A DNA stretch of 64,000 nt from Desulfovibrio sp. UCD-KL4C (GTDB lineage: Bacteria; Desulfobacterota; Desulfovibrionia; Desulfovibrionales; Desulfovibrionaceae). Positions 1 to 64,000 of this stretch are shown here, piece after piece. Position numbers and translations under genes: made by a program. The notes below the pieces were generated by a model, which was given only the letters and a program-made list of their open reading frames with translations, was not told where the DNA came from and made no database searches. How positions within the stretch are numbered: position 1 is the stretch's first letter; the number at the start of each line of letters is the position of its first letter. The stretch covers positions 186,001 through 250,000 of the forward strand of contig NZ_VCNC01000003.1 in the NCBI RefSeq assembly GCF_006210265.1, written 5' to 3'.

Positions 1-294
1 CAATTATTTGCAGAGAGGAAATACGATCTTGTTTTTATGGATTTGAATCTTCCGGTGCTAAGCGGGCTTGAAGCTGTAGTAAAGATGCGTGAAATAGAGG
101 GAGCAGGAGTCATCGGTCGAGCTAGAATTATTGCGCTTGCAGCTCATGTTCTGGGTAGTTCACAAGCTGAAAGCTTTAAGGCTGGATGTGACGGGTTTAT
201 TTCTAAACCGATTAAGAGAGATACGATTCGTTCTGTTATTATGGATGTCGCCGCGGGCCGAGATCTTTCAGAAGAATTTAAAGTTTCAAAGTAA
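1..294 (+). CDS. Response-regulator receiver domain, C-terminal part (5' cut by window edge)
   Basis: The reading frame is already open at base 1 and ends at 294, so only the C-terminal 97 residues of the protein are present. It is a CheY-like receiver domain. The visible part has the phospho-acceptor Asp in FMDLNLP (residue 14 of the fragment), the conserved Thr/Ala region replaced by ALAAH, and the signature Lys in ISKPIK (about residue 69). The domain runs almost to the C-terminus, so it is either a stand-alone regulator or, more likely, the last domain of a hybrid sensor kinase. The Hpt gene that follows after 18 bases on the same strand supports a phosphorelay. What lies upstream cannot be seen. 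Confidence 0.85.
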   Translation, partial: QLFAERKYDLVFMDLNLPVLSGLEAVVKMREIEGAGVIGRARIIALAAHVLGSSQAESFKAGCDGFISKPIKRDTIRSVIMDVAAGRDLSEEFKVSK

Positions 295-312
295 CTCAGG
301 CTTGAGGTTGAT

Positions 313-612
313 ATGAGTAAAAAAATGTTAATTATTGATGAAAGTGTGAAATCTTTGATTCCTCATTTTGTCGTTCATCAATTCGCTGAATTGGATATTA
401 TGGAAAAGAGTCTTAAAGCTGGTGATTTAGAAGAAATCAGTAGGTTGGGGCATAGTTTGAAAGGAGCAGCCGCAAACTTTAGTCTGGACCCCCTTTGTAA
501 GCTTGGAGCGGCTATTCAGGATGTAGCTAAATTAAAAATGACCGATTCGCTTGCACCGCTGCTTGCCAAGTATCGCATGTATCTTGAAGAATTAAAATCG
601 ATGCAGGATTGA
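313..612 (+). CDS. Histidine phosphotransfer (Hpt) domain protein
   Basis: This 99-residue protein is essentially one Hpt four-helix bundle. The phospho-acceptor His47 lies in HSLKGAAANF, a textbook Hpt motif. It would shuttle phosphate between a receiver domain and a second regulator in the cytoplasm. A GAGG sequence lies 5-6 bases before the ATG. It starts 18 bases after the receiver-domain gene on the same strand, so the two are probably one operon and partners in one relay. No output regulator is visible in the window next to them. Confidence 0.85.
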   Translation: MSKKMLIIDESVKSLIPHFVVHQFAELDIMEKSLKAGDLEEISRLGHSLKGAAANFSLDPLCKLGAAIQDVAKLKMTDSLAPLLAKYRMYLEELKSMQD

Positions 613-640
613 TAGTTCATAGTTAATTTAACATTCCGCT

Positions 641-1762
641 TCAATTATTCGGCTTAATCTGTAATCCGCAGGCGCTGGCCGCAGCTATCATTGTATCGTA
701 CCATCTTGCACTGCTTGCAACGAAAACTCTTTTTGTTTTTCCTGAATATTTAGCTTTGTGCTGAGCATTCCCTTTGAAAGGGTAAAGTTTTTCTCCATGC
801 TTGAAGATAAATTTTGATATTTTTTCTAGCGGCTTATTCAAATCATATCCTGTTTGTAAACCTGCAAGCGGAGATAACCCCAGGCTCAATATGTTTTTAT
901 TTTCTCTACGGAATTTTTCAACAGCCGCGAGTACTGTCATAGCCGATGTTCCATTTACTGCATCGGAACTAATACGGTCAAAGTTGTGATAATACCCGAT
1001 AATATCCCCTTCTGAATATATCGGATCGAAACCTGCAACCCCAATTAATTTACCATGTTGCCTTGCCCAGAAAAACCTTCCATCAATTTCATCTTTATCC
1101 GGTAAAGGTCGTGTTAGAAAAGAGAGTTCTTTTCCGCCTTTATGCTGCAACCAATCCTGACACAGATCATTTATTTCTTTTTTATTAATTGCTGATAATT
1201 TTTGTTCTTCAATTTCCACTCCAGCTTTTAGAGATTTATTGCGCCACCGCCTGAGCGAGGCCTTACTCCGGCCTTCGAGTGAAAAAGATTTGATATCAAG
1301 CTCACTTTCAATCCCCAGCTGATAAATTTTGTAACCGAAACCGTAAAGCGTTTCTGCCAGTTGTTCATCGATTTGAATTAAAGTCATTTTTTTGAAAATT
1401 TTTTGCAGCGAATCTACAAACAACCCCTGTAAAGATGGCGGAGCTACGGGGTTAGTCAGTATAACTGCATGATTTGTTGGAGAAAATAGATTTTTAATAT
1501 TAACCCATGCAATATAGCCGATTGAATCACATATTGCGTAGTTCATTCCGCGTTGCAGTGTCGAATACGACATGCATCTATTCCCATACTTTCTGATATA
1601 CGGAAACAAATTCCTTTCAATATTTATATCTGCACTCGATACAAAATTGAATTTTGGTAGTCTGTTTGTATTCATGGTATTACGCTGGTTAAGTTTTAAA
1701 GGTCCATTATACCTCATAGTTATATCTTTTTCAAGTCGATATGGAGCAGAACTGTCTTGCAT
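641..1762 (-). CDS. DUF2156 (LPG synthetase C-terminal-like, GNAT fold) protein
   Basis: A protein of up to 373 residues resembling DUF2156 proteins, the family of the aminoacyl-phosphatidylglycerol synthetase C-terminal domain, built from tandem acetyltransferase-like folds. The typical GRSKASLRRWRNKSLKAG stretch lies at residues 164-181. A second-half core with FFWARQHGKLIGVAGF and the LGLSPLAGL segment follows. Whether it transfers an aminoacyl group or another acyl group is unknown. The start is uncertain: ATGs at 1762, 1717 and 1675 all lack a strong ribosome binding site, and the one at 1675 gives the more family-like N-terminus. It is divergent from the symporter gene at 1821, with the promoters in between. 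Confidence 0.7.
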   Translation of the reverse strand: MQDSSAPYRLEKDITMRYNGPLKLNQRNTMNTNRLPKFNFVSSADINIERNLFPYIRKYGNRCMSYSTLQRGMNYAICDSIGYIAWVNIKNLFSPTNHAVILTNPVAPPSLQGLFVDSLQKIFKKMTLIQIDEQLAETLYGFGYKIYQLGIESELDIKSFSLEGRSKASLRRWRNKSLKAGVEIEEQKLSAINKKEINDLCQDWLQHKGGKELSFLTRPLPDKDEIDGRFFWARQHGKLIGVAGFDPIYSEGDIIGYYHNFDRISSDAVNGTSAMTVLAAVEKFRRENKNILSLGLSPLAGLQTGYDLNKPLEKISKFIFKHGEKLYPFKGNAQHKAKYSGKTKRVFVASSARWYDTMIAAASACGLQIKPNN

Positions 1763-1820
1763 GATATTTTTTTTTTATTTAGGGCACGAGTTAAATTAAT
1801 TGTTCATGCATGGGAGAAAA

Positions 1821-2744
1821 ATGATTTATTCTTTTTGTAAATTTATCGAACGCCATTTTTTGTTACTGGCTGTCGTGCTCAGTGCTGCCGCATATATAGA
1901 TCCAGCATTGTTTACATGGCTTAAGCCTCATATAGCCTTATGTCTTGGAATTATTATGTTTGGCATGGGACTGACTCTTGAGATTGAAGATTTTACTTTA
2001 GCCATTAAAAACTACAAGGCTGTGGGGCTGGGGGTTCTTTTACAGTATACTGTCATGCCTGTTTTGGCTGTGATACTGTCCTCGTTACTCGGCTTGCCGC
2101 AGGAGGCTTTGATCGGAATGGTCGTTGTAGGAGCCTGCCCCGGTGGTACTGCATCCAATGTTATTGCTCACCTTGCTAAAGCAAATGTTGCTCTTTCAGT
2201 AACACTGACCTTGATCTCAACCTGCCTGGCTCCAATTCTTACTCCTGTGATTATTTATCTGGTTTTGCACCAACAGATTGAAATACCTTTTATACCGATG
2301 GTTAAATCCGTTTTTTGGATTGTCATTTTTCCACTTGTTGACGGGCTTGTACTCAGAAAAATTTTACGCAATAAAATTGACCCCATAATACATGTTTTTC
2401 CGAGTCTTTCGATTCTGGTAATATCTTTATTGATTGCGTGTATTATCGGTCTTAATCATGACATGTTGGCAACTTATCCATTGCTTGTTTTAGTTGCCGT
2501 TGCACTTCATAATCTGGGAGGGCTCACTGCCGGATATTGTGGAGGGAGAATAGTGAAATTGTCACATAAAGATAGTGTTACTCTTGCTATCGAAGTCGGA
2601 ATGCAGAATTCCGGACTCGGGGTTGCCTTGGCTACGAAATATTTTGGCGCATCCAGTGCCTTGCCGGGGGCTCTTTTTAGCTTGTGGCATAATATTTCTG
2701 GAGTTTTTATCGCAAATCGAAACAGGGCAAGAGCCAATCAGTAA
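1821..2744 (+). CDS. Bile acid:sodium symporter (BASS) family transporter
   Basis: An inner-membrane carrier of about 307 residues with 9-10 hydrophobic segments. It has the BASS-family hallmarks: a GMGLTLEIEDF segment after TM2, the GACPGGTASNVIAHLA loop, and a late EVGMQNSGLGVALA motif. The family imports organic anions such as bile acids, pantoate or 2-keto acids with Na+; the substrate here cannot be told from sequence. I take the ATG at 1821, which has GGGAG five bases upstream. An upstream TTG at 1800 and an ATG at 1806 are in frame but less well placed. It is monocistronic or loosely linked to the DUF523 gene downstream. Confidence 0.85.
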   Translation: MIYSFCKFIERHFLLLAVVLSAAAYIDPALFTWLKPHIALCLGIIMFGMGLTLEIEDFTLAIKNYKAVGLGVLLQYTVMPVLAVILSSLLGLPQEALIGMVVVGACPGGTASNVIAHLAKANVALSVTLTLISTCLAPILTPVIIYLVLHQQIEIPFIPMVKSVFWIVIFPLVDGLVLRKILRNKIDPIIHVFPSLSILVISLLIACIIGLNHDMLATYPLLVLVAVALHNLGGLTAGYCGGRIVKLSHKDSVTLAIEVGMQNSGLGVALATKYFGASSALPGALFSLWHNISGVFIANRNRARANQ

Positions 2745-2838
2745 GTCATAACTTTGGCTGCTGTGTATAAACTCATGCGGCATGAAAGATTTAAAGATGA
2801 GCCTGATTAAATAGAGTTTTGTTTATGGAGTAGCGAAT

Positions 2839-3243
2839 ATGATAGTTGTCTCTGGATGTCTTGCGGGAATTAGCTGTAAATATAGCGGAACAGATTGTGC
2901 TGATGAAAAGGTTCTTGAGCTTGTCAGGCACGGGAAGGCTATCCCTGTATGCCCTGAACAGTTGGGAGGTTTGCCAACGCCAAGACCTTGCTGTGAGCTT
3001 TTTGAAGGAAGAGTGGTTACAACTCTCGGTATAGATGTAACCGAGCAGTTTTTAAAAGGTGCAGAAGAAGGTTTGCGGTTGGCAAAGCTTGTCGGTGCGG
3101 AAAAAGCCATTCTTAAGTCCCGTTCTCCGTCATGCGGATGCGGGAAGATATATGACGGAACTTTCAACGGTAAGCTTATCAACGGTGACGGGTTGTTCAC
3201 TGTAATGCTTAAAAAGAATGGAATAAAAGTAGAATCAATCTAA
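2839..3243 (+). CDS. DUF523 family protein
   Basis: This 134-residue soluble protein belongs to the DUF523 (YbbK-type) family. It has the N-terminal SGCLAGISCKYSG segment, the VCPEQLGGLPTPRPCCE block, and a C-terminal KSRSPSCGCGKIYDG motif. Eight or so cysteines in these blocks suggest metal or cluster binding, but no function is established for the family. GGAG stands eight bases before the ATG, and a strong bidirectional terminator follows the stop at once. In other bacteria the domain can be fused to DUF1722; here it stands alone. Confidence 0.85.
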   Translation: MIVVSGCLAGISCKYSGTDCADEKVLELVRHGKAIPVCPEQLGGLPTPRPCCELFEGRVVTTLGIDVTEQFLKGAEEGLRLAKLVGAEKAILKSRSPSCGCGKIYDGTFNGKLINGDGLFTVMLKKNGIKVESI

Positions 3244-3247
3244 ATAT

Positions 3248-3288
3248 AAAATCCCCACAATCATAATGGAAATGATTGCGGGGATTTT
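3248..3288. terminator. Bidirectional intrinsic terminator
   Basis: A near-perfect inverted repeat (arms AAAATCCCC..CAATCAT and ATGATTG..GGGGATTTT) with a short loop and T/A tracts on both sides. It separates the DUF523 gene from the converging 91-residue gene. Confidence 0.8.
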
Positions 3289-3308
3289 AGTTGAACTATT
3301 AAGCGTGA

Positions 3309-3584
3309 TTAATGAATAATTTTATTTTCTTTAATTAACTGCTTAGCAACGTTCAAATCGTATAGAGCGAGGGGGTTGCGGTCAGAACCGCGTTCTTTAT
3401 ATTCTTCTGCTGCTTCTTGGATAACATCGTATGGAAGCCATTCGTGTTTTTCCCAGATAGCAGGATTTTCATTGCTCCATAATCTGAATTCAATGCCTCC
3501 GCCATGCTGATCTTCCCGTACATACATGCGAGTGTCACGAGTCTGGAGAGACGGATAGTAATATAATCCACGTTCATCTTTCAT
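3309..3584 (-). CDS. Hypothetical protein, 91 residues
   Basis: A small charged soluble protein without recognisable domains. It begins MKDERGLYYYPSLQTRDTR and is rich in Trp, Tyr and acidic residues, with no signal peptide or membrane segment. AAGGAAG lies eight bases before its ATG, and it starts two bases after the stop of the YkgJ-type gene upstream. The two genes are therefore surely co-transcribed and possibly translationally coupled. I do not recognise the family. The tight coupling suggests a role together with the cysteine-cluster protein. Confidence 0.6.
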   Translation of the reverse strand: MKDERGLYYYPSLQTRDTRMYVREDQHGGGIEFRLWSNENPAIWEKHEWLPYDVIQEAAEEYKERGSDRNPLALYDLNVAKQLIKENKIIH

Positions 3585-3586
3585 AG

Positions 3587-4255
3587 TTATGCACTTCCTT
3601 TAGTTTTGCGAAGTGAAAAAGAATTACCGTTAGGGGTAGCGATAATTCCAAATCCTGAAATTACTCTGTTTAAAGACCTTCCGAAAAAGAAATCCATTGA
3701 ATCTGCAGGTAATCCTGATTTTTCAACAAGTAAATCTCTTATTGATTTATCGTAAACCAGCATTTCAAGAAGATCTACTTGTAATTCTGCACTGTTTTCC
3801 CAGTTTTCAAGAATCTTTTTAGCCAGCTCTGCTAATTTTTGAGGAGAGCACTTCTGGTCGTGTTCTTCAATAATTTCGAAGACAGGGTGACCTTCAGGGA
3901 GCACGTCTTTTCTGGTAATTCTGTTTTTGTCATAAATTTTTAAAAGAGGCTCAGTATCTCCACAAAAAAGGACCTGACATTCTAAGGGTCTATTTTTATA
4001 TATCCGACAAGCCTGAGTTGAAGGAGCTAAAAATTTACAGACCCATTCATTTCCGGTTCCCTTTATTTTCAGAATTTCACTTTTCAGCGGGACGACTGCT
4101 CCTTCAGGTTGGTCGTAAGCCATTTCACCTTTTCTGAGTGTGACTATGTCTGTCAGATCAATTCCCCCTTCATTGTCTAGAAGCTGGAGGTCTTGCGAGT
4201 GAAGAGCTGGGCCGCCTTTACGACAGCAGGTTCCACATTGTTTGCATTCTTTCAT
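3587..4255 (-). CDS. YkgJ-family cysteine cluster protein
   Basis: A protein of about 222 residues with the YkgJ/UPF0153 zinc-or-iron-chelating domain. An N-terminal CKQCGTCCRKGGPAL motif is followed by a spaced set of cysteines (EWVCKFL, ACRIYKNRPLEC, VLFCGD). The fold binds metal through these cysteines, and the function of the family is unproven. I take the ATG at 4255; an upstream in-frame TTG at 4276 would add seven residues. It is the first gene of a two-gene unit with the 91-residue protein. A second, divergent member of the same family occurs at 33601. Confidence 0.8.
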   Translation of the reverse strand: MKECKQCGTCCRKGGPALHSQDLQLLDNEGGIDLTDIVTLRKGEMAYDQPEGAVVPLKSEILKIKGTGNEWVCKFLAPSTQACRIYKNRPLECQVLFCGDTEPLLKIYDKNRITRKDVLPEGHPVFEIIEEHDQKCSPQKLAELAKKILENWENSAELQVDLLEMLVYDKSIRDLLVEKSGLPADSMDFFFGRSLNRVISGFGIIATPNGNSFSLRKTKGSA

Positions 4256-4627
4256 AACTTTATTATCACTTTTCAAGTTTATGTTGCTGGTTGGTGAAAA
4301 TTTTTGTAGGTACTAGCTGTTATTAACGTATCTTGTGCTGGGCTGTGTAAATAAACTGATTAAGGCATGCTTGGCAAGTGTACGTTTGTCTTCTTGAACG
4401 TCTTGCATAATTTGACAAGGAACGGCATAGTTCTTTAGCTTGCTTAGCAGGTTGTATTTTTTTTCACTTAAGGGTATCGTTCCCTCCCTTGCATCGTAAT
4501 GATTTAAGGGGTCTCGTATTAAGATGAGGAAAGCAGCCCGGTTTAGGCTTATTTTTTTTGATGAATTGAACCGGATGTCTATTGTATTGGTAGGTATATC
4601 TATTAAACTTTATGGAGGTTTAAGGGA
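4256..4627 (+). other. dsrA upstream region (no gene)
   Basis: About 370 bases between the divergent YkgJ gene and dsrA, which must hold the dsr promoter and leader. A TTGACA at 4412-4417 is present but has no convincing -10 at the right distance. There is no recognisable riboswitch. A well-formed ribosome binding site (TGGAGG) sits just before the dsrA start. I see no reading frame of note. Confidence 0.4.
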
Positions 4628-5941
4628 ATGGCGAAACACAAAACTCCCTTGTTGGACCAGCTAGAAAGCGGGCCCTGGCCTAGCTTTGTGTCTGACTTGA
4701 AGCTGGAAGCAGCCGCTAGAGCTAAAAACGAGAAGAACGTGAATTATCAGATTCCCGTTGAAGTCTGTGAAGACCTTCTTGGTGTTCTGGAGTTGTCTTA
4801 CAACGACGGTGAAACACATTGGAAGCACGGCGGAATCGTAGGCGTATTTGGTTACGGTGGTGGCGTTATTGGTCGTTATTGTGACCAGCCTGAAGCATTT
4901 CCTGGCGTAGCTCATTTCCACACTGTTCGTGTGGCACAGCCTACAGGTAAGTACTATAACACCAAATTCTTGCGTCAGCTCGCCGATATCTGGGATATGC
5001 GCGGATCCGGTCTGACCAACATGCATGGTTCTACAGGTGACATCGTCTTCCTTGGAACAACCACTCCTCAGCTCGAAGAAATTTTCTACGAACTGACACA
5101 TGATCTAAACGTAGACCTTGGTGGCTCCGGCTCCAACCTACGTACACCTGCAGCATGTCTTGGTAAATCACGTTGTGAGTATGCTTGTTATGATACTCAG
5201 GCAATTTGTTATGATATGACCATGGAATTCCAGGATGAACTTCATCGTCCAGCATTCCCCTACAAGTTCAAATTTAAATTTGATGGTTGTCCTAACAGCT
5301 GTGTTTGCGCACTTGCTCGTTCTGACTTCTCAGTTGTAGGTATCTGGCGTGATGAAATCCGCATCGACCAGGAAGCTGTAGCAGCATATGTTGGTGGCGA
5401 ATTCGCTCCTAACGCTGGTGCTCATTCCGGTGGTAACTGGGGTAAATTTGATATTCAGTCTGAAGTTTGTGACAACTGCCCAAGCAAATGTATTACTTAC
5501 GCTGACGGCAAACTCTCAATCAACGACAAAGAATGTGTGCATTGTATGCATTGTATCAACACCATGCCTCGTGCATTGATGATTGGTAACGATCGCGGTG
5601 CATCTATCCTCTGTGGTGCTAAAGCTCCTATTCTTGACGGTCCTCAGCTCAGCTCACTTCTTATTCCTTTCATTAAGGTTGAAGAGCCTTTCACTGAAGT
5701 TAAAGACGTTGTTGAAAACATTTGGGACTGGTGGATGGAAGAAGGTAAAAACCGTGAGCGCCTTGGTGAAACCATGCGTCGCATGGGCTTCCAGAAACTT
5801 CTCGAAGTTACCAACACCAAAGCTGATGCAAGACACGTACAGGAACCTAGACACAACCCTTACATCTTCTGGAAAGCAGATGAGGTTGATGGTCCTTGGG
5901 AACGTGACGTTAACGAATACAGAAAAAGACACCAGAGATAA
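4628..5941 (+). CDS. dsrA: Dissimilatory sulfite reductase, alpha subunit
   Basis: A 437-residue DsrA, the catalytic-enzyme subunit that with DsrB reduces sulfite in the cytoplasm, the last stage of sulfate respiration. Siroheme-[4Fe-4S] ligand cysteines are at 177, 183, 221 and 225. The inserted ferredoxin domain has Cys284, 303, 306 and 309. These positions coincide with those of the D. vulgaris protein. The length equals the family norm, and TGGAGG precedes the ATG. Codon use is biased toward a restricted set, as in highly expressed genes. It is followed after 15 bases by dsrB. In DsrA the sirohaem site is structural in known enzymes, while the active site is mainly in DsrB. Confidence 0.98.
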   Translation: MAKHKTPLLDQLESGPWPSFVSDLKLEAAARAKNEKNVNYQIPVEVCEDLLGVLELSYNDGETHWKHGGIVGVFGYGGGVIGRYCDQPEAFPGVAHFHTVRVAQPTGKYYNTKFLRQLADIWDMRGSGLTNMHGSTGDIVFLGTTTPQLEEIFYELTHDLNVDLGGSGSNLRTPAACLGKSRCEYACYDTQAICYDMTMEFQDELHRPAFPYKFKFKFDGCPNSCVCALARSDFSVVGIWRDEIRIDQEAVAAYVGGEFAPNAGAHSGGNWGKFDIQSEVCDNCPSKCITYADGKLSINDKECVHCMHCINTMPRALMIGNDRGASILCGAKAPILDGPQLSSLLIPFIKVEEPFTEVKDVVENIWDWWMEEGKNRERLGETMRRMGFQKLLEVTNTKADARHVQEPRHNPYIFWKADEVDGPWERDVNEYRKRHQR

Positions 5942-5956
5942 CTCGGGAGGACAGAT

Positions 5957-7102
5957 ATGGCGTTCGTATCTTCTGGCTATAATCCAGAGAAACCGATGGA
6001 AGGCAGAATCTCGGACATTGGACCTCGTGACTTTAATGAGTTCCTTCCTCCGGTTCTTAAAAATAACTTCGGACAGTGGAAATACCACGATATCCTTGAG
6101 CCAGGTATTCTGCTTCACGTAGCAGAATCCGGCGATGAAGTTTACACAGTTCGTTGTGGTACTGCTCGTCTTATGAGTATTACTCTTATCCGCGAAATGT
6201 GTGACATCGCTGATGCTCATTGTGATGGTTACCTGCGCTTCACAACACGTAACAACGTTGAGTTCATGGTTGATTCCAAGGACAAATGTGATGGTCTGGT
6301 AAAAGATCTGAGATCACGTAAGTTTGACGGCGGCAGCTTCAAGTTCCCAATCGGTGGAACAGGCGCTGGTGTTTCAAACATCGTTCACACTCAGGGTTGG
6401 GTCCATTGTCATACACCTGCAACTGATGCTTCCGGTACTGTTAAAGTTATCATGGATGAGCTCTTCGAAGAGTTCACCGGTCATAACATGCCAGCACCTG
6501 TTCGTATCGCTGTTGCTTGTTGTCTTAACATGTGTGGTGCTTGCCATTGTTCAGATATCGCTGTTGTCGGTATCCATCGTAAGCCACCACTCATTGACCA
6601 CGAATACCTCGACAACCTCTGCGAAATTCCTTTAGCAGTTTCAGCTTGTCCTACCGGCGCTGTTCGTCCTTCCAAGGTCGAAGTTGACGGTAAGTCTTTC
6701 AAGACTGTTGCTATTAAAGAAGAGCGCTGCATGTACTGTGGTAACTGCTACACTATGTGCCCTTCACTGCCTCTTTCCGATAAGGAAGGCGACGGTATCG
6801 CTCTGATGGTTGGTGGTAAGGTTTCTAACCGTATCAGCATGCCTAAGTTCTCTAAAGTTGTTGTTGCATTTATTCCTAACGAACCTCCTCGTTGGCCTAC
6901 ACTTACTAAAACTGTCCGCAAAATTGTGGATGTTTACAAAGCAGAAGCTAACAAGTACGAACGTCTGGGTGATTGGGCAGAGCGTATTGGTTGGGAACGT
7001 TTCTTCGAAAAAACAGGTATTGAGTTTACTCCACACCTTATCGATGATTTCCGTGATCCAGCTTATTATACTTGGCGTCAGTCCACTCAGTTCAAGTTCT
7101 AA
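5957..7102 (+). CDS. dsrB: Dissimilatory sulfite reductase, beta subunit
   Basis: A 381-residue DsrB that completes the alpha2beta2 sulfite reductase. Siroheme/[4Fe-4S] ligands are Cys151, 188, 189 and 193. The ferredoxin domain has Cys231, 258, 261 and 264, followed by CP. GGGAGG lies shortly before the ATG. The product is a DsrC-bound trisulfide in known enzymes; dsrC is not in this window. After the stop comes a 10-bp perfect hairpin (7118-7140) and then dsrD. Confidence 0.98.
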
Positions 7103-7117
7103 GAATTGAGAATATTG

Positions 7118-7140
7118 GGGCGCAGCACTTTGCTGCGCCC
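7118..7140 (+). promoter_or_regulatory. Stem-loop between dsrB and dsrD
   Basis: A perfect 10-bp GC-rich hairpin (GGGCGCAGCA, loop CTT, TGCTGCGCCC) directly after dsrB. It is followed by TATTT and a run of A, not by a full T tract, so it looks like a weak or partial terminator or an mRNA-stabilising 3' end rather than a complete terminator. Confidence 0.7.
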
Positions 7141-7163
7141 TATTTAAAAAAAAGGGGCTAATT

Positions 7164-7409
7164 ATGGCGATCGAGCTAGAATCTGCAAAAAAAGTAATTC
7201 TGGACTATCTTACAGATAAGACTGGAGCGAAAAGCAAATTTTACTTCAATGACTTTACTAAACTTTTCCCTGATGAAAAAGGTCGTGACGTTAAAAAAGT
7301 CCTGACTGCTCTCGTTAAAGAAGAAAAGATTGTGTACTGGTCAAGTGGTAGTACTACCATGTACGGTCTCAGTGGCGCTGGTAAACAGGGCGGAGCTGAG
7401 GGCGAATAG
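7164..7409 (+). CDS. dsrD: DsrD, small activator of dissimilatory sulfite reductase
   Basis: An 81-residue basic winged-helix protein with the DsrD hallmarks: a KSKFYFNDF segment near residue 25 and EEKIVYWSSGSTTMYGL near residue 55. DsrD has been shown in other sulfate reducers to bind DsrAB and stimulate it; it is not a DNA-binding regulator despite the fold. It lies 61 bases after dsrB, behind a hairpin, and has a GGGG ribosome-binding sequence of its own. A strong terminator follows. Confidence 0.95.
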   Translation: MAIELESAKKVILDYLTDKTGAKSKFYFNDFTKLFPDEKGRDVKKVLTALVKEEKIVYWSSGSTTMYGLSGAGKQGGAEGE

Positions 7410-7432
7410 ACCTTTTTAGGCCTAGAGTCTTG

Positions 7433-7477
7433 AATGCCTTGTCCATATTTTTGGACAGGGCATTTTTAGTTTTTATT
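7433..7477 (+). terminator. Intrinsic terminator after dsrABD
   Basis: A 12-bp stem (AATGCCTTGTCC against GGACAGGGCATT, one G.T pair) with a TTTTTAGTTTTTATTT tail. It closes the dsrABD unit before the cobyrinate-synthase-like gene. Confidence 0.85.
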
Positions 7478-7552
7478 TCTTGTTGTAATTTTCCGGCAAA
7501 TGTTTTCTTTCTTCCTGAGTAATCAAAACATCTTATGGGAATCAGTTGTTTT

Positions 7553-8953
7553 ATGAATTTTCCTCGACTCGTTCTCGCCGGACTTAGCGGCGGCACTGGT
7601 AAGACCATTGTCACTCTCGGGCTTTGCAGAGCTTTTAAAAATCTTGGTAAGAATATTAAACCCTTTAAAAAGGGACCGGACTATATTGATGCAAGGTGGC
7701 TGGGCTTAGCTTCCGGAAATTTTGCAACAAATCTGGATCCTTTTTTAATGTCTGTTGATAAATTAAAAGCCTTATTTCTTGAGAAAGGGGATGGCTTTGA
7801 TATTTCAATAGTTGAAGGGAACAGAGGTCTTTTTGACGGTAAGGACGTGCAGGGGTCATGCTCAACTGCTGAACTTGCCAGATTGATCAATGCTCCTGTT
7901 ATTTTAGCCATAGATTGTACTAAAATGACTCGTACTGTTGCCGCTATAGTTGCTGGATGCAAAGCTTTTGAAGAAGGTTTTAATCTCGCTGGAGTTATTT
8001 TAAACCGTACAGCTGGAGACAGGCATCGCAATATTCTACAAAAATCTATTGAAACTTATACAGATGTTCCTGTTCTGGGGATGCTGCCTAAGTTAAGCGA
8101 AAATCCGATTCCAGAGCGTCATATGGGGCTGGTTTCTAACACAGAATATGGTCCGCAGGATGAATCCTTGGATATTCTTGGGAAAATGGCTCAGGACTTT
8201 ATTGACCTTGATAGAGTTTTTGAAATTGCTACAAAGTCAGGTGTAATCCCTGAAAATAAAGAGTTGCTCTGGTCAGAAATAAATCTTGTAACTGACAAGC
8301 ATCCTGTAATAGGCGTTGTTCGGGACGAAGCTTTATGGTTTTACTATGAAGAAAATTTTGAAGCATTAGCAAAGGCCGGAGCGAAGATCGAAGAAGTTTC
8401 GCTTGTTTCAACAGATAAATGGCCCGAAATAGACGGACTTTATCTTGGTGGAGGATTTCCAGAAACTTTAGCCGTTGATCTATCTTCAAATGTTTTTATA
8501 CGTGATCATGTTCGAGCTCTTGCTGATTTAGGTCTTCCTATCTACGCAGAATGCGGAGGCTTTATGTACCTTGGCGAAGACGTAGAGTATGAAGGTAAGA
8601 AGTTTCCTATGGCTGGAGTCCTTCCTATATCGACATGCTTGTGCGCCAAGCCTCAAGGGTTAGGGTATACTTCAGGTAAAATTATTCAGGAAAATTCTTT
8701 TTTTCCGGTCGGAACTGAAATTGTCGGTCACGAATTTCATTATTCATTATGCATCAGTCGGACAGGTGGTGAACCTGTTTACGGACTCAAGCTGGATCGC
8801 GGTAAAGGTATGGCTGACGGCTATGACGGCATGGTTAAAAATAATGTTTATGCTGGATATAACCATATCCATGCCCTTGGAGCTCCCTGCTGGGCAGGAA
8901 ATTTTGTGAAGGCTGCTCTTAAATTTAAAGAAGAAAATAGTCAGGACATATAG
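7553..8953 (+). CDS. Cobyrinate a,c-diamide synthase family; probable DsrN-type siroheme amidase
   Basis: A 466-residue glutamine-dependent amidotransferase of the CobB/CbiA family. A P-loop (GLSGGTGKT, residues 10-18) opens the N-terminal ATP-binding synthetase domain. The C-terminal class I glutaminase-like domain has the catalytic Cys334 in YAECGGF and a late His in GYNHIHALG. The classical reaction amidates cobyrinic acid, but the fixed position next to dsrABD fits DsrN, proposed to amidate the siroheme carried by sulfite reductase. I chose the ATG at 7553 because it puts the P-loop at the usual distance from the N-terminus; an ATG at 7535 is also open. The stop overlaps the converging gene by 13 bases. 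Confidence 0.88.
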   Translation: MNFPRLVLAGLSGGTGKTIVTLGLCRAFKNLGKNIKPFKKGPDYIDARWLGLASGNFATNLDPFLMSVDKLKALFLEKGDGFDISIVEGNRGLFDGKDVQGSCSTAELARLINAPVILAIDCTKMTRTVAAIVAGCKAFEEGFNLAGVILNRTAGDRHRNILQKSIETYTDVPVLGMLPKLSENPIPERHMGLVSNTEYGPQDESLDILGKMAQDFIDLDRVFEIATKSGVIPENKELLWSEINLVTDKHPVIGVVRDEALWFYYEENFEALAKAGAKIEEVSLVSTDKWPEIDGLYLGGGFPETLAVDLSSNVFIRDHVRALADLGLPIYAECGGFMYLGEDVEYEGKKFPMAGVLPISTCLCAKPQGLGYTSGKIIQENSFFPVGTEIVGHEFHYSLCISRTGGEPVYGLKLDRGKGMADGYDGMVKNNVYAGYNHIHALGAPCWAGNFVKAALKFKEENSQDI

Positions 8954-9687
8954 GCTTTAGCTATTCTGAATATATCATCATAATTGAATTTATTTCTGAT
9001 AGCGATACACATTTCTGTAGCCATTTGCATTTTGCGATTAGAGTATTTTAAAATTTCTTTACTTTGCGCTGTTAGATTTAATTTTATAACCCTATGCTCG
9101 AACCCATCAATGACCTGTGTCATTCCGTTTGCATAAAATGGGGTTTTGATGTGCGGGATTAATTGTTCAAGCTGTTGCTTTCCTTCTTTACGGCTAAGTA
9201 TGACATGGAAAAGCATTTTTACGAGTAGTCTGTCACCTTGAAGTTTATGATCAAACTCCAAAAGTACGCTCTGGTCGGAATCTTTTTCATTTATTCCGTC
9301 AATTAATCCGTGGGCAAGCATAAAGGCTTTTTTTTCAGATATCAGAGACGTGGGATATTGAGCAGCCATACGTACGAATGTTATGCGAGGATTTTCTTGT
9401 GAAGACATTGCCAGCAAGGCTATGCACATGGAGGATAGTTTACGCGAGTATTCGTCAGAAATTGTATCCGATTTTGCTTGAGCCAAGCGGCGTATAGTGG
9501 CTTCATCAAGCTCGGAAAAAGCCGTTTCAAGTAGATATTTGATAAAGGGCTCTTTAGTATATTTTATTTCTTCTTCAAGAACTTTTTTGCCTCGTTTTAC
9601 GTCGGTAAGTTTTTTAATTGAAAGCCAATAGGCTGCCAGCCCTTCGGCAGGCATTTCCAGTATATCAAAATCTTTTTGTTCTTTCAT
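8941..9687 (-). CDS. Conserved-looking hypothetical protein, 248 residues
   Basis: A soluble, largely alpha-helical, charged protein with no signal peptide, membrane segment or recognised motif. AAGGAAA lies about six bases before its ATG, and the frame is free of rare interruptions, so it is a real gene. It converges on the amidotransferase gene with a 13-base tail overlap. It is divergent from lgt, with only 112 bases between the start codons. Nothing in the neighbourhood assigns a role. Confidence 0.65.
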   Translation of the reverse strand: MKEQKDFDILEMPAEGLAAYWLSIKKLTDVKRGKKVLEEEIKYTKEPFIKYLLETAFSELDEATIRRLAQAKSDTISDEYSRKLSSMCIALLAMSSQENPRITFVRMAAQYPTSLISEKKAFMLAHGLIDGINEKDSDQSVLLEFDHKLQGDRLLVKMLFHVILSRKEGKQQLEQLIPHIKTPFYANGMTQVIDGFEHRVIKLNLTAQSKEILKYSNRKMQMATEMCIAIRNKFNYDDIFRIAKAYMS

Positions 9688-9799
9688 GGGATTTCCTTGT
9701 ATTTCCTATTATCTAATTGTAACTGAATTTGTTCAGGAAACAAAGTCCACTTAGTATAGATTTTGATATTGAAATTTTTGAAATAGCAGGGAATTGAAT

Positions 9800-10609
9800 A
9801 TGATTGTTTTACCGGAATTTGAGACGACAGCTTTTCATATCGGACCGCTTAAGGCTAACTGGTACGGTCTTATGTATATGATAGGTTTCTCGCTTGCGTG
9901 GCTGCTTGGGCGCTATCGCGCTTCTAAGCCCACGAATAACTGGACTCCAATACAGGTTGATGACCTTATCACATGGTTGGTTGTAGGGTTGGTGCTGGGC
10001 GCACGAATCGGTTATTGCCTTATATATGAACCGGGTTATTTTTTAGCCCATCCTTCTGATATAATAGCTGTGTGGAAAGGCGGAATGTCTTTTCATGGTG
10101 GAGCCATAGGGGTTGCTGTTGTTGCGTGGAGATTTGCTAAATCTACCGGTAGAACTACTCTTGATGTAGGTGACTTTATGACTCCGCTTGCCCCGTTAGG
10201 GTTGCTGTGCGGAAGAATGGGTAACTTTATAAACGGTGAACTATGGGGAAGAGTTACGGATATGCCTTGGGGAATGGTTTTTCCGAGTCAGCGTGCCGGA
10301 AATTTACCTCGTCATCCTTCTCAGCTTTATGAAGGTGGCCTTGAGGGATTACTTCTGTTTTTAATTTTGTGGTTTTGGTCATCAAAACCGCGCCCAAGAG
10401 GAACTACAACAGGATTATTTTTAATAGGATACGGACTATTTAGAGCATTTGTTGAATTTTTCAGACAACCTGACCCACAGCTAGGGTTTATTGCTTTTGG
10501 GTGGTTGACTATGGGGCAACTGTTATGCGTTCCTATGATTTTGCTTGGACTTATATTGTTTGTCTGGGGAATTAAGAAAGGTCCTATACCGCCAGCCGCC
10601 AAGGTTTAA
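9800..10609 (+). CDS. lgt: Prolipoprotein diacylglyceryl transferase
   Basis: A 269-residue inner-membrane enzyme that attaches diacylglycerol to the lipobox cysteine of prolipoproteins, the first step of lipoprotein maturation. Seven hydrophobic segments are visible. The signature GRMGNFINGELWGRVTD lies near residue 140, with its essential Arg, Asn and Glu, and the HPSQLYEG motif follows near residue 175. The ATG at 9800 has AGGGA seven bases upstream; the in-frame TTG at 9794 overlaps that site. It may serve the lipoproteins encoded at 13161-16157. A terminator follows. Confidence 0.95.
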   Translation: MIVLPEFETTAFHIGPLKANWYGLMYMIGFSLAWLLGRYRASKPTNNWTPIQVDDLITWLVVGLVLGARIGYCLIYEPGYFLAHPSDIIAVWKGGMSFHGGAIGVAVVAWRFAKSTGRTTLDVGDFMTPLAPLGLLCGRMGNFINGELWGRVTDMPWGMVFPSQRAGNLPRHPSQLYEGGLEGLLLFLILWFWSSKPRPRGTTTGLFLIGYGLFRAFVEFFRQPDPQLGFIAFGWLTMGQLLCVPMILLGLILFVWGIKKGPIPPAAKV

Positions 10610-10655
10610 ATTAATTTAAATATTTGTAATATAAAATATTCTTATTTTGAAAACT

Positions 10656-10705
10656 AAATCCGCATTTTGTCTGTTTTAAGCAGGCTGAATGCGGATTTTT
10701 ACTTT
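10656..10705 (+). terminator. Intrinsic terminator after lgt
   Basis: Stem AAATCCGCATT / AATGCGGATTT with an internal loop rich in T and G, followed by TTTTTACTTTT. Confidence 0.75.
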
Positions 10706-10836
10706 TATGTGACATATCTGATCTGAATGAAGAATTACTTTTTTTTTAATGGTAACTATGGCAGTCTCTACTTAAATTGATACTGTAAACAGTCTTTTTT
10801 TAATCTGAAACTAAAGAATCCAATACAAGGTAGTAA

Positions 10837-11421
10837 ATGAATAGAATAGATGAAATTCTCAGTAAAATAGATGTCCTTGAAAAAGATCTTCGTACTGAAT
10901 TACGTGATGTTCAAAATAAATTTTACTATACTGTTCAAGAAAAAAAAGTTCGTTTCAGCGCAGAGGTAAAGGCTGGTCATAAGGAACTAGCAGCAAAATG
11001 GGTTGATTATGTCTATGATTCAGGCCTTTGGGTAATTCTGACCATGCCGTTTATATGGATGCCGGTTGTTCCGGCCTTAATGCTTGATTTTACTGTCTGG
11101 CTGTATCAGTTAATGTGTTTTCCTGTTTACGGTATCCCAAGGGTAAAGCGCAGAGATTATATTGTGCTTGATCGTCATTCATTAAAATACTTGAATTTAA
11201 TTGAAAAGGTAAATTGCTTTTATTGCAGTTATTTTAATGGGCTCATAGGTTTTGTACGTGAGGTTGCTGCGCGTACAGAGCAGTATTGGTGTCCTATTCG
11301 TCATGCCCGCCCTGTTAAATCGGTGCATAGCCGGTACCGTCATTTTTTTCAATATGGTGATGCTGAAGGGTACCGTAATGGACTTGCCGAAGTTCGCGAG
11401 ACATTTGATGACACTAAATAG
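10837..11421 (+). CDS. Hypothetical protein with a hydrophobic hairpin, 194 residues
   Basis: The N-terminal 55 residues form a probable coiled coil (MNRIDEILSKIDVLEKDLRT onward). Two adjacent hydrophobic segments follow at about residues 66-100, likely a membrane hairpin. The C-terminal half carries NCFYCSYFNG and RTEQYWCPIRHAR, a pair of Cys/Tyr/Trp-rich motifs that look like a metal site or a cysteine-dependent site. I do not recognise a named family. An AAGGTAG sequence precedes the ATG, and a strong terminator follows the stop. The protein is monocistronic. Confidence 0.6.
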   Translation: MNRIDEILSKIDVLEKDLRTELRDVQNKFYYTVQEKKVRFSAEVKAGHKELAAKWVDYVYDSGLWVILTMPFIWMPVVPALMLDFTVWLYQLMCFPVYGIPRVKRRDYIVLDRHSLKYLNLIEKVNCFYCSYFNGLIGFVREVAARTEQYWCPIRHARPVKSVHSRYRHFFQYGDAEGYRNGLAEVRETFDDTK

Positions 11422-11440
11422 ATAAAATTTAATCCAAATA

Positions 11441-11476
11441 AAAAGCCCGTTTCAGATAATCTGAAGCGGGCTTTTT
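11441..11476. terminator. Bidirectional intrinsic terminator
   Basis: AAAAGCCCG..TTCAGAT against ATCTGAAGCGGGCTTTTT. It lies between the 194-residue gene and the converging SNF-family transporter, with T tracts in both directions. Confidence 0.85.
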
Positions 11477-11506
11477 AATTATAAACGGGATGTTAGTTTT
11501 GCGTGG

Positions 11507-12883
11507 TTAAAAAACCTTAAGCATATTGAGCATGACTATTGCGACAAGCAGCGGGCTTACATATCTAATGAGAAAGAACAAAGAATTAATTATCATCTCA
11601 TTTTTAATAATTCCGTGATTAGTGAGTTCTGCTTTAAACTTGTCTTTTCCAAATATCCATCCTGTGAATATACAGATGAGCAAGCCACCTGCAGGCATAC
11701 AGAGGTTGGAGGATAGGAAATCAAAAAGGTCAAAGCAGGTCATACCGAAGATTTTAACATCTTGAGTCAGGCTGCTTGAGAGTGCCGCAGGTGCACCGAG
11801 AATCATGACCAGTAAAGCCGTGGTCATGGTAGCGGCCTTACGTGACATTTGACGTGCTTCGCAAAGATAGGCAACTGGAACTTCAAATAGAGATAGCATT
11901 GCGCCTGTAGAGGCTACAGCAGCGAGTATAAAGAAAAGAACCGCAAAGAACTGGCCCATAGGCATGGATGCGAATACAGCAGGAATTGTGATGAAAAGCA
12001 AAGACGGCCCTGCAGAAACATCAAAACCATATGCAAATACTGCTGGGAAGATTGCAATACCGGCAAGCAGTGAGATTACAAGGTCAGCTAGCACAACGCG
12101 TCCGGCTGTTAGCGGGATGTTCTGGGAATCTTTGAAGTATGAGCCGTAAGTCATCATTGTTCCCATCCCGATGGAAAGCTTGAAGAATGCAAGCCCCATT
12201 GCCATGAGAATTACAGAGCCAGTTATCTTTGAGAAGTCTGGTGCAAAAAGAAATTCAAGTCCTTTTTCAGCCCCTGGTAAAGTTAAGCTTCTGGCGCAGA
12301 TAACAAGTAGCAATAAGAAGAGAATCGGCATCAATCTCATAGTAACTTTTTCGATACCTTTTGATATACCGAAAGTAATTATTACCGATACAAAAATTAT
12401 TACAAACCATTGCCAAGCTATAGCCTGTACAGGGTTAGATATAAGCGATACAAATGCAGCTGAAGCTATTTTCGGGTCAGTTGTAAGGACAGAGCCGGAT
12501 AGCCCCTTGAATATGTAGGCGAAAACCCATCCAGCCACTTCTGTGTAGAAGCAGAGAATTAAAAAAGCTGCAACTACGCCGGAAATACCGACGATTCCCC
12601 ACGGCTGTCCTTTGGGGGATAGTTTACGTAAGGTCGTGATTGCGTTTGCTTTTACTTTACGTCCAAGCATAATTTCAGAGATCATTATCGGTAGGCCTAC
12701 AACAATAGTACAGGCCAGATATACAAAAAGAAAACTTGCTCCTCCGTTAGATCCGGTCATTGACGGGAATTTCCAGATATTTCCAAGTCCAACAGCTGAT
12801 CCTAAAGTTGCGGCAAGCATCCCAAGGCTTGATGTGAATGCATCTCTTCCTGAACGTCCTGAATTTTGCTGTTTATCTGTCAT
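11507..12883 (-). CDS. Sodium-dependent transporter, SNF/NSS family
   Basis: A 458-residue inner-membrane Na+-coupled symporter of the neurotransmitter:sodium symporter family (LeuT fold). TM1 has the unwound GSAVGLGNIWKFPSMTG motif at about residues 28-44, which forms the Na+ and substrate site. About 11-12 membrane segments follow. Bacterial members carry amino acids, but the substrate is not deducible here. The leader was checked for a Trp-rich peptide that would suggest tryptophan transport, and none was found. It is monocistronic, with a terminator downstream. Confidence 0.92.
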   Translation of the reverse strand: MTDKQQNSGRSGRDAFTSSLGMLAATLGSAVGLGNIWKFPSMTGSNGGASFLFVYLACTIVVGLPIMISEIMLGRKVKANAITTLRKLSPKGQPWGIVGISGVVAAFLILCFYTEVAGWVFAYIFKGLSGSVLTTDPKIASAAFVSLISNPVQAIAWQWFVIIFVSVIITFGISKGIEKVTMRLMPILFLLLLVICARSLTLPGAEKGLEFLFAPDFSKITGSVILMAMGLAFFKLSIGMGTMMTYGSYFKDSQNIPLTAGRVVLADLVISLLAGIAIFPAVFAYGFDVSAGPSLLFITIPAVFASMPMGQFFAVLFFILAAVASTGAMLSLFEVPVAYLCEARQMSRKAATMTTALLVMILGAPAALSSSLTQDVKIFGMTCFDLFDFLSSNLCMPAGGLLICIFTGWIFGKDKFKAELTNHGIIKNEMIINSLFFLIRYVSPLLVAIVMLNMLKVF

Positions 12884-13075
12884 ATATTAAATTTCCTTAT
12901 AAGTAATGTTCGAAAAAACTAATGACGCCCTACCATCAAGTGGCTTTGTGTTCAATAGATAAATAATCATAAGATTTTGCGTAACGGCTTTTTGGGTGGT
13001 CTAAAATAAAATATATGCTGTATATAGCAGTTATTTTTTCCATTACTTAAATTAGTTATGTTTTATTTGGTTATA

Positions 13076-13113
13076 AAAGTCCCAGTACTGTAAGTACTGG
13101 GACTTTTTTTGAA
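13076..13113. terminator. Intrinsic terminator, both orientations
   Basis: A perfect stem AAAGTCCCAGTACT / AGTACTGGGACTTT with a GTA loop. Seven T follow on the plus strand, and CTTTTATAA follows on the minus strand. It ends the protease-TraT operon on the minus strand. Confidence 0.85.
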
Positions 13114-13160
13114 TTCCATTCGTAATTTCCTATCAAAGCTTATATTAAATAAAAACTTTA

Positions 13161-13904
13161 TTATATTGCGTCTTCAAGTATTCTTTTAAACCTTAAGGTA
13201 ACACCGTTGACTATTTTAGACTGGGGAGTGTTATCACCGCCAGCATAAACCGCTACTTGTGACCGTTCGCTGGCACGATAAGCTGTGAATCCAGTATCTT
13301 CGTCATATTTTTTAATTTGAGTATCGCCAAAGTTGATTACGTATTTTTTTCTCTTGGCAAGTGTATCAACTAGTCCGATAGCAACGTCGGCGACCATAAT
13401 GTATGTATCTTCGGTAGAGTAGCTTCCTAGGATGGTTCCGACTGTAGCTCCTCCGGCTGTGCCGAGAATCGCTCCATCCACAGTACTCGGGCTTTTGCTT
13501 CCAACATAACCTCCGGCAGCAGCACCCATCAAGCCATATTCGATGGCCATATTTGATGAAATCTGACCTGAGTAGCGCATATTGATATCGATATGGATAC
13601 CGTAATTTTTACCTTTAGTAATTTTATATCCTTTATCTCTATATGCCTGCTCGATGTCGTTACGTAGAGCTTTGAGATCTATCGCAGGATCACCGGAGGT
13701 ATTGCGGATAGAAAGCTTAATTGTTGGGTTAGAAAATTGGGACGGATCCATGAACAGGTTGCCATTCATATATGAGCCATACATCAACCCTGTGCCTTTT
13801 TCTCTGATCATTCCCATGCGCTGTCTGGACTGACATCCGGAGAGAATAATTGTTAAACCTACTATTGCTACAAGCGCTGTGAAAATTATTTTTTTATTTG
13901 TCAT
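13161..13904 (-). CDS. TraT-like (complement resistance / surface exclusion) lipoprotein
   Basis: A 247-residue lipoprotein with an N-terminal hydrophobic signal ending in the lipobox LSGC (Cys24). The body matches TraT: a beta-rich segment with TIKLSIRNTSGDPAIDL, then a YRDKGYKITKGKNYGIHIDIN repeat-like stretch. A Gly/Ala-rich central hairpin (GLMGAAAGGYVGSK .. GGATVGTILG) at about residues 126-160 and a C-terminal LRFKRILEDAI complete it. TraT of F-type plasmids sits in the outer membrane and blocks mating-pair formation and complement. This copy is in a chromosomal operon, nine bases behind a protease gene, with no conjugation genes nearby, so the role is likely different. Confidence 0.8.
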   Translation of the reverse strand: MTNKKIIFTALVAIVGLTIILSGCQSRQRMGMIREKGTGLMYGSYMNGNLFMDPSQFSNPTIKLSIRNTSGDPAIDLKALRNDIEQAYRDKGYKITKGKNYGIHIDINMRYSGQISSNMAIEYGLMGAAAGGYVGSKSPSTVDGAILGTAGGATVGTILGSYSTEDTYIMVADVAIGLVDTLAKRKKYVINFGDTQIKKYDEDTGFTAYRASERSQVAVYAGGDNTPQSKIVNGVTLRFKRILEDAI

Positions 13905-13913
13905 TTCAGATTC

Positions 13914-16157
13914 CTATTTGCGATACATAACGCCGTTCTGTTTGAGAAAGTCGATGACTTCGGCATAGTGAATTGAGAAGTTAAGTCCTTCAGTTGCATC
14001 TTTAGAAAGTCCCCATGTGTTTACACCGACCAGCTTGTCTTTATAGAAAAGTGGGCCGCCTGAGTTACCATGATTGATAGGGGCATCAGTTTGAATGTAG
14101 CGAACTTTGTGTCCTGACGGAGCAGGTCCCATTCCTTTAAGATCTCTATAGGCACTGAAAACTCCACGAGTAATAGTATAAGGGTAACCTTCAGGATGGC
14201 CTATTGCCTCAAGCGTAACTCCGGCAGGAAGAGATTTTCCGGTGTAGAATGTGACAGGTTTTCCACGTGTCTGCATTTTTATCAGAGCAAGGTCGCGATT
14301 CATATCGTAAACCATAACTTTACCGAATGTTTCCATGTTATTATGGAGTTTCATCTCAGCAAAGTTACTTCCTTCAACCACATGAAAGTTTGTCAGCACA
14401 ATGTCGTCGGTGACATAAAAGCCGCTTCCAAGGGAGCCTTGCGGGTTGAGTACTACTACAACAGAATCAAAGCGCGGATCATTTGAAGTGTCGGAAGTAT
14501 ATTTGTTGGAATAGAATTCAGCTAAGGCCTCGTTGCGGTCATTAAGAATAGATTTTTGAATTTGAGCAATGTTCTTGTATCTTTTATCCTTGCCTCTTTG
14601 CGAAGCATAGTGATTTAAAATATCTGATAAACGTACACTTACAGGCTGTTTCTCATAATTTCCAAGGTCTTTTTCGGTCTTGAATTTGGATAAGATTGAT
14701 TCCGCTTTTGGATCTTCGTCTTGAACACCGTAAGCGACTTTAAAAGTGCGTTCTTGCGTTATATCAAAATGGTTCTCATAATAAGACTTACTGCGACGGT
14801 CGATTATGTAGTATTGTACCGATGCCAGTTTTGCATCGTTTACTGATACAACTTTATATTTATATTTTTGTAAAATAGGCTTGTTAAGCATGCGCGGAGT
14901 ATTGGTTGCATTAGCCTGTGCTGTAGTGAAACGTTTGTTGTTCATATCAATTTCAGATTGCATTGATAATAGTACGAAGCCACCAACAAGGCCGCTGTTT
15001 CTGCACTGATTAATTCTATATTGCAGATTGTTATTAAGGTTTTGAGCTGTCTGATACAGCATTTGTGCCTTATCGTAGTCGTTGTTATAAACTTCGCGGT
15101 ATCCAGTTATGAGTTGACTCTTTTCAGCTCTATAGCCTGTTGTTTTACGATTAATTTTGGAAACAGCCTCGTTAATCAGAATTACAATATCAGCATCTTT
15201 AGCTGTTTGTGAGTTGAACATCCCATTAGCTTCGGCTTGTTCTGCGTTAATAGGCATGTCTACATCAATACCAAGTCCGAACTCAATACCGTGCTGATTA
15301 AGCAGACTTTTGCTGGTAACTCTTACAAAAGCAATTTTACAGCCTGGAATTTCAGAAATCTTGAATCCGGCACTTTTTGTGACCTGCAGTGCTTTTACTA
15401 TAGCACGTAAGGAAGGAGTTTTCTTACCGGTAATTCTGCGGAGTGCATTTTTATAGTATTGTTCAGCTAGGTGAGTCTTAAACTTTTCTGAAAGATCAGA
15501 ATCGTAGGTTTTCATCAAATGAGGAACGCCTGTTCCTTTTGCTGTAAGAATGATTTTAGTAAAGAACTTTGCCTGTGAATCCAGAAATTCTGAATTGCTA
15601 AGGGCCACGGGGTAGGAATCGAAAAAATTTTTTCCGGTGAGAAGCGGATAATTATGAAATGTTGCTGCTGCGCCGTCAGTAATTAGTTTTGTTTTTTCAG
15701 CAGTAGTTGATTTAAGTTGGGACAGTTCTATAGGGCTTTGATTAAAAGCAGTGAGTAAAGAATCAGAAGAAACCGTTGCAATCATTTTTTCAGCGTCTGA
15801 GAGGCTGCCTTTGATTGCGGGCCACTGCTCAGCTGGGACGGGCCATTTAATTGAATCTATACGAGCTTTTGAGGCAGCCAGTTTCGGTTGAAACATGAGC
15901 TTTATAGATGAGGCAAGATTTTCTAGTTGAGTCTGTGTTTCAGGGTTGTTTTTAAAAAAAACTTTATTCTGTTTCCAGACGTTTTCAGCTTTAATCAGTT
16001 CATTTTGCTGAACCAGTTGAGTTATATGGTCAGCAGGCGTGAAAAACATTGAATATTTCGCGTCTCCGCCAGTGCCTGTTCCAGCTGTTTTACAACCGGA
16101 TATAGCTGTCATCATTATCAGTAATAGAATCAGTAACCCTGAAAACTTAAGTCTCAC
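13914..16157 (-). CDS. Lipoprotein with C-terminal trypsin-like (S1C) protease domain
   Basis: A 747-residue protein starting at a GTG with GGAGGGG in front. The signal peptide ends in a lipobox (AISGC, Cys22). Residues of roughly 40-520 have no recognised domain and are helical and charged. The last 200 residues are a serine protease: catalytic His in TNFHVVEGSN, Asp in RDLALIKM, Ser in HGNSGGPLF. All three triad residues are present, so it should be active. There is no PDZ domain, unlike DegP/HtrA. It would act in the periplasm, tethered to a membrane. It is the first gene of an operon with the TraT-like lipoprotein. Confidence 0.82.
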   Translation of the reverse strand: MRLKFSGLLILLLIMMTAISGCKTAGTGTGGDAKYSMFFTPADHITQLVQQNELIKAENVWKQNKVFFKNNPETQTQLENLASSIKLMFQPKLAASKARIDSIKWPVPAEQWPAIKGSLSDAEKMIATVSSDSLLTAFNQSPIELSQLKSTTAEKTKLITDGAAATFHNYPLLTGKNFFDSYPVALSNSEFLDSQAKFFTKIILTAKGTGVPHLMKTYDSDLSEKFKTHLAEQYYKNALRRITGKKTPSLRAIVKALQVTKSAGFKISEIPGCKIAFVRVTSKSLLNQHGIEFGLGIDVDMPINAEQAEANGMFNSQTAKDADIVILINEAVSKINRKTTGYRAEKSQLITGYREVYNNDYDKAQMLYQTAQNLNNNLQYRINQCRNSGLVGGFVLLSMQSEIDMNNKRFTTAQANATNTPRMLNKPILQKYKYKVVSVNDAKLASVQYYIIDRRSKSYYENHFDITQERTFKVAYGVQDEDPKAESILSKFKTEKDLGNYEKQPVSVRLSDILNHYASQRGKDKRYKNIAQIQKSILNDRNEALAEFYSNKYTSDTSNDPRFDSVVVVLNPQGSLGSGFYVTDDIVLTNFHVVEGSNFAEMKLHNNMETFGKVMVYDMNRDLALIKMQTRGKPVTFYTGKSLPAGVTLEAIGHPEGYPYTITRGVFSAYRDLKGMGPAPSGHKVRYIQTDAPINHGNSGGPLFYKDKLVGVNTWGLSKDATEGLNFSIHYAEVIDFLKQNGVMYRK

Positions 16158-16318
16158 AATCCCCTCCAGTATAACTGCATAATATTCTTATTCCACCGTT
16201 AAGCGGGTTTTTGGTACCATGCTTATTGTAGCTATATCAAGAGCGAATTTAGCGAGAATTAATATTTTTATAATAAACTAATGATAATTGATTATAGATA
16301 TTTAGATTAGATTTGATA

Positions 16319-19300
16319 CTATTTGTGATTAAGCTGGCGGCGGTGAAGTCTTGAAGCCTGTAAACAAAATGCTTCAAGACGTGCTTCAATCAATTGAGGA
16401 AACGGGTTCCCATCTGTTTCAATGGCCAGAAATGGAAGTTTGGTATCGTCATCAAGAATAGAGGAAGCTTTTTTACCTGCTGAGGTTGCATTAAAATTTT
16501 CGCTGAGTATTGATTCAGCTACACGCGCTGGCATGCATCCGAACGGTCCGATTGAGATAACTCCGCAGGATGGGCTCATAATTTCATGCAGTGATGCTCC
16601 GACTGTAAGGACTGCTTCACCTGTAAGTTGTTTAGAAATATGCGGCCTAGCTGTGTTGACTATTTTTTTAATGTCCGGCCCTTCAAAGTTGACTAGTCCG
16701 CTTGAAGAAAGGATAGAGCGAATCTTTTTTTCAAAATATCCTTTTATGCCCTGTTTCATAATTGTTCCAAATCCTGCAGTGCCTTCAATTCCTTTACGGT
16801 TTAGCCAGTCAGTATATTTTATCCATTCCAGAACAGGTGCAACTCGTACTATAAAGCCTTGCTTGGAAAGTCGTTCCGGCAGGTTCCTTCGTGCAAGCGG
16901 GTCATGGCGAACGTATATTTCGCCAAGTAGTGAAATGACAGGGTATTCTTCAATAGGCTTTTCAAGTTTTATGGCTGAAAGGTCTTCTGCCCCTTTGCGT
17001 AGGGCAGCTGAGAATTCTTTCCAGTTAGTTTTCATGCCATCGAGCAGGTCTTGTCTTACCTTCCAGAATAACTTGAGTGAGCTTTCTTTGTCGCTGGCGG
17101 CTGTAACAATCGTCGCATAGATGTCTTCGAGAATAGAGCCTGTAACAATTCCCTGCCATATACCTAATGTAACCTTTGAACTGAGACCGCCGTACCCTTG
17201 GGTCGAGCTTGGTGAAAAAATAGCAAGATCTGGTATTTCAAGTCTGTGTACAAGATCGTTCATAAAGACAGAATATTGCCCGAATCGACAAGGTCCTTTT
17301 GCTGTCGGCATAAGGAATAACGATACTTCGGACTCTTTTCGTTCTTCAAGATGGGTAATCAGGGCTCCGGCAGTCAATTGGAGCGGAAGGCATTCTTTGC
17401 ATGATGAATTGTTTCGTCCGAGTTTAAGTGCTTTTTCGTCGGCGTGAGGCAGCACTTTGTATCGGATATTGTCTCTACTCATTGAAGCTGCCAGAAAGTC
17501 AGTGCTTATTTCTCCAAGGCTTGGAATAAGCATAATTACATCGGGGTCGGTTATCGGGCGCCATTTTCCTTTGGAGTCGATTATTCCTGAAATTTTATTA
17601 CGTGTTTCACTGCGCGCTTTAATAAATTCTTTTTTACGTATGTCGGAGCTGATGTTTTGCCGCTTGAAGCCGTTAACAATATCAAGGAATGCTTCAATGC
17701 GGGTTTCGACACCTGCATCAGCTGTATGACTGTCTAATTCAAGCGTGAGTGATGGTTTTTTGCCCATGGCCCGTCTAAAGTGGTTAAGTAGAAATGAGTC
17801 AGGCCCGCAGGAGAAATTGGTAATAAATGTCCCGAAAAGTTGTGGATGCTTTGCAACGTAATCCGCTGAGTCTAAAATTTGTTCACCTGTTGCCCAGTAC
17901 ATGTTGCGGTCTTTATTCCGCTTTTTTGCTAAGTTTTTTTCTGTGCGTGGCAGCATGTCGCAAGGTATTATATCGATGGAACGGGTGGAAAATTTGGCCG
18001 GAATTGATTTATTAGCCCATGAGTTAAAGGCATTGTAAGGTCTGCCAAAGAGTGCGACTCCGGCTTTTTCTGGTGATTTTTTAAGGTCTGCTATAAATTG
18101 CTCACCTTTTTTACGCAGGTCTGTAAAAAAACAATCCTGCGCGGCAACAGCTGCTTTAAATGCATCTTCTGCCTTACGTGAGTTTATACCGAGATCCTTC
18201 ACTGCCTTAACAAGAGCCTTGCAAACTTTGTCCATTCCCATCTGCATATGAAGAACAGGCGTCAGAACTGATCTGTTTGCCAGTTCTGGAAAAGCTGAAC
18301 GTAAATAGTAGGGCTCGCCTTGCACAAGCACACAGGCTGAGGATCTATCACCATTTATAAGCGGTAATGATCGTACATGAGGGAGGAAAATATGATTTGT
18401 ATTGAGCTTTAACAGTTTCCCCATACTTCCGTGAGCCTGTTCAACTGGATGGCAGAATGGTGCACCTTTTTGTTCAATGCTTTCCTGATCTATTCCGGCA
18501 GGTAGAACTACTCCAAATCCCAGTGCATGGAAAAAATAATTATAGAGCGGGAACCATGTATTCATCAGTAAAGAACGGTTCATGCCAATAGTCGGTTGAC
18601 CTTTTTCAGGAACCTTGAGGTCACGGTAAACTCTTTTTTCACGCCATGTGACAAGATCTTCACCTTCAGCTTGTCGCTTTGAAATTTTGGAACTATCAAA
18701 CCTGTTGCAGATTCCGCCAAAAGGGAAAATTTTATTATTAACTTCAATGCGGGCAATGGAACACCCTAAATCGCAGTCACGTCCGGCTCCGTTGCATGTG
18801 AAAGGCGATTTATAGTGTACTTTTCGCTGTGATAGCAGATGAGGATTAAATATTCCTTCGGATAATAGCCCTTGCTGTGTCCTTTTTGCTGCTTCAAGTG
18901 CAACACCGAAAGCTCCGGTTAGACCAGGATGAGGAGGTACTATTATTTTTCTGCCGGTCAGAGCCGCCATGGCTACGGGAACAGCTTTGTTGTAACAAAC
19001 TCCGCCTTGCATGAAAATTTTGTTTCCAACGGTGCGGTTTCCTTTAACTCTGTTGGAGTAGTTGATGCATATTGAGTATACCAGTCCGGCGACGATATCT
19101 GCAAGAGGAACTCCTTCCTGACTTGCAAGCTTTAAATCTGAGCCGATAAAGGCCGCACATTGATCGTTAAAATTGGGGGGATTTTGTCCTTTGAAAGCTA
19201 CTTCAGCAATATCTGTTACTTCAATTCCAAGTGTTTCTTTGGCACTTTCCTCTAGAAATGATCCTGTTCCTGCGCTGCATGCTTCGTTCATGGCATAATC

Positions 19301-20557
19301 ACAGGGAACTGAATTTTTCAGCCACGTATACTTGGCATCCTGCCCTCCTATTTCAAAAATGGTATCTACTTCTGGATTATAATGAACAGCCGCCGTCGCG
19401 TGTGCAGTGATTTCATTGATGATACCGTCTGTTCCGGCGTGAAGACCTGCTATATTGCGTCCTGAGCCTGTAACTCCCATAATTGTGGCAACGGTGCCAT
19501 CGGGAACTTGTTTTGCCAGCTCGGCATAAACTTTGCGAGAAGCTTCGATCGGGTCTCCGTCAGTACGCAGGTAGCAGGAAGCTACTATTTTGAGGTTTTT
19601 AAGATCAACCAGAACGCCTTTAGTGGTGGTTGATCCTACATCAAGACCTAAAGTAAGCTTGTTACCTTTAGTGAATTCGACTTGATCTTCTTCATGGAAT
19701 TCTACGAAATCGATATACTTTTTAAGAGGGGGCAAAAAGGTGAAACTAGTATTTCCCTTACGGATTAATTCATTGAAGTTTCCAGAATTGATTTTACCGT
19801 TTTCAGCTCCCCACAAAGCCGCTCCGAGAGCTTCCATGTAATGGGCATGTTCTGGAATTGTAAGGTCCGGTAATTCTTTTTTCAGTTCCCTGACCATAAA
19901 TTTGTTCATGGTGCAGCTGCCGATAAGGGCGACTTTGTCAGAAGGAAGTTTTCTAAGCAGTTCTAAGCATTTTCCGGCCATCATGCTCGCCAGACCTGCT
20001 ACGATGGCATTTTTTTCTATTCCCTTGTTTAGTGCGTGGGTACAATCGCTTTTACAGAATACAGAACATCTGCCGGAAACTTTATGTGGGGCTATATTTT
20101 CGTCCATGTCCGCCATTGATTCAAGATCGAGTCCCATACGGCCCAGTTGCTGGACCAGAAACTCACCTGTGCCGGAAGCGCATTTATTCCCTGTGTGAAC
20201 AGTTTCTACTTTGCCGTCAGCACTTAAGAAATATGCCATAAATGTTTCGCCGCCAGCACTTAGAAGTGTGCGGTGTCCTTTTTGAGCAAGATCATTAAAA
20301 GATAAAGCAGATTCGAGGGCTTGCGGTTCAGATATGGAAGGCAGGTTTAAAAGGTGTCTGAATTTTCTGCCGGTAGTTGCAATTCTGACATTATCTAAGT
20401 TGCCGAATTTTTCTAAAAGGGAAAGTGTTGTCGCAGCGGGATTTCCTTCGTGGGAAACAGAAGCAGTTTCAAGTACGGTGGTTTTACCATTTTCTGAAGA
20501 AATTAAAACCATGCCGATGGTAGATGCTCCAGCGCAGATGCCTAGTGATTTATACAT
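16319..20557 (-). CDS. Fused acyl-CoA dehydratase activase-type protein (BadF/BcrAD ATPase + DUF2229 + HgdB-like)
   Basis: A 1412-residue cytoplasmic protein. Two tandem ASKHA ATPase units occupy roughly residues 1-265 (with CASGTGEF) and 300-565 (LGLDVGSTTTKG, EIGGQDAKY, EACSAGTGSF). The cysteines that hold the bridging [4Fe-4S] cluster in the activators of 2-hydroxyacyl-CoA dehydratase are present. DUF2229 and a region resembling the dehydratase subunit HgdB follow, with cysteines such as APFCHPVEQAHGS and SSCKECLPLQ. The family performs ATP-driven low-potential electron transfer, but the acceptor of this all-in-one form is unknown. The gene is separated by three bases from the cyclotransferase gene upstream and is probably coupled to it. 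Confidence 0.9.
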   Translation of the reverse strand: MYKSLGICAGASTIGMVLISSENGKTTVLETASVSHEGNPAATTLSLLEKFGNLDNVRIATTGRKFRHLLNLPSISEPQALESALSFNDLAQKGHRTLLSAGGETFMAYFLSADGKVETVHTGNKCASGTGEFLVQQLGRMGLDLESMADMDENIAPHKVSGRCSVFCKSDCTHALNKGIEKNAIVAGLASMMAGKCLELLRKLPSDKVALIGSCTMNKFMVRELKKELPDLTIPEHAHYMEALGAALWGAENGKINSGNFNELIRKGNTSFTFLPPLKKYIDFVEFHEEDQVEFTKGNKLTLGLDVGSTTTKGVLVDLKNLKIVASCYLRTDGDPIEASRKVYAELAKQVPDGTVATIMGVTGSGRNIAGLHAGTDGIINEITAHATAAVHYNPEVDTIFEIGGQDAKYTWLKNSVPCDYAMNEACSAGTGSFLEESAKETLGIEVTDIAEVAFKGQNPPNFNDQCAAFIGSDLKLASQEGVPLADIVAGLVYSICINYSNRVKGNRTVGNKIFMQGGVCYNKAVPVAMAALTGRKIIVPPHPGLTGAFGVALEAAKRTQQGLLSEGIFNPHLLSQRKVHYKSPFTCNGAGRDCDLGCSIARIEVNNKIFPFGGICNRFDSSKISKRQAEGEDLVTWREKRVYRDLKVPEKGQPTIGMNRSLLMNTWFPLYNYFFHALGFGVVLPAGIDQESIEQKGAPFCHPVEQAHGSMGKLLKLNTNHIFLPHVRSLPLINGDRSSACVLVQGEPYYLRSAFPELANRSVLTPVLHMQMGMDKVCKALVKAVKDLGINSRKAEDAFKAAVAAQDCFFTDLRKKGEQFIADLKKSPEKAGVALFGRPYNAFNSWANKSIPAKFSTRSIDIIPCDMLPRTEKNLAKKRNKDRNMYWATGEQILDSADYVAKHPQLFGTFITNFSCGPDSFLLNHFRRAMGKKPSLTLELDSHTADAGVETRIEAFLDIVNGFKRQNISSDIRKKEFIKARSETRNKISGIIDSKGKWRPITDPDVIMLIPSLGEISTDFLAASMSRDNIRYKVLPHADEKALKLGRNNSSCKECLPLQLTAGALITHLEERKESEVSLFLMPTAKGPCRFGQYSVFMNDLVHRLEIPDLAIFSPSSTQGYGGLSSKVTLGIWQGIVTGSILEDIYATIVTAASDKESSLKLFWKVRQDLLDGMKTNWKEFSAALRKGAEDLSAIKLEKPIEEYPVISLLGEIYVRHDPLARRNLPERLSKQGFIVRVAPVLEWIKYTDWLNRKGIEGTAGFGTIMKQGIKGYFEKKIRSILSSSGLVNFEGPDIKKIVNTARPHISKQLTGEAVLTVGASLHEIMSPSCGVISIGPFGCMPARVAESILSENFNATSAGKKASSILDDDTKLPFLAIETDGNPFPQLIEARLEAFCLQASRLHRRQLNHK

Positions 20558-20560
20558 ATC

Positions 20561-21367
20561 TTATGAGTCATATTTAATTTGTTTAATTGGAGGAAATTTA
20601 ATTTCAAAAATTTTGTTCCAGAATTTTCCGGTTACAAAAAGACGTTTATTCTTGCTGTCCCACGCAATACCATTAGCAACTTCCGCATTTTTCCCGGCAA
20701 GAGGACGAAGACTTGAAATATCTATCCAAAACATGATTTTACCATTCGCGGGATTAATAGCTCCGATAATATCTTTGTGCCACACATTACAAAGGATGAC
20801 TCCATTAGCATACTCCAGCTCATTTAAGCGGTATATTTTTTTATTACCATCAGTGATGCAAATTTTGCTTATTCTTTTGAAATCATGCGGGTCACGCAGG
20901 GTTAGATATTCAGATCCATTGCTTTGAATCAAAAAATCTCCATCATAGGTCAGTCCCCAGCCTTGCCCTTTGTATTTATAAATGGCTAAGCGCCTAATGG
21001 AGTGTAAATCGTACACAAAGCACTTTCCTGATTTCCATGTTAGTTGGAATATTTTGTTGTTCCAGAGACATATTCCCTCCCCGAAGAGGGTGTTGTCAAT
21101 CTTATACTCGGTGCGGATTATACCGCTATCAGGTTCTATTTTACGTATGGATGAGTGGCCGTGCTTGCCGGTGCTTTCATAGAAATAGTTGCCATAGTAT
21201 AAAAGGCCTTGAGTATATGCAGAGTCGTCGTGTGGTAATGATTTTATTATTTTACACTTAATTATTGGGGCTTTATGTGGACTCTTTTCAGCATAGCCTT
21301 TTTCCGCAAAAACAGGCAAGATTAGAACAAAGGCAGCTAAAAAGGTTATTATTTTACGTTTGTGCAT
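20561..21367 (-). CDS. Glutaminyl-peptide cyclotransferase (plant/bacterial type), exported
   Basis: A 268-residue protein with a signal peptide (hydrophobic residues 5-21, probable cleavage after EKGYA). The rest is the five-bladed beta-propeller of bacterial glutamine cyclotransferase. Family motifs are in order: YTQGLLYY, ESTGKHGHSSIRKI, FGEGICLW, LTWKSGK, QGWGLTYDG, LNELEYANG, CNVWHKD and VTGKFW. The enzyme converts N-terminal Gln to pyroglutamate in exported proteins. It is the first gene of a two-gene unit with the activase-like protein; no metabolic link between the two is known to me. Confidence 0.88.
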   Translation of the reverse strand: MHKRKIITFLAAFVLILPVFAEKGYAEKSPHKAPIIKCKIIKSLPHDDSAYTQGLLYYGNYFYESTGKHGHSSIRKIEPDSGIIRTEYKIDNTLFGEGICLWNNKIFQLTWKSGKCFVYDLHSIRRLAIYKYKGQGWGLTYDGDFLIQSNGSEYLTLRDPHDFKRISKICITDGNKKIYRLNELEYANGVILCNVWHKDIIGAINPANGKIMFWIDISSLRPLAGKNAEVANGIAWDSKNKRLFVTGKFWNKIFEIKFPPIKQIKYDS

Positions 21368-21492
21368 TGCTCGGAAACCTAGCTGATTTTTGTGAGAAGT
21401 TCTATATTTGAAGAGATCGTTTTTTATTTTTTGGAAGGCGGTGCTTAGTAAGCTTAATAAAATTTAAAATAACCTCTTTAGAGGTGAATCAA

Positions 21493-22482
21493 ATGGGATC
21501 AAAAAATACTTTTTTTAAATATAATTCACCGTTACAAGCTGTGGAGGAGAAAACTCCTGAGCTAGTTACTGTTGTTTCCAAGAAGCTGAAAGATGGTACA
21601 AAGAATAAAAAAATACAGTATTGGCTTGTGCGTGAAACTCCCTCAGAGATGTTTGAACTGCAAGAGATTAATTCTAATAATGTTCCAACCGGTCCTGGTA
21701 AATTAATCTCCAGCGAGAAATTTTCTTCTGATTATTCTCTTGAACTGGATTATTGGCAAAAAAAAGTTCGTCCTTCTATGGAAAATCTGGACAAGACTGT
21801 GCAGCGTGGTGAAAACCATAGGGCGCATGGAGAGCTATACAGTGCAGAAATGGAGTATTCTGGAGCTCTTGAAGTTGACGAAGATAATGTTCGGGCAACT
21901 TTTGGACTGGGCCTTACTTACCTTGCAAAAGGCGACATAGAAAAAGCTCAGGAAATATTTTCTAAAGTTGTGCAGCTTGAATCTGCTTTTAGGGTAGAAC
22001 ATAAACATATGTTCAATGATTTCGGAATATCTATGCGTAAAACAGGAATGTACAAAGAGGCCTTGGAGTTTTATATTCGAGGTTTAACTTTAGATAGTGA
22101 TGATGAGAATCTATATTTTAATATAGCCAGAACCCATTTTGAAGCTGGCGACTGGGAAAATTGTTTTAAATATCTGACTATGTGTCTTGAAAAAAATAAA
22201 GGAGTAGAGGAAGCCCGCAAATTTTGCTCCTATCTTATTGAAAAAAGCACAACTGATGATGCTATGCTCCGTGAATTTGGTTCGTCCAAGATCGGTATTA
22301 AGCTCCGTAGTGACATCCTGTCTTTGCTGCGAAAAATGCAGATTGCTGCCGGAGTAGATTTAGATGAGGCTATTGAAAAGACTCATCAGATACGGGACCG
22401 TATGCTCGTAATTGAAGAGGAGGAAAGGAATACTCGTGAAATTGAGAAAGATCTTTATAAACTAGATGAAAATAATGGCTGA
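21493..22482 (+). CDS. Tetratricopeptide-repeat protein
   Basis: A protein of 329 residues, soluble, with at least three TPR units between about residues 113 and 245 (for example AEMEYSGALEVDEDNVRAT, and the next repeat EKAQEIFSKVVQLES). A charged C-terminal helix follows. An unclassified N-terminal domain of about 100 residues precedes the repeats. It is probably a scaffold for protein contacts. I take the ATG at 21493 because AGAGG stands eight bases upstream; an in-frame GTG at 21484 lies inside that site. The stop is 12 bases from the end of the converging potassium-channel gene. Confidence 0.75.
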   Translation: MGSKNTFFKYNSPLQAVEEKTPELVTVVSKKLKDGTKNKKIQYWLVRETPSEMFELQEINSNNVPTGPGKLISSEKFSSDYSLELDYWQKKVRPSMENLDKTVQRGENHRAHGELYSAEMEYSGALEVDEDNVRATFGLGLTYLAKGDIEKAQEIFSKVVQLESAFRVEHKHMFNDFGISMRKTGMYKEALEFYIRGLTLDSDDENLYFNIARTHFEAGDWENCFKYLTMCLEKNKGVEEARKFCSYLIEKSTTDDAMLREFGSSKIGIKLRSDILSLLRKMQIAAGVDLDEAIEKTHQIRDRMLVIEEEERNTREIEKDLYKLDENNG

Positions 22483-22494
22483 TTTTCTCTAATT

Positions 22495-23148
22495 CTAAGG
22501 CATTTTTATGAGGTTTTCGTGATAGCCTATAAGGACAAGCATGTCTTGTTCTTCTAATGGTTCTGTTGCTTTAGGGACAAAGTTAAGTTCGTCAGTGCCA
22601 CCTTTTCGGATAGCAATAACCTGCACTTGAAAATTGTTTGTTAAATTCAAATCTATTAAGGTTTTTCCCTTCCAGTCGCCGACTTTTTTTTCTTTTATAA
22701 GGACATCTTGTCCCATGGAAAGATAATCAAGCATTCCGGGAGTTGCAAGTTTGTAGGCCAGCTGTTTGGCTGCAAAATGTTCGGGGAAAACAACGAAATC
22801 TACGCCAAGCCTATTCAGAACTTTTTTGTGGGCAGCGCTCATGGCTTTAACCCAGATCTTTTTAACGCCTATTTCTTGTAAGTTAAGAATGACTAGGATG
22901 CTCGCTTCCATGGAATCTCCGGTGGAAACGACAACATAATTAAAATCCTGAAAGCTGAGTTGTTCAAGCGTCTGCTGGTCTGTGCCGTCAGCCTGAAAAA
23001 CATGAGTCAGGTATGGTTTTGCGATTTTCACTTTTTCCGGACTGGAGTCAATTCCGGTTACTCCGTGTCCCATTTCACGTAAGTTACGGGCTAATTCAAG
23101 TCCGAATTTTCCAAGCCCAATAACTCCTACTTCTATTCTGCCTGTCAT
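22495..23148 (-). CDS. Potassium uptake regulatory subunit, TrkA/KtrA family
   Basis: A 217-residue cytoplasmic protein with one RCK_N (Rossmann) domain, GLGKFGLELARNL at residues 10-22, and one RCK_C domain from about residue 135 to the end. This single-copy arrangement is KtrA-like; the classical TrkA has both domains twice. Nucleotides (ATP/ADP, NAD) gate the partner channel. GGAG lies six bases before the ATG. It is downstream of, and co-directional with, the TrkH-type gene 38 bases away, so the two form one Ktr-like uptake system. Confidence 0.92.
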   Translation of the reverse strand: MTGRIEVGVIGLGKFGLELARNLREMGHGVTGIDSSPEKVKIAKPYLTHVFQADGTDQQTLEQLSFQDFNYVVVSTGDSMEASILVILNLQEIGVKKIWVKAMSAAHKKVLNRLGVDFVVFPEHFAAKQLAYKLATPGMLDYLSMGQDVLIKEKKVGDWKGKTLIDLNLTNNFQVQVIAIRKGGTDELNFVPKATEPLEEQDMLVLIGYHENLIKMP

Positions 23149-23186
23149 TTAATTCTCCAAGTCTATATACAATTAATTATAGAAAA

Positions 23187-24548
23187 TTAACCTAATGAAA
23201 GATCATCTTCTGGTAATTTGTAGCGCGGTTCTTTCTGCCAGCTGTTAATAGCTGTCAGCAGCCATACAGGTCCGAGTCTTCCGACAAACATCAGCGAAAT
23301 AATAATTATTTTACCGGAAAAAGTCAGCTTCGTGGTGATTCCGGTAGAAAGACCTACGGTAGCAAATGCTGAGACTGTTTCAAAAAAAATTTCAATAAAA
23401 TGTCCTCTGGCCTGAGTATGCGGAATATTTCCGCCCTCAGTAATACTGAGTAGAATAACTGCAATCCCTATAATAGCTCCAGCAAGAGCCATCAGGGTCA
23501 GTGATTTATTTATACTGTCTTCTGTCAGAGCGTACCAGCCGACGCGGACCTGACTTCTCCCTCTGATTTTAGCGGAAACAAATGCGAATAAGGCACGGAA
23601 GGTAGTTGTTTTTAACCCTCCTGCACAAGATCCTGGCGATCCCCCGATGACCATTAGGAAGATCATAAAAATAAGAGAAACATTAGTCATGCTGGAAATA
23701 TCCAGTGTGTTGAACCCTGCGGTGCGGCAGGTAACTGACTGGAACAAAGCACTCAGTTCATTACTCTCAAAATTGGGTATTACATGGGCTCTTAAACTTT
23801 CCGCCAGCCAGATAGCAACCGCTCCGACAATGATCAAAATTAAGGTCGTTTCAAGTACCACATGTGTTTGCCATGAAATAGGGTGCGCCGTAATAGGCCG
23901 TTTCTTTCTGAATATGTAGTCGCATAACTTTTGCCATAGCTCTATCAATACATAAAATCCGAGACCTCCCAAAACAATGAGAGCCATGAAAACAGCGTTA
24001 ATGCCTACATTATCCTTCCACGTGGAAAGACTGTCAGGATACAATGAAAATCCAGCATTACAAAAAGCTGAGATAGAGTGGAATATTGCCGAATAAGGCG
24101 CAAATCCATGGGGGTCCATTCTGTTCAGGAGGAATGCTCCGATAAGCTCAATAGAAAGAACTGCGGCTACCACTCCGACAATAAATCTACCAATATTAAA
24201 CGAAGGGTCGTGGATAAGAGTCTGACTTACAGCGATACGATCTGAGGCACTTACTTTTTTGCCTAGAAGGTAGATTACAAGGCTTGCGTAAGTCATGATT
24301 CCTAAACCGCCGAGTTGTATTAGAGCCAGAATTACGGATTGACCTGTGCGGCTGAAAAATGAGCCTGTATCAACTACTGCAAGCCCTGTTACACAAACTG
24401 CTGATGTTGCAGTAAATATTGCATCAATCAGTGAAAGAGTTTTACCAGGATGGCAAATATCCAGTTTAAGTAACAAACCACCGGAAATAATTGTGAGGAG
24501 GAATGCATATATTGGCACCCAGAAAGGAGAAGATGCTTGTGATTTCAT
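23187..24548 (-). CDS. Potassium uptake membrane subunit, TrkH/KtrB family
   Basis: A 453-residue inner-membrane K+ translocator with four M1-P-M2 repeats. Selectivity-type P loops are visible in TATSAVCVTGLAVVD, SAFCNAGFSLY, CRTAGFNTLD and SAFATVGLSTG, each with the essential Gly. PGSCAGGLKTTT follows the third repeat. Size and loops fit KtrB better than the longer TrkH. It is the first gene of the pair with the KtrA-like subunit. A large inverted repeat stands just upstream of its start. Confidence 0.92.
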   Translation of the reverse strand: MKSQASSPFWVPIYAFLLTIISGGLLLKLDICHPGKTLSLIDAIFTATSAVCVTGLAVVDTGSFFSRTGQSVILALIQLGGLGIMTYASLVIYLLGKKVSASDRIAVSQTLIHDPSFNIGRFIVGVVAAVLSIELIGAFLLNRMDPHGFAPYSAIFHSISAFCNAGFSLYPDSLSTWKDNVGINAVFMALIVLGGLGFYVLIELWQKLCDYIFRKKRPITAHPISWQTHVVLETTLILIIVGAVAIWLAESLRAHVIPNFESNELSALFQSVTCRTAGFNTLDISSMTNVSLIFMIFLMVIGGSPGSCAGGLKTTTFRALFAFVSAKIRGRSQVRVGWYALTEDSINKSLTLMALAGAIIGIAVILLSITEGGNIPHTQARGHFIEIFFETVSAFATVGLSTGITTKLTFSGKIIIISLMFVGRLGPVWLLTAINSWQKEPRYKLPEDDLSLG

Positions 24549-24562
24549 CGGCTGAATTTACG

Positions 24563-24610
24563 CTCGAGTGGAGGATATGGCAATAGTCTTGCCTTTAGCC
24601 TCCACCCGAG
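24563..24610 (-). repeat. Two-tier inverted repeat upstream of the trkH-type gene
   Basis: Outer arms of 12 bases (CTCGAGTGGAGG and CCTCCACCCGAG, one mismatch) enclose an inner hairpin GGCAA/TTGCC. It lies between the ABC-F stop and the trkH start on the minus strand. No T tract follows, so it is not a normal terminator. It could be a leader structure or an operator. Confidence 0.5.
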
Positions 24611-24653
24611 ACTTGTTTCAAATTAAAATGTATTAATATCCGGCAGATTGCGA

Positions 24654-26570
24654 TTAAGAATTATACTCGGCAAGCTTGGCTTCAACTTCTTCCCAGCGTT
24701 CAAAAGTCTTTTCATGCTCGCTTTCAAGTTCTCCCAGTCTGGATGTAGTTTTAGCCATTTCCTGCGCTGATTTTCTATAAAAGTCTGAATCGAGCATTAA
24801 TTCCTGTATTGCAGCAATTTCTTTTTCAAGTTTCTCGATTTGAGCCGGTAAAACTTTCATTTCTTCTTCAAGGAGTTCCAGCTCACGCTGTTCTTTATAA
24901 CTGAGTTTCTTTGGCTTATTAGCAAGAGCTGGCTGTTCAACCTTAACAGATTTTAGAGCTTTAGGTTTATTCTCTTTTTCTTCCTTAGGTTTTTGTCTTA
25001 GCCAGTCGTCATAGCCGCCGACATATTCTTTTACAGTGGCATTTCCTTCAAAAACGATTGTGCTTGTCACTACGTTATTCAAAAACGCACGGTCATGGCT
25101 GACTATAATGACAGTACCGGGGTATTCCATTAGTTTGTCTTCAAGAAGTTCCAGAGTTTCAGCGTCAAGATCATTTGTAGGTTCATCCATTATAAGCAGG
25201 TTGGATGGACGTGTGAACAGTCTTGCGAGCAGAAGACGGTTCCTTTCTCCGCCGGAAAGATCTCTAACCTTACTATTTGCGCGTTCGGCAGGGAATAGGA
25301 AATCCTTAAGATAACCCATAACATGCTTAGTGCGTTCACCCATTGTAACAACGTCGTTACCGTCTGCAACACTGTCGCGTACAGTTGCATCTGGGTTCAG
25401 TTGTTCTCTGTGCTGATCAAAATATGAAATTTCGAGCTTGGTTCCTAAATTAATCTTGCCGGACTTCAGTTTGAGGTTGCCGAGCAGGGTTTGAATAAGG
25501 GTTGTTTTACCGGTTCCGTTTGGGCCGATAATTCCGATTCTATCCCCGCGCATGATGGTGACATTAAGATCATTGAAAACAGGGGTAGCTCCCCATGAAA
25601 AAAATGCATGTTTAGCTTCGGCAACAATTTTACCTGAACGGGATGCTTCCTGAATCTGAATGGTTGCTGTGCCTGTGCGTTCGCGGCGTTTGCTTCTTTC
25701 ATTGCGTAATTTTTCCAGTTCACGAACTCTTCCTTCGTTTCTGGTTCTCCGGGCTTTAATTCCCTGTCTGATCCAGACTTCTTCTCTGGCAAGTTTTTTG
25801 TCGAACTCAGACCAGTTTTTTTCTTCAGCATCCAAAAGTTCTTCTTTGCGTTTTAAAAAGGTGTCATAGTCGCAGGTCCAGTCAGCAAGTTTGCCGCGGT
25901 CCAGTTCAATAATACGGGTAGCAATACGGCGCAGGAACATTCGGTCATGGGTGATGAAAATGAGAGTTTTGATGTGTTTTAAAATAAATTCTTCCAGCCA
26001 TGCAATGGAGTCGATATCTAGATGGTTGGTAGGTTCATCAAGAAGCAAGATGTCAGGGGTACTGGCTAGAGCGCGAGCGAGGAGTACGCGTCTTTTCAGT
26101 CCTCCGGAAAGGCTTTCAAAGCGTGTTTCAGGGTCCAGAGAAAGGCGGGAGATGACCATTTCAATTGTGGTCATGGCATTCCAGCCGCCATGCTGTTCCA
26201 TAATGTCTTCAATTTCAGAAAGTTTGGAAACATCGCCGCCGTTAGCAACTTCTGTGCTGACGCGATGATATTTTGCCAGCGCATTACCCAGTTCTCCAAG
26301 TCCTTCTGCGACTACATCAAAGACCGTACCGTTAAGAACTTCTGGTACTTTTTGTGAAAGTCTAGCTACAGTGACACCTTTCTGGGTTGAAATTATTCCG
26401 CTGTCAGGAGTCAAATCCTCGCTCATAAGCCTAAGCAGTGTAGATTTACCTTCACCGTTTCTACCTACTATGCATATGCGTTGTCCTGCTTGAACTTGAA
26501 ACGAAGCTTTATCTAAAAGCAATGGTCCGCCAAACGACATTGAAATACTATTAACACTCATTAAGGCCAT
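24654..26570 (-). CDS. ABC-F family ATPase, Uup-like
   Basis: A 638-residue cytoplasmic protein with two ABC domains and no membrane segments. Walker A motifs are GRNGEGKST and GPNGTGKTT, and signature motifs LSGGLKRRVLLARA and LSGGERNRLLLARL. The linker between the domains is charged. A C-terminal coiled coil (about residues 555-638) is characteristic of Uup rather than EttA. ABC-F proteins act on the ribosome or, for Uup, on DNA branch stability and quality control. An ATG nine bases further in (26561) is also possible. It appears monocistronic. Confidence 0.92.
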   Translation of the reverse strand: MALMSVNSISMSFGGPLLLDKASFQVQAGQRICIVGRNGEGKSTLLRLMSEDLTPDSGIISTQKGVTVARLSQKVPEVLNGTVFDVVAEGLGELGNALAKYHRVSTEVANGGDVSKLSEIEDIMEQHGGWNAMTTIEMVISRLSLDPETRFESLSGGLKRRVLLARALASTPDILLLDEPTNHLDIDSIAWLEEFILKHIKTLIFITHDRMFLRRIATRIIELDRGKLADWTCDYDTFLKRKEELLDAEEKNWSEFDKKLAREEVWIRQGIKARRTRNEGRVRELEKLRNERSKRRERTGTATIQIQEASRSGKIVAEAKHAFFSWGATPVFNDLNVTIMRGDRIGIIGPNGTGKTTLIQTLLGNLKLKSGKINLGTKLEISYFDQHREQLNPDATVRDSVADGNDVVTMGERTKHVMGYLKDFLFPAERANSKVRDLSGGERNRLLLARLFTRPSNLLIMDEPTNDLDAETLELLEDKLMEYPGTVIIVSHDRAFLNNVVTSTIVFEGNATVKEYVGGYDDWLRQKPKEEKENKPKALKSVKVEQPALANKPKKLSYKEQRELELLEEEMKVLPAQIEKLEKEIAAIQELMLDSDFYRKSAQEMAKTTSRLGELESEHEKTFERWEEVEAKLAEYNS

Positions 26571-26858
26571 ATTTGTAAGCTCCGCATTATGTTCTGGAAA
26601 AAATTATATGTTATGAAATCTTAGAAAGTTCGTAAAAAGGATTAATCTGTACGAGGGCGGTATTGTAGATGGTTGCAGAAGAAAAGGGAAGGGCTTACAG
26701 TGTACCATAAATTTATGGGGATTTTGTCTTATTTCGGAGATTGACGAAATTAATGCAGTAGGGCAGGTATGCTGTATACTTAAAATTAAAAAATTGCAAA
26801 AAAATCACCCGTTGTTAGCGAGCGAAGCAGAATTAATAAAATAAAGGCATTACATTAA

Positions 26859-27266
26859 ATGAGTACAGGCGACAGATTATTAGATATATTTCAAGAAGAG
26901 ACTTTGGAACGTCTCGATAGCTTGGAATCAGGGTTACTTATTTTAGAAAAAAATACCGAGAATAGTTCTCATGAACTTATAAATTCTATTTTTCGAGATG
27001 CTCATTCCGTTAAAGCCGGATCAAATTTATTGAAGCTTCAAAATATTGAAGAACTTTCTCACACTTTAGAGAATGTTTTAGAATTGATACGCTCAACGGA
27101 TCTTGTTCCTACTGAACTTATGATAACAGCCTGCCTTGAAGCTGTGGATAGACTGCGCGGTCTTGTAGAGGATATTCTTGGGAGTGATTCAAAGAGTATC
27201 CGTTTGCAGAAAATGATGCTTGAAGTTTCCCTTAAAAGAGCCCTTAATGGAGACTCCGAGGAATAA
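26859..27266 (+). CDS. CheA P1-like Hpt domain protein
   Basis: A 135-residue single-domain protein similar to the phosphotransfer (P1) domain of CheA. It has the N-terminal FQEETLERLDSLESGLL helix and the phospho-acceptor helix FRDAHSVKAGSNLL (His49), followed by HTLENVLELIR. The usual H-S-x-K-G sequence reads H-S-V-K-A here, with Gly displaced by one. The protein has no kinase domain, so it must be phosphorylated by a partner located elsewhere. There is only a weak AAAGG before the ATG. It sits alone, upstream of the aromatic-pathway operon, without co-transcribed kinase or regulator. Confidence 0.8.
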   Translation: MSTGDRLLDIFQEETLERLDSLESGLLILEKNTENSSHELINSIFRDAHSVKAGSNLLKLQNIEELSHTLENVLELIRSTDLVPTELMITACLEAVDRLRGLVEDILGSDSKSIRLQKMMLEVSLKRALNGDSEE

Positions 27267-27453
27267 ATTACTCGCGAAGATCTTTTGATAACCTGTCTTT
27301 ACATATTTCTTTTGTCTAGTCGGTTCCTTCTTCTGCTCGCCTGCATTTACCTGAGTTTACATTAATGATGGAAGTGCTGCTTGATTCTTTACTCAAGAAT
27401 TCCGGCTTGGTTTATCCTTGAAAAACTATCAACAAATTTCGGAGGTCTTAACT

Positions 27454-28545
27454 ATGAGTGTTAAACTTAGTATTGAAGGTATTGATTCCTGGGGATTCAA
27501 ACATGAAGGTCCACTGATTATTGCCGGACCATGTAGCGCTGAAACCCGTGAACAGGTGCTTGAAACTTCGCGCGGAGTAGCTAAGACTGGAGCACATATG
27601 CTGCGGGCAGGCATTTGGAAGCCGCGGACTCGTCCTAATTGTTTTGAAGGCATGGGCGAAGAAGGCCTTAAATGGTTGGTTGAAGCACGTGAAGAAACAG
27701 GACTGCCGATCTCAACTGAAACTGCAACTCCTGAACATGTAGAACTTTGTCTTAAATATAATGTTGACCTTATCTGGGTCGGAGCAAGAACCACTGTTAA
27801 TCCATTCGCAGTTCAGGCTCTTGCCGATGCTCTTAAAGGTACAGATATTCCAGTACTTGTGAAGAATCCTATTAACCCAGATGTTGAACTATGGATTGGA
27901 GCTCTCGAGCGTATAAATGCTGCCGGGGTTAAAAAACTTGGTGCAATTCATCGTGGTTTTTCTTCTGCAAAAGCTTGCGAGTTTCGCAATGATCCTAACT
28001 GGAAAATTTTTATTGAACTTCGCCGTCGCTGTGAAGGGCTACCTATCATCTGTGATCCAAGCCATTTATGTGGAAAAAGAGAACTTATCCCCGCTGTAGC
28101 ACAAAAAGCACTTGATCTCCTTTTTGACGGTTTGATGATTGAATCTCATATTGATCCTGATAAAGCTTTAAGTGACTGCAAACAGCAGTTCACCCCTGAA
28201 GATCTGGGTAAAGTTATTGCAGGACTCAAGGTCCGTTATCCAGCGATTGAAGACGCAGAATTTATTCATGCAATTGAAGGAAAACGTATCAGACTTGATG
28301 AAATTGACGAAACTATCGTTGAACTTCTTGCTGAGCGTATGGCAATAGGCCGTACAATAGGAACTCTCAAAAGAGAAAAAGGAATTGCTCTTTTGCAGCC
28401 TGCTCAGTGGAAGAAAACTGTTGAAAAGCGTACTCGCGCAGGTGTTGCTCGTGGTATGGACGAACATTTCATGCTTCGTGTTTTTCAGTATATTCATGAA
28501 GAATCTTTGCGTCAGCAGGAATCAACTTTTGCTGGAGATAAGTAA
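27454..28545 (+). CDS. Bifunctional DAHP synthase / chorismate mutase
   Basis: A 363-residue cytoplasmic enzyme. Residues of about 1-260 form a type I-beta 3-deoxy-D-arabino-heptulosonate-7-phosphate synthase (IAGPCSAETREQV, KPRTRPNCFEG, KNPINPDVELW, DPSHLCGKRE), the entry step to aromatic amino acids. Residues of about 272-360 are an AroQ chorismate mutase (RLDEIDETIVELLAERMAIG). In such fusions the mutase part provides feedback control by prephenate or chorismate. The ATG at 27454 has GGAGG eight bases upstream; the frame is open further up to a TTG at 27418. The stop codon overlaps the aroB start by one base. Confidence 0.93.
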   Translation: MSVKLSIEGIDSWGFKHEGPLIIAGPCSAETREQVLETSRGVAKTGAHMLRAGIWKPRTRPNCFEGMGEEGLKWLVEAREETGLPISTETATPEHVELCLKYNVDLIWVGARTTVNPFAVQALADALKGTDIPVLVKNPINPDVELWIGALERINAAGVKKLGAIHRGFSSAKACEFRNDPNWKIFIELRRRCEGLPIICDPSHLCGKRELIPAVAQKALDLLFDGLMIESHIDPDKALSDCKQQFTPEDLGKVIAGLKVRYPAIEDAEFIHAIEGKRIRLDEIDETIVELLAERMAIGRTIGTLKREKGIALLQPAQWKKTVEKRTRAGVARGMDEHFMLRVFQYIHEESLRQQESTFAGDK

Positions 28546-29633
28546 TGCCGAGGGTCGATGTTGCGCTGAAAGGTGACTTTGATAACTCTTATGAGATTTT
28601 AGTTGAAGACGGGGTGGTGGATAATCTCATCCCGGATCTCTGTTCGCGGAAATTCGGTCGTACTCCGGTTATTATATGTGATGAGAATACTCGTGAGCTT
28701 TTCGGTCTTTCATTAATTGAGAAGCTTGCTCTTAAAAATATTGATCCACTCCTGCTTACTGTTCCAGCCGGTGAGAAAAGTAAAAGTCTGGATGTTTTTG
28801 CGTCTCTGCTTGAAGCTATGCTCGAAGCTGGAATAACCAGACAGGATGTAGTTGTCGCCTTAGGCGGCGGAGTAGTGGGAGATCTTTCCGGCTATGTCGC
28901 CGGTAGTTATATGCGCGGAATAAACTTTATTCAGGTGCCGACCACGCTGCTTTCACAAGTTGACTCTGCTGTAGGTGGAAAGGTTGCTGTAAACATCTCC
29001 GGCGGTAAAAATTATTGTGGAATGTTTTATCAGCCTAAGCGGGTTTATTCTGACATCTCTGCATTAAACACTTTGCCCGAGCGGGAAATTTTGAGCGGGC
29101 TTGGTGAAGTTGTAAAATACGGTTTTATTGCAGATAGAAAATTTGCGGAATATTTGCTGGATAATGCTGATAAAATATTATCTCTCGATAAGGAAGTTAT
29201 GTCAGCCGTGGTTGCCCGTTGTTGTGAAATAAAAGCAGATGTGGTTTCCAGAGATGAGAAGGAAGGGGGACTTAGGCGCATACTCAATTACGGTCATACC
29301 GTCGGTCATGCTATTGAGACCTTTTCCGGTTATAAACTGTCACACGGAGAGTGTGTGGGGCATGGCATGAGAATTGTCGCCCGTTCATGCAACCGAGCAG
29401 GAATGCTTTCTGATTCAGATCTAAAGCTGCATCAGGACGTGATGGACAGATTGTCTCTTTCAACTGACGGTTTAAATATTTGTCCTGCCGAGATCATGGA
29501 ACTCATGAAGCGGGATAAGAAAGTAAAAGACGGATCAGTTGTGATGGTTGCTCTTGATAAGGTTGGACATGCGGTCATCAGCGATGATTTCCCGCTTGAA
29601 ATTATCGAGGCTGAGCTTAACGAAATGTATTGA
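28545..29633 (+). CDS. aroB: 3-dehydroquinate synthase
   Basis: A 362-residue NAD- and metal-dependent enzyme, the second step of the shikimate pathway, converting DAHP to 3-dehydroquinate. It has ALGGGVVGDLSGYVAGSYMRG for NAD and phosphate binding, QVPTTLLSQVDSAVGGK, and a metal site with His in NYGHTVGHAIE and HGECVGHGM. It shares one base with the preceding DAHP synthase stop, indicating translational coupling, and supplies the next reaction of the same pathway. Confidence 0.95.
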   Translation: MPRVDVALKGDFDNSYEILVEDGVVDNLIPDLCSRKFGRTPVIICDENTRELFGLSLIEKLALKNIDPLLLTVPAGEKSKSLDVFASLLEAMLEAGITRQDVVVALGGGVVGDLSGYVAGSYMRGINFIQVPTTLLSQVDSAVGGKVAVNISGGKNYCGMFYQPKRVYSDISALNTLPEREILSGLGEVVKYGFIADRKFAEYLLDNADKILSLDKEVMSAVVARCCEIKADVVSRDEKEGGLRRILNYGHTVGHAIETFSGYKLSHGECVGHGMRIVARSCNRAGMLSDSDLKLHQDVMDRLSLSTDGLNICPAEIMELMKRDKKVKDGSVVMVALDKVGHAVISDDFPLEIIEAELNEMY

Positions 29634-29764
29634 TTCTGATAAGTTCTCATTCAAGTTTAAACGGGGAGTCCCCTGCTTTTATATATTAAAATATTTGAAA
29701 GTAGCGGACTTCTCTTTTTATCTATAGAAATAATTATTGTTTATGCAAATAGGAGTGTTAAGAA

Positions 29765-30928
29765 GTGAAGAATATCGCCACAAAGTTAGTTACCGGGGGC
29801 CAAAAGGAAGCTCTTCAAAATATAAATACTATCAATCCTCCTTTGCACCGTGCTTCTACAGTTCTTTTTGATTGTTATGCAGATATGCAGCTGGATATTC
29901 AGGGTAAATTTGAAGGTATTGCATATGGGACCAGCGGACTTGCTGCGCAGAATGCTTTTGAAGCGGCTATGGCTGAACTTGAAGGGGCATATCGCTGTAA
30001 AGCTTTTCAGTCCGGCATAAATGCTATTGCTATGGTTTTGATGGCCTACACTAAACAAGGTGATCATGTTTTAATTTGCGATAATGTTTATGGTCCGACC
30101 CGTTATTTTTGCACAGATTTTTTATCGAAGTACGGTGTTACAGCAGATTTTCTACCGTCAAATGCCGGTCATGATATCAGTAGCTTTTTGAAGAATGAAA
30201 CCCGCTTGGTATTTATGGAGTCGCCCGGTTCAAATACTTTTGAAGTTCAGGATGTTCCTGCCATTACTAAAGTTTGCCGTGAGAAGGGAATTGTCAGTGT
30301 TATTGATAATACATGGGCTACTCCGCTATATCTAAACCCCTTTGAGCTTGGGGTGGATGTCTCCATACAGTCTGCAACAAAATATATTACAGGCCATTCA
30401 GATATTCTTCTCGGAACTGTTTCAACAACTGAAGAAAGATGGGCGGAGTTCGAAGCATGTTGCCATCTTTTTGAAAGTTTTGCTTCGCAGGAAGATTGCT
30501 ATCAGGCTTTGCGTGGACTCAGAACTCTTCATGTGCGTCTTAAACATCATGAACAATCTGCACTTGATATTGCAAACTGGCTGACAACTCATAAAGCTGT
30601 AGAGAAAGTCATACATCCTGCGCTTGAAAGTCATCCTGAGCATGAGCTCTGGAAACGCGATTTTAAGGGGGCCAGCGGACTCTTCGCATTTACTCTTAGT
30701 GACGAGTACGAAAATATGGATCATTCCGTCTTTGTAGATAGTCTTGAGCTATTCGGCATCGGTTACAGCTGGGGAGGGTATAAAAGCCTTATTACTGGCG
30801 GTAAAATGCAAAGGAATAATTCTTTTGCATACGAAGGAAAAACTATTTTCAGACTTAATATCGGTTTGGAAGACGTTGATGATCTGAAAAAAGATTTGGA
30901 GCAAGGGCTTGCTAAATTAATGAGCTAA
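29765..30928 (+). CDS. Cystathionine beta-lyase (Cys/Met-metabolism PLP enzyme)
   Basis: A 387-residue cytoplasmic PLP enzyme of the trans-sulfuration family. The PLP-binding Lys206 is in SATKYITGHSD. YGTSG near residue 54, DNTWATPLYLNP near residue 181, and the C-terminal IGYSWGGYKSLI segment are those of the beta-lyase (MetC) branch, which cleaves cystathionine to homocysteine. Closely related gamma-lyases cannot be excluded. The start is GTG, with AGGAG nine bases upstream. It is monocistronic with its own terminator. No SAM riboswitch or T-box is visible in the 130 bases before it. Confidence 0.87.
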   Translation: MKNIATKLVTGGQKEALQNINTINPPLHRASTVLFDCYADMQLDIQGKFEGIAYGTSGLAAQNAFEAAMAELEGAYRCKAFQSGINAIAMVLMAYTKQGDHVLICDNVYGPTRYFCTDFLSKYGVTADFLPSNAGHDISSFLKNETRLVFMESPGSNTFEVQDVPAITKVCREKGIVSVIDNTWATPLYLNPFELGVDVSIQSATKYITGHSDILLGTVSTTEERWAEFEACCHLFESFASQEDCYQALRGLRTLHVRLKHHEQSALDIANWLTTHKAVEKVIHPALESHPEHELWKRDFKGASGLFAFTLSDEYENMDHSVFVDSLELFGIGYSWGGYKSLITGGKMQRNNSFAYEGKTIFRLNIGLEDVDDLKKDLEQGLAKLMS

Positions 30929-30953
30929 CACCCATAATTTTATGCTTTCCCAA

Positions 30954-30993
30954 AAATAAAGCCGACTGAATTTAATTCAGTCGGCTTTATTTT
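30954..30993. terminator. Bidirectional intrinsic terminator
   Basis: A long perfect stem, AAATAAAGCCGACTGAA against TTCAGTCGGCTTTATTT, with a TTTAA loop. It separates the beta-lyase gene from the converging glycosyltransferase gene. Confidence 0.9.
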
Positions 30994-31012
30994 TAAGCTT
31001 AAGTGCAGATCC

Positions 31013-32881
31013 TTAGAAATCTTTCATGAATACTACATAAAATAGTTCGTCATCCCATAAAACATTAGTTCCTTGGATAGGAATTGACGCTGCCAGAGAA
31101 CCGAATGCTTTGTTCAGATAAATTGAATTACGGTATAGTTGCGTCAGTTCTGCCCCGCTAAGAATTAGAACTGATTTGCGGAATTTAGATTTAGCAATAA
31201 ATTTATAGAGAGGAGTATTTTCTACATGCGGATATTTGTTTTTCAGAATATAGCGCGAAACAACCGGCGCCATAATAAGGTCGTTAAATTTATGAATGTC
31301 GAAAGGAAGAGCTGCCAAGTATCTTCCATCCGAACTGTTGATGACATTGCGTAAAAAGAAGCTGAGGCCCGGGTTAGTGTGAATCGTATGCTGTGAAACT
31401 ATAAAGAGACAATCCGCAGATAGATCCTTTTTGATCATTTTTACCAGATTTACAGCAATTAAAGGTTTGGGCTGGAATTTATTTTCTGAATTTATTTTTG
31501 GAGTTGCATTAAAATATAAAGAATAAACTGCAAACAAGGCAATGAATGCTGTTGTAAGAAATGCCACAGGTTTACGATAATTTCTGATGGCAGAAAATAT
31601 TATCAGCGCTGCTACAACAAAGGTGGAAATTGCAAACGGCAGAAGCTCTGAGCTGAAATTGGTAACAGGAACATTTTTCCATAAGTTTACAGAAATTTCT
31701 CCTGTTGCCAAAACTGTAGCGCCAACGAAAACAGCTGTTCCGGCTATGATTGCGTTTCCGAGTATAAACAACCTCTTAAATATTTTGTCACGTGTTGCTG
31801 TCAGCAGCCAGTTTACAGTGATAAGTGATAATAGTGGCAAAACTGGCAGAAAGTAGCGATGTGCTCTGAGTCTAAATACAAAGATACACAGCAGCAGATA
31901 AAAGATGGAAGTCCAGACAATAATATTTTTCTCTTTAAATTTATCAGGTCCATATTTGAGTAGATTATGAATTGCTCCCAGTGAAAAAGCTCCTAATGGG
32001 AAAAATAAAATGATTGCTTCATAACTATAAAAGCCAAGACTCCCCAAATAGAAAAAAATAAGGCTACCCTTATGTACGGTGTTTTCAGCAGCGTCACCGA
32101 GCATTCCTGAAAGGTAGTTCATACCCGGAGAGCTGGCGGACCAGATCCATAATAAAAAAGGACCGCATCCAAGAACTATTCCGAGAATGATGGTCAAAGA
32201 TTCTTTGCGTAAAGTCGGGATTGCAGATTTAAGAAAGGTATTAACATAGCTCTTGCATGGTCTGTCTCTAAGCAGTTCTGCCATGAGATATCCGGCCAGT
32301 GGAGGGAGCGCGAACGGGCCCTTAGTTAGAACTCCAAGAGATAACGCGATTGTTGCTCCGAGGAGATTGGCAGTGCTTTTGTTTCCTTGAAATCTGCACA
32401 AATAGAAATATGTCGCCCATGTTACCGCGGCCGTGTAAATGATGTCCGCTTTGAGCATCATTCCTTCAATTTTAAAAGTAGGCGCAACTAACAGTAATAA
32501 CGCTGCCAGTAATCCTACTTTTACAGAATAAAGTCTTTTCCCGATCAGGTAAGTCGCAGTACCCGTTAAAACTGAGCTTAAAATTGCCGGAATACGGGTA
32601 ATGAATAAGAGTGTTCCGTGACTGAATGATGTTCCGAATATTTTTAAAACCGGAACTGCCATCCAGTATGTTAAAGGCGGTTTTTGCATGCGTGGTAAAC
32701 CGTTGAACATTGGATGGAGCCAGTCGCCTGATCTAAGCATTTCAAGGGCTGCTGTTATATATTTGGGTTCATCTATATCAAAGAAAAATGGCCGCCATTC
32801 ACCCATAGAAGCGAATAGAAACGCAAAAAATATTAATCCTATGAGTGGTAGATAATTCTTGTAGGAATTTTGGGTGGTCAT
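31013..32881 (-). CDS. ArnT/PMT-like glycosyltransferase, family 39
   Basis: A 622-residue integral inner-membrane protein with about 11-13 hydrophobic segments and a C-terminal periplasmic domain. The first periplasmic loop has FDIDEPKYITAALEML and, after it, the LPRMQKPPLTYW segment typical of ArnT and related lipid-linked-sugar transferases. Such enzymes move a sugar from a polyprenyl phosphate to lipid A or a protein. No arn or lipid-A genes are nearby, so the acceptor is unknown. It is monocistronic. Confidence 0.85.
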   Translation of the reverse strand: MTTQNSYKNYLPLIGLIFFAFLFASMGEWRPFFFDIDEPKYITAALEMLRSGDWLHPMFNGLPRMQKPPLTYWMAVPVLKIFGTSFSHGTLLFITRIPAILSSVLTGTATYLIGKRLYSVKVGLLAALLLLVAPTFKIEGMMLKADIIYTAAVTWATYFYLCRFQGNKSTANLLGATIALSLGVLTKGPFALPPLAGYLMAELLRDRPCKSYVNTFLKSAIPTLRKESLTIILGIVLGCGPFLLWIWSASSPGMNYLSGMLGDAAENTVHKGSLIFFYLGSLGFYSYEAIILFFPLGAFSLGAIHNLLKYGPDKFKEKNIIVWTSIFYLLLCIFVFRLRAHRYFLPVLPLLSLITVNWLLTATRDKIFKRLFILGNAIIAGTAVFVGATVLATGEISVNLWKNVPVTNFSSELLPFAISTFVVAALIIFSAIRNYRKPVAFLTTAFIALFAVYSLYFNATPKINSENKFQPKPLIAVNLVKMIKKDLSADCLFIVSQHTIHTNPGLSFFLRNVINSSDGRYLAALPFDIHKFNDLIMAPVVSRYILKNKYPHVENTPLYKFIAKSKFRKSVLILSGAELTQLYRNSIYLNKAFGSLAASIPIQGTNVLWDDELFYVVFMKDF

Positions 32882-33133
32882 TATTTATTAGATCCTATGA
32901 AATATATGTCATGTGTATTTTTATATTTTAGCGAGTGAACTCCAAAAAAAAGTCACTGCCCTTATCACACATGTTTATATGTCTTTTCAAGTGGCGTGGA
33001 GCATATAAAAATCAATTGGTTTTGCTTCTGGTAGGATATATTTATTAAGTAATAATATATTAAAAATATGTTTTATAATATTTAATATAGAATAAGCGTT
33101 GATGTAAGAGGCGATGAGTGTCATAGTCCTTTT

Positions 33134-33496
33134 ATGAGAGGGTTAATTTTATATTTTTTGATTTTCTTTTTGCCAGCAGCAGCCATGGGTGCAGAAAGAG
33201 ATTATCAGAAATTATGGTGCGCTCAAAACCACGGGAAAATGGAATATAGACTTCCAGATTCTACTCGCGTGGATTGTTTGACTAAAACGCATGCTGTTGA
33301 AATGGATTTTGGTCATAAATGGGCTGAAGCTATCGGTCAGTCGTTATATTACGCTTCATGTACTGGTAAACGTGCCGGTGTTGTTCTTATTATGAATAAG
33401 GAAAAGGATGTTCGTTTTTTACGCCGGTTAAATGAGGCTATCATATATGCCAAACTTCCAATTGATGTGTGGGTTATGGATAAAGCTAATCCATAA
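33134..33496 (+). CDS. Exported hypothetical protein with nuclease-like motif
   Basis: A 120-residue protein with a signal peptide (hydrophobic residues 3-17, likely cleavage at AAAMGA). The mature part is compact, with RVDCLTKTHAVEMDFGHKW followed by AEAIGQSLYYA and RAGVVLIM. The order D .. ExD .. K .. EAIGQ .. Y is reminiscent of the PD-(D/E)xK nuclease core, but this is a fold guess, and the usual catalytic Lys is replaced by Asp. It has two Cys in the mature part (WCAQN, VDCLT) plus one in ASCTG. There is no obvious ribosome binding site. Neighbours give no hint of function. Confidence 0.6.
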   Translation: MRGLILYFLIFFLPAAAMGAERDYQKLWCAQNHGKMEYRLPDSTRVDCLTKTHAVEMDFGHKWAEAIGQSLYYASCTGKRAGVVLIMNKEKDVRFLRRLNEAIIYAKLPIDVWVMDKANP

Positions 33497-33600
33497 CTAA
33501 CTATTTTTTTTGATAAAATTATAATAAAGACATAAATGATCGCTATTGCTTGTTTTTTGAGTGCAGGGTAAATAAATTTGTTCTTAACTCGGAGGAAAGA

Positions 33601-34365
33601 ATGAATTTTAGCTCTGACGCTGTAATAAATAATGAACTTGCCCATATTTATACAATGTTCGAAGAACATGCTGAAATGCACAAGTGGTTTAAGGATATGG
33701 CCCTTGCTGTATGTGCAGACTTAAAAGACATTACTCCTGATCATAACCTCTTTGCGCGCATGCTTGCTGAGAAAGGAACACGTTGTTTTGAGGCAAACTT
33801 TGATGCCGTTGTTGGGCAGATCAGTAATCTTGATATCTCGTTTAAAATTGCATGTGCTAAGGGATGTTCGCTTTGTTGTTCTTCACACATCGCGGTGACG
33901 CCGCAAGAAACATTTAATATCGCATTATATTTGGCAGAGAAACTTAGTGTTTTAGAGATTGAAAAAATTGCTGAAGCCTGCGCAGCGTGTGCTGAAGGTT
34001 ATGATTCTGAAGCATTGCAGGATTTTTCAAAAAAATATTTTTGTCCATGCCCTTTTTTAAAAGATAATAAATGTTCAATATATGAAGTGCGCCCCATCAC
34101 CTGCCGAAATTGGATTTCACATGATCTTGAAGCTTGCAATGTGAGCTATGAATCGAAGAACACGATGTCCGTTCCTCAAAATGCCATGATCATGATTCAA
34201 AAAGATCTGATCTTTGCCGGTCAGCATGCTTATTTGGATAGTTTAGGTATTAACGGACATTTCGCATCTTTTTTGCCATTGATGCTGCAAATTTTATTAG
34301 ACTATGAAGGAACTTACACCAGATGGATTGCAGGGGAAACTTTGCCAGGGCAAATGGAAAGATAA
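33601..34365 (+). CDS. YkgJ-family cysteine cluster protein
   Basis: A 254-residue soluble protein. After about 85 helical residues comes the YkgJ/UPF0153-type chelating core: KGCSLCCSSHIAVTPQE, then CPCPFLKDNKCSIYEVRPITCRNW, with at least six conserved-type cysteines. Metal binding is expected; function is unknown. CGGAGG stands six bases before the ATG at 33601; the frame is open upstream to 33550 but without a start signal. It is a second copy of the family in the window beside the one at 3587. A terminator follows immediately. Confidence 0.82.
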   Translation: MNFSSDAVINNELAHIYTMFEEHAEMHKWFKDMALAVCADLKDITPDHNLFARMLAEKGTRCFEANFDAVVGQISNLDISFKIACAKGCSLCCSSHIAVTPQETFNIALYLAEKLSVLEIEKIAEACAACAEGYDSEALQDFSKKYFCPCPFLKDNKCSIYEVRPITCRNWISHDLEACNVSYESKNTMSVPQNAMIMIQKDLIFAGQHAYLDSLGINGHFASFLPLMLQILLDYEGTYTRWIAGETLPGQMER

Positions 34366-34366
34366 C

Positions 34367-34411
34367 AAAAATCCTGCCAGCTTTATAAAATAAGGCTGAC
34401 AGGATTTTTAC
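34367..34411. terminator. Bidirectional intrinsic terminator
   Basis: AAAAATCCTG(C)CAGC and GCTG(A)CAGGATTTTT arms around an AT-rich loop, between the YkgJ-type gene and the converging trpB. Confidence 0.85.
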
Positions 34412-34445
34412 TTTTATATCGCAAGAAAAACTCAATTTGCCTGAT

Positions 34446-35657
34446 TTACGGCATACTGAATTCACCTTTACTGATCAAACTTTCGATTTCAGCAACGTCT
34501 TTATCACCGCGACCAGATAGATTAACGATAATAATATTATCTTTGGGTAATGTCGGAGCTAATTTTACAGCATGCGCCAGAGCGTGTGATGATTCAAGTG
34601 CGGGGATGATTCCTTCTTTTTGAGAGAGTGTGAAGAAAGCTTCAACCGCTTCTTTGTCAGAAGCATGCACGTATTCTGCTCTGCCCAGATCTTTGAGGTG
34701 TGAATGTTCAGGGCCTACGCTGGGGTAGTCTAGTCCGGCAGATATTGAGTAAACCGGAGCAGGTTCACCTTTTTCATCTTTGAGCATGTAGGAATTGAAT
34801 CCATGCATTATGCCGGGTTTACCGAGACAAAGAGTTGCTGCGTGGTCGCCGGGATTAAGGCTGCGACCTGAGGGTTCTACGCCGATCAGTTTTACGGTTT
34901 CGTCTTTTACAAAATCAGAGAAAAGGCCGATCGCATTTGAACCTCCGCCAACGCAGGCAATGCAATAGTCAGGCAAGCGTCCTTCATCTTCAATACATTG
35001 CTCCCTTGCTTCCTTACCGATAACTGACTGAAAATCGCGGACCATAGATGGGTATGGATGTGGTCCTACTGCTGATCCTAGCAGGTAAAAAGATTCGTCT
35101 GCATCCTGAATCCATGCACCGAGAGCTTCGTCAACGGCTTCTTTAAGGGTGCACTGTCCTGACTGTGCGGGGACAACTTTTGCGCCCATCATCTGCATGC
35201 GGAAAACATTAAGTTTTTGCCTTTCAACGTCAACTGCGCCCATATATACAGTGCATTCCATTCCCATGAGAGCAGCGGTAGCGGCTGTGGCTACTCCGTG
35301 CTGTCCAGCTCCTGTTTCGGCAATGATTTTCTTTTTGCCCATGCGTTTGGCAAGCAGTATTTGACCTATGGTATTATTAACTTTGTGCGCGCCGAGGTGG
35401 TTTAAATCTTCTCGTTTTAGATAGATTTTAGCTCCGCCCAGCTCATTTGTCAGGTTGGAACAGAGGTAAAGAGGAGTAGGGCGACCGGAGTATTTTGAGA
35501 GATAATACTCAAATTCACGTTTGAATTCTTCATCGTCTTTATATTTATTGTAAGTGTCGGCAAGTTCGTTAAGGATCGGGATGAGTTGTTCTGGAACGAA
35601 TTGTCCACCGTATTCACCGAAAAAACCGTCTGCAGTAATTGTTGAATTGTCAGCCAT
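34446..35657 (-). CDS. trpB: Tryptophan synthase, beta subunit
   Basis: A 403-residue TrpB that condenses indole and serine to tryptophan, PLP-dependent and cytoplasmic. The PLP Lys92 is in [13 protein letters not shown], the indole-tunnel glutamate in AETGAGQHG, and the phosphate loop in [10 protein letters not shown]. It is of the standard TrpB1 type, expected to work with TrpA. The ATG at 35657 has AGGAG seven bases upstream; the frame extends upstream to an ATG at 35678 that overlaps this site. It stands alone: no other trp gene is adjacent on either side, and terminators flank it. A complete trp attenuator (35705-35846) precedes it. Confidence 0.96.
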
Positions 35658-35704
35658 TTTTTCTCTCCTGAATCTCATTTTAGACAGTGGGTCGCCGATA
35701 ATAA

Positions 35705-35737
35705 AAAACCGCGACCAGTTTTCACTGTCGCGGTTTT
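35705..35737 (-). terminator. trpB attenuator: terminator hairpin (segments 3:4)
   Basis: On the minus strand AAAACCGCGAC, a loop containing CAGTGAAAACTG, then GTCGCGGTTTT followed by further T (six in a row). This is a strong intrinsic terminator 48 bases before the trpB start codon, i.e. inside the leader transcript. Segment 3 is also complementary to segment 2 at 35783-35789. Confidence 0.88.
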
Positions 35738-35782
35738 AAAATTCTTTATTTATCAGTCACTTTCTAATGAACGTAACCTAAC

Positions 35783-35803
35783 CCGCGACGCATTACATGC
35801 GCC
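35783..35803 (-). promoter_or_regulatory. trpB attenuator: segments 1 and 2
   Basis: Segment 1 GGCGCAT (35797-35803) overlaps the last Trp codon of the leader peptide. It pairs with ATGCGTC (35787-35793) across a GTA loop to form hairpin 1:2. Segment 2 contains GTCGCGG (35783-35789), identical to the start of the terminator's 3' arm, so it can pair with CCGCGAC of segment 3 instead. These are the mutually exclusive foldings of a classical attenuator. Confidence 0.8.
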
Positions 35804-35846
35804 ACCACCAATTGCAAAGTGTAAAGTTAGGAGAAGAAATGTTCAT
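35793..35846 (-). CDS. trpL: trp leader peptide
   Basis: A 17-codon reading frame on the minus strand, MNISSPNFTLCNWWWRM, ending in TAA. Three consecutive Trp codons (TGG TGG TGG) stand at residues 13-15 and overlap RNA segment 1 of the attenuator. Ribosome stalling there when tryptophan is scarce would free segment 2 and prevent the terminator. The ribosome binding site is weak (GAAAGG about 15 bases upstream). The frame was too short for routine gene calling; the run of Trp codons and its place before trpB make it convincing. Confidence 0.85.
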   Translation of the reverse strand: MNISSPNFTLCNWWWRM

Positions 35847-35908
35847 AGTGAGGAGTATTTACCTTTCAACCTGAGAGTTGTCAATGGAGTGCGGACTCTT
35901 AATTGTAC

Positions 35909-35914
35909 ATTATA
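35909..35914 (-). promoter_or_regulatory. Possible -10 element of the trpL-trpB promoter
   Basis: A perfect TATAAT on the minus strand about 63 bases before the leader ATG, but with no good -35 at 16-18 bases. A TTGACA at 35884-35879 is a competing candidate, but its -10 would leave the leader peptide with no untranslated region. Confidence 0.4.
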
Positions 35915-36115
35915 TAAATGCTGTTTAACGTTGCTGTTTAAAGGCAAATTATAGCTAGTTGATGATAGATTAAACTTCTATCAGTATTAAAAGATAGTGC
36001 TTTTGCTCCTGTTTTATTTGGGATATGAAAACAGCACATGTAACGGTTGCTAAAGTATGCCTTAACTAAATATTCCAGTCATAATATATATGACGCAAAT
36101 TAAGGAGATATCTTA

Positions 36116-36760
36116 ATGGAATTTTTTTTAGATACAGCAAATATTGATGAAATAAGAAAAGCTAAGAATCAGGGCCTTCTTGACGGAGTGACTACAAATC
36201 CGACACTTTTATCTCGTGAAGGCGGAGATTGGCGTAAACAGGCTCAGCTAATTTGCAATGAAGTTGAAGGGCCTGTCAGCTTAGAAGTTATGGATGAAAC
36301 AGCGGAAGAAATGGTTAATGAGGCGGAAGATCTTTCTAAGTTTGGGAAAAATGTTGTTATCAAAATACCTATGACAACCGAAGGGTTGATTGCCACTAAG
36401 GCCCTGCATAAAAAGGGAATGAAAACAAATGTAACTCTCGTCTTTTCACCGCTTCAGGCTCTTTTAGCCGCAAAGGCTGGAGCAACCTACGTAAGTCCTT
36501 TTGTGGGCAGGCTTGACGGTATTTCGCATGATGGAATGGAACTTATTTCTCAGATACGGACAATTTTTGATAATTACGACTTCCAGACTAAAATTCTGGT
36601 TGCAAGTGTCCGCACCCCTTTGCATGTTCTTGACTCTGCGTTGATAGGCGCAGATGTTGCAACTATTCCGTTTAAAATTATAAGGGATTTTGTTAAACAT
36701 CCTCTGACGGATCAAGGTCTTGAAACATTTAAGGCCGACTGGGACCGTTTAATCAAGTAA
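36116..36760 (+). CDS. Fructose-6-phosphate aldolase / transaldolase-like protein
   Basis: A 214-residue small transaldolase-family enzyme. It has [12 protein letters not shown] at the N-terminus, GVTTNPTLL, the Schiff-base Lys83 in [27 protein letters not shown], and the C-terminal [11 protein letters not shown]. The short length is shared by FSA (fructose-6-phosphate aldolase) and by true small transaldolases; sequence alone does not separate the two. Both act on C3/C6 or C7 sugar phosphates in the cytoplasm. AAGGAG lies nine bases before the ATG. It is followed after 40 bases by the ferredoxin-flavodoxin gene. Confidence 0.9.
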
Positions 36761-36800
36761 GTATTACTAAAACTAAATTTTGCAATTGCATGGAGTTATT

Positions 36801-37598
36801 ATGTCCTGTTCTAAGCTTAAATTGATTTGTTTCTCACCTACCAGAACAACAAAGCAGGTTTTGTACGCTATGGCGGAAGGTCTTCAGGCAGATGAACTGA
36901 CTGTTTTTGATGTGACCAGACAGGAAGGAATCCCTAATGATTTCGACTGTTCTAAGGATGATCTGGTCATAATCGGAGGGCCTGTCTATTCTGGTCGTTT
37001 GCCGTCCGTTATGCTGGAAAGGTTAGCATCTTTAAAAGGAAGTGGTGTGCCTGTTGTTTCAGTAGTTGTTTATGGCAACAGAGCATACGAAGATGCTTTG
37101 CTTGAGCTGACAGATTTTGCTGAAGCAGCAGGTTTTAAAACCGTCGCCGGAGCGGCGTTCATTGGTGAGCATTCTTTTTCTACTTCTGAGGTTCCTCTTT
37201 CAGTAGGCAGACCTGATTTTGCCGATATTGATAAGGCGAAAAGCTTCGGCGTGGAATTGGCTGAAAAGCTTGCAGCTAAATCTTTTGAAACAAGTTCAAA
37301 ACTTAAAGTACCGGGTAATACCACATATAAGGAACGTGTTCCCGGTGAACCTATGTCACCGTTTTCGCAGGAAGAGTGTGAACTCTGCGGAGCATGCGCG
37401 CGAGTTTGTCCTACTGAGGCGATAACCGTTGGGTCGCACATCACGACCGATGCTGGAAAGTGTATACTGTGCTGTGCATGCGTTAAAGTCTGTACTTTAG
37501 GTGTTCGTAAGATGGAAGCTCCTAAAATCTTGAAAATTTCGCAATTTCTCTCTGATACTTGTAAAGAGCGCAAGGAACCTGAAATATTTGTAAGCTAG
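36801..37598 (+). CDS. EFR1-type flavodoxin-ferredoxin fusion protein
   Basis: A 265-residue protein. The N-terminal 150 residues are a flavodoxin-like fold with an FMN phosphate loop (FSPTRTTKQV) and GGPVYSGRLPSVM. Two [4Fe-4S] ferredoxin motifs lie near the C-terminus: CELCGACARVCPTEAI and CILCCACVKVCTLGV. Such EFR1-family proteins are thought to shuttle electrons between ferredoxin pools; the partner is not identified. TGGAG lies six bases before the ATG at 36801; an upstream TTG at 36780 is less likely. It may be in one unit with the aldolase gene. Confidence 0.87.
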   Translation: MSCSKLKLICFSPTRTTKQVLYAMAEGLQADELTVFDVTRQEGIPNDFDCSKDDLVIIGGPVYSGRLPSVMLERLASLKGSGVPVVSVVVYGNRAYEDALLELTDFAEAAGFKTVAGAAFIGEHSFSTSEVPLSVGRPDFADIDKAKSFGVELAEKLAAKSFETSSKLKVPGNTTYKERVPGEPMSPFSQEECELCGACARVCPTEAITVGSHITTDAGKCILCCACVKVCTLGVRKMEAPKILKISQFLSDTCKERKEPEIFVS

Positions 37599-37697
37599 TT
37601 TTTTGATTATTTTTGTAGAATAAATTCAAGCAGGATTTCGTTCTTAAATTTGTGAATTCTGTAAGAGTTGAATTAAGGTATTAAAAAAGCAGAACTT

Positions 37698-37729
37698 AAA
37701 AAGGGAACCTGTAGTAAGGTTCCCTTTTT
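37698..37729. terminator. Bidirectional intrinsic terminator
   Basis: A perfect stem AAAAAGGGAACCT / AGGTTCCCTTTTT with loop GTAGTA. It overlaps the last two bases of the kinase gene on the minus strand. Confidence 0.88.
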
Positions 37730-38243
37730 ATTTTAATAACTTCTTGATGATCGTGACAGATTTTTCAAATCTGCTTTGCACGTTGCCGGAAATTATGTTG
37801 AACGGAAGATTTCTGGAATGAAGTTCCGTCAGAAAAAGATTCTGCATGTATTCACGCTCTTCCGGTCTGTCTCGCTGTCCATCTGCAACCCACGGGACAT
37901 CTATGTCGCATAGCAGATAATGGATGTTTTCCCTCTTTTGCGCCTGTTTTTCTATCCATTCAGGACATTTCCCGAAATAATATTTGGAGTAGACGATTGA
38001 GGCGATTATATCGGTGTCGCAGAGGAGTGGGACGTTTCCACTGTTTTCAAGTTTCTGTTCTTTTTCCAGTTGTCCTTTTGCAATGGGAATAGCGTCCTCG
38101 ATTGTAAGGATTCCGTTCTTTATCTCGAAGTATTCCCGAAGATATTCCGGCACGAATTCTACTTTAAAATATTCAGCAAGCTTTGCGGAAAGTGTTGTTT
38201 TTCCCGTACATTCTGAGCCTAGAAGAACTATGCGCAGTGACAT
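37728..38243 (-). CDS. NadR-like ribosylnicotinamide kinase / P-loop ATPase
   Basis: A 171-residue cytoplasmic protein with a P-loop GSECTGKTT at residues 8-16 and the downstream LLCDIDVPWVADGQRDRPEER stretch. This is the pattern of the C-terminal kinase domain of NadR. It lacks the NadR nucleotidyltransferase and DNA-binding domains. It overlaps pnuC upstream by 16 bases, so the two are coupled. The expected job is to phosphorylate nicotinamide riboside brought in by PnuC and so trap it for NAD synthesis. Some PnuC-kinase pairs handle thiamine instead, but no TPP riboswitch is visible here. Confidence 0.85.
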   Translation of the reverse strand: MSLRIVLLGSECTGKTTLSAKLAEYFKVEFVPEYLREYFEIKNGILTIEDAIPIAKGQLEKEQKLENSGNVPLLCDTDIIASIVYSKYYFGKCPEWIEKQAQKRENIHYLLCDIDVPWVADGQRDRPEEREYMQNLFLTELHSRNLPFNIISGNVQSRFEKSVTIIKKLLK

Positions 38244-38866
38244 TGCTGTTCCCGGTCAACTTTGTAAGATTTGAGCCATCCGATAAATCCGATAATTGCC
38301 ATGATGGTATAAACGGTCATCAAGCCGCTGTATCCGGTCCAGCCTTTAAGGTAATAGATGACGATATACATAGCGTCGGCAGTAATCCATAGAATCCAGT
38401 TTTCGAGGTATTTTTTAGCCAGCAGATATTGGGCAATGAGGCTTAGGACTGTTGTGAGGGAATCCCACCACGGAAAAGATGCGCCGAGGTAGTTTTTTGT
38501 GATATATCCAAGCGGCAAGAAAGTGATAATGCCGATTGCTGTAAGGCGCAGTGCCAGCTTGCGGTCGACTTTTTGTATTTGAAGGGGGGCGTTATCTGCG
38601 CCGCCGCGGAGCCATTGATACCAGCCATAAAAGCCCAACACTACATATATGAATTGTAGAAAGGCATCAGAGTAAAGTTTGCCTTGAAAGACAACTACCA
38701 TCCATATGGCAACACTCACGATCCCGAAAGGCCAGCACAAAGCATTTTGCCTGACGCTCAGCACAATATAAACAAGGCCGGTGGCAATGGATATCTGTTC
38801 ACCTACCCCCATAGAATTGATGAAAGCTAAAACGAAATTTATCGGTATCATTGCTAAATCAAACAT
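38228..38866 (-). CDS. pnuC: Nicotinamide riboside transporter PnuC
   Basis: A 212-residue inner-membrane protein with about seven hydrophobic segments. It has the family motifs WPFGIVSVAIWMVVVF, a GFYGWYQWL loop and, in the C-terminal half, ENWILWITADAMYIVIYY. PnuC passes nicotinamide riboside down its gradient; metabolic trapping is by the kinase encoded just downstream. A long hairpin (38927-38969) sits in its leader. Confidence 0.9.
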   Translation of the reverse strand: MFDLAMIPINFVLAFINSMGVGEQISIATGLVYIVLSVRQNALCWPFGIVSVAIWMVVVFQGKLYSDAFLQFIYVVLGFYGWYQWLRGGADNAPLQIQKVDRKLALRLTAIGIITFLPLGYITKNYLGASFPWWDSLTTVLSLIAQYLLAKKYLENWILWITADAMYIVIYYLKGWTGYSGLMTVYTIMAIIGFIGWLKSYKVDREQQCHCA

Positions 38867-38898
38867 GTAAAAACTCCTGAATATAAATAGCTCTTGGC

Positions 38899-38942
38899 GT
38901 TTGATTGAGGAACCTACTCAGAAATTCTATTTCCATCAACAT
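38899..38942 (+). repeat. Direct repeat, copy A (flanks the MFS/MarR module)
   Basis: About 44 bases with roughly four in five positions matching copy B at 40752-40794. The shared core is GAAATTCT followed by a TTTC run and CAACAT. The two copies bracket the MFS gene and its regulator in the same orientation. Confidence 0.45.
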
Positions 38943-38969
38943 CCCCATGCGGGAATGCGATGGAAATAG
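38927..38969 (-). promoter_or_regulatory. Strong hairpin in the pnuC leader
   Basis: An 11-bp perfect outer stem (CTATTTCCATC / GATGGAAATAG), a small internal loop, then a 7-bp inner stem (CATTCCC / GGGGATG, one G.T) with a four-base loop. No T run follows on the minus strand, so it is not a standard terminator. It is compatible with a leader control element or a processed 5' end of the pnuC transcript. Confidence 0.6.
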
Positions 38970-39001
38970 ACGTGTAGCTTTTATTCTTCTATTATTACTT
39001 G

Positions 39002-40183
39002 CTATTTTGTGGTGTTGTTAAAGCGGTGTATTATAACTAAAGCGATAGGTTGAAACAATGACATAACTATTGATAAAAGTCCGACCCACTTCATATTTAT
39101 TAATTCTCCTCCTGAACCTACCGTTAAAATAAGTGAAGCGGACAATGCACCAATTCCATTTCCAATATGTTGCAATGATGAAAATAGAGACATAAAAGCA
39201 GCTCTTTCGTATGGTTCAGGTATTTTAGATGCTTCGGTTGTTGCTGAGATATTTCTGAAGCAAACCATTCCCATAAACATGATAAAAATTACTATCAGAG
39301 GTAATTGTGGGGAGTGCATAAATCCATCGTATGTAAAAATTACCAGAAGAACTGTTCCTAATATATTGGTTGGTATCGGGCCTATTTTGTCTGAGGATCT
39401 TCCGCCAATCTGAATTAAGATTAGACTAAAAAGTCCGCCGATAAAATATAAAAATCCGAGAGAGGATCTAGGGTAACCTAAATTCATTTGAAAGTAGGCT
39501 GAAAAGTTTGTGATGATTGCATAGGACGAAATTGCAGCTGTCATCATCATTATGAAAGCCAAAATATATTTTTTGTTAAATATAATTTTGAAGAAAGAAC
39601 GTGACGCTCTTTCGTGGTTCAAATGTTCTTTTAGGGAAGGTGTAAATCGAATAATCAATAAAAGAACTATAATGCCGAGTATTGTTATTGCATAAAAGGG
39701 AGTTCGCCAAGTCCCTCTGGCTGCTAACTCCAATCCAAAAGGAATAGCCGCAATGGAAGCTACTGAAAACATTCCCATAACAATGGCCATTGCCTTACCT
39801 CGTCTTTCTGGTGGAACAACATCGCAGACAATTGAGAAAGAAATTGCTGCTGCTGGTCCTCCAAATATTCCCGCTAAAACTCTTGCCCCAACCAATGAAT
39901 ATAAATCCCAACAAAAAGTTGCATATAGAGTGGCAAGTGATAGGCCTAATACAGCGCTGATAGCGACCGTTTTTCGATCAAAATTATCTAAAAATTTTGC
40001 ACATGCAATACCGGATATTCCAACCGCTAACGTGTAACAACCACAAATGATACCTATGTCGGAATTATTTATAGGTAAGTTTTTAGATATGTCAGGACCT
40101 AACGGCATTACCATCATAAAATCAGTAATATTTATAAACTGGATTAATGCAGCAATCCAGACAATTTTAGTTTCTTGTTTCAT
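39002..40183 (-). CDS. MFS efflux transporter (DHA1-like)
   Basis: A 393-residue inner-membrane protein with 12 hydrophobic segments. The loop 2-3 motif is degenerate (CAKFLDNFDRKTVAISAV), and the RVLAGIFGGPAAAISFSIV segment of TM4-5 is typical of drug:H+ antiporters. The substrate is unknown. AAGG lies seven bases before the ATG. It is controlled in all likelihood by the MarR protein encoded 57 bases upstream: the palindrome GTATGGTGTCCATAC lies in the gap between the two genes. The base composition looks more AT-rich than the flanking genes. Confidence 0.88.
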   Translation of the reverse strand: MKQETKIVWIAALIQFINITDFMMVMPLGPDISKNLPINNSDIGIICGCYTLAVGISGIACAKFLDNFDRKTVAISAVLGLSLATLYATFCWDLYSLVGARVLAGIFGGPAAAISFSIVCDVVPPERRGKAMAIVMGMFSVASIAAIPFGLELAARGTWRTPFYAITILGIIVLLLIIRFTPSLKEHLNHERASRSFFKIIFNKKYILAFIMMMTAAISSYAIITNFSAYFQMNLGYPRSSLGFLYFIGGLFSLILIQIGGRSSDKIGPIPTNILGTVLLVIFTYDGFMHSPQLPLIVIFIMFMGMVCFRNISATTEASKIPEPYERAAFMSLFSSLQHIGNGIGALSASLILTVGSGGELINMKWVGLLSIVMSLFQPIALVIIHRFNNTTK

Positions 40184-40207
40184 TCTTTTACCTTTTTTTT
40201 TATAGAC

Positions 40208-40222
40208 GTATGGTGTCCATAC
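40208..40222. promoter_or_regulatory. MarR operator palindrome upstream of the MFS gene
   Basis: GTATGG-TGT-CCATAC, a perfect 6+6 palindrome with a 3-base spacer, between the MarR stop and the MFS start. The identical 15-mer, in inverted orientation, stands in front of the MarR gene. Confidence 0.75.
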
Positions 40223-40239
40223 ATTATAGTTAAAAAAAA

Positions 40240-40677
40240 TTACAAATGATCATCGATCATTTCGTAAGCCTTATTAAGAAATTGTTTTAGGGTGGTTAGG
40301 TGCTCATCATTTAGAGTGCTTAAGAAATGTTCCATCTCTTTGTGTTTGTAATTATGATAGTCTACATGGGCTTTGTAAGCCACTATCCCTTTTGAGGTTA
40401 AGCTAACCAATTGTTTTGTATTATTGTTCAAATCTATAGATTTTTTTACCAATTCTTTGGCTTCTAATCTTTTAACTATTTGCGAAATGGTTCCTTTTGT
40501 AACGCCTATCAGTCTAGCAATTTCAGAGATATATAATTCGGAGCGATCTCCGATAAGCTGAATAATATGGATTTCACTGCGATAAATATCGACATCAGTA
40601 CCGAAAGATTTGAATCTCTTTGAAGTACTTGAAATTTTTTCGACCAGTATCATGTATTCTTCAATAATTTGGTGCAT
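40240..40677 (-). CDS. MarR family transcriptional regulator
   Basis: A winged-helix DNA-binding protein of about 145 residues. The helix-turn-helix region is ISEIARLIGVTKGTISQIVKRLEAKELV, followed by the wing with IDLNNNTKQLVSLTSKG. Dimerisation helices lie at both ends. The ATG at 40677 lies 13 bases from the operator palindrome, and a further ATG at 40653 is possible. Expected to repress its own gene and the downstream MFS pump until a toxic ligand binds. No ligand can be inferred. Confidence 0.88.
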   Translation of the reverse strand: MHQIIEEYMILVEKISSTSKRFKSFGTDVDIYRSEIHIIQLIGDRSELYISEIARLIGVTKGTISQIVKRLEAKELVKKSIDLNNNTKQLVSLTSKGIVAYKAHVDYHNYKHKEMEHFLSTLNDEHLTTLKQFLNKAYEMIDDHL

Positions 40678-40689
40678 GAAAACCAAATA

Positions 40690-40704
40690 GTATGGACACC
40701 ATAC
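40690..40704. promoter_or_regulatory. MarR operator palindrome at its own promoter
   Basis: GTATGGACACCATAC, flanked by one further matching base on each side (A..T), just upstream of the marR start. It lies downstream of a TTGACA (minus strand, 40713-40708) and overlaps the expected -10 region, a good place for repression. Confidence 0.75.
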
Positions 40705-40751
40705 TAATGTCAATGAATATAAAAATAAAAGTAGCTTGTCTTAATTATAGA

Positions 40752-40794
40752 GTTTGAGTGGGCAATTTACTTAGAAATTCTTTTTCACCAACAT
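40752..40794 (+). repeat. Direct repeat, copy B (flanks the MFS/MarR module)
   Basis: Diverged copy of 38899-38942, lying between the MarR gene and the terminator of tRNA-Pro(GGG). It has lost the long hairpin that follows copy A. Confidence 0.45.
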
Positions 40795-40831
40795 TTACGC
40801 GCTTAAGAATTGAGATGATAACGACTCAAGC

Positions 40832-40871
40832 AAAAAAAAAGATCCTACGATGGTTAATCGTAAGATCTTAA
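40832..40871 (-). terminator. Terminator of tRNA-Pro(GGG)
   Basis: On the minus strand AAGATCTTACGAT, loop TAACC, ATCGTAGGATCTT, then a run of T. It lies eight bases after the tRNA 3' end. Confidence 0.85.
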
Positions 40872-40878
40872 AAATTCT

Positions 40879-40955
<77 letters not shown>

Positions 40956-41218
40956 ACTCGGAGGGCGATTGATATTGAATTGTTATACATAAGTCAACTT
41001 TTTTATCTTTCGTGTTTTAAAAAAGTAACCACTATAAATAGTTGCCTGTTATATTTTGAGTTGTTATTTTTGTCTTTTTTAATATTATTTTAGTTGTTAC
41101 AAGAGGGCGTCTATTAACAATTTTATTTGGTATAGAATATTATAAAAATTAGTTAGCTTATTAAAAACTCAACCTTATTAGAATATTTTTAATATTGAGT
41201 TTACCTGGAGGGATAATT

Positions 41219-43381
41219 TTGAAAAATTTGAATCTTCGATGGAAGATAATGATAATTCTGGCAATCGTTGTACCTGTCATTATAGGTCTTACGCTGGTTC
41301 AGGAAAATATCTTTATCAATAAAATGAGAGATGGTGCCGAAAGACAGGGTATTGAAATGGCACAAAGTTATGCTAATAAAATTGATGGGGATATGAGTGG
41401 TGCTCTAATCTCTGCGCGTACAATTGCCCGTATTGCTGAAGGAGTGGCTGCTAAGAAAGGTCATGATTCCAGAGAGGTTTTACTTGGATCTTTGAAAACA
41501 TTTCTTAAGGATCATGATGAGTTTCTCGGTACATATGTAGCGTTTGAGCCTAATGCTCTTGATGGAAGAGATGATGATTTTAAAGGGGCGGAGTTTCATA
41601 ATCAAGATGGAAGATTCGTTCCATGGGTGTACCGTGATTCAAATCAGATCAAAGTAATACCCAGTGTAGGGTATGATAAGTATAGTAGTGACGGTGCATG
41701 GTATCATCTTCCTAAAAAGACTGATGGCGAGATTGTCATGGAGCCATACGCATATGCTATTGGCAACGAAAATGTGTTGATGGTTGATATGATTGCTCCT
41801 ATGAAGCTTAATGGCAAATTTATAGGTGTTGCCGGGGTTGATTTTCCGATGAACACCATTGATAAATTTATAAACAGCCTTGATGTCTTTGGATCAGGTT
41901 ATGCTTTTTTATTGTCTAATAGCGGCCGATACATGGCTCACCCTAAAAGCAAAGAATACGTTGAAGGTGAAAAGAATTTCTTCACAGATGAAAATATAAG
42001 TGAATCCATCAGAGATGGGGTAAAAAAACAGGTTTTAAACGGAAAGCCTTTTGCCCAGTATGAAACATCTGACGGAGGATCTACCTATTATGTATTTGCT
42101 CCGATCAGTTTAGGGCGTTCCGCGAAACCACTTATTCTGGGATTAAGTATTCCTATGGACCTAGTTCTTGCTGACGCAAGAGATTTGAGCAATCTAATGC
42201 TTGGTTTGGGGCTTGCCGGAATCATTTTAGTGATAATTGCGATATTTTTGATTTCTAATTCAATTACAAAACCTCTTCATGAAACAGTTGGCGCGCTTGA
42301 AGCTATTGCGGATGGAGACTTTACTGTCCGCCTACCTGCAGATTCTACCGATGAAATCGGGAGAATGCAGGGAGCTGTGAATGGCATGACTGAGAAGCTT
42401 GAACAGGGTATTACTGAAATCAAGGAAAAGCAGGCCATGGCTGAGGAAAAAACTTTGATAGCTGAAAAAGCTGTTGCTGATGCTACTAAGGCACAGGCTA
42501 GAGCTGAAAATGCAAAGGTTGAAGGAATGCATATGGCTGCTGATAGGCTTGAAAGCATTGCCGAGCGTAATTCAACGGGATCAAAAGAAATGCTTGCTCA
42601 GTCGCAGGAAATTGAAAAAGGTAGTCAGTTGCAACGTGAAAGGATTGATTCAACTGCTACCGCAATGGAAGAGATGAATGCTACTGTCTTGGAAGTTGCT
42701 AGAAATGCCGGAGAGACCTCTGAACAGGTAAATGATTCTAAGAATAGTGCGCTTGAGGGGTCAAAAGTTATCACTGAAACTGTTAGATCGATGGACGCAA
42801 TCCAGAAACAGGCAGAAACTTTGAAAGTGGATATGGGAAAATTAGGACAGCAGGCGCATGAAATCGGAACCGTTATGAATGTAATTGAAGATATTGCAGA
42901 TCAAACCAATCTGCTTGCTTTAAACGCAGCGATTGAAGCGGCCCGTGCGGGGGAAGCCGGAAGAGGATTTGCCGTTGTAGCCGATGAAGTGAGAAAACTT
43001 GCTGAAAAAACGATGGGAGCGACTAAGGAAGTTGGTGATTCCATCGGGGGCATACAGAAGGGAGCACAGGCTAATATTAAAAATATGGATTCCGTTGTAG
43101 AAAATATATCAACGGCTACAGAACTTTCCAGAAATTCCGGTAGCGTCTTTGATCAAATTGTGCAGGGCGTTGAACTTTCATCTGAAAGGATTAGGAGCAT
43201 TGCTACTGCCGCAGAAGAGCAGTCCGCAACATCTGAAGAAATTAACCGTTCAATTGATGAAATTAATCAGATAGCAATTCAGACTGCTGAAGCGGCCGCA
43301 GAGGCTAGTGCTGCCGCTGAGGATATGACCAGACAGGCTGAAGAATTGACTTCAATTATTTCAGATATGAAGGCTGAGTAA
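41219..43381 (+). CDS. Methyl-accepting chemotaxis protein with Cache sensor domain
   Basis: A 720-residue chemoreceptor. TM1 is near residues 9-27. A periplasmic double-Cache-type domain extends to about residue 320 (with [12 protein letters not shown] and the [13 protein letters not shown] segment). TM2 is near 325-347 and a HAMP domain near 350-400. The signalling tip [20 protein letters not shown] follows. The likely start is the TTG at 41219, with GGAGG seven bases upstream, where the N-terminus reads [10 protein letters not shown] terminator follows the stop. It shares the tip and adaptation-helix style with the receptor at 53327 but differs in the sensor half. Ligand unknown. Confidence 0.92.
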
Positions 43382-43406
43382 GATACTGAAGTTAAAGACT
43401 AATTTG

Positions 43407-43440
43407 AAAGTGACCGAGAGCAATATCGGTCACTTTTTTT
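43407..43440 (+). terminator. Intrinsic terminator after the chemoreceptor gene
   Basis: Stem AAGTGACCGA / TCGGTCACTT with an eight-base loop and a run of seven T. Confidence 0.88.
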
Positions 43441-43451
43441 GTGGTAAAAGA

Positions 43452-44924
43452 CTAATTTGAATTTTCTAGACTTAGGTTGATTATATCTGCTGATAATGTT
43501 TTTTTGGGTTTTACGCCAAGCTCTTTTAAAAGTTCTGTCTGTCTAACAATGTTTCCTTTGCCGGATGTGAGCTTGCTAAAAGCGTTATCGTATGAGCTTT
43601 GCGCCTGTCCTAAACGTTCTCCAATTCTTTTAAGATCTTCGACGAATCCGACAAATTTATTATATAATTCAGCTCCCCTATGGGCTATTTCTTGTGCGTT
43701 ACGGCTTTGCTGTTCCTGCCTCCATAAGTGGGCAACTGTGCGGATAACAAAGAGCAGAGTGCTGGGGCTGACAATTAATACATTTTTATTCCATGCATCC
43801 TGCCACATGGTTGTATCTTGAGTGCTGCCGAGGATAAAAGCAGATTCAATCGGTACAAACATGATTACGAAATCCAGCGATTCCAAACCGTACAGCAGCT
43901 GATAATTCTTTGCTGACAATCCCTTAATGTGTGAGCGCATTGAATCAAGATGACGTTTAAGTGCATTCTTTTTGCTGTTGTCATCTTCGGAGTTAACGTA
44001 ATCATTATAACCATTGAGTGATACTTTTGCGTCAACAATCAGATGTCTGCTGTCCGGCAGGTGGACAACTACGTCAGGCATTGCGCGTGATCCGTCATTT
44101 CTGGTGTGGTTTTCCTGAACATCATATTCCTGCCCTTTGCGCAGGCCGGACATTTCGAGAACCCGCTCTAAAATAAGTTCACCCCAGTTACCTTGAGTTT
44201 TAGCCTGCCCTTTTAGGGCATTAGTCAAATTATGAGCATCAGCTGACAGTTGCTGGTTAAGATCCATCAACTGTTTAACTTGCTCAGAAAGAGCACTTCT
44301 ATCTTTACTCTCTTGTAAGTAAACCTCTTCAACTTTTCCCTGAAAATCACCGATTTTTGCTTTTAAAGGGGTGAGAAGCTGATTTAAGTTTGTTTGATTC
44401 TGCTCCGTAAATTTTTTTGTTTTTTCTTCCAGAATATCATTTGCAAGGGCTTTAAACTGGTTGGAAAGTTCTTCTTTTGCATCACTTAACAGAGTAAGTT
44501 TTTCGGTGCTTTGTTTGTGTTCATTCTCAAGCTCTGTTTGTAGTCTTGTCCTGCTTCTCAGTAACTTCTGTTGGTTTTCCAGCAGAATATTTCGCTCTTC
44601 TCTGAGTTTTGTAATTAGTTCATCCGCCTTATTAAGCTGCTCCAATTGTGATTTTACTGTTGATTCATTTGAACCATTTTTTTCACGCAAATCGGCAAGG
44701 TCATGGTTGAGGGCGGATATTTCATCTTGAGCCAGCGTTAATTCCTGACTCAATTCCGGAATACGCGTGATCCGTTCTTCTAACTGCGTAAGCTGGTTTT
44801 GCGCATTAAGATTCGCCAGAGTCATTTTGTTAAAATGGACGACTATTGCTCCTATGATGCCGACAATTAATCCGGCTAAGAACAGAAAGGGTTCAACAGG
44901 TAAAGAATAAATATATTCGAGCAC
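43452..44924 (-). CDS. rmuC: DNA recombination protein RmuC
   Basis: A 490-residue protein. One N-terminal membrane segment (residues 12-32) is followed by a long coiled coil at about 40-190. The RmuC domain comes next, with KTQGNWGELILERVLEMSGL, the MPDVVVHLPDSRHLIVDAKVSL strand pair, and VIMFVPIESAF. RmuC limits inverted-repeat recombination and is thought to be a nuclease-fold protein. The start is GTG, with AAGGAAAA nine bases upstream. It is monocistronic, converging on the chemoreceptor gene. Confidence 0.93.
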   Translation of the reverse strand: MLEYIYSLPVEPFLFLAGLIVGIIGAIVVHFNKMTLANLNAQNQLTQLEERITRIPELSQELTLAQDEISALNHDLADLREKNGSNESTVKSQLEQLNKADELITKLREERNILLENQQKLLRSRTRLQTELENEHKQSTEKLTLLSDAKEELSNQFKALANDILEEKTKKFTEQNQTNLNQLLTPLKAKIGDFQGKVEEVYLQESKDRSALSEQVKQLMDLNQQLSADAHNLTNALKGQAKTQGNWGELILERVLEMSGLRKGQEYDVQENHTRNDGSRAMPDVVVHLPDSRHLIVDAKVSLNGYNDYVNSEDDNSKKNALKRHLDSMRSHIKGLSAKNYQLLYGLESLDFVIMFVPIESAFILGSTQDTTMWQDAWNKNVLIVSPSTLLFVIRTVAHLWRQEQQSRNAQEIAHRGAELYNKFVGFVEDLKRIGERLGQAQSSYDNAFSKLTSGKGNIVRQTELLKELGVKPKKTLSADIINLSLENSN

Positions 44925-45224
44925 AGCGTTTTTCCTTGAGTAGTTATCATTTTAAACCTTAGGACTTAGAGTGCTGTACTATAATTTTTGATGTTGATTA
45001 ACAAGCTTGAGAGTGTGGGGAGTGTGATACACTTTTTTAAAAAAGTGGAGATGTAAGTTTCGTTGCTGCTGGTTCTCCGGAATTTCTGGCGTACGCATTT
45101 TTTATCTGTTTTGATAGTTCGTTAGTACTTCCATCAAAAAGAGAACCTCTTTTATTTCAAGAGGAAATGTCAGATAAAATCTGACTACTACATTTTAAAG
45201 TGGGCTAAAAAAGTCAGTTAATCG

Positions 45225-47147
45225 TTAAAAGTTATTTTTTGCAAAATCATTTTCTGCGAAGGCGTAACCGTTTTTGCCAGTTTTTTTGATGGAGTACATG
45301 GCGTCGTCAGCTTCTTTAATGAGTCTTTCAATATCCTGTTTTGCGCATGACGGTGTGCATATCGCAATACCTACGCTTGCTCCGATAGTGACCTGATTAT
45401 TTTCATGAGCAAATGGAATTGCGATTGATTTAACTATCTTAGCGGCAATCTGGTCTAAGTTCTCTTTTGCGTTTATCTCATTTAAGACAATTAAAAATTC
45501 GTCGCCGCCGATTCTCGCAACAGTATCTACTTTTCTTACACAGGAAAGTAATCTTTTCGCTACCTCTTTTAGAACCATATCACCTGCATCATGACCAAGT
45601 GTATCGTTTACATTTTTAAAGCCATCCAGATCTAAAAACATTACCGCTGTCATTAGCTCTTTGCGAGTAGCGATGGCAAATGCAAGTCCGACTCTATCTT
45701 TGGCTAGTTTGAGAGTCGGTAACTCCGTAAGCGTATCATGGGTTGCCATATGGCGTATCTGGTCTTCGATATTTTTCTGTTCAGTTATATCCCAGTTTAC
45801 TCCGGTCATGCGGAGGGGATTATTTTTTGCGTCTCGTTCTACCTTTGCTGCGGCATGAATATGTTTGACTTCACCACTTGCAGTAATGATTCTGAATTCA
45901 GTATCAAATGTACCTTTTCCTTCAACCGCAGCAGAAAGTTCAGCCTTGGCTTTTTCTGCATCTTCAGGATGCAGCGCGGTGGCCCATGTTTCATAATTGG
46001 GGTTAATATCTGACGGCACATCGTATAGTTCAAACATCTTTTCATTCCACTTCAATGAATTTGTTGATATTTCCAAACTCCAAATTCCGATTTTTCCGGC
46101 TTTTGCGGCAAGCGTAAGTTGGGCTGAAGCTTGTTTAAGGTCTTTTGTCGTTTTCTCATGATTTTCAATTTCGAATTCGAGTGTCTTTTGTGTGGAATAG
46201 GTACGCCATGCTTCAGCAGACGTCTTTTGAAAAAGCTGGACAATGAATGAAATCAATATTGCTAAAATAGAGCCGATCAATAATGCTATTAAAGCATGAT
46301 TATTTTTATGGTGGGGAAAGAAAAATTTTGTAGGGCGGCAAGAAATTAGAATCTTATGCCCCATGATTATAGCTGCCGAATTTGCATCAAAGTAGCCCGG
46401 TTGTAGTTGTTTCCAACCAGTCTGCGTGTATACGGGGACTTCGTCTATAGTTACGGATATTTTGAATTCACTTATTTCACTAGGAATATTGTCAGTACGG
46501 AAAACATGTTTAAGCCATGGTGTAATACGGAAAACTGCGGAGACAAAACCATCAAAACCATGCTTAGTGTAGATAGGGAAATAAATTATAAAACCTTTGC
46601 CGCCTTGCACTAAATCAATAGGTTTAGACATGATCGGCATTTTGGTACTTTCTGCTTTCTCGAGAGCAATTTTTCTATTTTCTTCAAATCCTAGATTAAG
46701 GCCCACAGCCTTTTCATTGCCAGCTAATGGAACAATCCATCTTACATACAAATTTTTGTCAGTCCATGAAATGGCTTGAAATCCGGGAAGATCAATAACG
46801 TAATGCTCTGCATCGTTTTTAAAGCTTGATTCAGAGGTTCCCCCGTTAAATTCCCAACGACTGGCTATGCGTTTGAGCGCAGGAATTCTGGAGCGCATGT
46901 CGGCCTGAATATCTTCTGAGAGCTTGTTTGCGTGTTTTAAAACTAGATTGTGCTGGTCTGCTCGGTCTTCTTCTCTTAGGGACCACCAGAAAATTAAAAC
47001 TAAAGAAAAAAGGAGAGAACCTGTAAGTACTGGAAGCCAAAGACTATTGAAGCGCGGTTCTGATGAAATATTTTTTTTGTTGCGGGTAATCATGTCTCTT
47101 CCGGTGGTTGTTCCGTTGAAGATGCTAAAACTGCGAGTCTGTGACAT
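45225..47147 (-). CDS. Membrane diguanylate cyclase with CHASE-type sensor, PAS and GGDEF domains
   Basis: A 640-residue protein. TM1 is near residues 37-58 and a periplasmic CHASE-like sensor follows at about 60-285. TM2 is near 285-310, then a PAS domain with PAC motif (about 345-460) and a C-terminal GGDEF domain. The active site reads GGDEF intact, and RKVD lies five residues before it, matching the RxxD product-inhibition site. The enzyme should make c-di-GMP from GTP. There is no EAL domain. It is monocistronic. An alternative start 54 bases in (ATG at 47093) exists. Confidence 0.9.
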   Translation of the reverse strand: MSQTRSFSIFNGTTTGRDMITRNKKNISSEPRFNSLWLPVLTGSLLFSLVLIFWWSLREEDRADQHNLVLKHANKLSEDIQADMRSRIPALKRIASRWEFNGGTSESSFKNDAEHYVIDLPGFQAISWTDKNLYVRWIVPLAGNEKAVGLNLGFEENRKIALEKAESTKMPIMSKPIDLVQGGKGFIIYFPIYTKHGFDGFVSAVFRITPWLKHVFRTDNIPSEISEFKISVTIDEVPVYTQTGWKQLQPGYFDANSAAIIMGHKILISCRPTKFFFPHHKNNHALIALLIGSILAILISFIVQLFQKTSAEAWRTYSTQKTLEFEIENHEKTTKDLKQASAQLTLAAKAGKIGIWSLEISTNSLKWNEKMFELYDVPSDINPNYETWATALHPEDAEKAKAELSAAVEGKGTFDTEFRIITASGEVKHIHAAAKVERDAKNNPLRMTGVNWDITEQKNIEDQIRHMATHDTLTELPTLKLAKDRVGLAFAIATRKELMTAVMFLDLDGFKNVNDTLGHDAGDMVLKEVAKRLLSCVRKVDTVARIGGDEFLIVLNEINAKENLDQIAAKIVKSIAIPFAHENNQVTIGASVGIAICTPSCAKQDIERLIKEADDAMYSIKKTGKNGYAFAENDFAKNNF

Positions 47148-47273
47148 TGTATATACTTATAGTGTATAAGCATATTTCTGGGATGTAGTCTATATTAGAT
47201 GTGATTATTAATGGTGGGGTGGAAGCAAAACTCTACATGTTATCTGATTTTTTATAATTTGCGATTTGCTGTC

Positions 47274-48107
47274 CTATTCGTTTTTTTGCCCTGGCGCTGT
47301 CACATAGAGTTCCACTTCTTTGCTTTTCATCAGGTCACGGAAGGATACGGAAGGTTTTTTGTCTGTAAAAATAGCATCTATCTCGGATAAATCCGCAATT
47401 CTGACCATGGCATTTCTATTGAATTTAGTATGGTCTGTGACAAGAAAGGTGTTTCTTGCATTATTTATAATTTCCCGGGCAACACTTACTTCATGGTAGT
47501 CATAGTCAAGCAGAGTTCCATCCTCATCAATGCCGGAAACTCCGATTATACCATAGTCTACCTTAAACTGTTTAATGAATTCAACTGTAGCCTCGCCTGT
47601 AATTCCTTTATCTCGCTGTCTAACCACTCCTCCGGCAACAATGACTTCACAGTCTGTATTGCTCATTATCAAGGCAACATTGAGGTTGTTGGTTATGACT
47701 CTGAGCCCTTTGTGCCCTGAAAGTGCTTTGGCGACTTCCTCAGTGGTTGTCCCAATATTTATGAAGAGGGAAGCGCGGTCAGGGATGTTTTTGGCAACCA
47801 TTTCCGCAATGAATCTTTTTTCTTGATATAAGATGTTTCTTCTATCGTTATAATCAACGTTTTCAACACTTGATGATCTACCTGCACCGCCGTGAAAACG
47901 TTGTAGAAGTTGAAGATCGCAAAGTTTGTTTATGTCACGCCTGATAGTTTGAGGTGTAACTTCAAATTGCTGAGCCAGCGATTCAATAGGAGCGAACCCT
48001 TTGTCGTTGACAATATCTAATATCTCACGTTGTCTTTTGGATAATGAGCTTAAATTAAATTTCAAGTTATTGCGCTTTTGGGTTTTAGGTTTCTCAGTCA
48101 AAATCAA
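47274..48107 (-). CDS. glpR: DeoR-family transcriptional regulator, probable GlpR
   Basis: A 277-residue regulator. The N-terminal DeoR helix-turn-helix (QREILDIVNDKGFAPIESLA .. VTPQTIRRDINKL) precedes a sugar-phosphate-sensing DeoRC domain with NIGTTTEEVAKAL and DYGIIGVSGIDEDG. The start codon is a TTG at 48107 after a purine-rich stretch. It is divergent from glpD, and sequences matching the E. coli GlpR operator half-site stand at its own leader and at glpD and glpF. It would therefore repress glycerol use until glycerol-3-phosphate binds. The assignment to glpR rests on gene context plus family. Confidence 0.82.
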   Translation of the reverse strand: MILTEKPKTQKRNNLKFNLSSLSKRQREILDIVNDKGFAPIESLAQQFEVTPQTIRRDINKLCDLQLLQRFHGGAGRSSSVENVDYNDRRNILYQEKRFIAEMVAKNIPDRASLFINIGTTTEEVAKALSGHKGLRVITNNLNVALIMSNTDCEVIVAGGVVRQRDKGITGEATVEFIKQFKVDYGIIGVSGIDEDGTLLDYDYHEVSVAREIINNARNTFLVTDHTKFNRNAMVRIADLSEIDAIFTDKKPSVSFRDLMKSKEVELYVTAPGQKNE

Positions 48108-48117
48108 TGGTTCTTTC

Positions 48118-48137
48118 TTTAGTCAAGAACGAACATA
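48118..48137. promoter_or_regulatory. GlpR-like half-site upstream of glpR
   Basis: AACGAACATA at 48128-48137 matches the E. coli GlpR half-site AWCGAACATW at every position; the other half is degenerate. It lies 11-30 bases from the glpR start and would allow autoregulation. Confidence 0.5.
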
Positions 48138-48484
48138 GCGATTATAATATGTAATAAATGTGAACCTTTTGGAACACTCTTATTACAGAAAAATTATTAA
48201 ATTACCATGATAATTAGCAATAGAATCGTTTGTAGGCAAGGTAAATCTATTATTTTAAAGCACAATTGAAAATGAACATATTTTTATTATTTACAGGCTG
48301 AAAGCAGCTAATTTCTTTTACCAGTGTTTGTTTATGATGATTTATGTTTCTTTAAATGACTTTTTAATTTACAATTATATAAGCTGAAGCGTTTGCTTTA
48401 TGTAATATATTAGATTATTTGTTTTTTTTAAATTATCATTTAATATAAACATTTTCTTGTGTATTTGTTTTCAATATGTCACAT
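48138..48484. other. glpR-glpD intergenic region
   Basis: Very AT-rich spacer of the divergent glpR and glpD genes. It has no coding potential. One more loose GAACAT half-site (about 48274) is visible. Promoters for both directions must lie here, but none stands out. Confidence 0.5.
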
Positions 48485-48504
48485 TTTGTTCAGAAACGAA
48501 CATT
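48485..48504. promoter_or_regulatory. GlpR-like operator upstream of glpD
   Basis: TTTGTTCAGAAACGAACATT: the right half matches the E. coli GlpR consensus at 10 of 10 positions and the left half at 6 of 10. An inner palindrome TGTTC-n6-GAACA is obvious by eye. About 155 bases before the glpD start. Confidence 0.6.
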
Positions 48505-48657
48505 AATGAGTTTCAATTTGTTGTAAAACGCTTTGTTTACTGAAGTGGAGAGGGTTCGAGTCTGTGGTAGCGTGATTCTCTTTGATTCGAATTCAGAGTA
48601 AAAAATATTAAACTTTTATCCGGAGACGATTATCCGGACCAAAAAAATGGGTGTTGT

Positions 48658-50220
48658 ATGAAACGTTCAGATTTTATTCAACAGATGGAAGACAGTTCCA
48701 AAGTATGGGATTTCATCATTATCGGGGGCGGCGCAACAGGTTTGGGTTCCGGCTTAGACGCAGCAGCCAGAGGATATTCTGTTCTCGTTCTTGAACAAGG
48801 TGATTTCGCTGAAGCTACTTCCAGCCGCAGTACTAAAATGGTGCATGGCGGCGTAAGATATCTTGCGCAGGGTAACATTCCTTTAGTCATGGGGGCGTTG
48901 AAGGAACGTGGAATTCTGCAACAGAACGCCCCACATATGTGTTACAATCAGAAATTTCTAGTTCCTGATTATAAGTGGTGGGGACTTCCTTACTACGGAA
49001 TCGGTCTGAAAGCTTATGATATGCTTGCCCGGAAATATAGTTTCGGTCCTTCTCAAATTTTTTCAAAGTCTAAAACGATTAAAGAAATTCCTGGAGTTCT
49101 GACTCGTAAGCTGAAAGGTGGCGTAACTTATCATGATGGTCAGTTTGACGATGCTCGCCTTGCTTTGACTCTTGCCCGTACAATGGCAGATATGGGTGGT
49201 TGTCCGATGAACTATACCCGTGTTACGAATTTGGTTAAGAATTCTAATGGGTATGTTTGTGGTGTTCAGGCTGAAGATAAAATTACCGGCAAGTCATATG
49301 AGTTAAAAGGTAAAGCCGTTATAAACGCTACCGGAATATTCACTGATGATATTATGAATATGGATAACTCCAATCATAAAAAACTTATCGCTCCAAGTCA
49401 GGGTATTCATATCGTTATCGATCGTGAATTCCTCGGCGGCGAGACCGGTATTATGGTTCCTAAAACTGACGACGGTCGTGTTATTTTCTTTGTTCCATGG
49501 CATGGCAAAGTTGTTGTTGGTACAACTGATACCCCACTTTCTTCTGTTTCCATGGATCCAAAACCACTGGAAGAAGAAATCGACTTTTTGGTTGATCACT
49601 CCGCTAGATATCTTGCTAAGCCTTTGAAACGTTCAGATGTCCGCAGTGTGTTTGTAGGTATCAGACCTTTGGTTGCAGCAGGAGATTCTGCTAAAACTTC
49701 AGCATTATCCAGAGATCATTACCTGACAGTTTCTCCCAACAAACTGCTGACCATTGCAGGCGGTAAGTGGACTACTTACAGGCACATGGCTGAAGATTGT
49801 ATTGATCATGCTATCAAAATGGGTGGTCATGCTTTCCGCCCGTCCCCTACTAAGCATTTGAAATTGCATGGTTACACTGAAGAGTTTGACCATACCGATC
49901 ATATGCATGTTTACGGAAGTGAAGCTGCGGATATTAAAGCTCTTGCTGCTGAATTTCCTGAACTTGATACCCGTATGCATCCTGATCTTCCTTACTCTTG
50001 GCTGGAAATTGTATGGGCAGCTCGTCATGAGTGGGTTCAGACTGTTTCAGATGCTCTTGCACGCAGAACCAGAGCTTTGATTCTGGATGCGAAGGCAGCC
50101 GCAGAAGTTGCTCCTAAGGCAGCTGAAATAATAGCTAAAGAACTTGGTAAAGACGAAGCATGGATCAAAGAACAGACTGAGTCTTTTGTAGAATACTCTA
50201 AGAATTATATTGTAAAATGA
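48658..50220 (+). CDS. glpD: Glycerol-3-phosphate dehydrogenase, FAD-dependent
   Basis: A 520-residue membrane-associated flavoenzyme that oxidises glycerol-3-phosphate to dihydroxyacetone phosphate and passes electrons to the quinone pool. FAD-binding IIGGGATGLGSGLDAAARG lies at residues 21-39, followed by SSRSTKMVHGGVRYL, and the substrate-domain GGKWTTYRHMAEDC comes late. The C-terminal DAO_C domain has HEWVQTVSDALARRTR. The length is normal. It has a terminator of its own (50357-50387), so glpF-glpK are a separate unit. Confidence 0.95.
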   Translation: MKRSDFIQQMEDSSKVWDFIIIGGGATGLGSGLDAAARGYSVLVLEQGDFAEATSSRSTKMVHGGVRYLAQGNIPLVMGALKERGILQQNAPHMCYNQKFLVPDYKWWGLPYYGIGLKAYDMLARKYSFGPSQIFSKSKTIKEIPGVLTRKLKGGVTYHDGQFDDARLALTLARTMADMGGCPMNYTRVTNLVKNSNGYVCGVQAEDKITGKSYELKGKAVINATGIFTDDIMNMDNSNHKKLIAPSQGIHIVIDREFLGGETGIMVPKTDDGRVIFFVPWHGKVVVGTTDTPLSSVSMDPKPLEEEIDFLVDHSARYLAKPLKRSDVRSVFVGIRPLVAAGDSAKTSALSRDHYLTVSPNKLLTIAGGKWTTYRHMAEDCIDHAIKMGGHAFRPSPTKHLKLHGYTEEFDHTDHMHVYGSEAADIKALAAEFPELDTRMHPDLPYSWLEIVWAARHEWVQTVSDALARRTRALILDAKAAAEVAPKAAEIIAKELGKDEAWIKEQTESFVEYSKNYIVK

Positions 50221-50356
50221 TTTAAATAACTTCCCTTGAATGCGGGAAATAAGGTTTTGAGTATATATGAACCTTGTATATCGTTTTCATTATAGCTTTA
50301 AACACAGTAATATTTCAATATATGAAATAGTTGCTGTTTGGTGAATATTTATTTAT

Positions 50357-50387
50357 GCCGCTGGTCATCTTGATCAGCGGCTTTTTT
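50357..50387 (+). terminator. Terminator after glpD
   Basis: GCCGCTGGTCA / TGATCAGCGGC hairpin followed by TTTTTTATT. Confidence 0.88.
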
Positions 50388-50519
50388 ATTGTCTTTCTAT
50401 TATAGCCGTTTAGCGTATGTTTGCTTTGTATTTGTTTCTTTGTGTTTTGTGTTTATGATTAGAACGGGATTTTCTTTGAAATGTATATTTTTGCTAAACC
50501 GAAAACAATTAATATAAAT

Positions 50520-50539
50520 TTCTTTCAATCTCGAACATT
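50520..50539. promoter_or_regulatory. GlpR-like operator upstream of glpF
   Basis: The right half CTCGAACATT matches 9 of 10 positions of the GlpR half-site. The left half TTCTTTCAAT matches 6 of 10. It lies about 145 bases before the glpF start in a gene-free stretch of some 460 bases. Confidence 0.5.
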
Positions 50540-50682
50540 TTGTTGTTGATTTTTTTCTTTTCACAAAATAACAAAGAAGGAAGGGTGACTAACGTCAAAA
50601 GTGAATAGTGCTTGTAGAGGCATTCGTTTCCGAGAGGAAGCGCTTTGGACTTAACTTGTTTTAAGGAATGTGGGAGTGGATT

Positions 50683-51390
50683 ATGAATTTCTTTTTAAGT
50701 GAAATGATTGGAACCTTGATTTTGACACTTTTTGGGTGCGGGGTTGTTGCGAACGTTCTTTTGGAAAAATCAAAAGGGCAGAACAGCGGCTGGATTGTCA
50801 TTACCATGGGTTGGGGATTTGCTGTAGCATTTGCGGTTTATGTTGCAGGTAAACATTCTGGAGCTCACATTAATCCTGCGGTTACTATCGGGCTTGCTTC
50901 TATCGGAGCTTTCCCATGGGCCAATGTTCCTGTCTATATTGCAGGACAGATGACAGGTGGTTTCCTAGGAGCTGTGTTGGTTTATTTTGTTTACCAGTGC
51001 CACTGGGAACCTACTAAAGATCCTGAGCTAAAGTTAGCTGTTTTCTCTACTGGACCTGCAATCCCTTGTACAATTCAAAACTTCTTGTGCGAGTTTATAG
51101 GCACAGCCTGTCTACTGTTCATCCTTCTAGGGATTGGTGCAAATAACTTTGCAGATGGTCTTAATCCTCTTATCGTCGGTTTCTTCATTATGGCTATAGG
51201 TCTTTCTTTGGGTGGACCTACCGGTTATGCTATTAACCCTGCTCGTGACCTTGCACCAAGAATTGCACACATGTTGCTTCCTATTCCAGGCAAAGGCGGC
51301 AGTGATTGGAAATACGCTTGGATTCCTGTAGTAGCACCAATTTGCGGTGGTGTTGCCGGAGCTATGCTTTACAAAGCTCTCATCGGTTAA
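50683..51390 (+). CDS. glpF: Glycerol facilitator (aquaglyceroporin)
   Basis: A 235-residue MIP channel with six membrane helices and the two half-helices. First NPA motif GAHINPAVTIG, second GYAINPARDLAPR. The Asp after the second NPAR is the glycerol-channel mark that separates facilitators from water channels. I chose the ATG at 50683 because GGGAG stands six bases before it; the ATG at 50668 has its Shine-Dalgarno sequence too close. It is followed after 85 bases by glpK, probably in one transcript. Confidence 0.93.
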   Translation: MNFFLSEMIGTLILTLFGCGVVANVLLEKSKGQNSGWIVITMGWGFAVAFAVYVAGKHSGAHINPAVTIGLASIGAFPWANVPVYIAGQMTGGFLGAVLVYFVYQCHWEPTKDPELKLAVFSTGPAIPCTIQNFLCEFIGTACLLFILLGIGANNFADGLNPLIVGFFIMAIGLSLGGPTGYAINPARDLAPRIAHMLLPIPGKGGSDWKYAWIPVVAPICGGVAGAMLYKALIG

Positions 51391-51430
51391 TTAATATAGT
51401 TTGCTTAACAGAAGGCAAGATTAGTAACTG

Positions 51431-51452
51431 GGGGTGAAGATTTCTTCACCCC
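51431..51452 (+). promoter_or_regulatory. Hairpin between glpF and glpK
   Basis: GGGGTGAAGA / TCTTCACCCC, perfect 10-bp arms with a tiny loop. Without a T tract, it is likely an RNA-processing or stability element that sets the glpF:glpK ratio rather than a terminator. Confidence 0.55.
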
Positions 51453-51472
51453 AATTACCAAGGGGAAATTAG

Positions 51473-52969
<1,497 letters not shown>

Positions 52970-52997
52970 GCTGATTCGTTAAGAATATTCCGTGCTT

Positions 52998-53041
52998 AAA
53001 AAGCCCCGACTTCTCGTTATGAGAGGTCGGGGTTCTTTTTT
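52998..53041 (+). terminator. Terminator after glpK
   Basis: AAAAAGCCCCGAC / GTCGGGGTTCTTTTTT stem with interior mismatches. The following 280 bases up to the chemoreceptor gene are AT-rich and hold nothing else recognisable. Confidence 0.88.
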
Positions 53042-53326
53042 GATCTATAACATTATTGGTTGTGGATCTGAAATTGGTAAGATTGATATCTAAGTCTCTA
53101 CAAGCTGACTACCCCGTTTAAAATATGAATTTTAGAATCTAGGATTTAATATTAATTTCATCATTATGAAACGAAAATGAAATTAAATAGTATGATATTG
53201 TTACCGTTTAGATTGATGGTGACAAAAGATTATTTTTATAGCAATCTAGTTATATAATATATACTAAATAAATAAGATGGAGTATGATTAAAAGTTTAAT
53301 TTAATAAAGTGGAGGAGGAACGTTTA

Positions 53327-55369
53327 GTGTTTAAAAATATGAAACTTAGAGAACAAATTCTTATCCCGGTCCTAGGGATAGTGGTTTTGTGTGTAGCAGG
53401 GCTGCAAATTTTTACATATTGGGAATCTTCCACACTTCTAGAAGCTGAAATAGTTAGGTCTATAACTCGAGAGCAGGAATCAGCCGTTAGAGCTGTGGAC
53501 GATTGGTTTGAATCAACTAGGGGAACCCTGGTGGATTGGAGCCAGCAACGAGAATTTTTGTTAACGCTTGAAGGGGATAAAGAAGCAAGAGCTGTCATTG
53601 AAAATCGTGTTGCTAATTCTGCTAAAAATTATGCGGCATTATCTGACATTGAATTGGTAGATCCTTCCGGGATAATTGTTGCTGGAACTTCTCCTGATGA
53701 TATGAAAATAGATGTCTCTAAGCGAAAATATTTTAAAGAAGCCTTAAAAGGTAATGTTTATATTTCTGATCCACTCATTGCTTCCAGAAACAATAAGCCA
53801 ATTGTTATAATTGCCGCTCCGGTTAAAAATAGTGCTGGAAAGGTGAAGGGTGTTCTGTTTGTAGTTGCAAACTTTAAAACACTTTATGACGAATCTTTCA
53901 GTCCAATAAAAATAGGTACAAATGGATATGCATTTGCTGTTGATTCAAAAGGATTTATTGTCTGTCATCCTGACCAGAAAATTATAATGAAGATTAATGT
54001 TTTGGATATGCCATATGGTAAGGATATGCTTTCTAAGGAAACTGGAATTTACAAATATTTTCATGAACCACAGCAGATGTGGAAGATTCTGGCTTATGGA
54101 GAAGCAAAGGTTCCAAGGTGGCATGTTGCTGTAATTGCTCCCATCGGTGAACTCCTTGCACCTCTTAAAACTATGCGAAATGAAGCAATTCTTGGAGCTG
54201 TTCTGGTTCTTTTGGCTATAGCAGGAATAGTTTTCTGGGTTGTAAGACGGATTACTCTTACCTTAGGTCTTGTTGTTGAATATGCAGACTGTGTAGCTAA
54301 AGGTGACTTGAAATCTGAGATTACCGTTCAAGGTCGTGGTGAAATCAGGACTCTTATTTCCGCTTTGCAGGCTATGGTTGCTAATTTGATTGATATGATT
54401 GCTATGTCTGAAAAGAAAACCGAAGAGGCTGAAGCTCAGTCAGAAATGGCCAGACAGGCAACAAAAGAAGCCGAGGAAGCTCGTTCTGCAGCAGAAAGAG
54501 CTAAGAGTGAAGGCATGAATCAGGCTGCAAATGAGCTTGAAGGAATTGCTGGACAGGTCGGGGCGGCTTCAACTCAACTTGCTTCTCAGGTAAAAAATGC
54601 CAAAGACGGGGCTGAATCTCAAAAAGCTCGTACAACTGAAACAGCGACCGCAATGGAAGAGATGAATGCATCTATGCTGGAAGTAGCACAGAACGCTTCG
54701 CAGGCTGCTGATATGGCTGAAAAAGCAAAGGATGAGGGAAGTAAAAGTGGTCAGGTTGTTAATGAAGTTGTTGGATCTATTAAAACTCTCAATGAAGAAA
54801 CCGATTTACTGCAAAAAGAGTTAAACAGTCTTGGGTCGCAGGCTGAAGCTATCGGAAGAGTCATGGGAGTGATTACCGATATTGCCGACCAGACCAACCT
54901 GCTTGCACTGAATGCGGCGATTGAAGCTGCTCGAGCAGGAGAAGCTGGACGTGGTTTTGCTGTTGTTGCCGATGAAGTTCGCAAATTAGCAGAGAAAACT
55001 GTAAGTGCAACAAATGAAGTTGGCGATGCTATTAAAGCAATTCAAACTGGAACTCAAAGATCTTTGCAACATATGGAAGATACGACAAAGGTTGTTGAAG
55101 GTAGCACTGAACTGGCTGGTAAGGCTGGGGAGTCCATACAGTTGATTGTCGATATCGTTGAGTCTACGTCTGATATGGTTAGAGCTATTGCAGCTGCGTC
55201 AGAACAGCAATCCGCTGCCTCTGAGGAGATTAATAGAAGTACCAGTGAAGTAAATGAGATAGCGAGTGAAACTTCAGAGTGCATGATTCAGGCTTCGGAT
55301 GCTATGAATTCTCTTTCCGAGATGACCGAACGGCTTAATGAGGTTATTAGAGAACTTAAAAACAGCTAG
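53327..55369 (+). CDS. Methyl-accepting chemotaxis protein with double-Cache sensor
   Basis: A 680-residue chemoreceptor. TM1 is at about residues 9-26. A periplasmic dCache domain spans 30-280 (IELVDPSGIIVAGTSPDD, then DPLIASRNNKPIVIIAAPVKN, both typical Cache strands). TM2 is near 288-310, followed by HAMP, and the signalling hairpin with [20 protein letters not shown]. Start GTG at 53327 with GGAGGAGGAA six bases upstream. A terminator follows. It is beside the glycerol operon, which suggests but does not show that it senses a related nutrient. Confidence 0.92.
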   Translation: MFKNMKLREQILIPVLGIVVLCVAGLQIFTYWESSTLLEAEIVRSITREQESAVRAVDDWFESTRGTLVDWSQQREFLLTLEGDKEARAVIENRVANSAKNYAALSDIELVDPSGIIVAGTSPDDMKIDVSKRKYFKEALKGNVYISDPLIASRNNKPIVIIAAPVKNSAGKVKGVLFVVANFKTLYDESFSPIKIGTNGYAFAVDSKGFIVCHPDQKIIMKINVLDMPYGKDMLSKETGIYKYFHEPQQMWKILAYGEAKVPRWHVAVIAPIGELLAPLKTMRNEAILGAVLVLLAIAGIVFWVVRRITLTLGLVVEYADCVAKGDLKSEITVQGRGEIRTLISALQAMVANLIDMIAMSEKKTEEAEAQSEMARQATKEAEEARSAAERAKSEGMNQAANELEGIAGQVGAASTQLASQVKNAKDGAESQKARTTETATAMEEMNASMLEVAQNASQAADMAEKAKDEGSKSGQVVNEVVGSIKTLNEETDLLQKELNSLGSQAEAIGRVMGVITDIADQTNLLALNAAIEAARAGEAGRGFAVVADEVRKLAEKTVSATNEVGDAIKAIQTGTQRSLQHMEDTTKVVEGSTELAGKAGESIQLIVDIVESTSDMVRAIAAASEQQSAASEEINRSTSEVNEIASETSECMIQASDAMNSLSEMTERLNEVIRELKNS

Positions 55370-55404
55370 TTTTATTTTTCTCTAACTATTTAAGTTATTA
55401 ATAT

Positions 55405-55435
55405 AAAACCCCCGCACATAATTTGCGGGGGTTTT
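55405..55435 (+). terminator. Terminator after the second chemoreceptor gene
   Basis: AAAACCCCCGCA / TGCGGGGGTTTT with loop CATAATT and a TGTTTT tail. Confidence 0.9.
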
Positions 55436-55553
55436 GTTTTGAACTTATGGAAAACTATCAGCGTTTTATTGAATTTAAATCAGATATGTTCACATCGTGC
55501 ATATGTTCATACTCTTACTGAGTTTGGCGTTAAACATTTCCTGTCTGCTCATC

Positions 55554-55588
55554 AAAAAAAGGGCTGTGCTAATAATGCACAGCCCTTT
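55554..55588 (-). terminator. Terminator after sstT
   Basis: AAAGGGCTGTGC / GCACAGCCCTTT with loop TAATAAT. The T run lies on the minus strand, so it serves the transporter gene at 55643-56905. Confidence 0.88.
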
Positions 55589-55642
55589 GGGTAAAACTGG
55601 TATATTTCAGTATCAATCAGTTATGTTTGATTAATATGAACT

Positions 55643-56905
55643 TTAAAAGGATTCAGCTATTTTTTCAGATTCTGTAACTTCATCTGAGATATCATTGCTT
55701 ATGCCGGCAATATCTGCTGCTGCGGTAAACAGAACATCTGTGGAACTATTCAAAGCTGTTTCAGCAGAGTCCTGAATAACTCCTACAATGAATCCTGCAG
55801 CAACAACCTGCATGGAAATTTCATTAGGTATGCCGAAGAGACTACAGGAAAGAGGGATGAGAAGGAGTGATCCTCCGGCTACGCCAGAAGCTCCGCAAGC
55901 AGAAATTGCTGCAATGCAGCTCAGTAATAGGGCCGTAGCTATATCTACATCAATACCTAAGGTATGAACTGCTGCCAAAGTCATAACTGTGATGGTAATG
56001 GCAGCTCCCCCCATATTAATGGTAGCCCCTAGAGGGATAGAGACAGAGTAGGTATCTTCGTGCAGGTCCAGTTTTTTACAGAGGTCCATATTTACCGGAA
56101 TATTTGCTGCAGAACTGCGGGTGAAAAATGCGGTTATTCCACTATGCTTTAAGCAGGTAAAAACTAAAGGATAGGGATTACGCTTTGTTTTAAACCAGAC
56201 AATGATTGGGTTTACTATCAAGGCTATGACTCCCATGGAAGCCAGTAATACCATGATCAGGTGGCTATATCCGGCAAGAGCTTCAAAACCTGTACTGGAA
56301 ACAGTTAAGGCCACCAAGCCGAAGATTCCTAGGGGAGCGAAGCGGATGACCAGTTTTACAAGCCCTGATACGCCTTGGGCAATGTCATGTAGTACCGTCT
56401 TAGTGCTTTCAGAGCCATGTTGAAAAAAGAATCCAAGAGCAATAGCCCAAGCAAGGATACCTATAAAGTTTCCGGTTGCTAGAGCATGAACAGGGTTATC
56501 GACAACTTTGAAGAGCAAGGTGTGGAGAACTTCGCCTATCCCACTTGGAGGAGCTATGGCAGTTTCAGAAGCTGATAATGTTAATGTGGTCGGAAGCAGG
56601 AAGCTTAAAGTGACAGCCACTACAGCGGCCATGAAGGTCCCTATCAGATAGAGTGATATAATGGAGCGCATATTGGTATGCGTCCCTTTTTTTTGATTTG
56701 CGATAGAAGAGGCTACGAGAACAAATACGAGGATTGGAGCGACAGCTTTCAGTGCTGTTACAAATAATTTTCCGAGGAGTCCGACTGAGGTTGCCGCCTC
56801 AGGAGCTATCATCGCAATACCAACTCCCGCTAGAATACCTATAACAATTTGCAGTACAAGACTGCCTGATGAAATCCTTTTTATGACACCTAGTATTTGA
56901 TCCAT
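55643..56905 (-). CDS. sstT: Serine/threonine:Na+ symporter SstT
   Basis: A 420-residue inner-membrane symporter of the DAACS (glutamate/dicarboxylate) family. It has the re-entrant loop [18 protein letters not shown], the [20 protein letters not shown] segment (NMGG Na+ site), and a late [17 protein letters not shown]. These are the features of SstT rather than GltP. It imports serine and threonine. AGGGGG lies five bases before the ATG. A palindrome is present about 50 bases upstream, near a TTGACA. Confidence 0.92.
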
Positions 56906-56953
56906 AGTTACCCCCTAAATTTAAAAAAACATTCATGCTTTAAGTCTTATATA

Positions 56954-56971
56954 TGTAATCTTCAAATTACA
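56954..56971. promoter_or_regulatory. Palindrome at the sstT promoter
   Basis: TGTAAT-CTTCAA-ATTACA, 6+6 bp with a 6-base spacer, 49 bases before the sstT start and just downstream of a TTGACA (minus strand, 56981-56976). It is a plausible operator; no cognate regulator is apparent. The 290 bases beyond it, to the kinase gene, hold no feature I recognise. Confidence 0.4.
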
Positions 56972-57286
56972 AATTTGTCAACTTTTTCCTTGAAAATAAG
57001 TAAATAATTAAAATTAGGTCATTATTTTAATCATTATGCATTATATTAGCTTTTTTTTGTAACCGGTAGGTATGGCTTAATTTCATTTTTTTAAGCATGA
57101 TAAAAAATGCCTGAGCTTGTAAAAAATATTTTTTGAAGCAGCTAAAATTCTGGACTGTGAATTATAATGCGAGTTTTTGTTCAACATGTTATAAATATTC
57201 AAGTTGTATATTTTGATCCTGTTTGTACTGATTGTACTGAGCAATGATGTATGTAGTAAGTGGATAAAATTGAGGGCAAGGCTCTT

Positions 57287-59146
57287 ATGTCAAACGATTA
57301 TAATAAAAGAAGTGCGCTTTTAAGTGAACTTAATGCACTACGAGCTAGGGTTGATGAGTTAGAGGCCGAACTGTCTTCGCCAACTAACTGCGTAGAGTGC
57401 TATCCACTGGATAGCACATCTAAAGATACACATGAAGGTGTTGTCTTTGAAGATTTGTTTAATCTTAAAGATATTCAGCGTCTTCAAGATGAGTTTGCCA
57501 GTGCAATGGGGGTCGCGTCAGTTATTACACGACCGGATGGAACTCCTATAACAAAGCCAAGTGGTTTTTGTCGTTTGTGTGAGATTGTCCGTAAAACTAA
57601 AAAAGGTCTGGCAAACTGTTATAAGTCTGATGCAATAATTGGACGATTGAATATTGATGGACCTAATATTCGTAAATGTATGAGCGGTGGATTGTGGGAT
57701 GCCGGAGCTGGAATTGCCGTTGGTGGGCAACATGTGGCTAGCTGGCTTATTGGGCAAGTGCGTGATGAAAGTCAGGATGAAGATACTATGCGTGCTTATG
57801 CCCGTAAGATCGGATCTGATGAAAATGATATTGCCGAGGCGTTCGCAAATGTTGTCTCTATGTCGTATGAGCAGTTTGAGAAAGTTTCAAAAGTTCTGTT
57901 TACGTTAGCCACTCAGATTTCTGATATAGCATATAAAAATATTCAGCAGGAACATTTTATTAAAGATCTTAAAGGAGCAGAAGCTGAACTTGCAAAAACG
58001 CGTAACTACCTATCGAATATAATTGACTCAATGCCATCCCTGCTCATCGGCGTAGATACTAAATGCCGAGTTACTCAGTGGAATATAGAAGCAGAAAAAG
58101 TAACTTGCCTCTCAGCTAATGAGGTGCTTGGGCATTCTCTAGGTGAGGTCCTCCCGCGTATCGCATTTGAAATGGATCGTGTAGAGGAGGCTATACGTAC
58201 TAAAACTCCACGCTCAGATTCCTTACATACCAATATTCCAGGTGGCGAAGTTCTCCATGAAAATATTACTATCTATCCGTTAATAGCTAACGGTGTTGAC
58301 GGTGCGGTAGTGCGCATAGATGACGTGACAGACCTTATTAAATTACAGCAAATGATGGTCCAATCCGAAAAAATGCTGTCTGTCGGCGGGTTGGCTGCCG
58401 GAATAGCGCATGAGATAAATAACCCCTTGGCAGGTATTCAGGGATATGCGCTTAATATGAAGAGGCGAATTTTCGGGGATATTAAGAAGAATGAAGAAGT
58501 GGCCGCTGAGTGCAAGGTCGCGTTGAAAGATGTTCGTAGATATCTGGAGCGTAGAGAAATACCTAAAATGATTGATGGTATTCAAGAATCAAGCATGCGT
58601 GCGGCAACTATTGTGCGTAATATGCTCAGCTTTAGCAGAAAAAGCGAAGAGAAGCTTATACCTCATGATATTACTAAGATTTTGGATAATACACTGGAGT
58701 TGGCCGCCAGTGATTATAATTTAGAAAAGAAATATGATTTTAAAATGATAGAGGTAGTGCGTGAGTATGATGAGCATGTTCCGTTAGTGCCTTGCGAAAA
58801 AAACGAAATACAGCAAGTCTTTTTGAATCTGTTTAAAAATGGTGCCGACGCCATGATGGAGAAGGCGTATGTTAATGACCATCCACGCTTTGTTTGCCGT
58901 GTTAAGCATAGAGTTGCGGAGGTCATAGTCGAAATAGAAGACAATGGCCTGGGGATTGATGATGCTACGCAAAAGCGTATCTTTGAGCCTTTCTATACAA
59001 CAAAAAATGTAGGGAGCGGGACAGGGCTAGGTTTGTCTGTATCCTATTTTATTATAACTGATCTTCATCATGGCAGTTTGGAAATTGATTCAGCTTTAGG
59101 AAAATGGACTCGGTTTACCATTAAGCTTTCTCTGCAATATATCTAG
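57287..59146 (+). CDS. PocR-domain sensor histidine kinase
   Basis: A 619-residue cytoplasmic kinase with no membrane segment. A short N-terminal coiled coil is followed by a PocR ligand-sensing domain (residues about 50-205) with SGFCRLCEIVRKTKKGLANC and the GGQHVASWLIGQV strand. A PAS domain occupies about 240-355. HisKA has the phospho-His in GIAHEINNPLAG. HATPase_c has the N box NEIQQVFLNLFKNGADAMM and G boxes with IEDNGLGID and GSGTGLGLSV. The ATG at 57287 has AAGG about six bases upstream; a GTG at 57260 is also open. No response regulator gene is adjacent, so its partner must be elsewhere. PocR domains sense small diols or related metabolites in a few studied cases. Confidence 0.9.
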   Translation: MSNDYNKRSALLSELNALRARVDELEAELSSPTNCVECYPLDSTSKDTHEGVVFEDLFNLKDIQRLQDEFASAMGVASVITRPDGTPITKPSGFCRLCEIVRKTKKGLANCYKSDAIIGRLNIDGPNIRKCMSGGLWDAGAGIAVGGQHVASWLIGQVRDESQDEDTMRAYARKIGSDENDIAEAFANVVSMSYEQFEKVSKVLFTLATQISDIAYKNIQQEHFIKDLKGAEAELAKTRNYLSNIIDSMPSLLIGVDTKCRVTQWNIEAEKVTCLSANEVLGHSLGEVLPRIAFEMDRVEEAIRTKTPRSDSLHTNIPGGEVLHENITIYPLIANGVDGAVVRIDDVTDLIKLQQMMVQSEKMLSVGGLAAGIAHEINNPLAGIQGYALNMKRRIFGDIKKNEEVAAECKVALKDVRRYLERREIPKMIDGIQESSMRAATIVRNMLSFSRKSEEKLIPHDITKILDNTLELAASDYNLEKKYDFKMIEVVREYDEHVPLVPCEKNEIQQVFLNLFKNGADAMMEKAYVNDHPRFVCRVKHRVAEVIVEIEDNGLGIDDATQKRIFEPFYTTKNVGSGTGLGLSVSYFIITDLHHGSLEIDSALGKWTRFTIKLSLQYI

Positions 59147-60050
59147 CCATCATCAAATCTAGATGAGCTCCTCCGCCATTTTTGAAAATGGTAATCTCTG
59201 ATTCAGACTTTCTACCAAGTGATGAGTCATTGATTATATTGTACAAATCCCCTTTAATTGAATCTGCCGTAATTATACCTTTTTCAATTGGAATTGTCAG
59301 TTCGCCAATATGGTTGATAGTAGTTTCACGACTGTCTACAAATAGCGATCCGGTAGATATCAATTGGTCATCAGCCTCACGCATGTCAGCTTTGTATGCG
59401 CCTATCAGGTCCACATGCGTCCCCGGTTTAATCCAATCATATTTCAATATAGGTTCACGAGCCATCGTAGCTGTCGAAATTATATCCGCTTGCTGGGCAG
59501 CGGAAGGCAGGTTTGCGGTAAATGATACGTTGATATCGTTGTTTATGAATTCTTGTGCAAGTTGCTCTGCTTTTTCAGCGCGTCTAGCCCACACAATAAT
59601 TTTTTTAAGATTTGGAAATGCGACTCCGTAAGCTTTTATCAAGCTGCGAGCAACGGTTCCCGCCCCTACGATCAGTAATATTTCACTTTCTGGACGGGCG
59701 AGTAGGGATGCTCCGAGAACTGAATCCGCGGCTGTTTTAAATTCAGTAATAAGCTTACTTTCGATTATGGCGGTCAGTTGTCCGTGTTCGTGACTAAATA
59801 TCAGCATGGCTCCTTGCACTGACGGCAGGCCGATTTTTGAATTGTTAGCAAATACAGTAGTAGATTTTACTCCATATCCCAGCCCTTCGATATAAGCACC
59901 ACGACTGAGCAGAGTACCTTCTGCCGGACCAAGGAATATATCATTCACCTGCGCTTTTGGGAAAAGATGTCCTGAGCGCAATGCTTCAACTGCGTCAAGC
60001 CAGGTTAATTTATTTATTGTTTCATCGTAAGTAATGAAGGGGATGTTCAA
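59121..60050 (-). CDS. Ornithine cyclodeaminase / mu-crystallin family protein
   Basis: A 309-residue NAD(P)-binding enzyme of the OCD/mu-crystallin family. The dinucleotide-binding loop GAGTVARSLIKAY is preceded by the LITEFKTAADSVLGASLLA helix, and GAYKADMREADDQLI is a typical C-terminal strand-loop. The start is a TTG preceded by GGGAG. The family includes ornithine cyclodeaminase, alanine dehydrogenase and ketimine reductases, and the substrate cannot be settled here. It converges on the PocR kinase gene with a 26-base tail overlap. Confidence 0.85.
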   Translation of the reverse strand: MNIPFITYDETINKLTWLDAVEALRSGHLFPKAQVNDIFLGPAEGTLLSRGAYIEGLGYGVKSTTVFANNSKIGLPSVQGAMLIFSHEHGQLTAIIESKLITEFKTAADSVLGASLLARPESEILLIVGAGTVARSLIKAYGVAFPNLKKIIVWARRAEKAEQLAQEFINNDINVSFTANLPSAAQQADIISTATMAREPILKYDWIKPGTHVDLIGAYKADMREADDQLISTGSLFVDSRETTINHIGELTIPIEKGIITADSIKGDLYNIINDSSLGRKSESEITIFKNGGGAHLDLMMARYIAEKA

Positions 60051-60154
60051 GATTTTCTCCCATTAATATCCCTAGATTTTTTATATTGCAGGATATAAAA
60101 TAAAGGGAAATACAAGTTCTTAAAAAAATAATCACTAACCAAATTTTAAATAAT

Positions 60155-60364
60155 ATGAAGTTAAATATCATTCAAGTTTCTATTTTTAAAAAGCTGAGTA
60201 AAGAGGATGGTCTTGAAGTGGATTCCTATGTAGAAAAGAATTCCATCGAATTTATAAATATACAACGGGATAGACTTGAGGATCTTAGCGAAGAGGAAGG
60301 GGATGAGTGGATCAACAAAGCATATCTTATTTCTTTGTCTGACAGTGGCTGTAATATTTTGTAG
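60155..60364 (+). CDS. Small hypothetical reading frame, 69 residues
   Basis: MKLNIIQVSIFKKLSKEDG.. is acidic with a hydrophobic start and no recognised motif. There is no ribosome binding site and no close neighbour on the same strand. It may be a real small gene, a remnant, or chance. Low confidence. Confidence 0.3.
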   Translation: MKLNIIQVSIFKKLSKEDGLEVDSYVEKNSIEFINIQRDRLEDLSEEEGDEWINKAYLISLSDSGCNIL

Positions 60365-60460
60365 TTTTGTGTTTGTAATGTCGAGAAACTCAGAATCAGC
60401 TTTAGCTTTGTAGTTTTTTGACTTCTTAAAATAGATTGAGCATTTCCCAAAAAGAAAAAG

Positions 60461-60486
60461 GGTTAACTAATTTCTTAGTTAACCCT
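60461..60486 (-). terminator. Terminator of tRNA-Pro(TGG)
   Basis: GGGTTAACTAA / TTAGTTAACCC hairpin, then TTTTTCTTTTT on the minus strand, ten bases after the tRNA 3' end. Confidence 0.88.
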
Positions 60487-60496
60487 GTAATTTCTG

Positions 60497-60573
60497 TGGT
60501 CGGGGCGAAGAGATTCGAACTCCCGGCATCCTGCTCCCAAAGCAGGCGCGCTACCAAACTGCGCCACGCCCCG
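60497..60573 (-). tRNA. tRNA-Pro (anticodon TGG)
   Basis: A 77-base cloverleaf on the minus strand. Acceptor CGGGGCG/CGCCCCG with discriminator A and encoded CCA. D arm GCGC/GCGC; anticodon arm CCTGC-TTTGGGA-GCAGG with anticodon TGG; T arm GAGTTCGAATCTC. It reads CCA and CCG codons. Confidence 0.95.
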
Positions 60574-60732
60574 ACTGAATTGTTTGCTGCACTTGCGCTG
60601 TGCACAAGAGAGGGGATAGTTGAAACGCATGTGCTTGGCAAGTGTTTTTTTTATAAAAGTGAAGATAATTTTAGGTGTTTTATGCTTTATCCTTTAATAA
60701 CAACATCTTAATGTTTTTAAATTATATTACAA

Positions 60733-61761
60733 TTAATCGTGACTGTCGTCAAAAACACCATTTGCGTGGGTTCCGCAGTACTTGCACATGCCGTTTTCTA
60801 CCGCAAAATTATCCAAAGAAAATCCAAACCTACGTATAATTTCCTTATTACATGACGGACAGAAAGTTGAAGAACCGTCATTTTCGGGAACGTTGCCTAC
60901 ATATACATATTTAAGTCCGGCATCGGTTCCGGCTTGTCTGGCAAGATTCAGAGACTTCATGGGGGTAACCGGACAATCTTGCATCATATAGTCAGGGTGA
61001 AAGCGGGAGATGTGCCACGGGACTTCTTCCCCAAGTTCATTTGCAATAAATTTAGCTAACTGTTTCAGCTCAGACATATCATCATTTTTACCGGGAATAA
61101 GTAGTGTCGTAATTTCCAGCCACCATCCCAGCTTTTTAATATGCTTAAGCGTTTCAAGCACCGGATTGAATCTGCCTTTGCATATTTCTTCATAGAATGA
61201 GTTGTTAAAACTTTTAAGGTCTATGTTGGTCGCATCAATCAATGGTGCAAGTTTTTTAAGACATTCAGGGCTTTGAAATCCATTTGAAACCATGATGTTT
61301 TTTAGACCGTTGTCATGCGCAATCTTTGCAGTGTCGTGCATCAGTTCAAAGAAAATTGTCGGTTCGGAATAAGTGTAGGATATGGATTTGCACTTATGGG
61401 CTATGGCAAGTTCCACAAGTATTTCCGGCGTTACTTTTTGTCCGGTTATTTCACGGCCTGATTTTGGATGCTGAGACAGGGAGGCATTCTGGCAGAATTC
61501 GCAACCGAAGTTACACCCTTGCGTTCCCAGTGAAAACGTTTTGGTGCCGGGGAGAAAATGGTAGAGCGGTTTTTTTTCAACAGGGTCAACATTAACAGCT
61601 GCGACCAGATTATAAGTCTTGGTCATAAGCGAACCGTCAATGTTCTGCCGGACTCCGCATATTCCGTGCTCTCCTGATCCAATAATACAAAAGTGGCTGC
61701 AAAGGCGGCATTGGACTTTGTCGTCTTTAAGTTTTTCCCAAAGTCTTGCAGGATGTAGCAT
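60733..61761 (-). CDS. amrS: AmmeMemoRadiSam-system radical SAM protein
   Basis: A 342-residue radical SAM enzyme of the AmrS family. An N-terminal cysteine pair set (CRLCSHFCIIGSGEHGICG) resembles the usual AmrS leader. The cluster motif is CNFGCEFC in GTQGCNFGCEFCQNASLS. A C-terminal Cys-rich tail (FCPSCNKEI .. CKYCGTHANG) suggests an extra metal site. The biochemical role is not established; in other genomes it clusters with Memo and AMMECR1 genes, which are absent here. AAGGAT lies eight bases before the ATG. It is 12 bases downstream of a small exported protein and is probably co-transcribed. Confidence 0.88.
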   Translation of the reverse strand: MLHPARLWEKLKDDKVQCRLCSHFCIIGSGEHGICGVRQNIDGSLMTKTYNLVAAVNVDPVEKKPLYHFLPGTKTFSLGTQGCNFGCEFCQNASLSQHPKSGREITGQKVTPEILVELAIAHKCKSISYTYSEPTIFFELMHDTAKIAHDNGLKNIMVSNGFQSPECLKKLAPLIDATNIDLKSFNNSFYEEICKGRFNPVLETLKHIKKLGWWLEITTLLIPGKNDDMSELKQLAKFIANELGEEVPWHISRFHPDYMMQDCPVTPMKSLNLARQAGTDAGLKYVYVGNVPENDGSSTFCPSCNKEIIRRFGFSLDNFAVENGMCKYCGTHANGVFDDSHD

Positions 61762-61773
61762 TATTGTTGATCC

Positions 61774-62040
61774 TTATCTTTTAATTTCTGGAACAAAAAG
61801 AATCGGACCAACTTCCTGTGTTTGGTCTTGGTCTTTTTCTTTCGGATGAGTGCTCATTATATTTTCATTTTTTCCAGATTTAATTGTAATGTCACTATTT
61901 GCACTATTTCTTGTCCCCATAGTGATGCTTTCGCGGTGTTTGGCGGTGTCTTTATTAATAAATTTTGTTCTGGCCAAAGCTGATCCTGCTAAAAGAAGAC
62001 CTGAAATAATTAAGCCGAATATTAAAGTTTTCTTGTACAT
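61774..62040 (-). CDS. Small exported hypothetical protein
   Basis: An 88-residue protein with a clear signal peptide (MYKKTLIFGLIISGLLLAGS, likely cleavage after ALA) and a polar, Lys/Asn/Asp-rich mature part with no known motif. I take the ATG at 62040, which has CGGAG eight bases upstream; an earlier in-frame start at 62058 overlaps that site. It is co-directional and tightly linked with amrS. Confidence 0.6.
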   Translation of the reverse strand: MYKKTLIFGLIISGLLLAGSALARTKFINKDTAKHRESITMGTRNSANSDITIKSGKNENIMSTHPKEKDQDQTQEVGPILFVPEIKR

Positions 62041-62252
62041 GATATTTCTCCGTGGCATACTATACCAGATTGTTTCGGGAATGACATCTTCTCTGTGACA
62101 TCAAAAAGTGAACGTGCTTAATATATTACCTGTTAGTATCTTTTGACTTTTTAGAGATGGTTCTTACTTAATTTTTTGAATATTGATAATTGTTATGCTT
62201 TTACGACAGTTCATAATGATTAATGCAAGCTGTGGTCCTAACCAGTTTAACC

Positions 62253-62294
62253 ATCGGCAAAAGGGGCAATTATGTTCCTTGAACTCTTGCCGAT
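62253..62294 (+). promoter_or_regulatory. Hairpin in the purM leader
   Basis: ATCGGCAA pairs with TTGCCGAT, with a nested AAGG/CCTT pair inside. It stands 46 bases before the purM start. It does not match a purine, ZTP or other riboswitch core that I know. Confidence 0.45.
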
Positions 62295-62340
62295 TTCAGC
62301 ATATACAGTCCCTTCTTAGAGATTGTTAGGAGATAAATAT

Positions 62341-63387
62341 ATGGCAAGTCGTTCAGATGCTTATAAGGCCGCCGGTGTTAATATCGAAGCGGCAAATGAT
62401 TTTATAGGTCGCATTAAAGGTATGGTGGGCTCCACCTTCACCAAAGGTGTGGTCACGGACATCGGTGGTTTTGGCGGGCTTTTCAAGCTTGACCTTACCC
62501 AGATGGAAGAGCCTGTTCTTGTTTCAGGAACAGACGGTGTTGGAACAAAACTAAAACTGGCTTTTGAGTTAAACAAGCACGATACAATCGGTATCGATCT
62601 TGTTGCTATGAGCGTGAATGATATACTTGTTCAGGGCGCAAAGCCTTTGTTTTTCCTTGATTATTTTGCAACAGGAAAGCTGGAAGTAGGCGTAGCTGAA
62701 ACAGTTCTTTCCGGAATTGTGGATGGTTGTAAAATGTCAGCATGTGCTCTCCTTGGCGGAGAAACCGCAGAAATGCCCGGTTTTTATGCTGATGGTGAAT
62801 ATGACCTATCCGGCTTCTGTGTCGGAATAGTTGATAACGCAAATATTGTTGATGGTTCTTCCATTACATATGGTGATTCAATTATCGGTCTTGCATCCTC
62901 TGGAGTGCATTCAAACGGATACTCTCTGGTTCGCAAGCTGTATAAAGAATCCGGCCTCGGAGCAGATGATCTTCTGCCCGGTACGGATGAAAAAGTCGGA
63001 GACGTTCTTATCGCTCCTACTAAAATTTATGCAGACGCTGTACGTAACATTATTCGTGAAATTGAAGTTAAAGGTATGGTTCATGTTACCGGTGGTGGTT
63101 TTTATGACAACCTGCCTAGAATCCTGCCTGATCAGGTAACTGCAAATATTGATTTCGGTTCATGGGAAGTTCTTCCTGTCTTTAACTGGATGAAAGAGCA
63201 GGGTAATCTAAGCTGGCCTGAAATGTTGCAGATTTTCAACTGCGGAATCGGCTACATTATGATTGTTAAAAAAGATAAAGAAGAAGATATTATCAACAGA
63301 CTTAATGGCATGGACATTAAATCTTGGAAAATTGGAGAAATTGTTGCCAGAGAGGACGACTCCGAACAGGTGACAGTTAATTTCTAA
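62341..63387 (+). CDS. purM: Phosphoribosylformylglycinamidine cyclo-ligase (AIR synthetase)
   Basis: A 348-residue cytoplasmic enzyme of purine synthesis that closes the imidazole ring, with ATP. It has GGFGGLFKLDL near the N-terminus, SGTDGVGTKLKLAFEL, AMSVNDILVQGAKPLFFLDYFA and GGETAEMPGFY, all AIRS-family signatures. The ATG at 62341 has AGGAG ten bases upstream; the ATG at 62323 overlaps the site. It is monocistronic with a terminator. Confidence 0.96.
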   Translation: MASRSDAYKAAGVNIEAANDFIGRIKGMVGSTFTKGVVTDIGGFGGLFKLDLTQMEEPVLVSGTDGVGTKLKLAFELNKHDTIGIDLVAMSVNDILVQGAKPLFFLDYFATGKLEVGVAETVLSGIVDGCKMSACALLGGETAEMPGFYADGEYDLSGFCVGIVDNANIVDGSSITYGDSIIGLASSGVHSNGYSLVRKLYKESGLGADDLLPGTDEKVGDVLIAPTKIYADAVRNIIREIEVKGMVHVTGGGFYDNLPRILPDQVTANIDFGSWEVLPVFNWMKEQGNLSWPEMLQIFNCGIGYIMIVKKDKEEDIINRLNGMDIKSWKIGEIVAREDDSEQVTVNF

Positions 63388-63409
63388 ATACTGATTAAAA
63401 TCTTGAATT

Positions 63410-63446
63410 AAAACCCCCTGAAATTTAAATTTCAGGGGGTTTTTTG
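63410..63446. terminator. Intrinsic terminator after purM
   Basis: A perfect palindromic stem, AAAACCCCCTGAAATTT / AAATTTCAGGGGGTTTT, with T tracts on both sides. It can serve purM and the converging DUF1318 gene. Confidence 0.9.
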
Positions 63447-63468
63447 TAAGTAAAAGCTTAGTTGTTGA

Positions 63469-64000
63469 TTATTTTTTCTTCCAGTTGCCAGCTGCGTCTT
63501 GAATCCACCATCCTGCTGGAGCTTTTTTTTGCCACACTTCAGTGAATATATTTTCAACTTTTTGAATTTCACTTCCGGGGATGTTCATGGATGCGGCTAC
63601 TTCTTCGTAAAGCTCATCTCTTGTCTTGTTATCCTGCGCTATAAGCCGGCGTACTTTTGCCGTTGCCGCAATGGTCATACCGTCATTGTTTCTCAGTTCT
63701 ATGAAACCGCTTTTGTTGATGCCGATATTTCCTGATTCATAATATGGGATCAATTGCTGGTGATTGCTTGCAATTGTCTGCTTTAATCCTCTTATTGCGG
63801 AGTTGGACTGTTTAAGTCCTTCAATGTCAGATTCTGTAACACTCTGAGCATTTGCCGCGGTAGGCGTCATAAATGCTATAAAATTGGACAGAGAAGAGCT
63901 GTCTTTGTTCGTTTTAGCTGGTTGCTGAGCATCAGTTCCATAAATGTCATCAACTATATTTTCCGCAGCTTTTTCGACCTGTGCAGCAGGAAAATAAATG
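63469..64000 (-). CDS. DUF1318 (YdbL-like) protein, 5' end outside the window
   Basis: The frame runs through the right edge without a start that must be used, so the N-terminus is missing; 176 residues are visible. The visible N-terminal stretch IYFPAAQVEKAAENIVDDIYG resembles the YnbE lipoprotein of the ynbE-ydbL pair. The C-terminal 100 residues match DUF1318/YdbL, ending in APAGWWIQDAAGNWKKK. In E. coli, YdbL and YnbE are periplasmic proteins encoded next to the AsmA-like YdbH; here the two parts appear fused. The ATG at 63870 is internal. Confidence 0.75.
   Translation of the reverse strand, partial: IYFPAAQVEKAAENIVDDIYGTDAQQPAKTNKDSSSLSNFIAFMTPTAANAQSVTESDIEGLKQSNSAIRGLKQTIASNHQQLIPYYESGNIGINKSGFIELRNNDGMTIAATAKVRRLIAQDNKTRDELYEEVAASMNIPGSEIQKVENIFTEVWQKKAPAGWWIQDAAGNWKKK

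Follow-up and report, generated by a model that had tools for sequence, protein, structure and literature searches.

A conserved tryptophan attenuator in front of a stand-alone trpB in Desulfovibrio sp. UCD-KL4C, and candidate sister attenuators in its aro-trp operon

The window, i.e. the whole 64,000-nucleotide stretch of the Desulfovibrio sp. UCD-KL4C genome analysed here, carries on its minus strand a stand-alone trpB that has a good Shine-Dalgarno sequence of its own and is taken to be monocistronic because the flanking genes sit on the opposite strand (Table 1). Upstream of this gene, the sequence reads as a 17-residue trpL-like leader, MNISSPNFTLCNWWWRM, that ends in a TAA stop codon at 35795-35793 and has three adjacent Trp codons (WWW, codons 13-15, 35810-35802). 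Segment 1 of the leader region, GGCGCAT (35803-35797), is complementary to ATGCGTC (35793-35787), which gives the 1:2 hairpin. Segment 2 consists of the same letters as segment 4 (GTCGCGG, 35715-35709), and segment 3, CCGCGAC (35733-35727), can pair with either of them. As expected for an attenuator of the trpL type, the 1:2, 2:3 and 3:4 pairings are mutually exclusive, as judged from aligned pair counts and from folds, and an intrinsic terminator with a T run precedes the structural gene. The six-T run that closes the 3:4 terminator (35708-35703) ends 45 nt before the trpB ATG, and not 48 bases before it as given in the first-pass annotation, whose leader, WWW codons and 1:2, 2:3 and 3:4 segments are all borne out by the sequence.

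Table 1. Coordinates of the trpB attenuator and of two candidate attenuators in the aro-trp operon. Positions are those of the window unless a locus is named; G000 is the genome to which the window belongs, and L006 is C3:325000-343000 of it.
Feature	Coordinates	Strand	Details and basis
Predicted promoter	35856..35884	-	-35 TTGACA 35884-35879, 17-nt spacer, weak -10 TAAATA 35861-35856
Leader peptide ORF MNISSPNFTLCNWWWRM	35793..35846	-	Sequence; first ATG in frame in 31/33 loci
1:2 hairpin, GGCGCAT / ATGCGTC	35787..35803	-	Covariation and folds; leader stop codon in and beside the loop
Segment 2, GTCGCGG, antiterminator partner of segment 3	35783..35789	-	Pair counts and antiterminated fold
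3:4 intrinsic terminator AAACCGCGACAG...GGTCGCGGTTT with T run	35703..35736	-	Pair counts and folds
trpB, 403 aa, TrpB1 type, monocistronic, own Shine-Dalgarno	34446..35657	-	TIGR00263; neighbours on opposite strand
Candidate TyrA-tail attenuator	L006:9180-9270 = G000:C3:334179-334269		WWWR tail, antiterminator from stop codon, terminator before trpE
Candidate head leader, FFYYFYFW	L006:3921-4095 = G000:C3:328920-329094		Strong terminator; before aroA' (DAHP-like) operon

When the RNA is folded from the leader ATG to the T run, the 1:2 hairpin and the terminator form together at -45.5 kcal/mol (z -4.15), an energy equalled by none of 200 shuffles. Both hairpins persist when the leader is removed up to the Trp codons. 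On further removal of segment 4, which mimics a ribosome stalled on WWW while segment 4 is not yet transcribed, the fold switches to the 2:3 pairing at -19.2 kcal/mol (equalled by 8 of 200 shuffles). Over the longer stretch 35658-35914, which the first-pass annotation had put forward for folding, the low energy is again found (-71, equalled by 1 of 200 shuffles); the terminator as a separate hairpin is not, being buried there in a longer helix. We scanned for a WW leader combined with a terminator and with an antiterminator no shorter than 6 nt. The trpB site is the sole match in the window, and 100 windows simulated with an order-2 Markov model give no match, though the site was already known when the thresholds were fixed. 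A broader leader scan of the whole window with a stricter terminator cut-off missed the trpB element, and the 3:4 terminator is absent from the list of a generic terminator scan of the window. By eye, no attenuator is seen before the DAHP synthase gene at 27418. The broader scan also returned one unrelated candidate, a short ORF with a WW pair at 63588 on the minus strand that is followed by a strong hairpin and a T run and is perhaps a gene end. Intergenic terminators are common, and an ordinary terminator might resemble an attenuator by chance. In the present case the probability of this is negligible, as the upstream gene is divergent and there is hence no incoming transcript to end, none of the simulated windows gives such a site, and conservation with covariation (see below) contradicts it.

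For comparison with relatives, we used the best 80 of 407 loci confirmed from named genomes, together with the trpB matches of 59 family and 17 genus genomes, the family being taken as Desulfovibrionaceae on the strength of its named homologues. WW or WWW leaders are found upstream of this trpB in loci labelled Desulfovibrio, Halodesulfovibrio, Desulfomicrobium and Desulfomicrobiaceae. Among the loci examined, the complete element was not seen before Firmicutes homologues, termite-gut copies or most rumen copies; two Firmicutes loci (L060 and L067) have TTG-started WW frames without such a terminator. The resulting alignment (A1) holds 33 elements. Left out of it were loci with an incomplete element (L117, L121, L129, L134, as well as L020 and L033, which have a WW ORF), near copies (L123, L125), loci with no such leader (L022-L027, L030-L032, L034-L037) and the genus mates of L117.

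All three helices of A1 show two-sided changes, the covariation in relatives that the first-pass annotation had proposed to look for. In the 1:2 helix, 98.8% of 165 cells are paired and 30 are changed on both sides, with a covariation of 0.506 vs 0.197 for shuffles (none of 500 as high). The corresponding figures are 93.4% of 228 cells and 6 two-sided changes for the 2:3 helix, with a covariation reached by 1 of 500 shuffles, and 91.5% of 328 cells and 14 two-sided changes for the 3:4 helix, with a covariation reached by none of 500, all of these shuffle tests being inflated by kinship among the rows. Two of the five measures, the pairs with two-sided changes and the further pair types, lie within the shuffles for 1:2 (57/500 and 431/500) and 2:3 (138/500 and 485/500) and are modest for 3:4 (6/500 and 43/500). 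Sliding the partner arm by 1-3 columns lowers the pairing to 25-61%. Columns 87, 154 and 172, located in segments 2, 3 and 4, respectively, shift jointly from C, G, C to U, A, U in five rows, of which four (L002, L007, L118 and L008) belong to the same clade as the window copy and the fifth (L138) is distant. Swapping of the 2:3 arms between species (own -15.8, swapped -15.0 kcal/mol) is a weak test, because the arms share composition and are too alike, and the helices are judged here from the aligned pair counts. A longer pairing of the leader start with the stretch past segment 2 seemed convincing on inspection and was nevertheless rejected, as no more than 6 of 32 own pairings ranked among the top 5% of swaps.

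Rfam gives no match to the leader at the gathering threshold, and we attribute to chance the 11 matches that appear when E values up to 10 are allowed. Among these chance-level matches over the stretch, RF04312 (the trpB motif) has the second-highest bit score, and its authors describe it as a riboswitch candidate that occurs at times before trpB and for which a classic attenuator is not excluded (PMC11109978, in the part available to us). The hairpins could accordingly be read as a riboswitch or a protein-bound leader of that kind, with incidental Trp codons. We consider this highly improbable: RF04312 scores 18.0 bits (E 5.2) where its gathering threshold is 59, which falls short of membership; what stays constant across loci is that the first ATG opens a frame containing WW or WWW, with a variable leader body; and the letters of the 1:2 helix change while the pairing is kept.

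Upstream of the leader, TTGACA or TTGACG is present in 49 of 49 loci, a number that includes close kin, in a -35 search that demanded at least 5 of 6 consensus matches, and the spacing between the -10 and the leader ATG is 6-11 nt in 43 of them. No Shine-Dalgarno-like motif was found before the leader ATG in any of the 49 loci examined. In 31 of 33 loci, the first ATG located 28 nt or more past the start of the -35 opens a frame that runs through to the Trp codons; the leaders of L136 and L138 have an earlier ATG that is out of frame. A near-consensus -35 combined with no Shine-Dalgarno before the leader implies that the leader may begin at the RNA 5' end. On the basis of these motifs, transcription is predicted to start within a few bases of the leader ATG (35846), and the leader RNA may start at its own ATG in the manner of Sinorhizobium meliloti trpL.

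The attenuator in front of trpB is real and conserved. Of the 17 genus genomes, the window's own among them, 16 retain it, and of the 23 sampled family genomes that carry this trpB (G000 and L117-L138), 19 have it complete, the model R1 having been built from rows that include the scored family loci. The first-pass annotation had held that loss of the WWW codons or of the alternative pairings in close relatives would speak against the element. Such a loss occurs once, in G007 (L117; C5, upstream of 63460), where TrpB is 92% identical and neither Trp codons nor a terminator are present, and is set against the 16 genus genomes that keep the element. An upstream TTGACA persists in G007 though the whole attenuator is lost. 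In G038, the WW and the 1:2 pairing are kept and the T-run terminator is absent, and G003 and G040 have no element. Most simply, the element would be ancestral to the trpB clade, with several subsequent losses. Two further R1 matches, L239 and L244, have GC-rich terminators but lack a Trp leader, and were dismissed as chance.

The gene behind the attenuator scores 615 bits with NCBIfam TIGR00263 (cut-off 392), i.e. as TrpB1, and is far below the cut-offs of the TrpB2-like models TIGR01415 and PRK12391. A second clear trpB in the genome, also TrpB1 and 54% identical to the window copy, is part of a complete aro-trp operon (trpEGDCFBA at C3:334-341 kb, with its own trpB and trpA) at ∼108 kb from the window trpB. 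The Trp attenuator before a lone trpB described in the first-pass annotation is supported, and of the two explanations offered there, a split trp pathway is contradicted by the intact operon, and a second trpB that supplements another is supported by the operonic copy retrieved by the genome search. A TrpR search (PF01371) of the own genome returned no match. According to the part of a comparative study available to us, which reconstructs TrpR regulons for eight lineages of Gammaproteobacteria, both TrpR and TyrR are missing from other classes (PMC5343134).

In a quick tree of 63 TrpB sequences (no bootstrap), all 29 attenuated rows fall within one clade of 40 with an SH-aLRT of 99. This clade, which includes 11 rows without the element, some of them on contigs labelled Burkholderiales, is nearer to Firmicutes TrpB than to 7 of 8 operonic family TrpB, the eighth (L139) being a long branch. 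The contigs of L022-L027, which are labelled Burkholderiales, Betaproteobacteria or Proteobacteria, carry this trpB type at 72-74% identity, an occurrence that suggests mislabelled bins or transfer.

Taken together, a ribosome-mediated Trp attenuator on a stand-alone trpB that provides Trp-starvation-inducible indole salvage beside a complete biosynthetic operon is a very probable reading of the locus. Transcription would begin at or just upstream of the leader ATG. With ample charged tRNA-Trp, the ribosome would reach the stop codon at the 1:2 loop and mask segment 2, and with segment 2 masked the 3:4 terminator would halt transcription short of trpB. When Trp is scarce, the ribosome would instead stall on WWW and mask segment 1, upon which 2:3 would pair and trpB would be transcribed, and TrpB would then convert free indole and serine to Trp.

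The salvage part of this reading is drawn from genomes in which the rest of the pathway is not found. No trpA match is found in 9 of 59 family genomes, of which six (G008, G011, G033, G034, G039 and G052) retain the attenuated trpB and yield no trpE match at E 1e-60. The other three (G018, G022 and G042) are also without this trpB, and G018 and G022 are <75% complete. Completeness reaches 90% or more in five of the nine (G008, G011, G034, G039 and G042), and in four of these five the attenuated trpB is kept with no trpE match. As the attenuated trpB is kept in six genomes without trpA or trpE matches, we read it as an enzyme for salvage of outside indole; a TrpB under Trp control where no indole would be made points to such a source. 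Alternatively, the attenuator may be real and trpB a spare beta subunit for TrpA in biosynthesis. The TIGR00263 score places the protein in the type that is usual with TrpA, and trpA is present in most family genomes that carry this trpB. In the six sampled genomes without a trpA or trpE match, however, a spare beta subunit would have no partner, and we regard this possibility as unlikely.

In addition to the element before the stand-alone trpB, the main operon appears to contain a second Trp attenuator, the leader of which would be the WWW tail of the full-size TyrA. In L006, TyrA ends in SWWWRENNT, and its stop codon continues into GGGAGAA. The 114-nt tyrA-trpE spacer contains a seven-T terminator whose 5' arm includes TTCTCCC, the complement of GGGAGAA. 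A trpE match is obtained in 16 of 17 genus genomes, the exception being G122 (84% complete). A script detects the WWW tail and the T run in each of the 16, and the antiterminator is recognised by eye in all of them, with an interruption in L314. Across the family, 47 trpE sites were read (30 + 17), and an in-frame TyrA WW tail lies directly upstream in 32. A spacer terminator is present in 16 of these 32 and absent in 16; in eight of the latter, tyrA overlaps trpE or ends at most 40 nt away, and in the other eight none was found in a spacer of ∼95-214 nt. Compared with shuffled spacers at 12 sites, the antiterminator has p<0.03 in 10 and 0.067 and 0.073 in the remaining two, and own arms of the tyrA-trpE pairing average -21.9 vs -17.3 on swapping, a comparison in which the arms again share composition. 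Eight of the 17 later sites, at which TyrA is located elsewhere or could not be found, have in its place a WW frame of 34-133 open codons upstream of trpE. Outside the family, a WW tail is absent from TyrA in 28 of 28 loci. Within the family, TyrA ends in WWW in L286, L287, L289, L290 and L294 though the trp operon is elsewhere or not found, and because TyrA proteins not followed by trp genes also end in this way, a captured leader peptide was dropped as the simplest reading of the tail. The WWW tail is probably older than its putative use as a sensor. We found no description of a TyrA-tail leader in the open-access literature searched, which did not include the classical comparative attenuator surveys.

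A third candidate is located at the head of the same operon. Upstream of the aro-trp genes, MQTFNSSGASQSFFYYFYFWCTHACGRVEVCS is followed by a terminator, and mixed F/Y/W runs recur in the head leaders of relatives. Among loci with a leader, Trp is part of the run in 21 of 21 in which aroA' and trpE are at most 7 kb apart on the same strand, compared with 6 of 14 where the trp operon is elsewhere or trpE was not found (Fisher 0.00013, uncorrected for kinship, with runs and both linkage groups picked by eye). Loci with Trp nearer the N-terminus and outside the run (L269, L271 and L275) were counted as without; L151, L170 and L172, in which Trp is present and linkage is unknown, were dropped (24/24 if included), and no leader was obtained at six loci (L157, L161, L163, L165, L168 and L281). 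An all-aromatic leader peptide of this kind is not described in the open-access literature searched. On these grounds it is reasonably probable that tiered ribosome-mediated attenuators run the aromatic synthesis of the family, comprising a Phe/Tyr/Trp head leader, a TyrA WWW tail before trpE (with segment 2 overlapping or adjoining the tyrA stop codon) and the salvage-trpB leader. The WWW tail would probably have come first and the sensor afterwards, and the head leader would tend to drop the Trp of its run where no trp genes follow. This putative three-attenuator set, which rests on sequence evidence, is more interesting than the trpB element alone.

Further candidate leaders were noted elsewhere. 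At L240 (G013:C11:146812-146936), the leader MKKITCNCFWWCWRHSK and a terminator precede a TrpB2-like gene (label by eye), possibly another lone trpB type under a Trp attenuator. At L242 (G008:C2:404549-404694) and L243 (G049:C229:3345-3488), a WW leader and a terminator precede a phenylacetate-CoA-ligase-like gene (label by eye). The two host genomes belong to the same genus, and one has no trpA; the gene might serve Trp synthesis from indoleacetate.

Published RNA-seq data for Desulfovibrio hydrothermalis, in the portion available to us, bear on both trp loci (PMC4162548). At 26 vs 0.1 MPa, the trpB DESAMv2_21414, which from its locus number would sit outside the operon, is down by log2 3.0 (∼8-fold), and the aro-trp cluster 21548-21557 is down by log2 2.5 to 3.9 (PMC4162548). 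At 10 vs 0.1 MPa, trpE, trpG and trpD are down, and pheA, aroA and tyrA have no entry for this comparison, nor do trpC and trpF, which lie farther down the same operon (PMC4162548). The latter pattern fits a control point between tyrA and trpE and is no demonstration of one; the authors read their data as a pressure response, and it was pressure, not Trp, that was varied (PMC4162548).

The trpB element is a classical mechanism on an unusual target, i.e. Trp attenuation of an apparent salvage enzyme, apart from the biosynthetic operon, that is kept where biosynthesis seems lost. An attenuated salvage trpB would offer a sequence-readable test of how the cell ranks making vs scavenging Trp. The candidate sister devices (TyrA tail and head leader) matter more than the trpB element. 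Should the TyrA tail indeed function as a leader, the sensing of an amino acid would not require a dedicated small leader peptide, and short-ORF searches of intergenic regions would miss such cases. Head-leader Trp codons that track the trp genes behind them would amount to a natural experiment on the meaning of leader codons. A Trp attenuator before trpB in this group is not described in the open-access literature searched, the classical comparative attenuator surveys not being among it.

In Escherichia coli, trpL encodes a short leader with Trp codons, and 1:2, 2:3 and 3:4 alternatives with a terminator precede trpEDCBA. The trpB element shares with trpL the Trp codons in a short leader, the three alternative pairings and the terminator before the gene, and differs from the E. 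coli trp operon in its single trpB target, in the lack of a TrpR match in the genome and in having no Shine-Dalgarno-like motif before the leader. The general mechanism of trpL attenuation is set out in PMC7298713; according to the part of it available to us, S. meliloti trpL likewise has a leader RNA that begins with the leader ATG (predicted in the present case), consecutive Trp codons and attenuation without Trp repression of initiation, whereas it precedes trpE(G) rather than trpB (PMC7298713). With YtgCR of Chlamydia trachomatis, the putative TyrA-tail device has in common that a WWW within a full-size protein reports Trp shortage; unlike the TyrA tail, YtgCR acts in trans via a repressor, and starvation leads to termination, not antitermination (PMC7755916, as far as the part available shows). 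A putative, database-derived attenuator ahead of the Desulfovibrio vulgaris aroA' supraoperon was listed in 2005, in the same place as the mixed Phe/Tyr/Trp leader described here; in the parts of that source examined, the listing gives no leader peptide, no tyrA-trpE site and no trpB site (PMC1173090). The RF04312 trpB motif is similarly a terminator-type leader that sometimes precedes trpB, but, in the part of its description available, is reported from Firmicutes and Fusobacteria, and its curated score is not reached here (PMC11109978). Finally, TrpB2_o and other stand-alone TrpB, as presented in the available parts of the respective papers, resemble the window TrpB in lying outside the trp operon, whereas the window TrpB scores as TrpB1 and not as TrpB2 (PMC1854888, PMC11917138).
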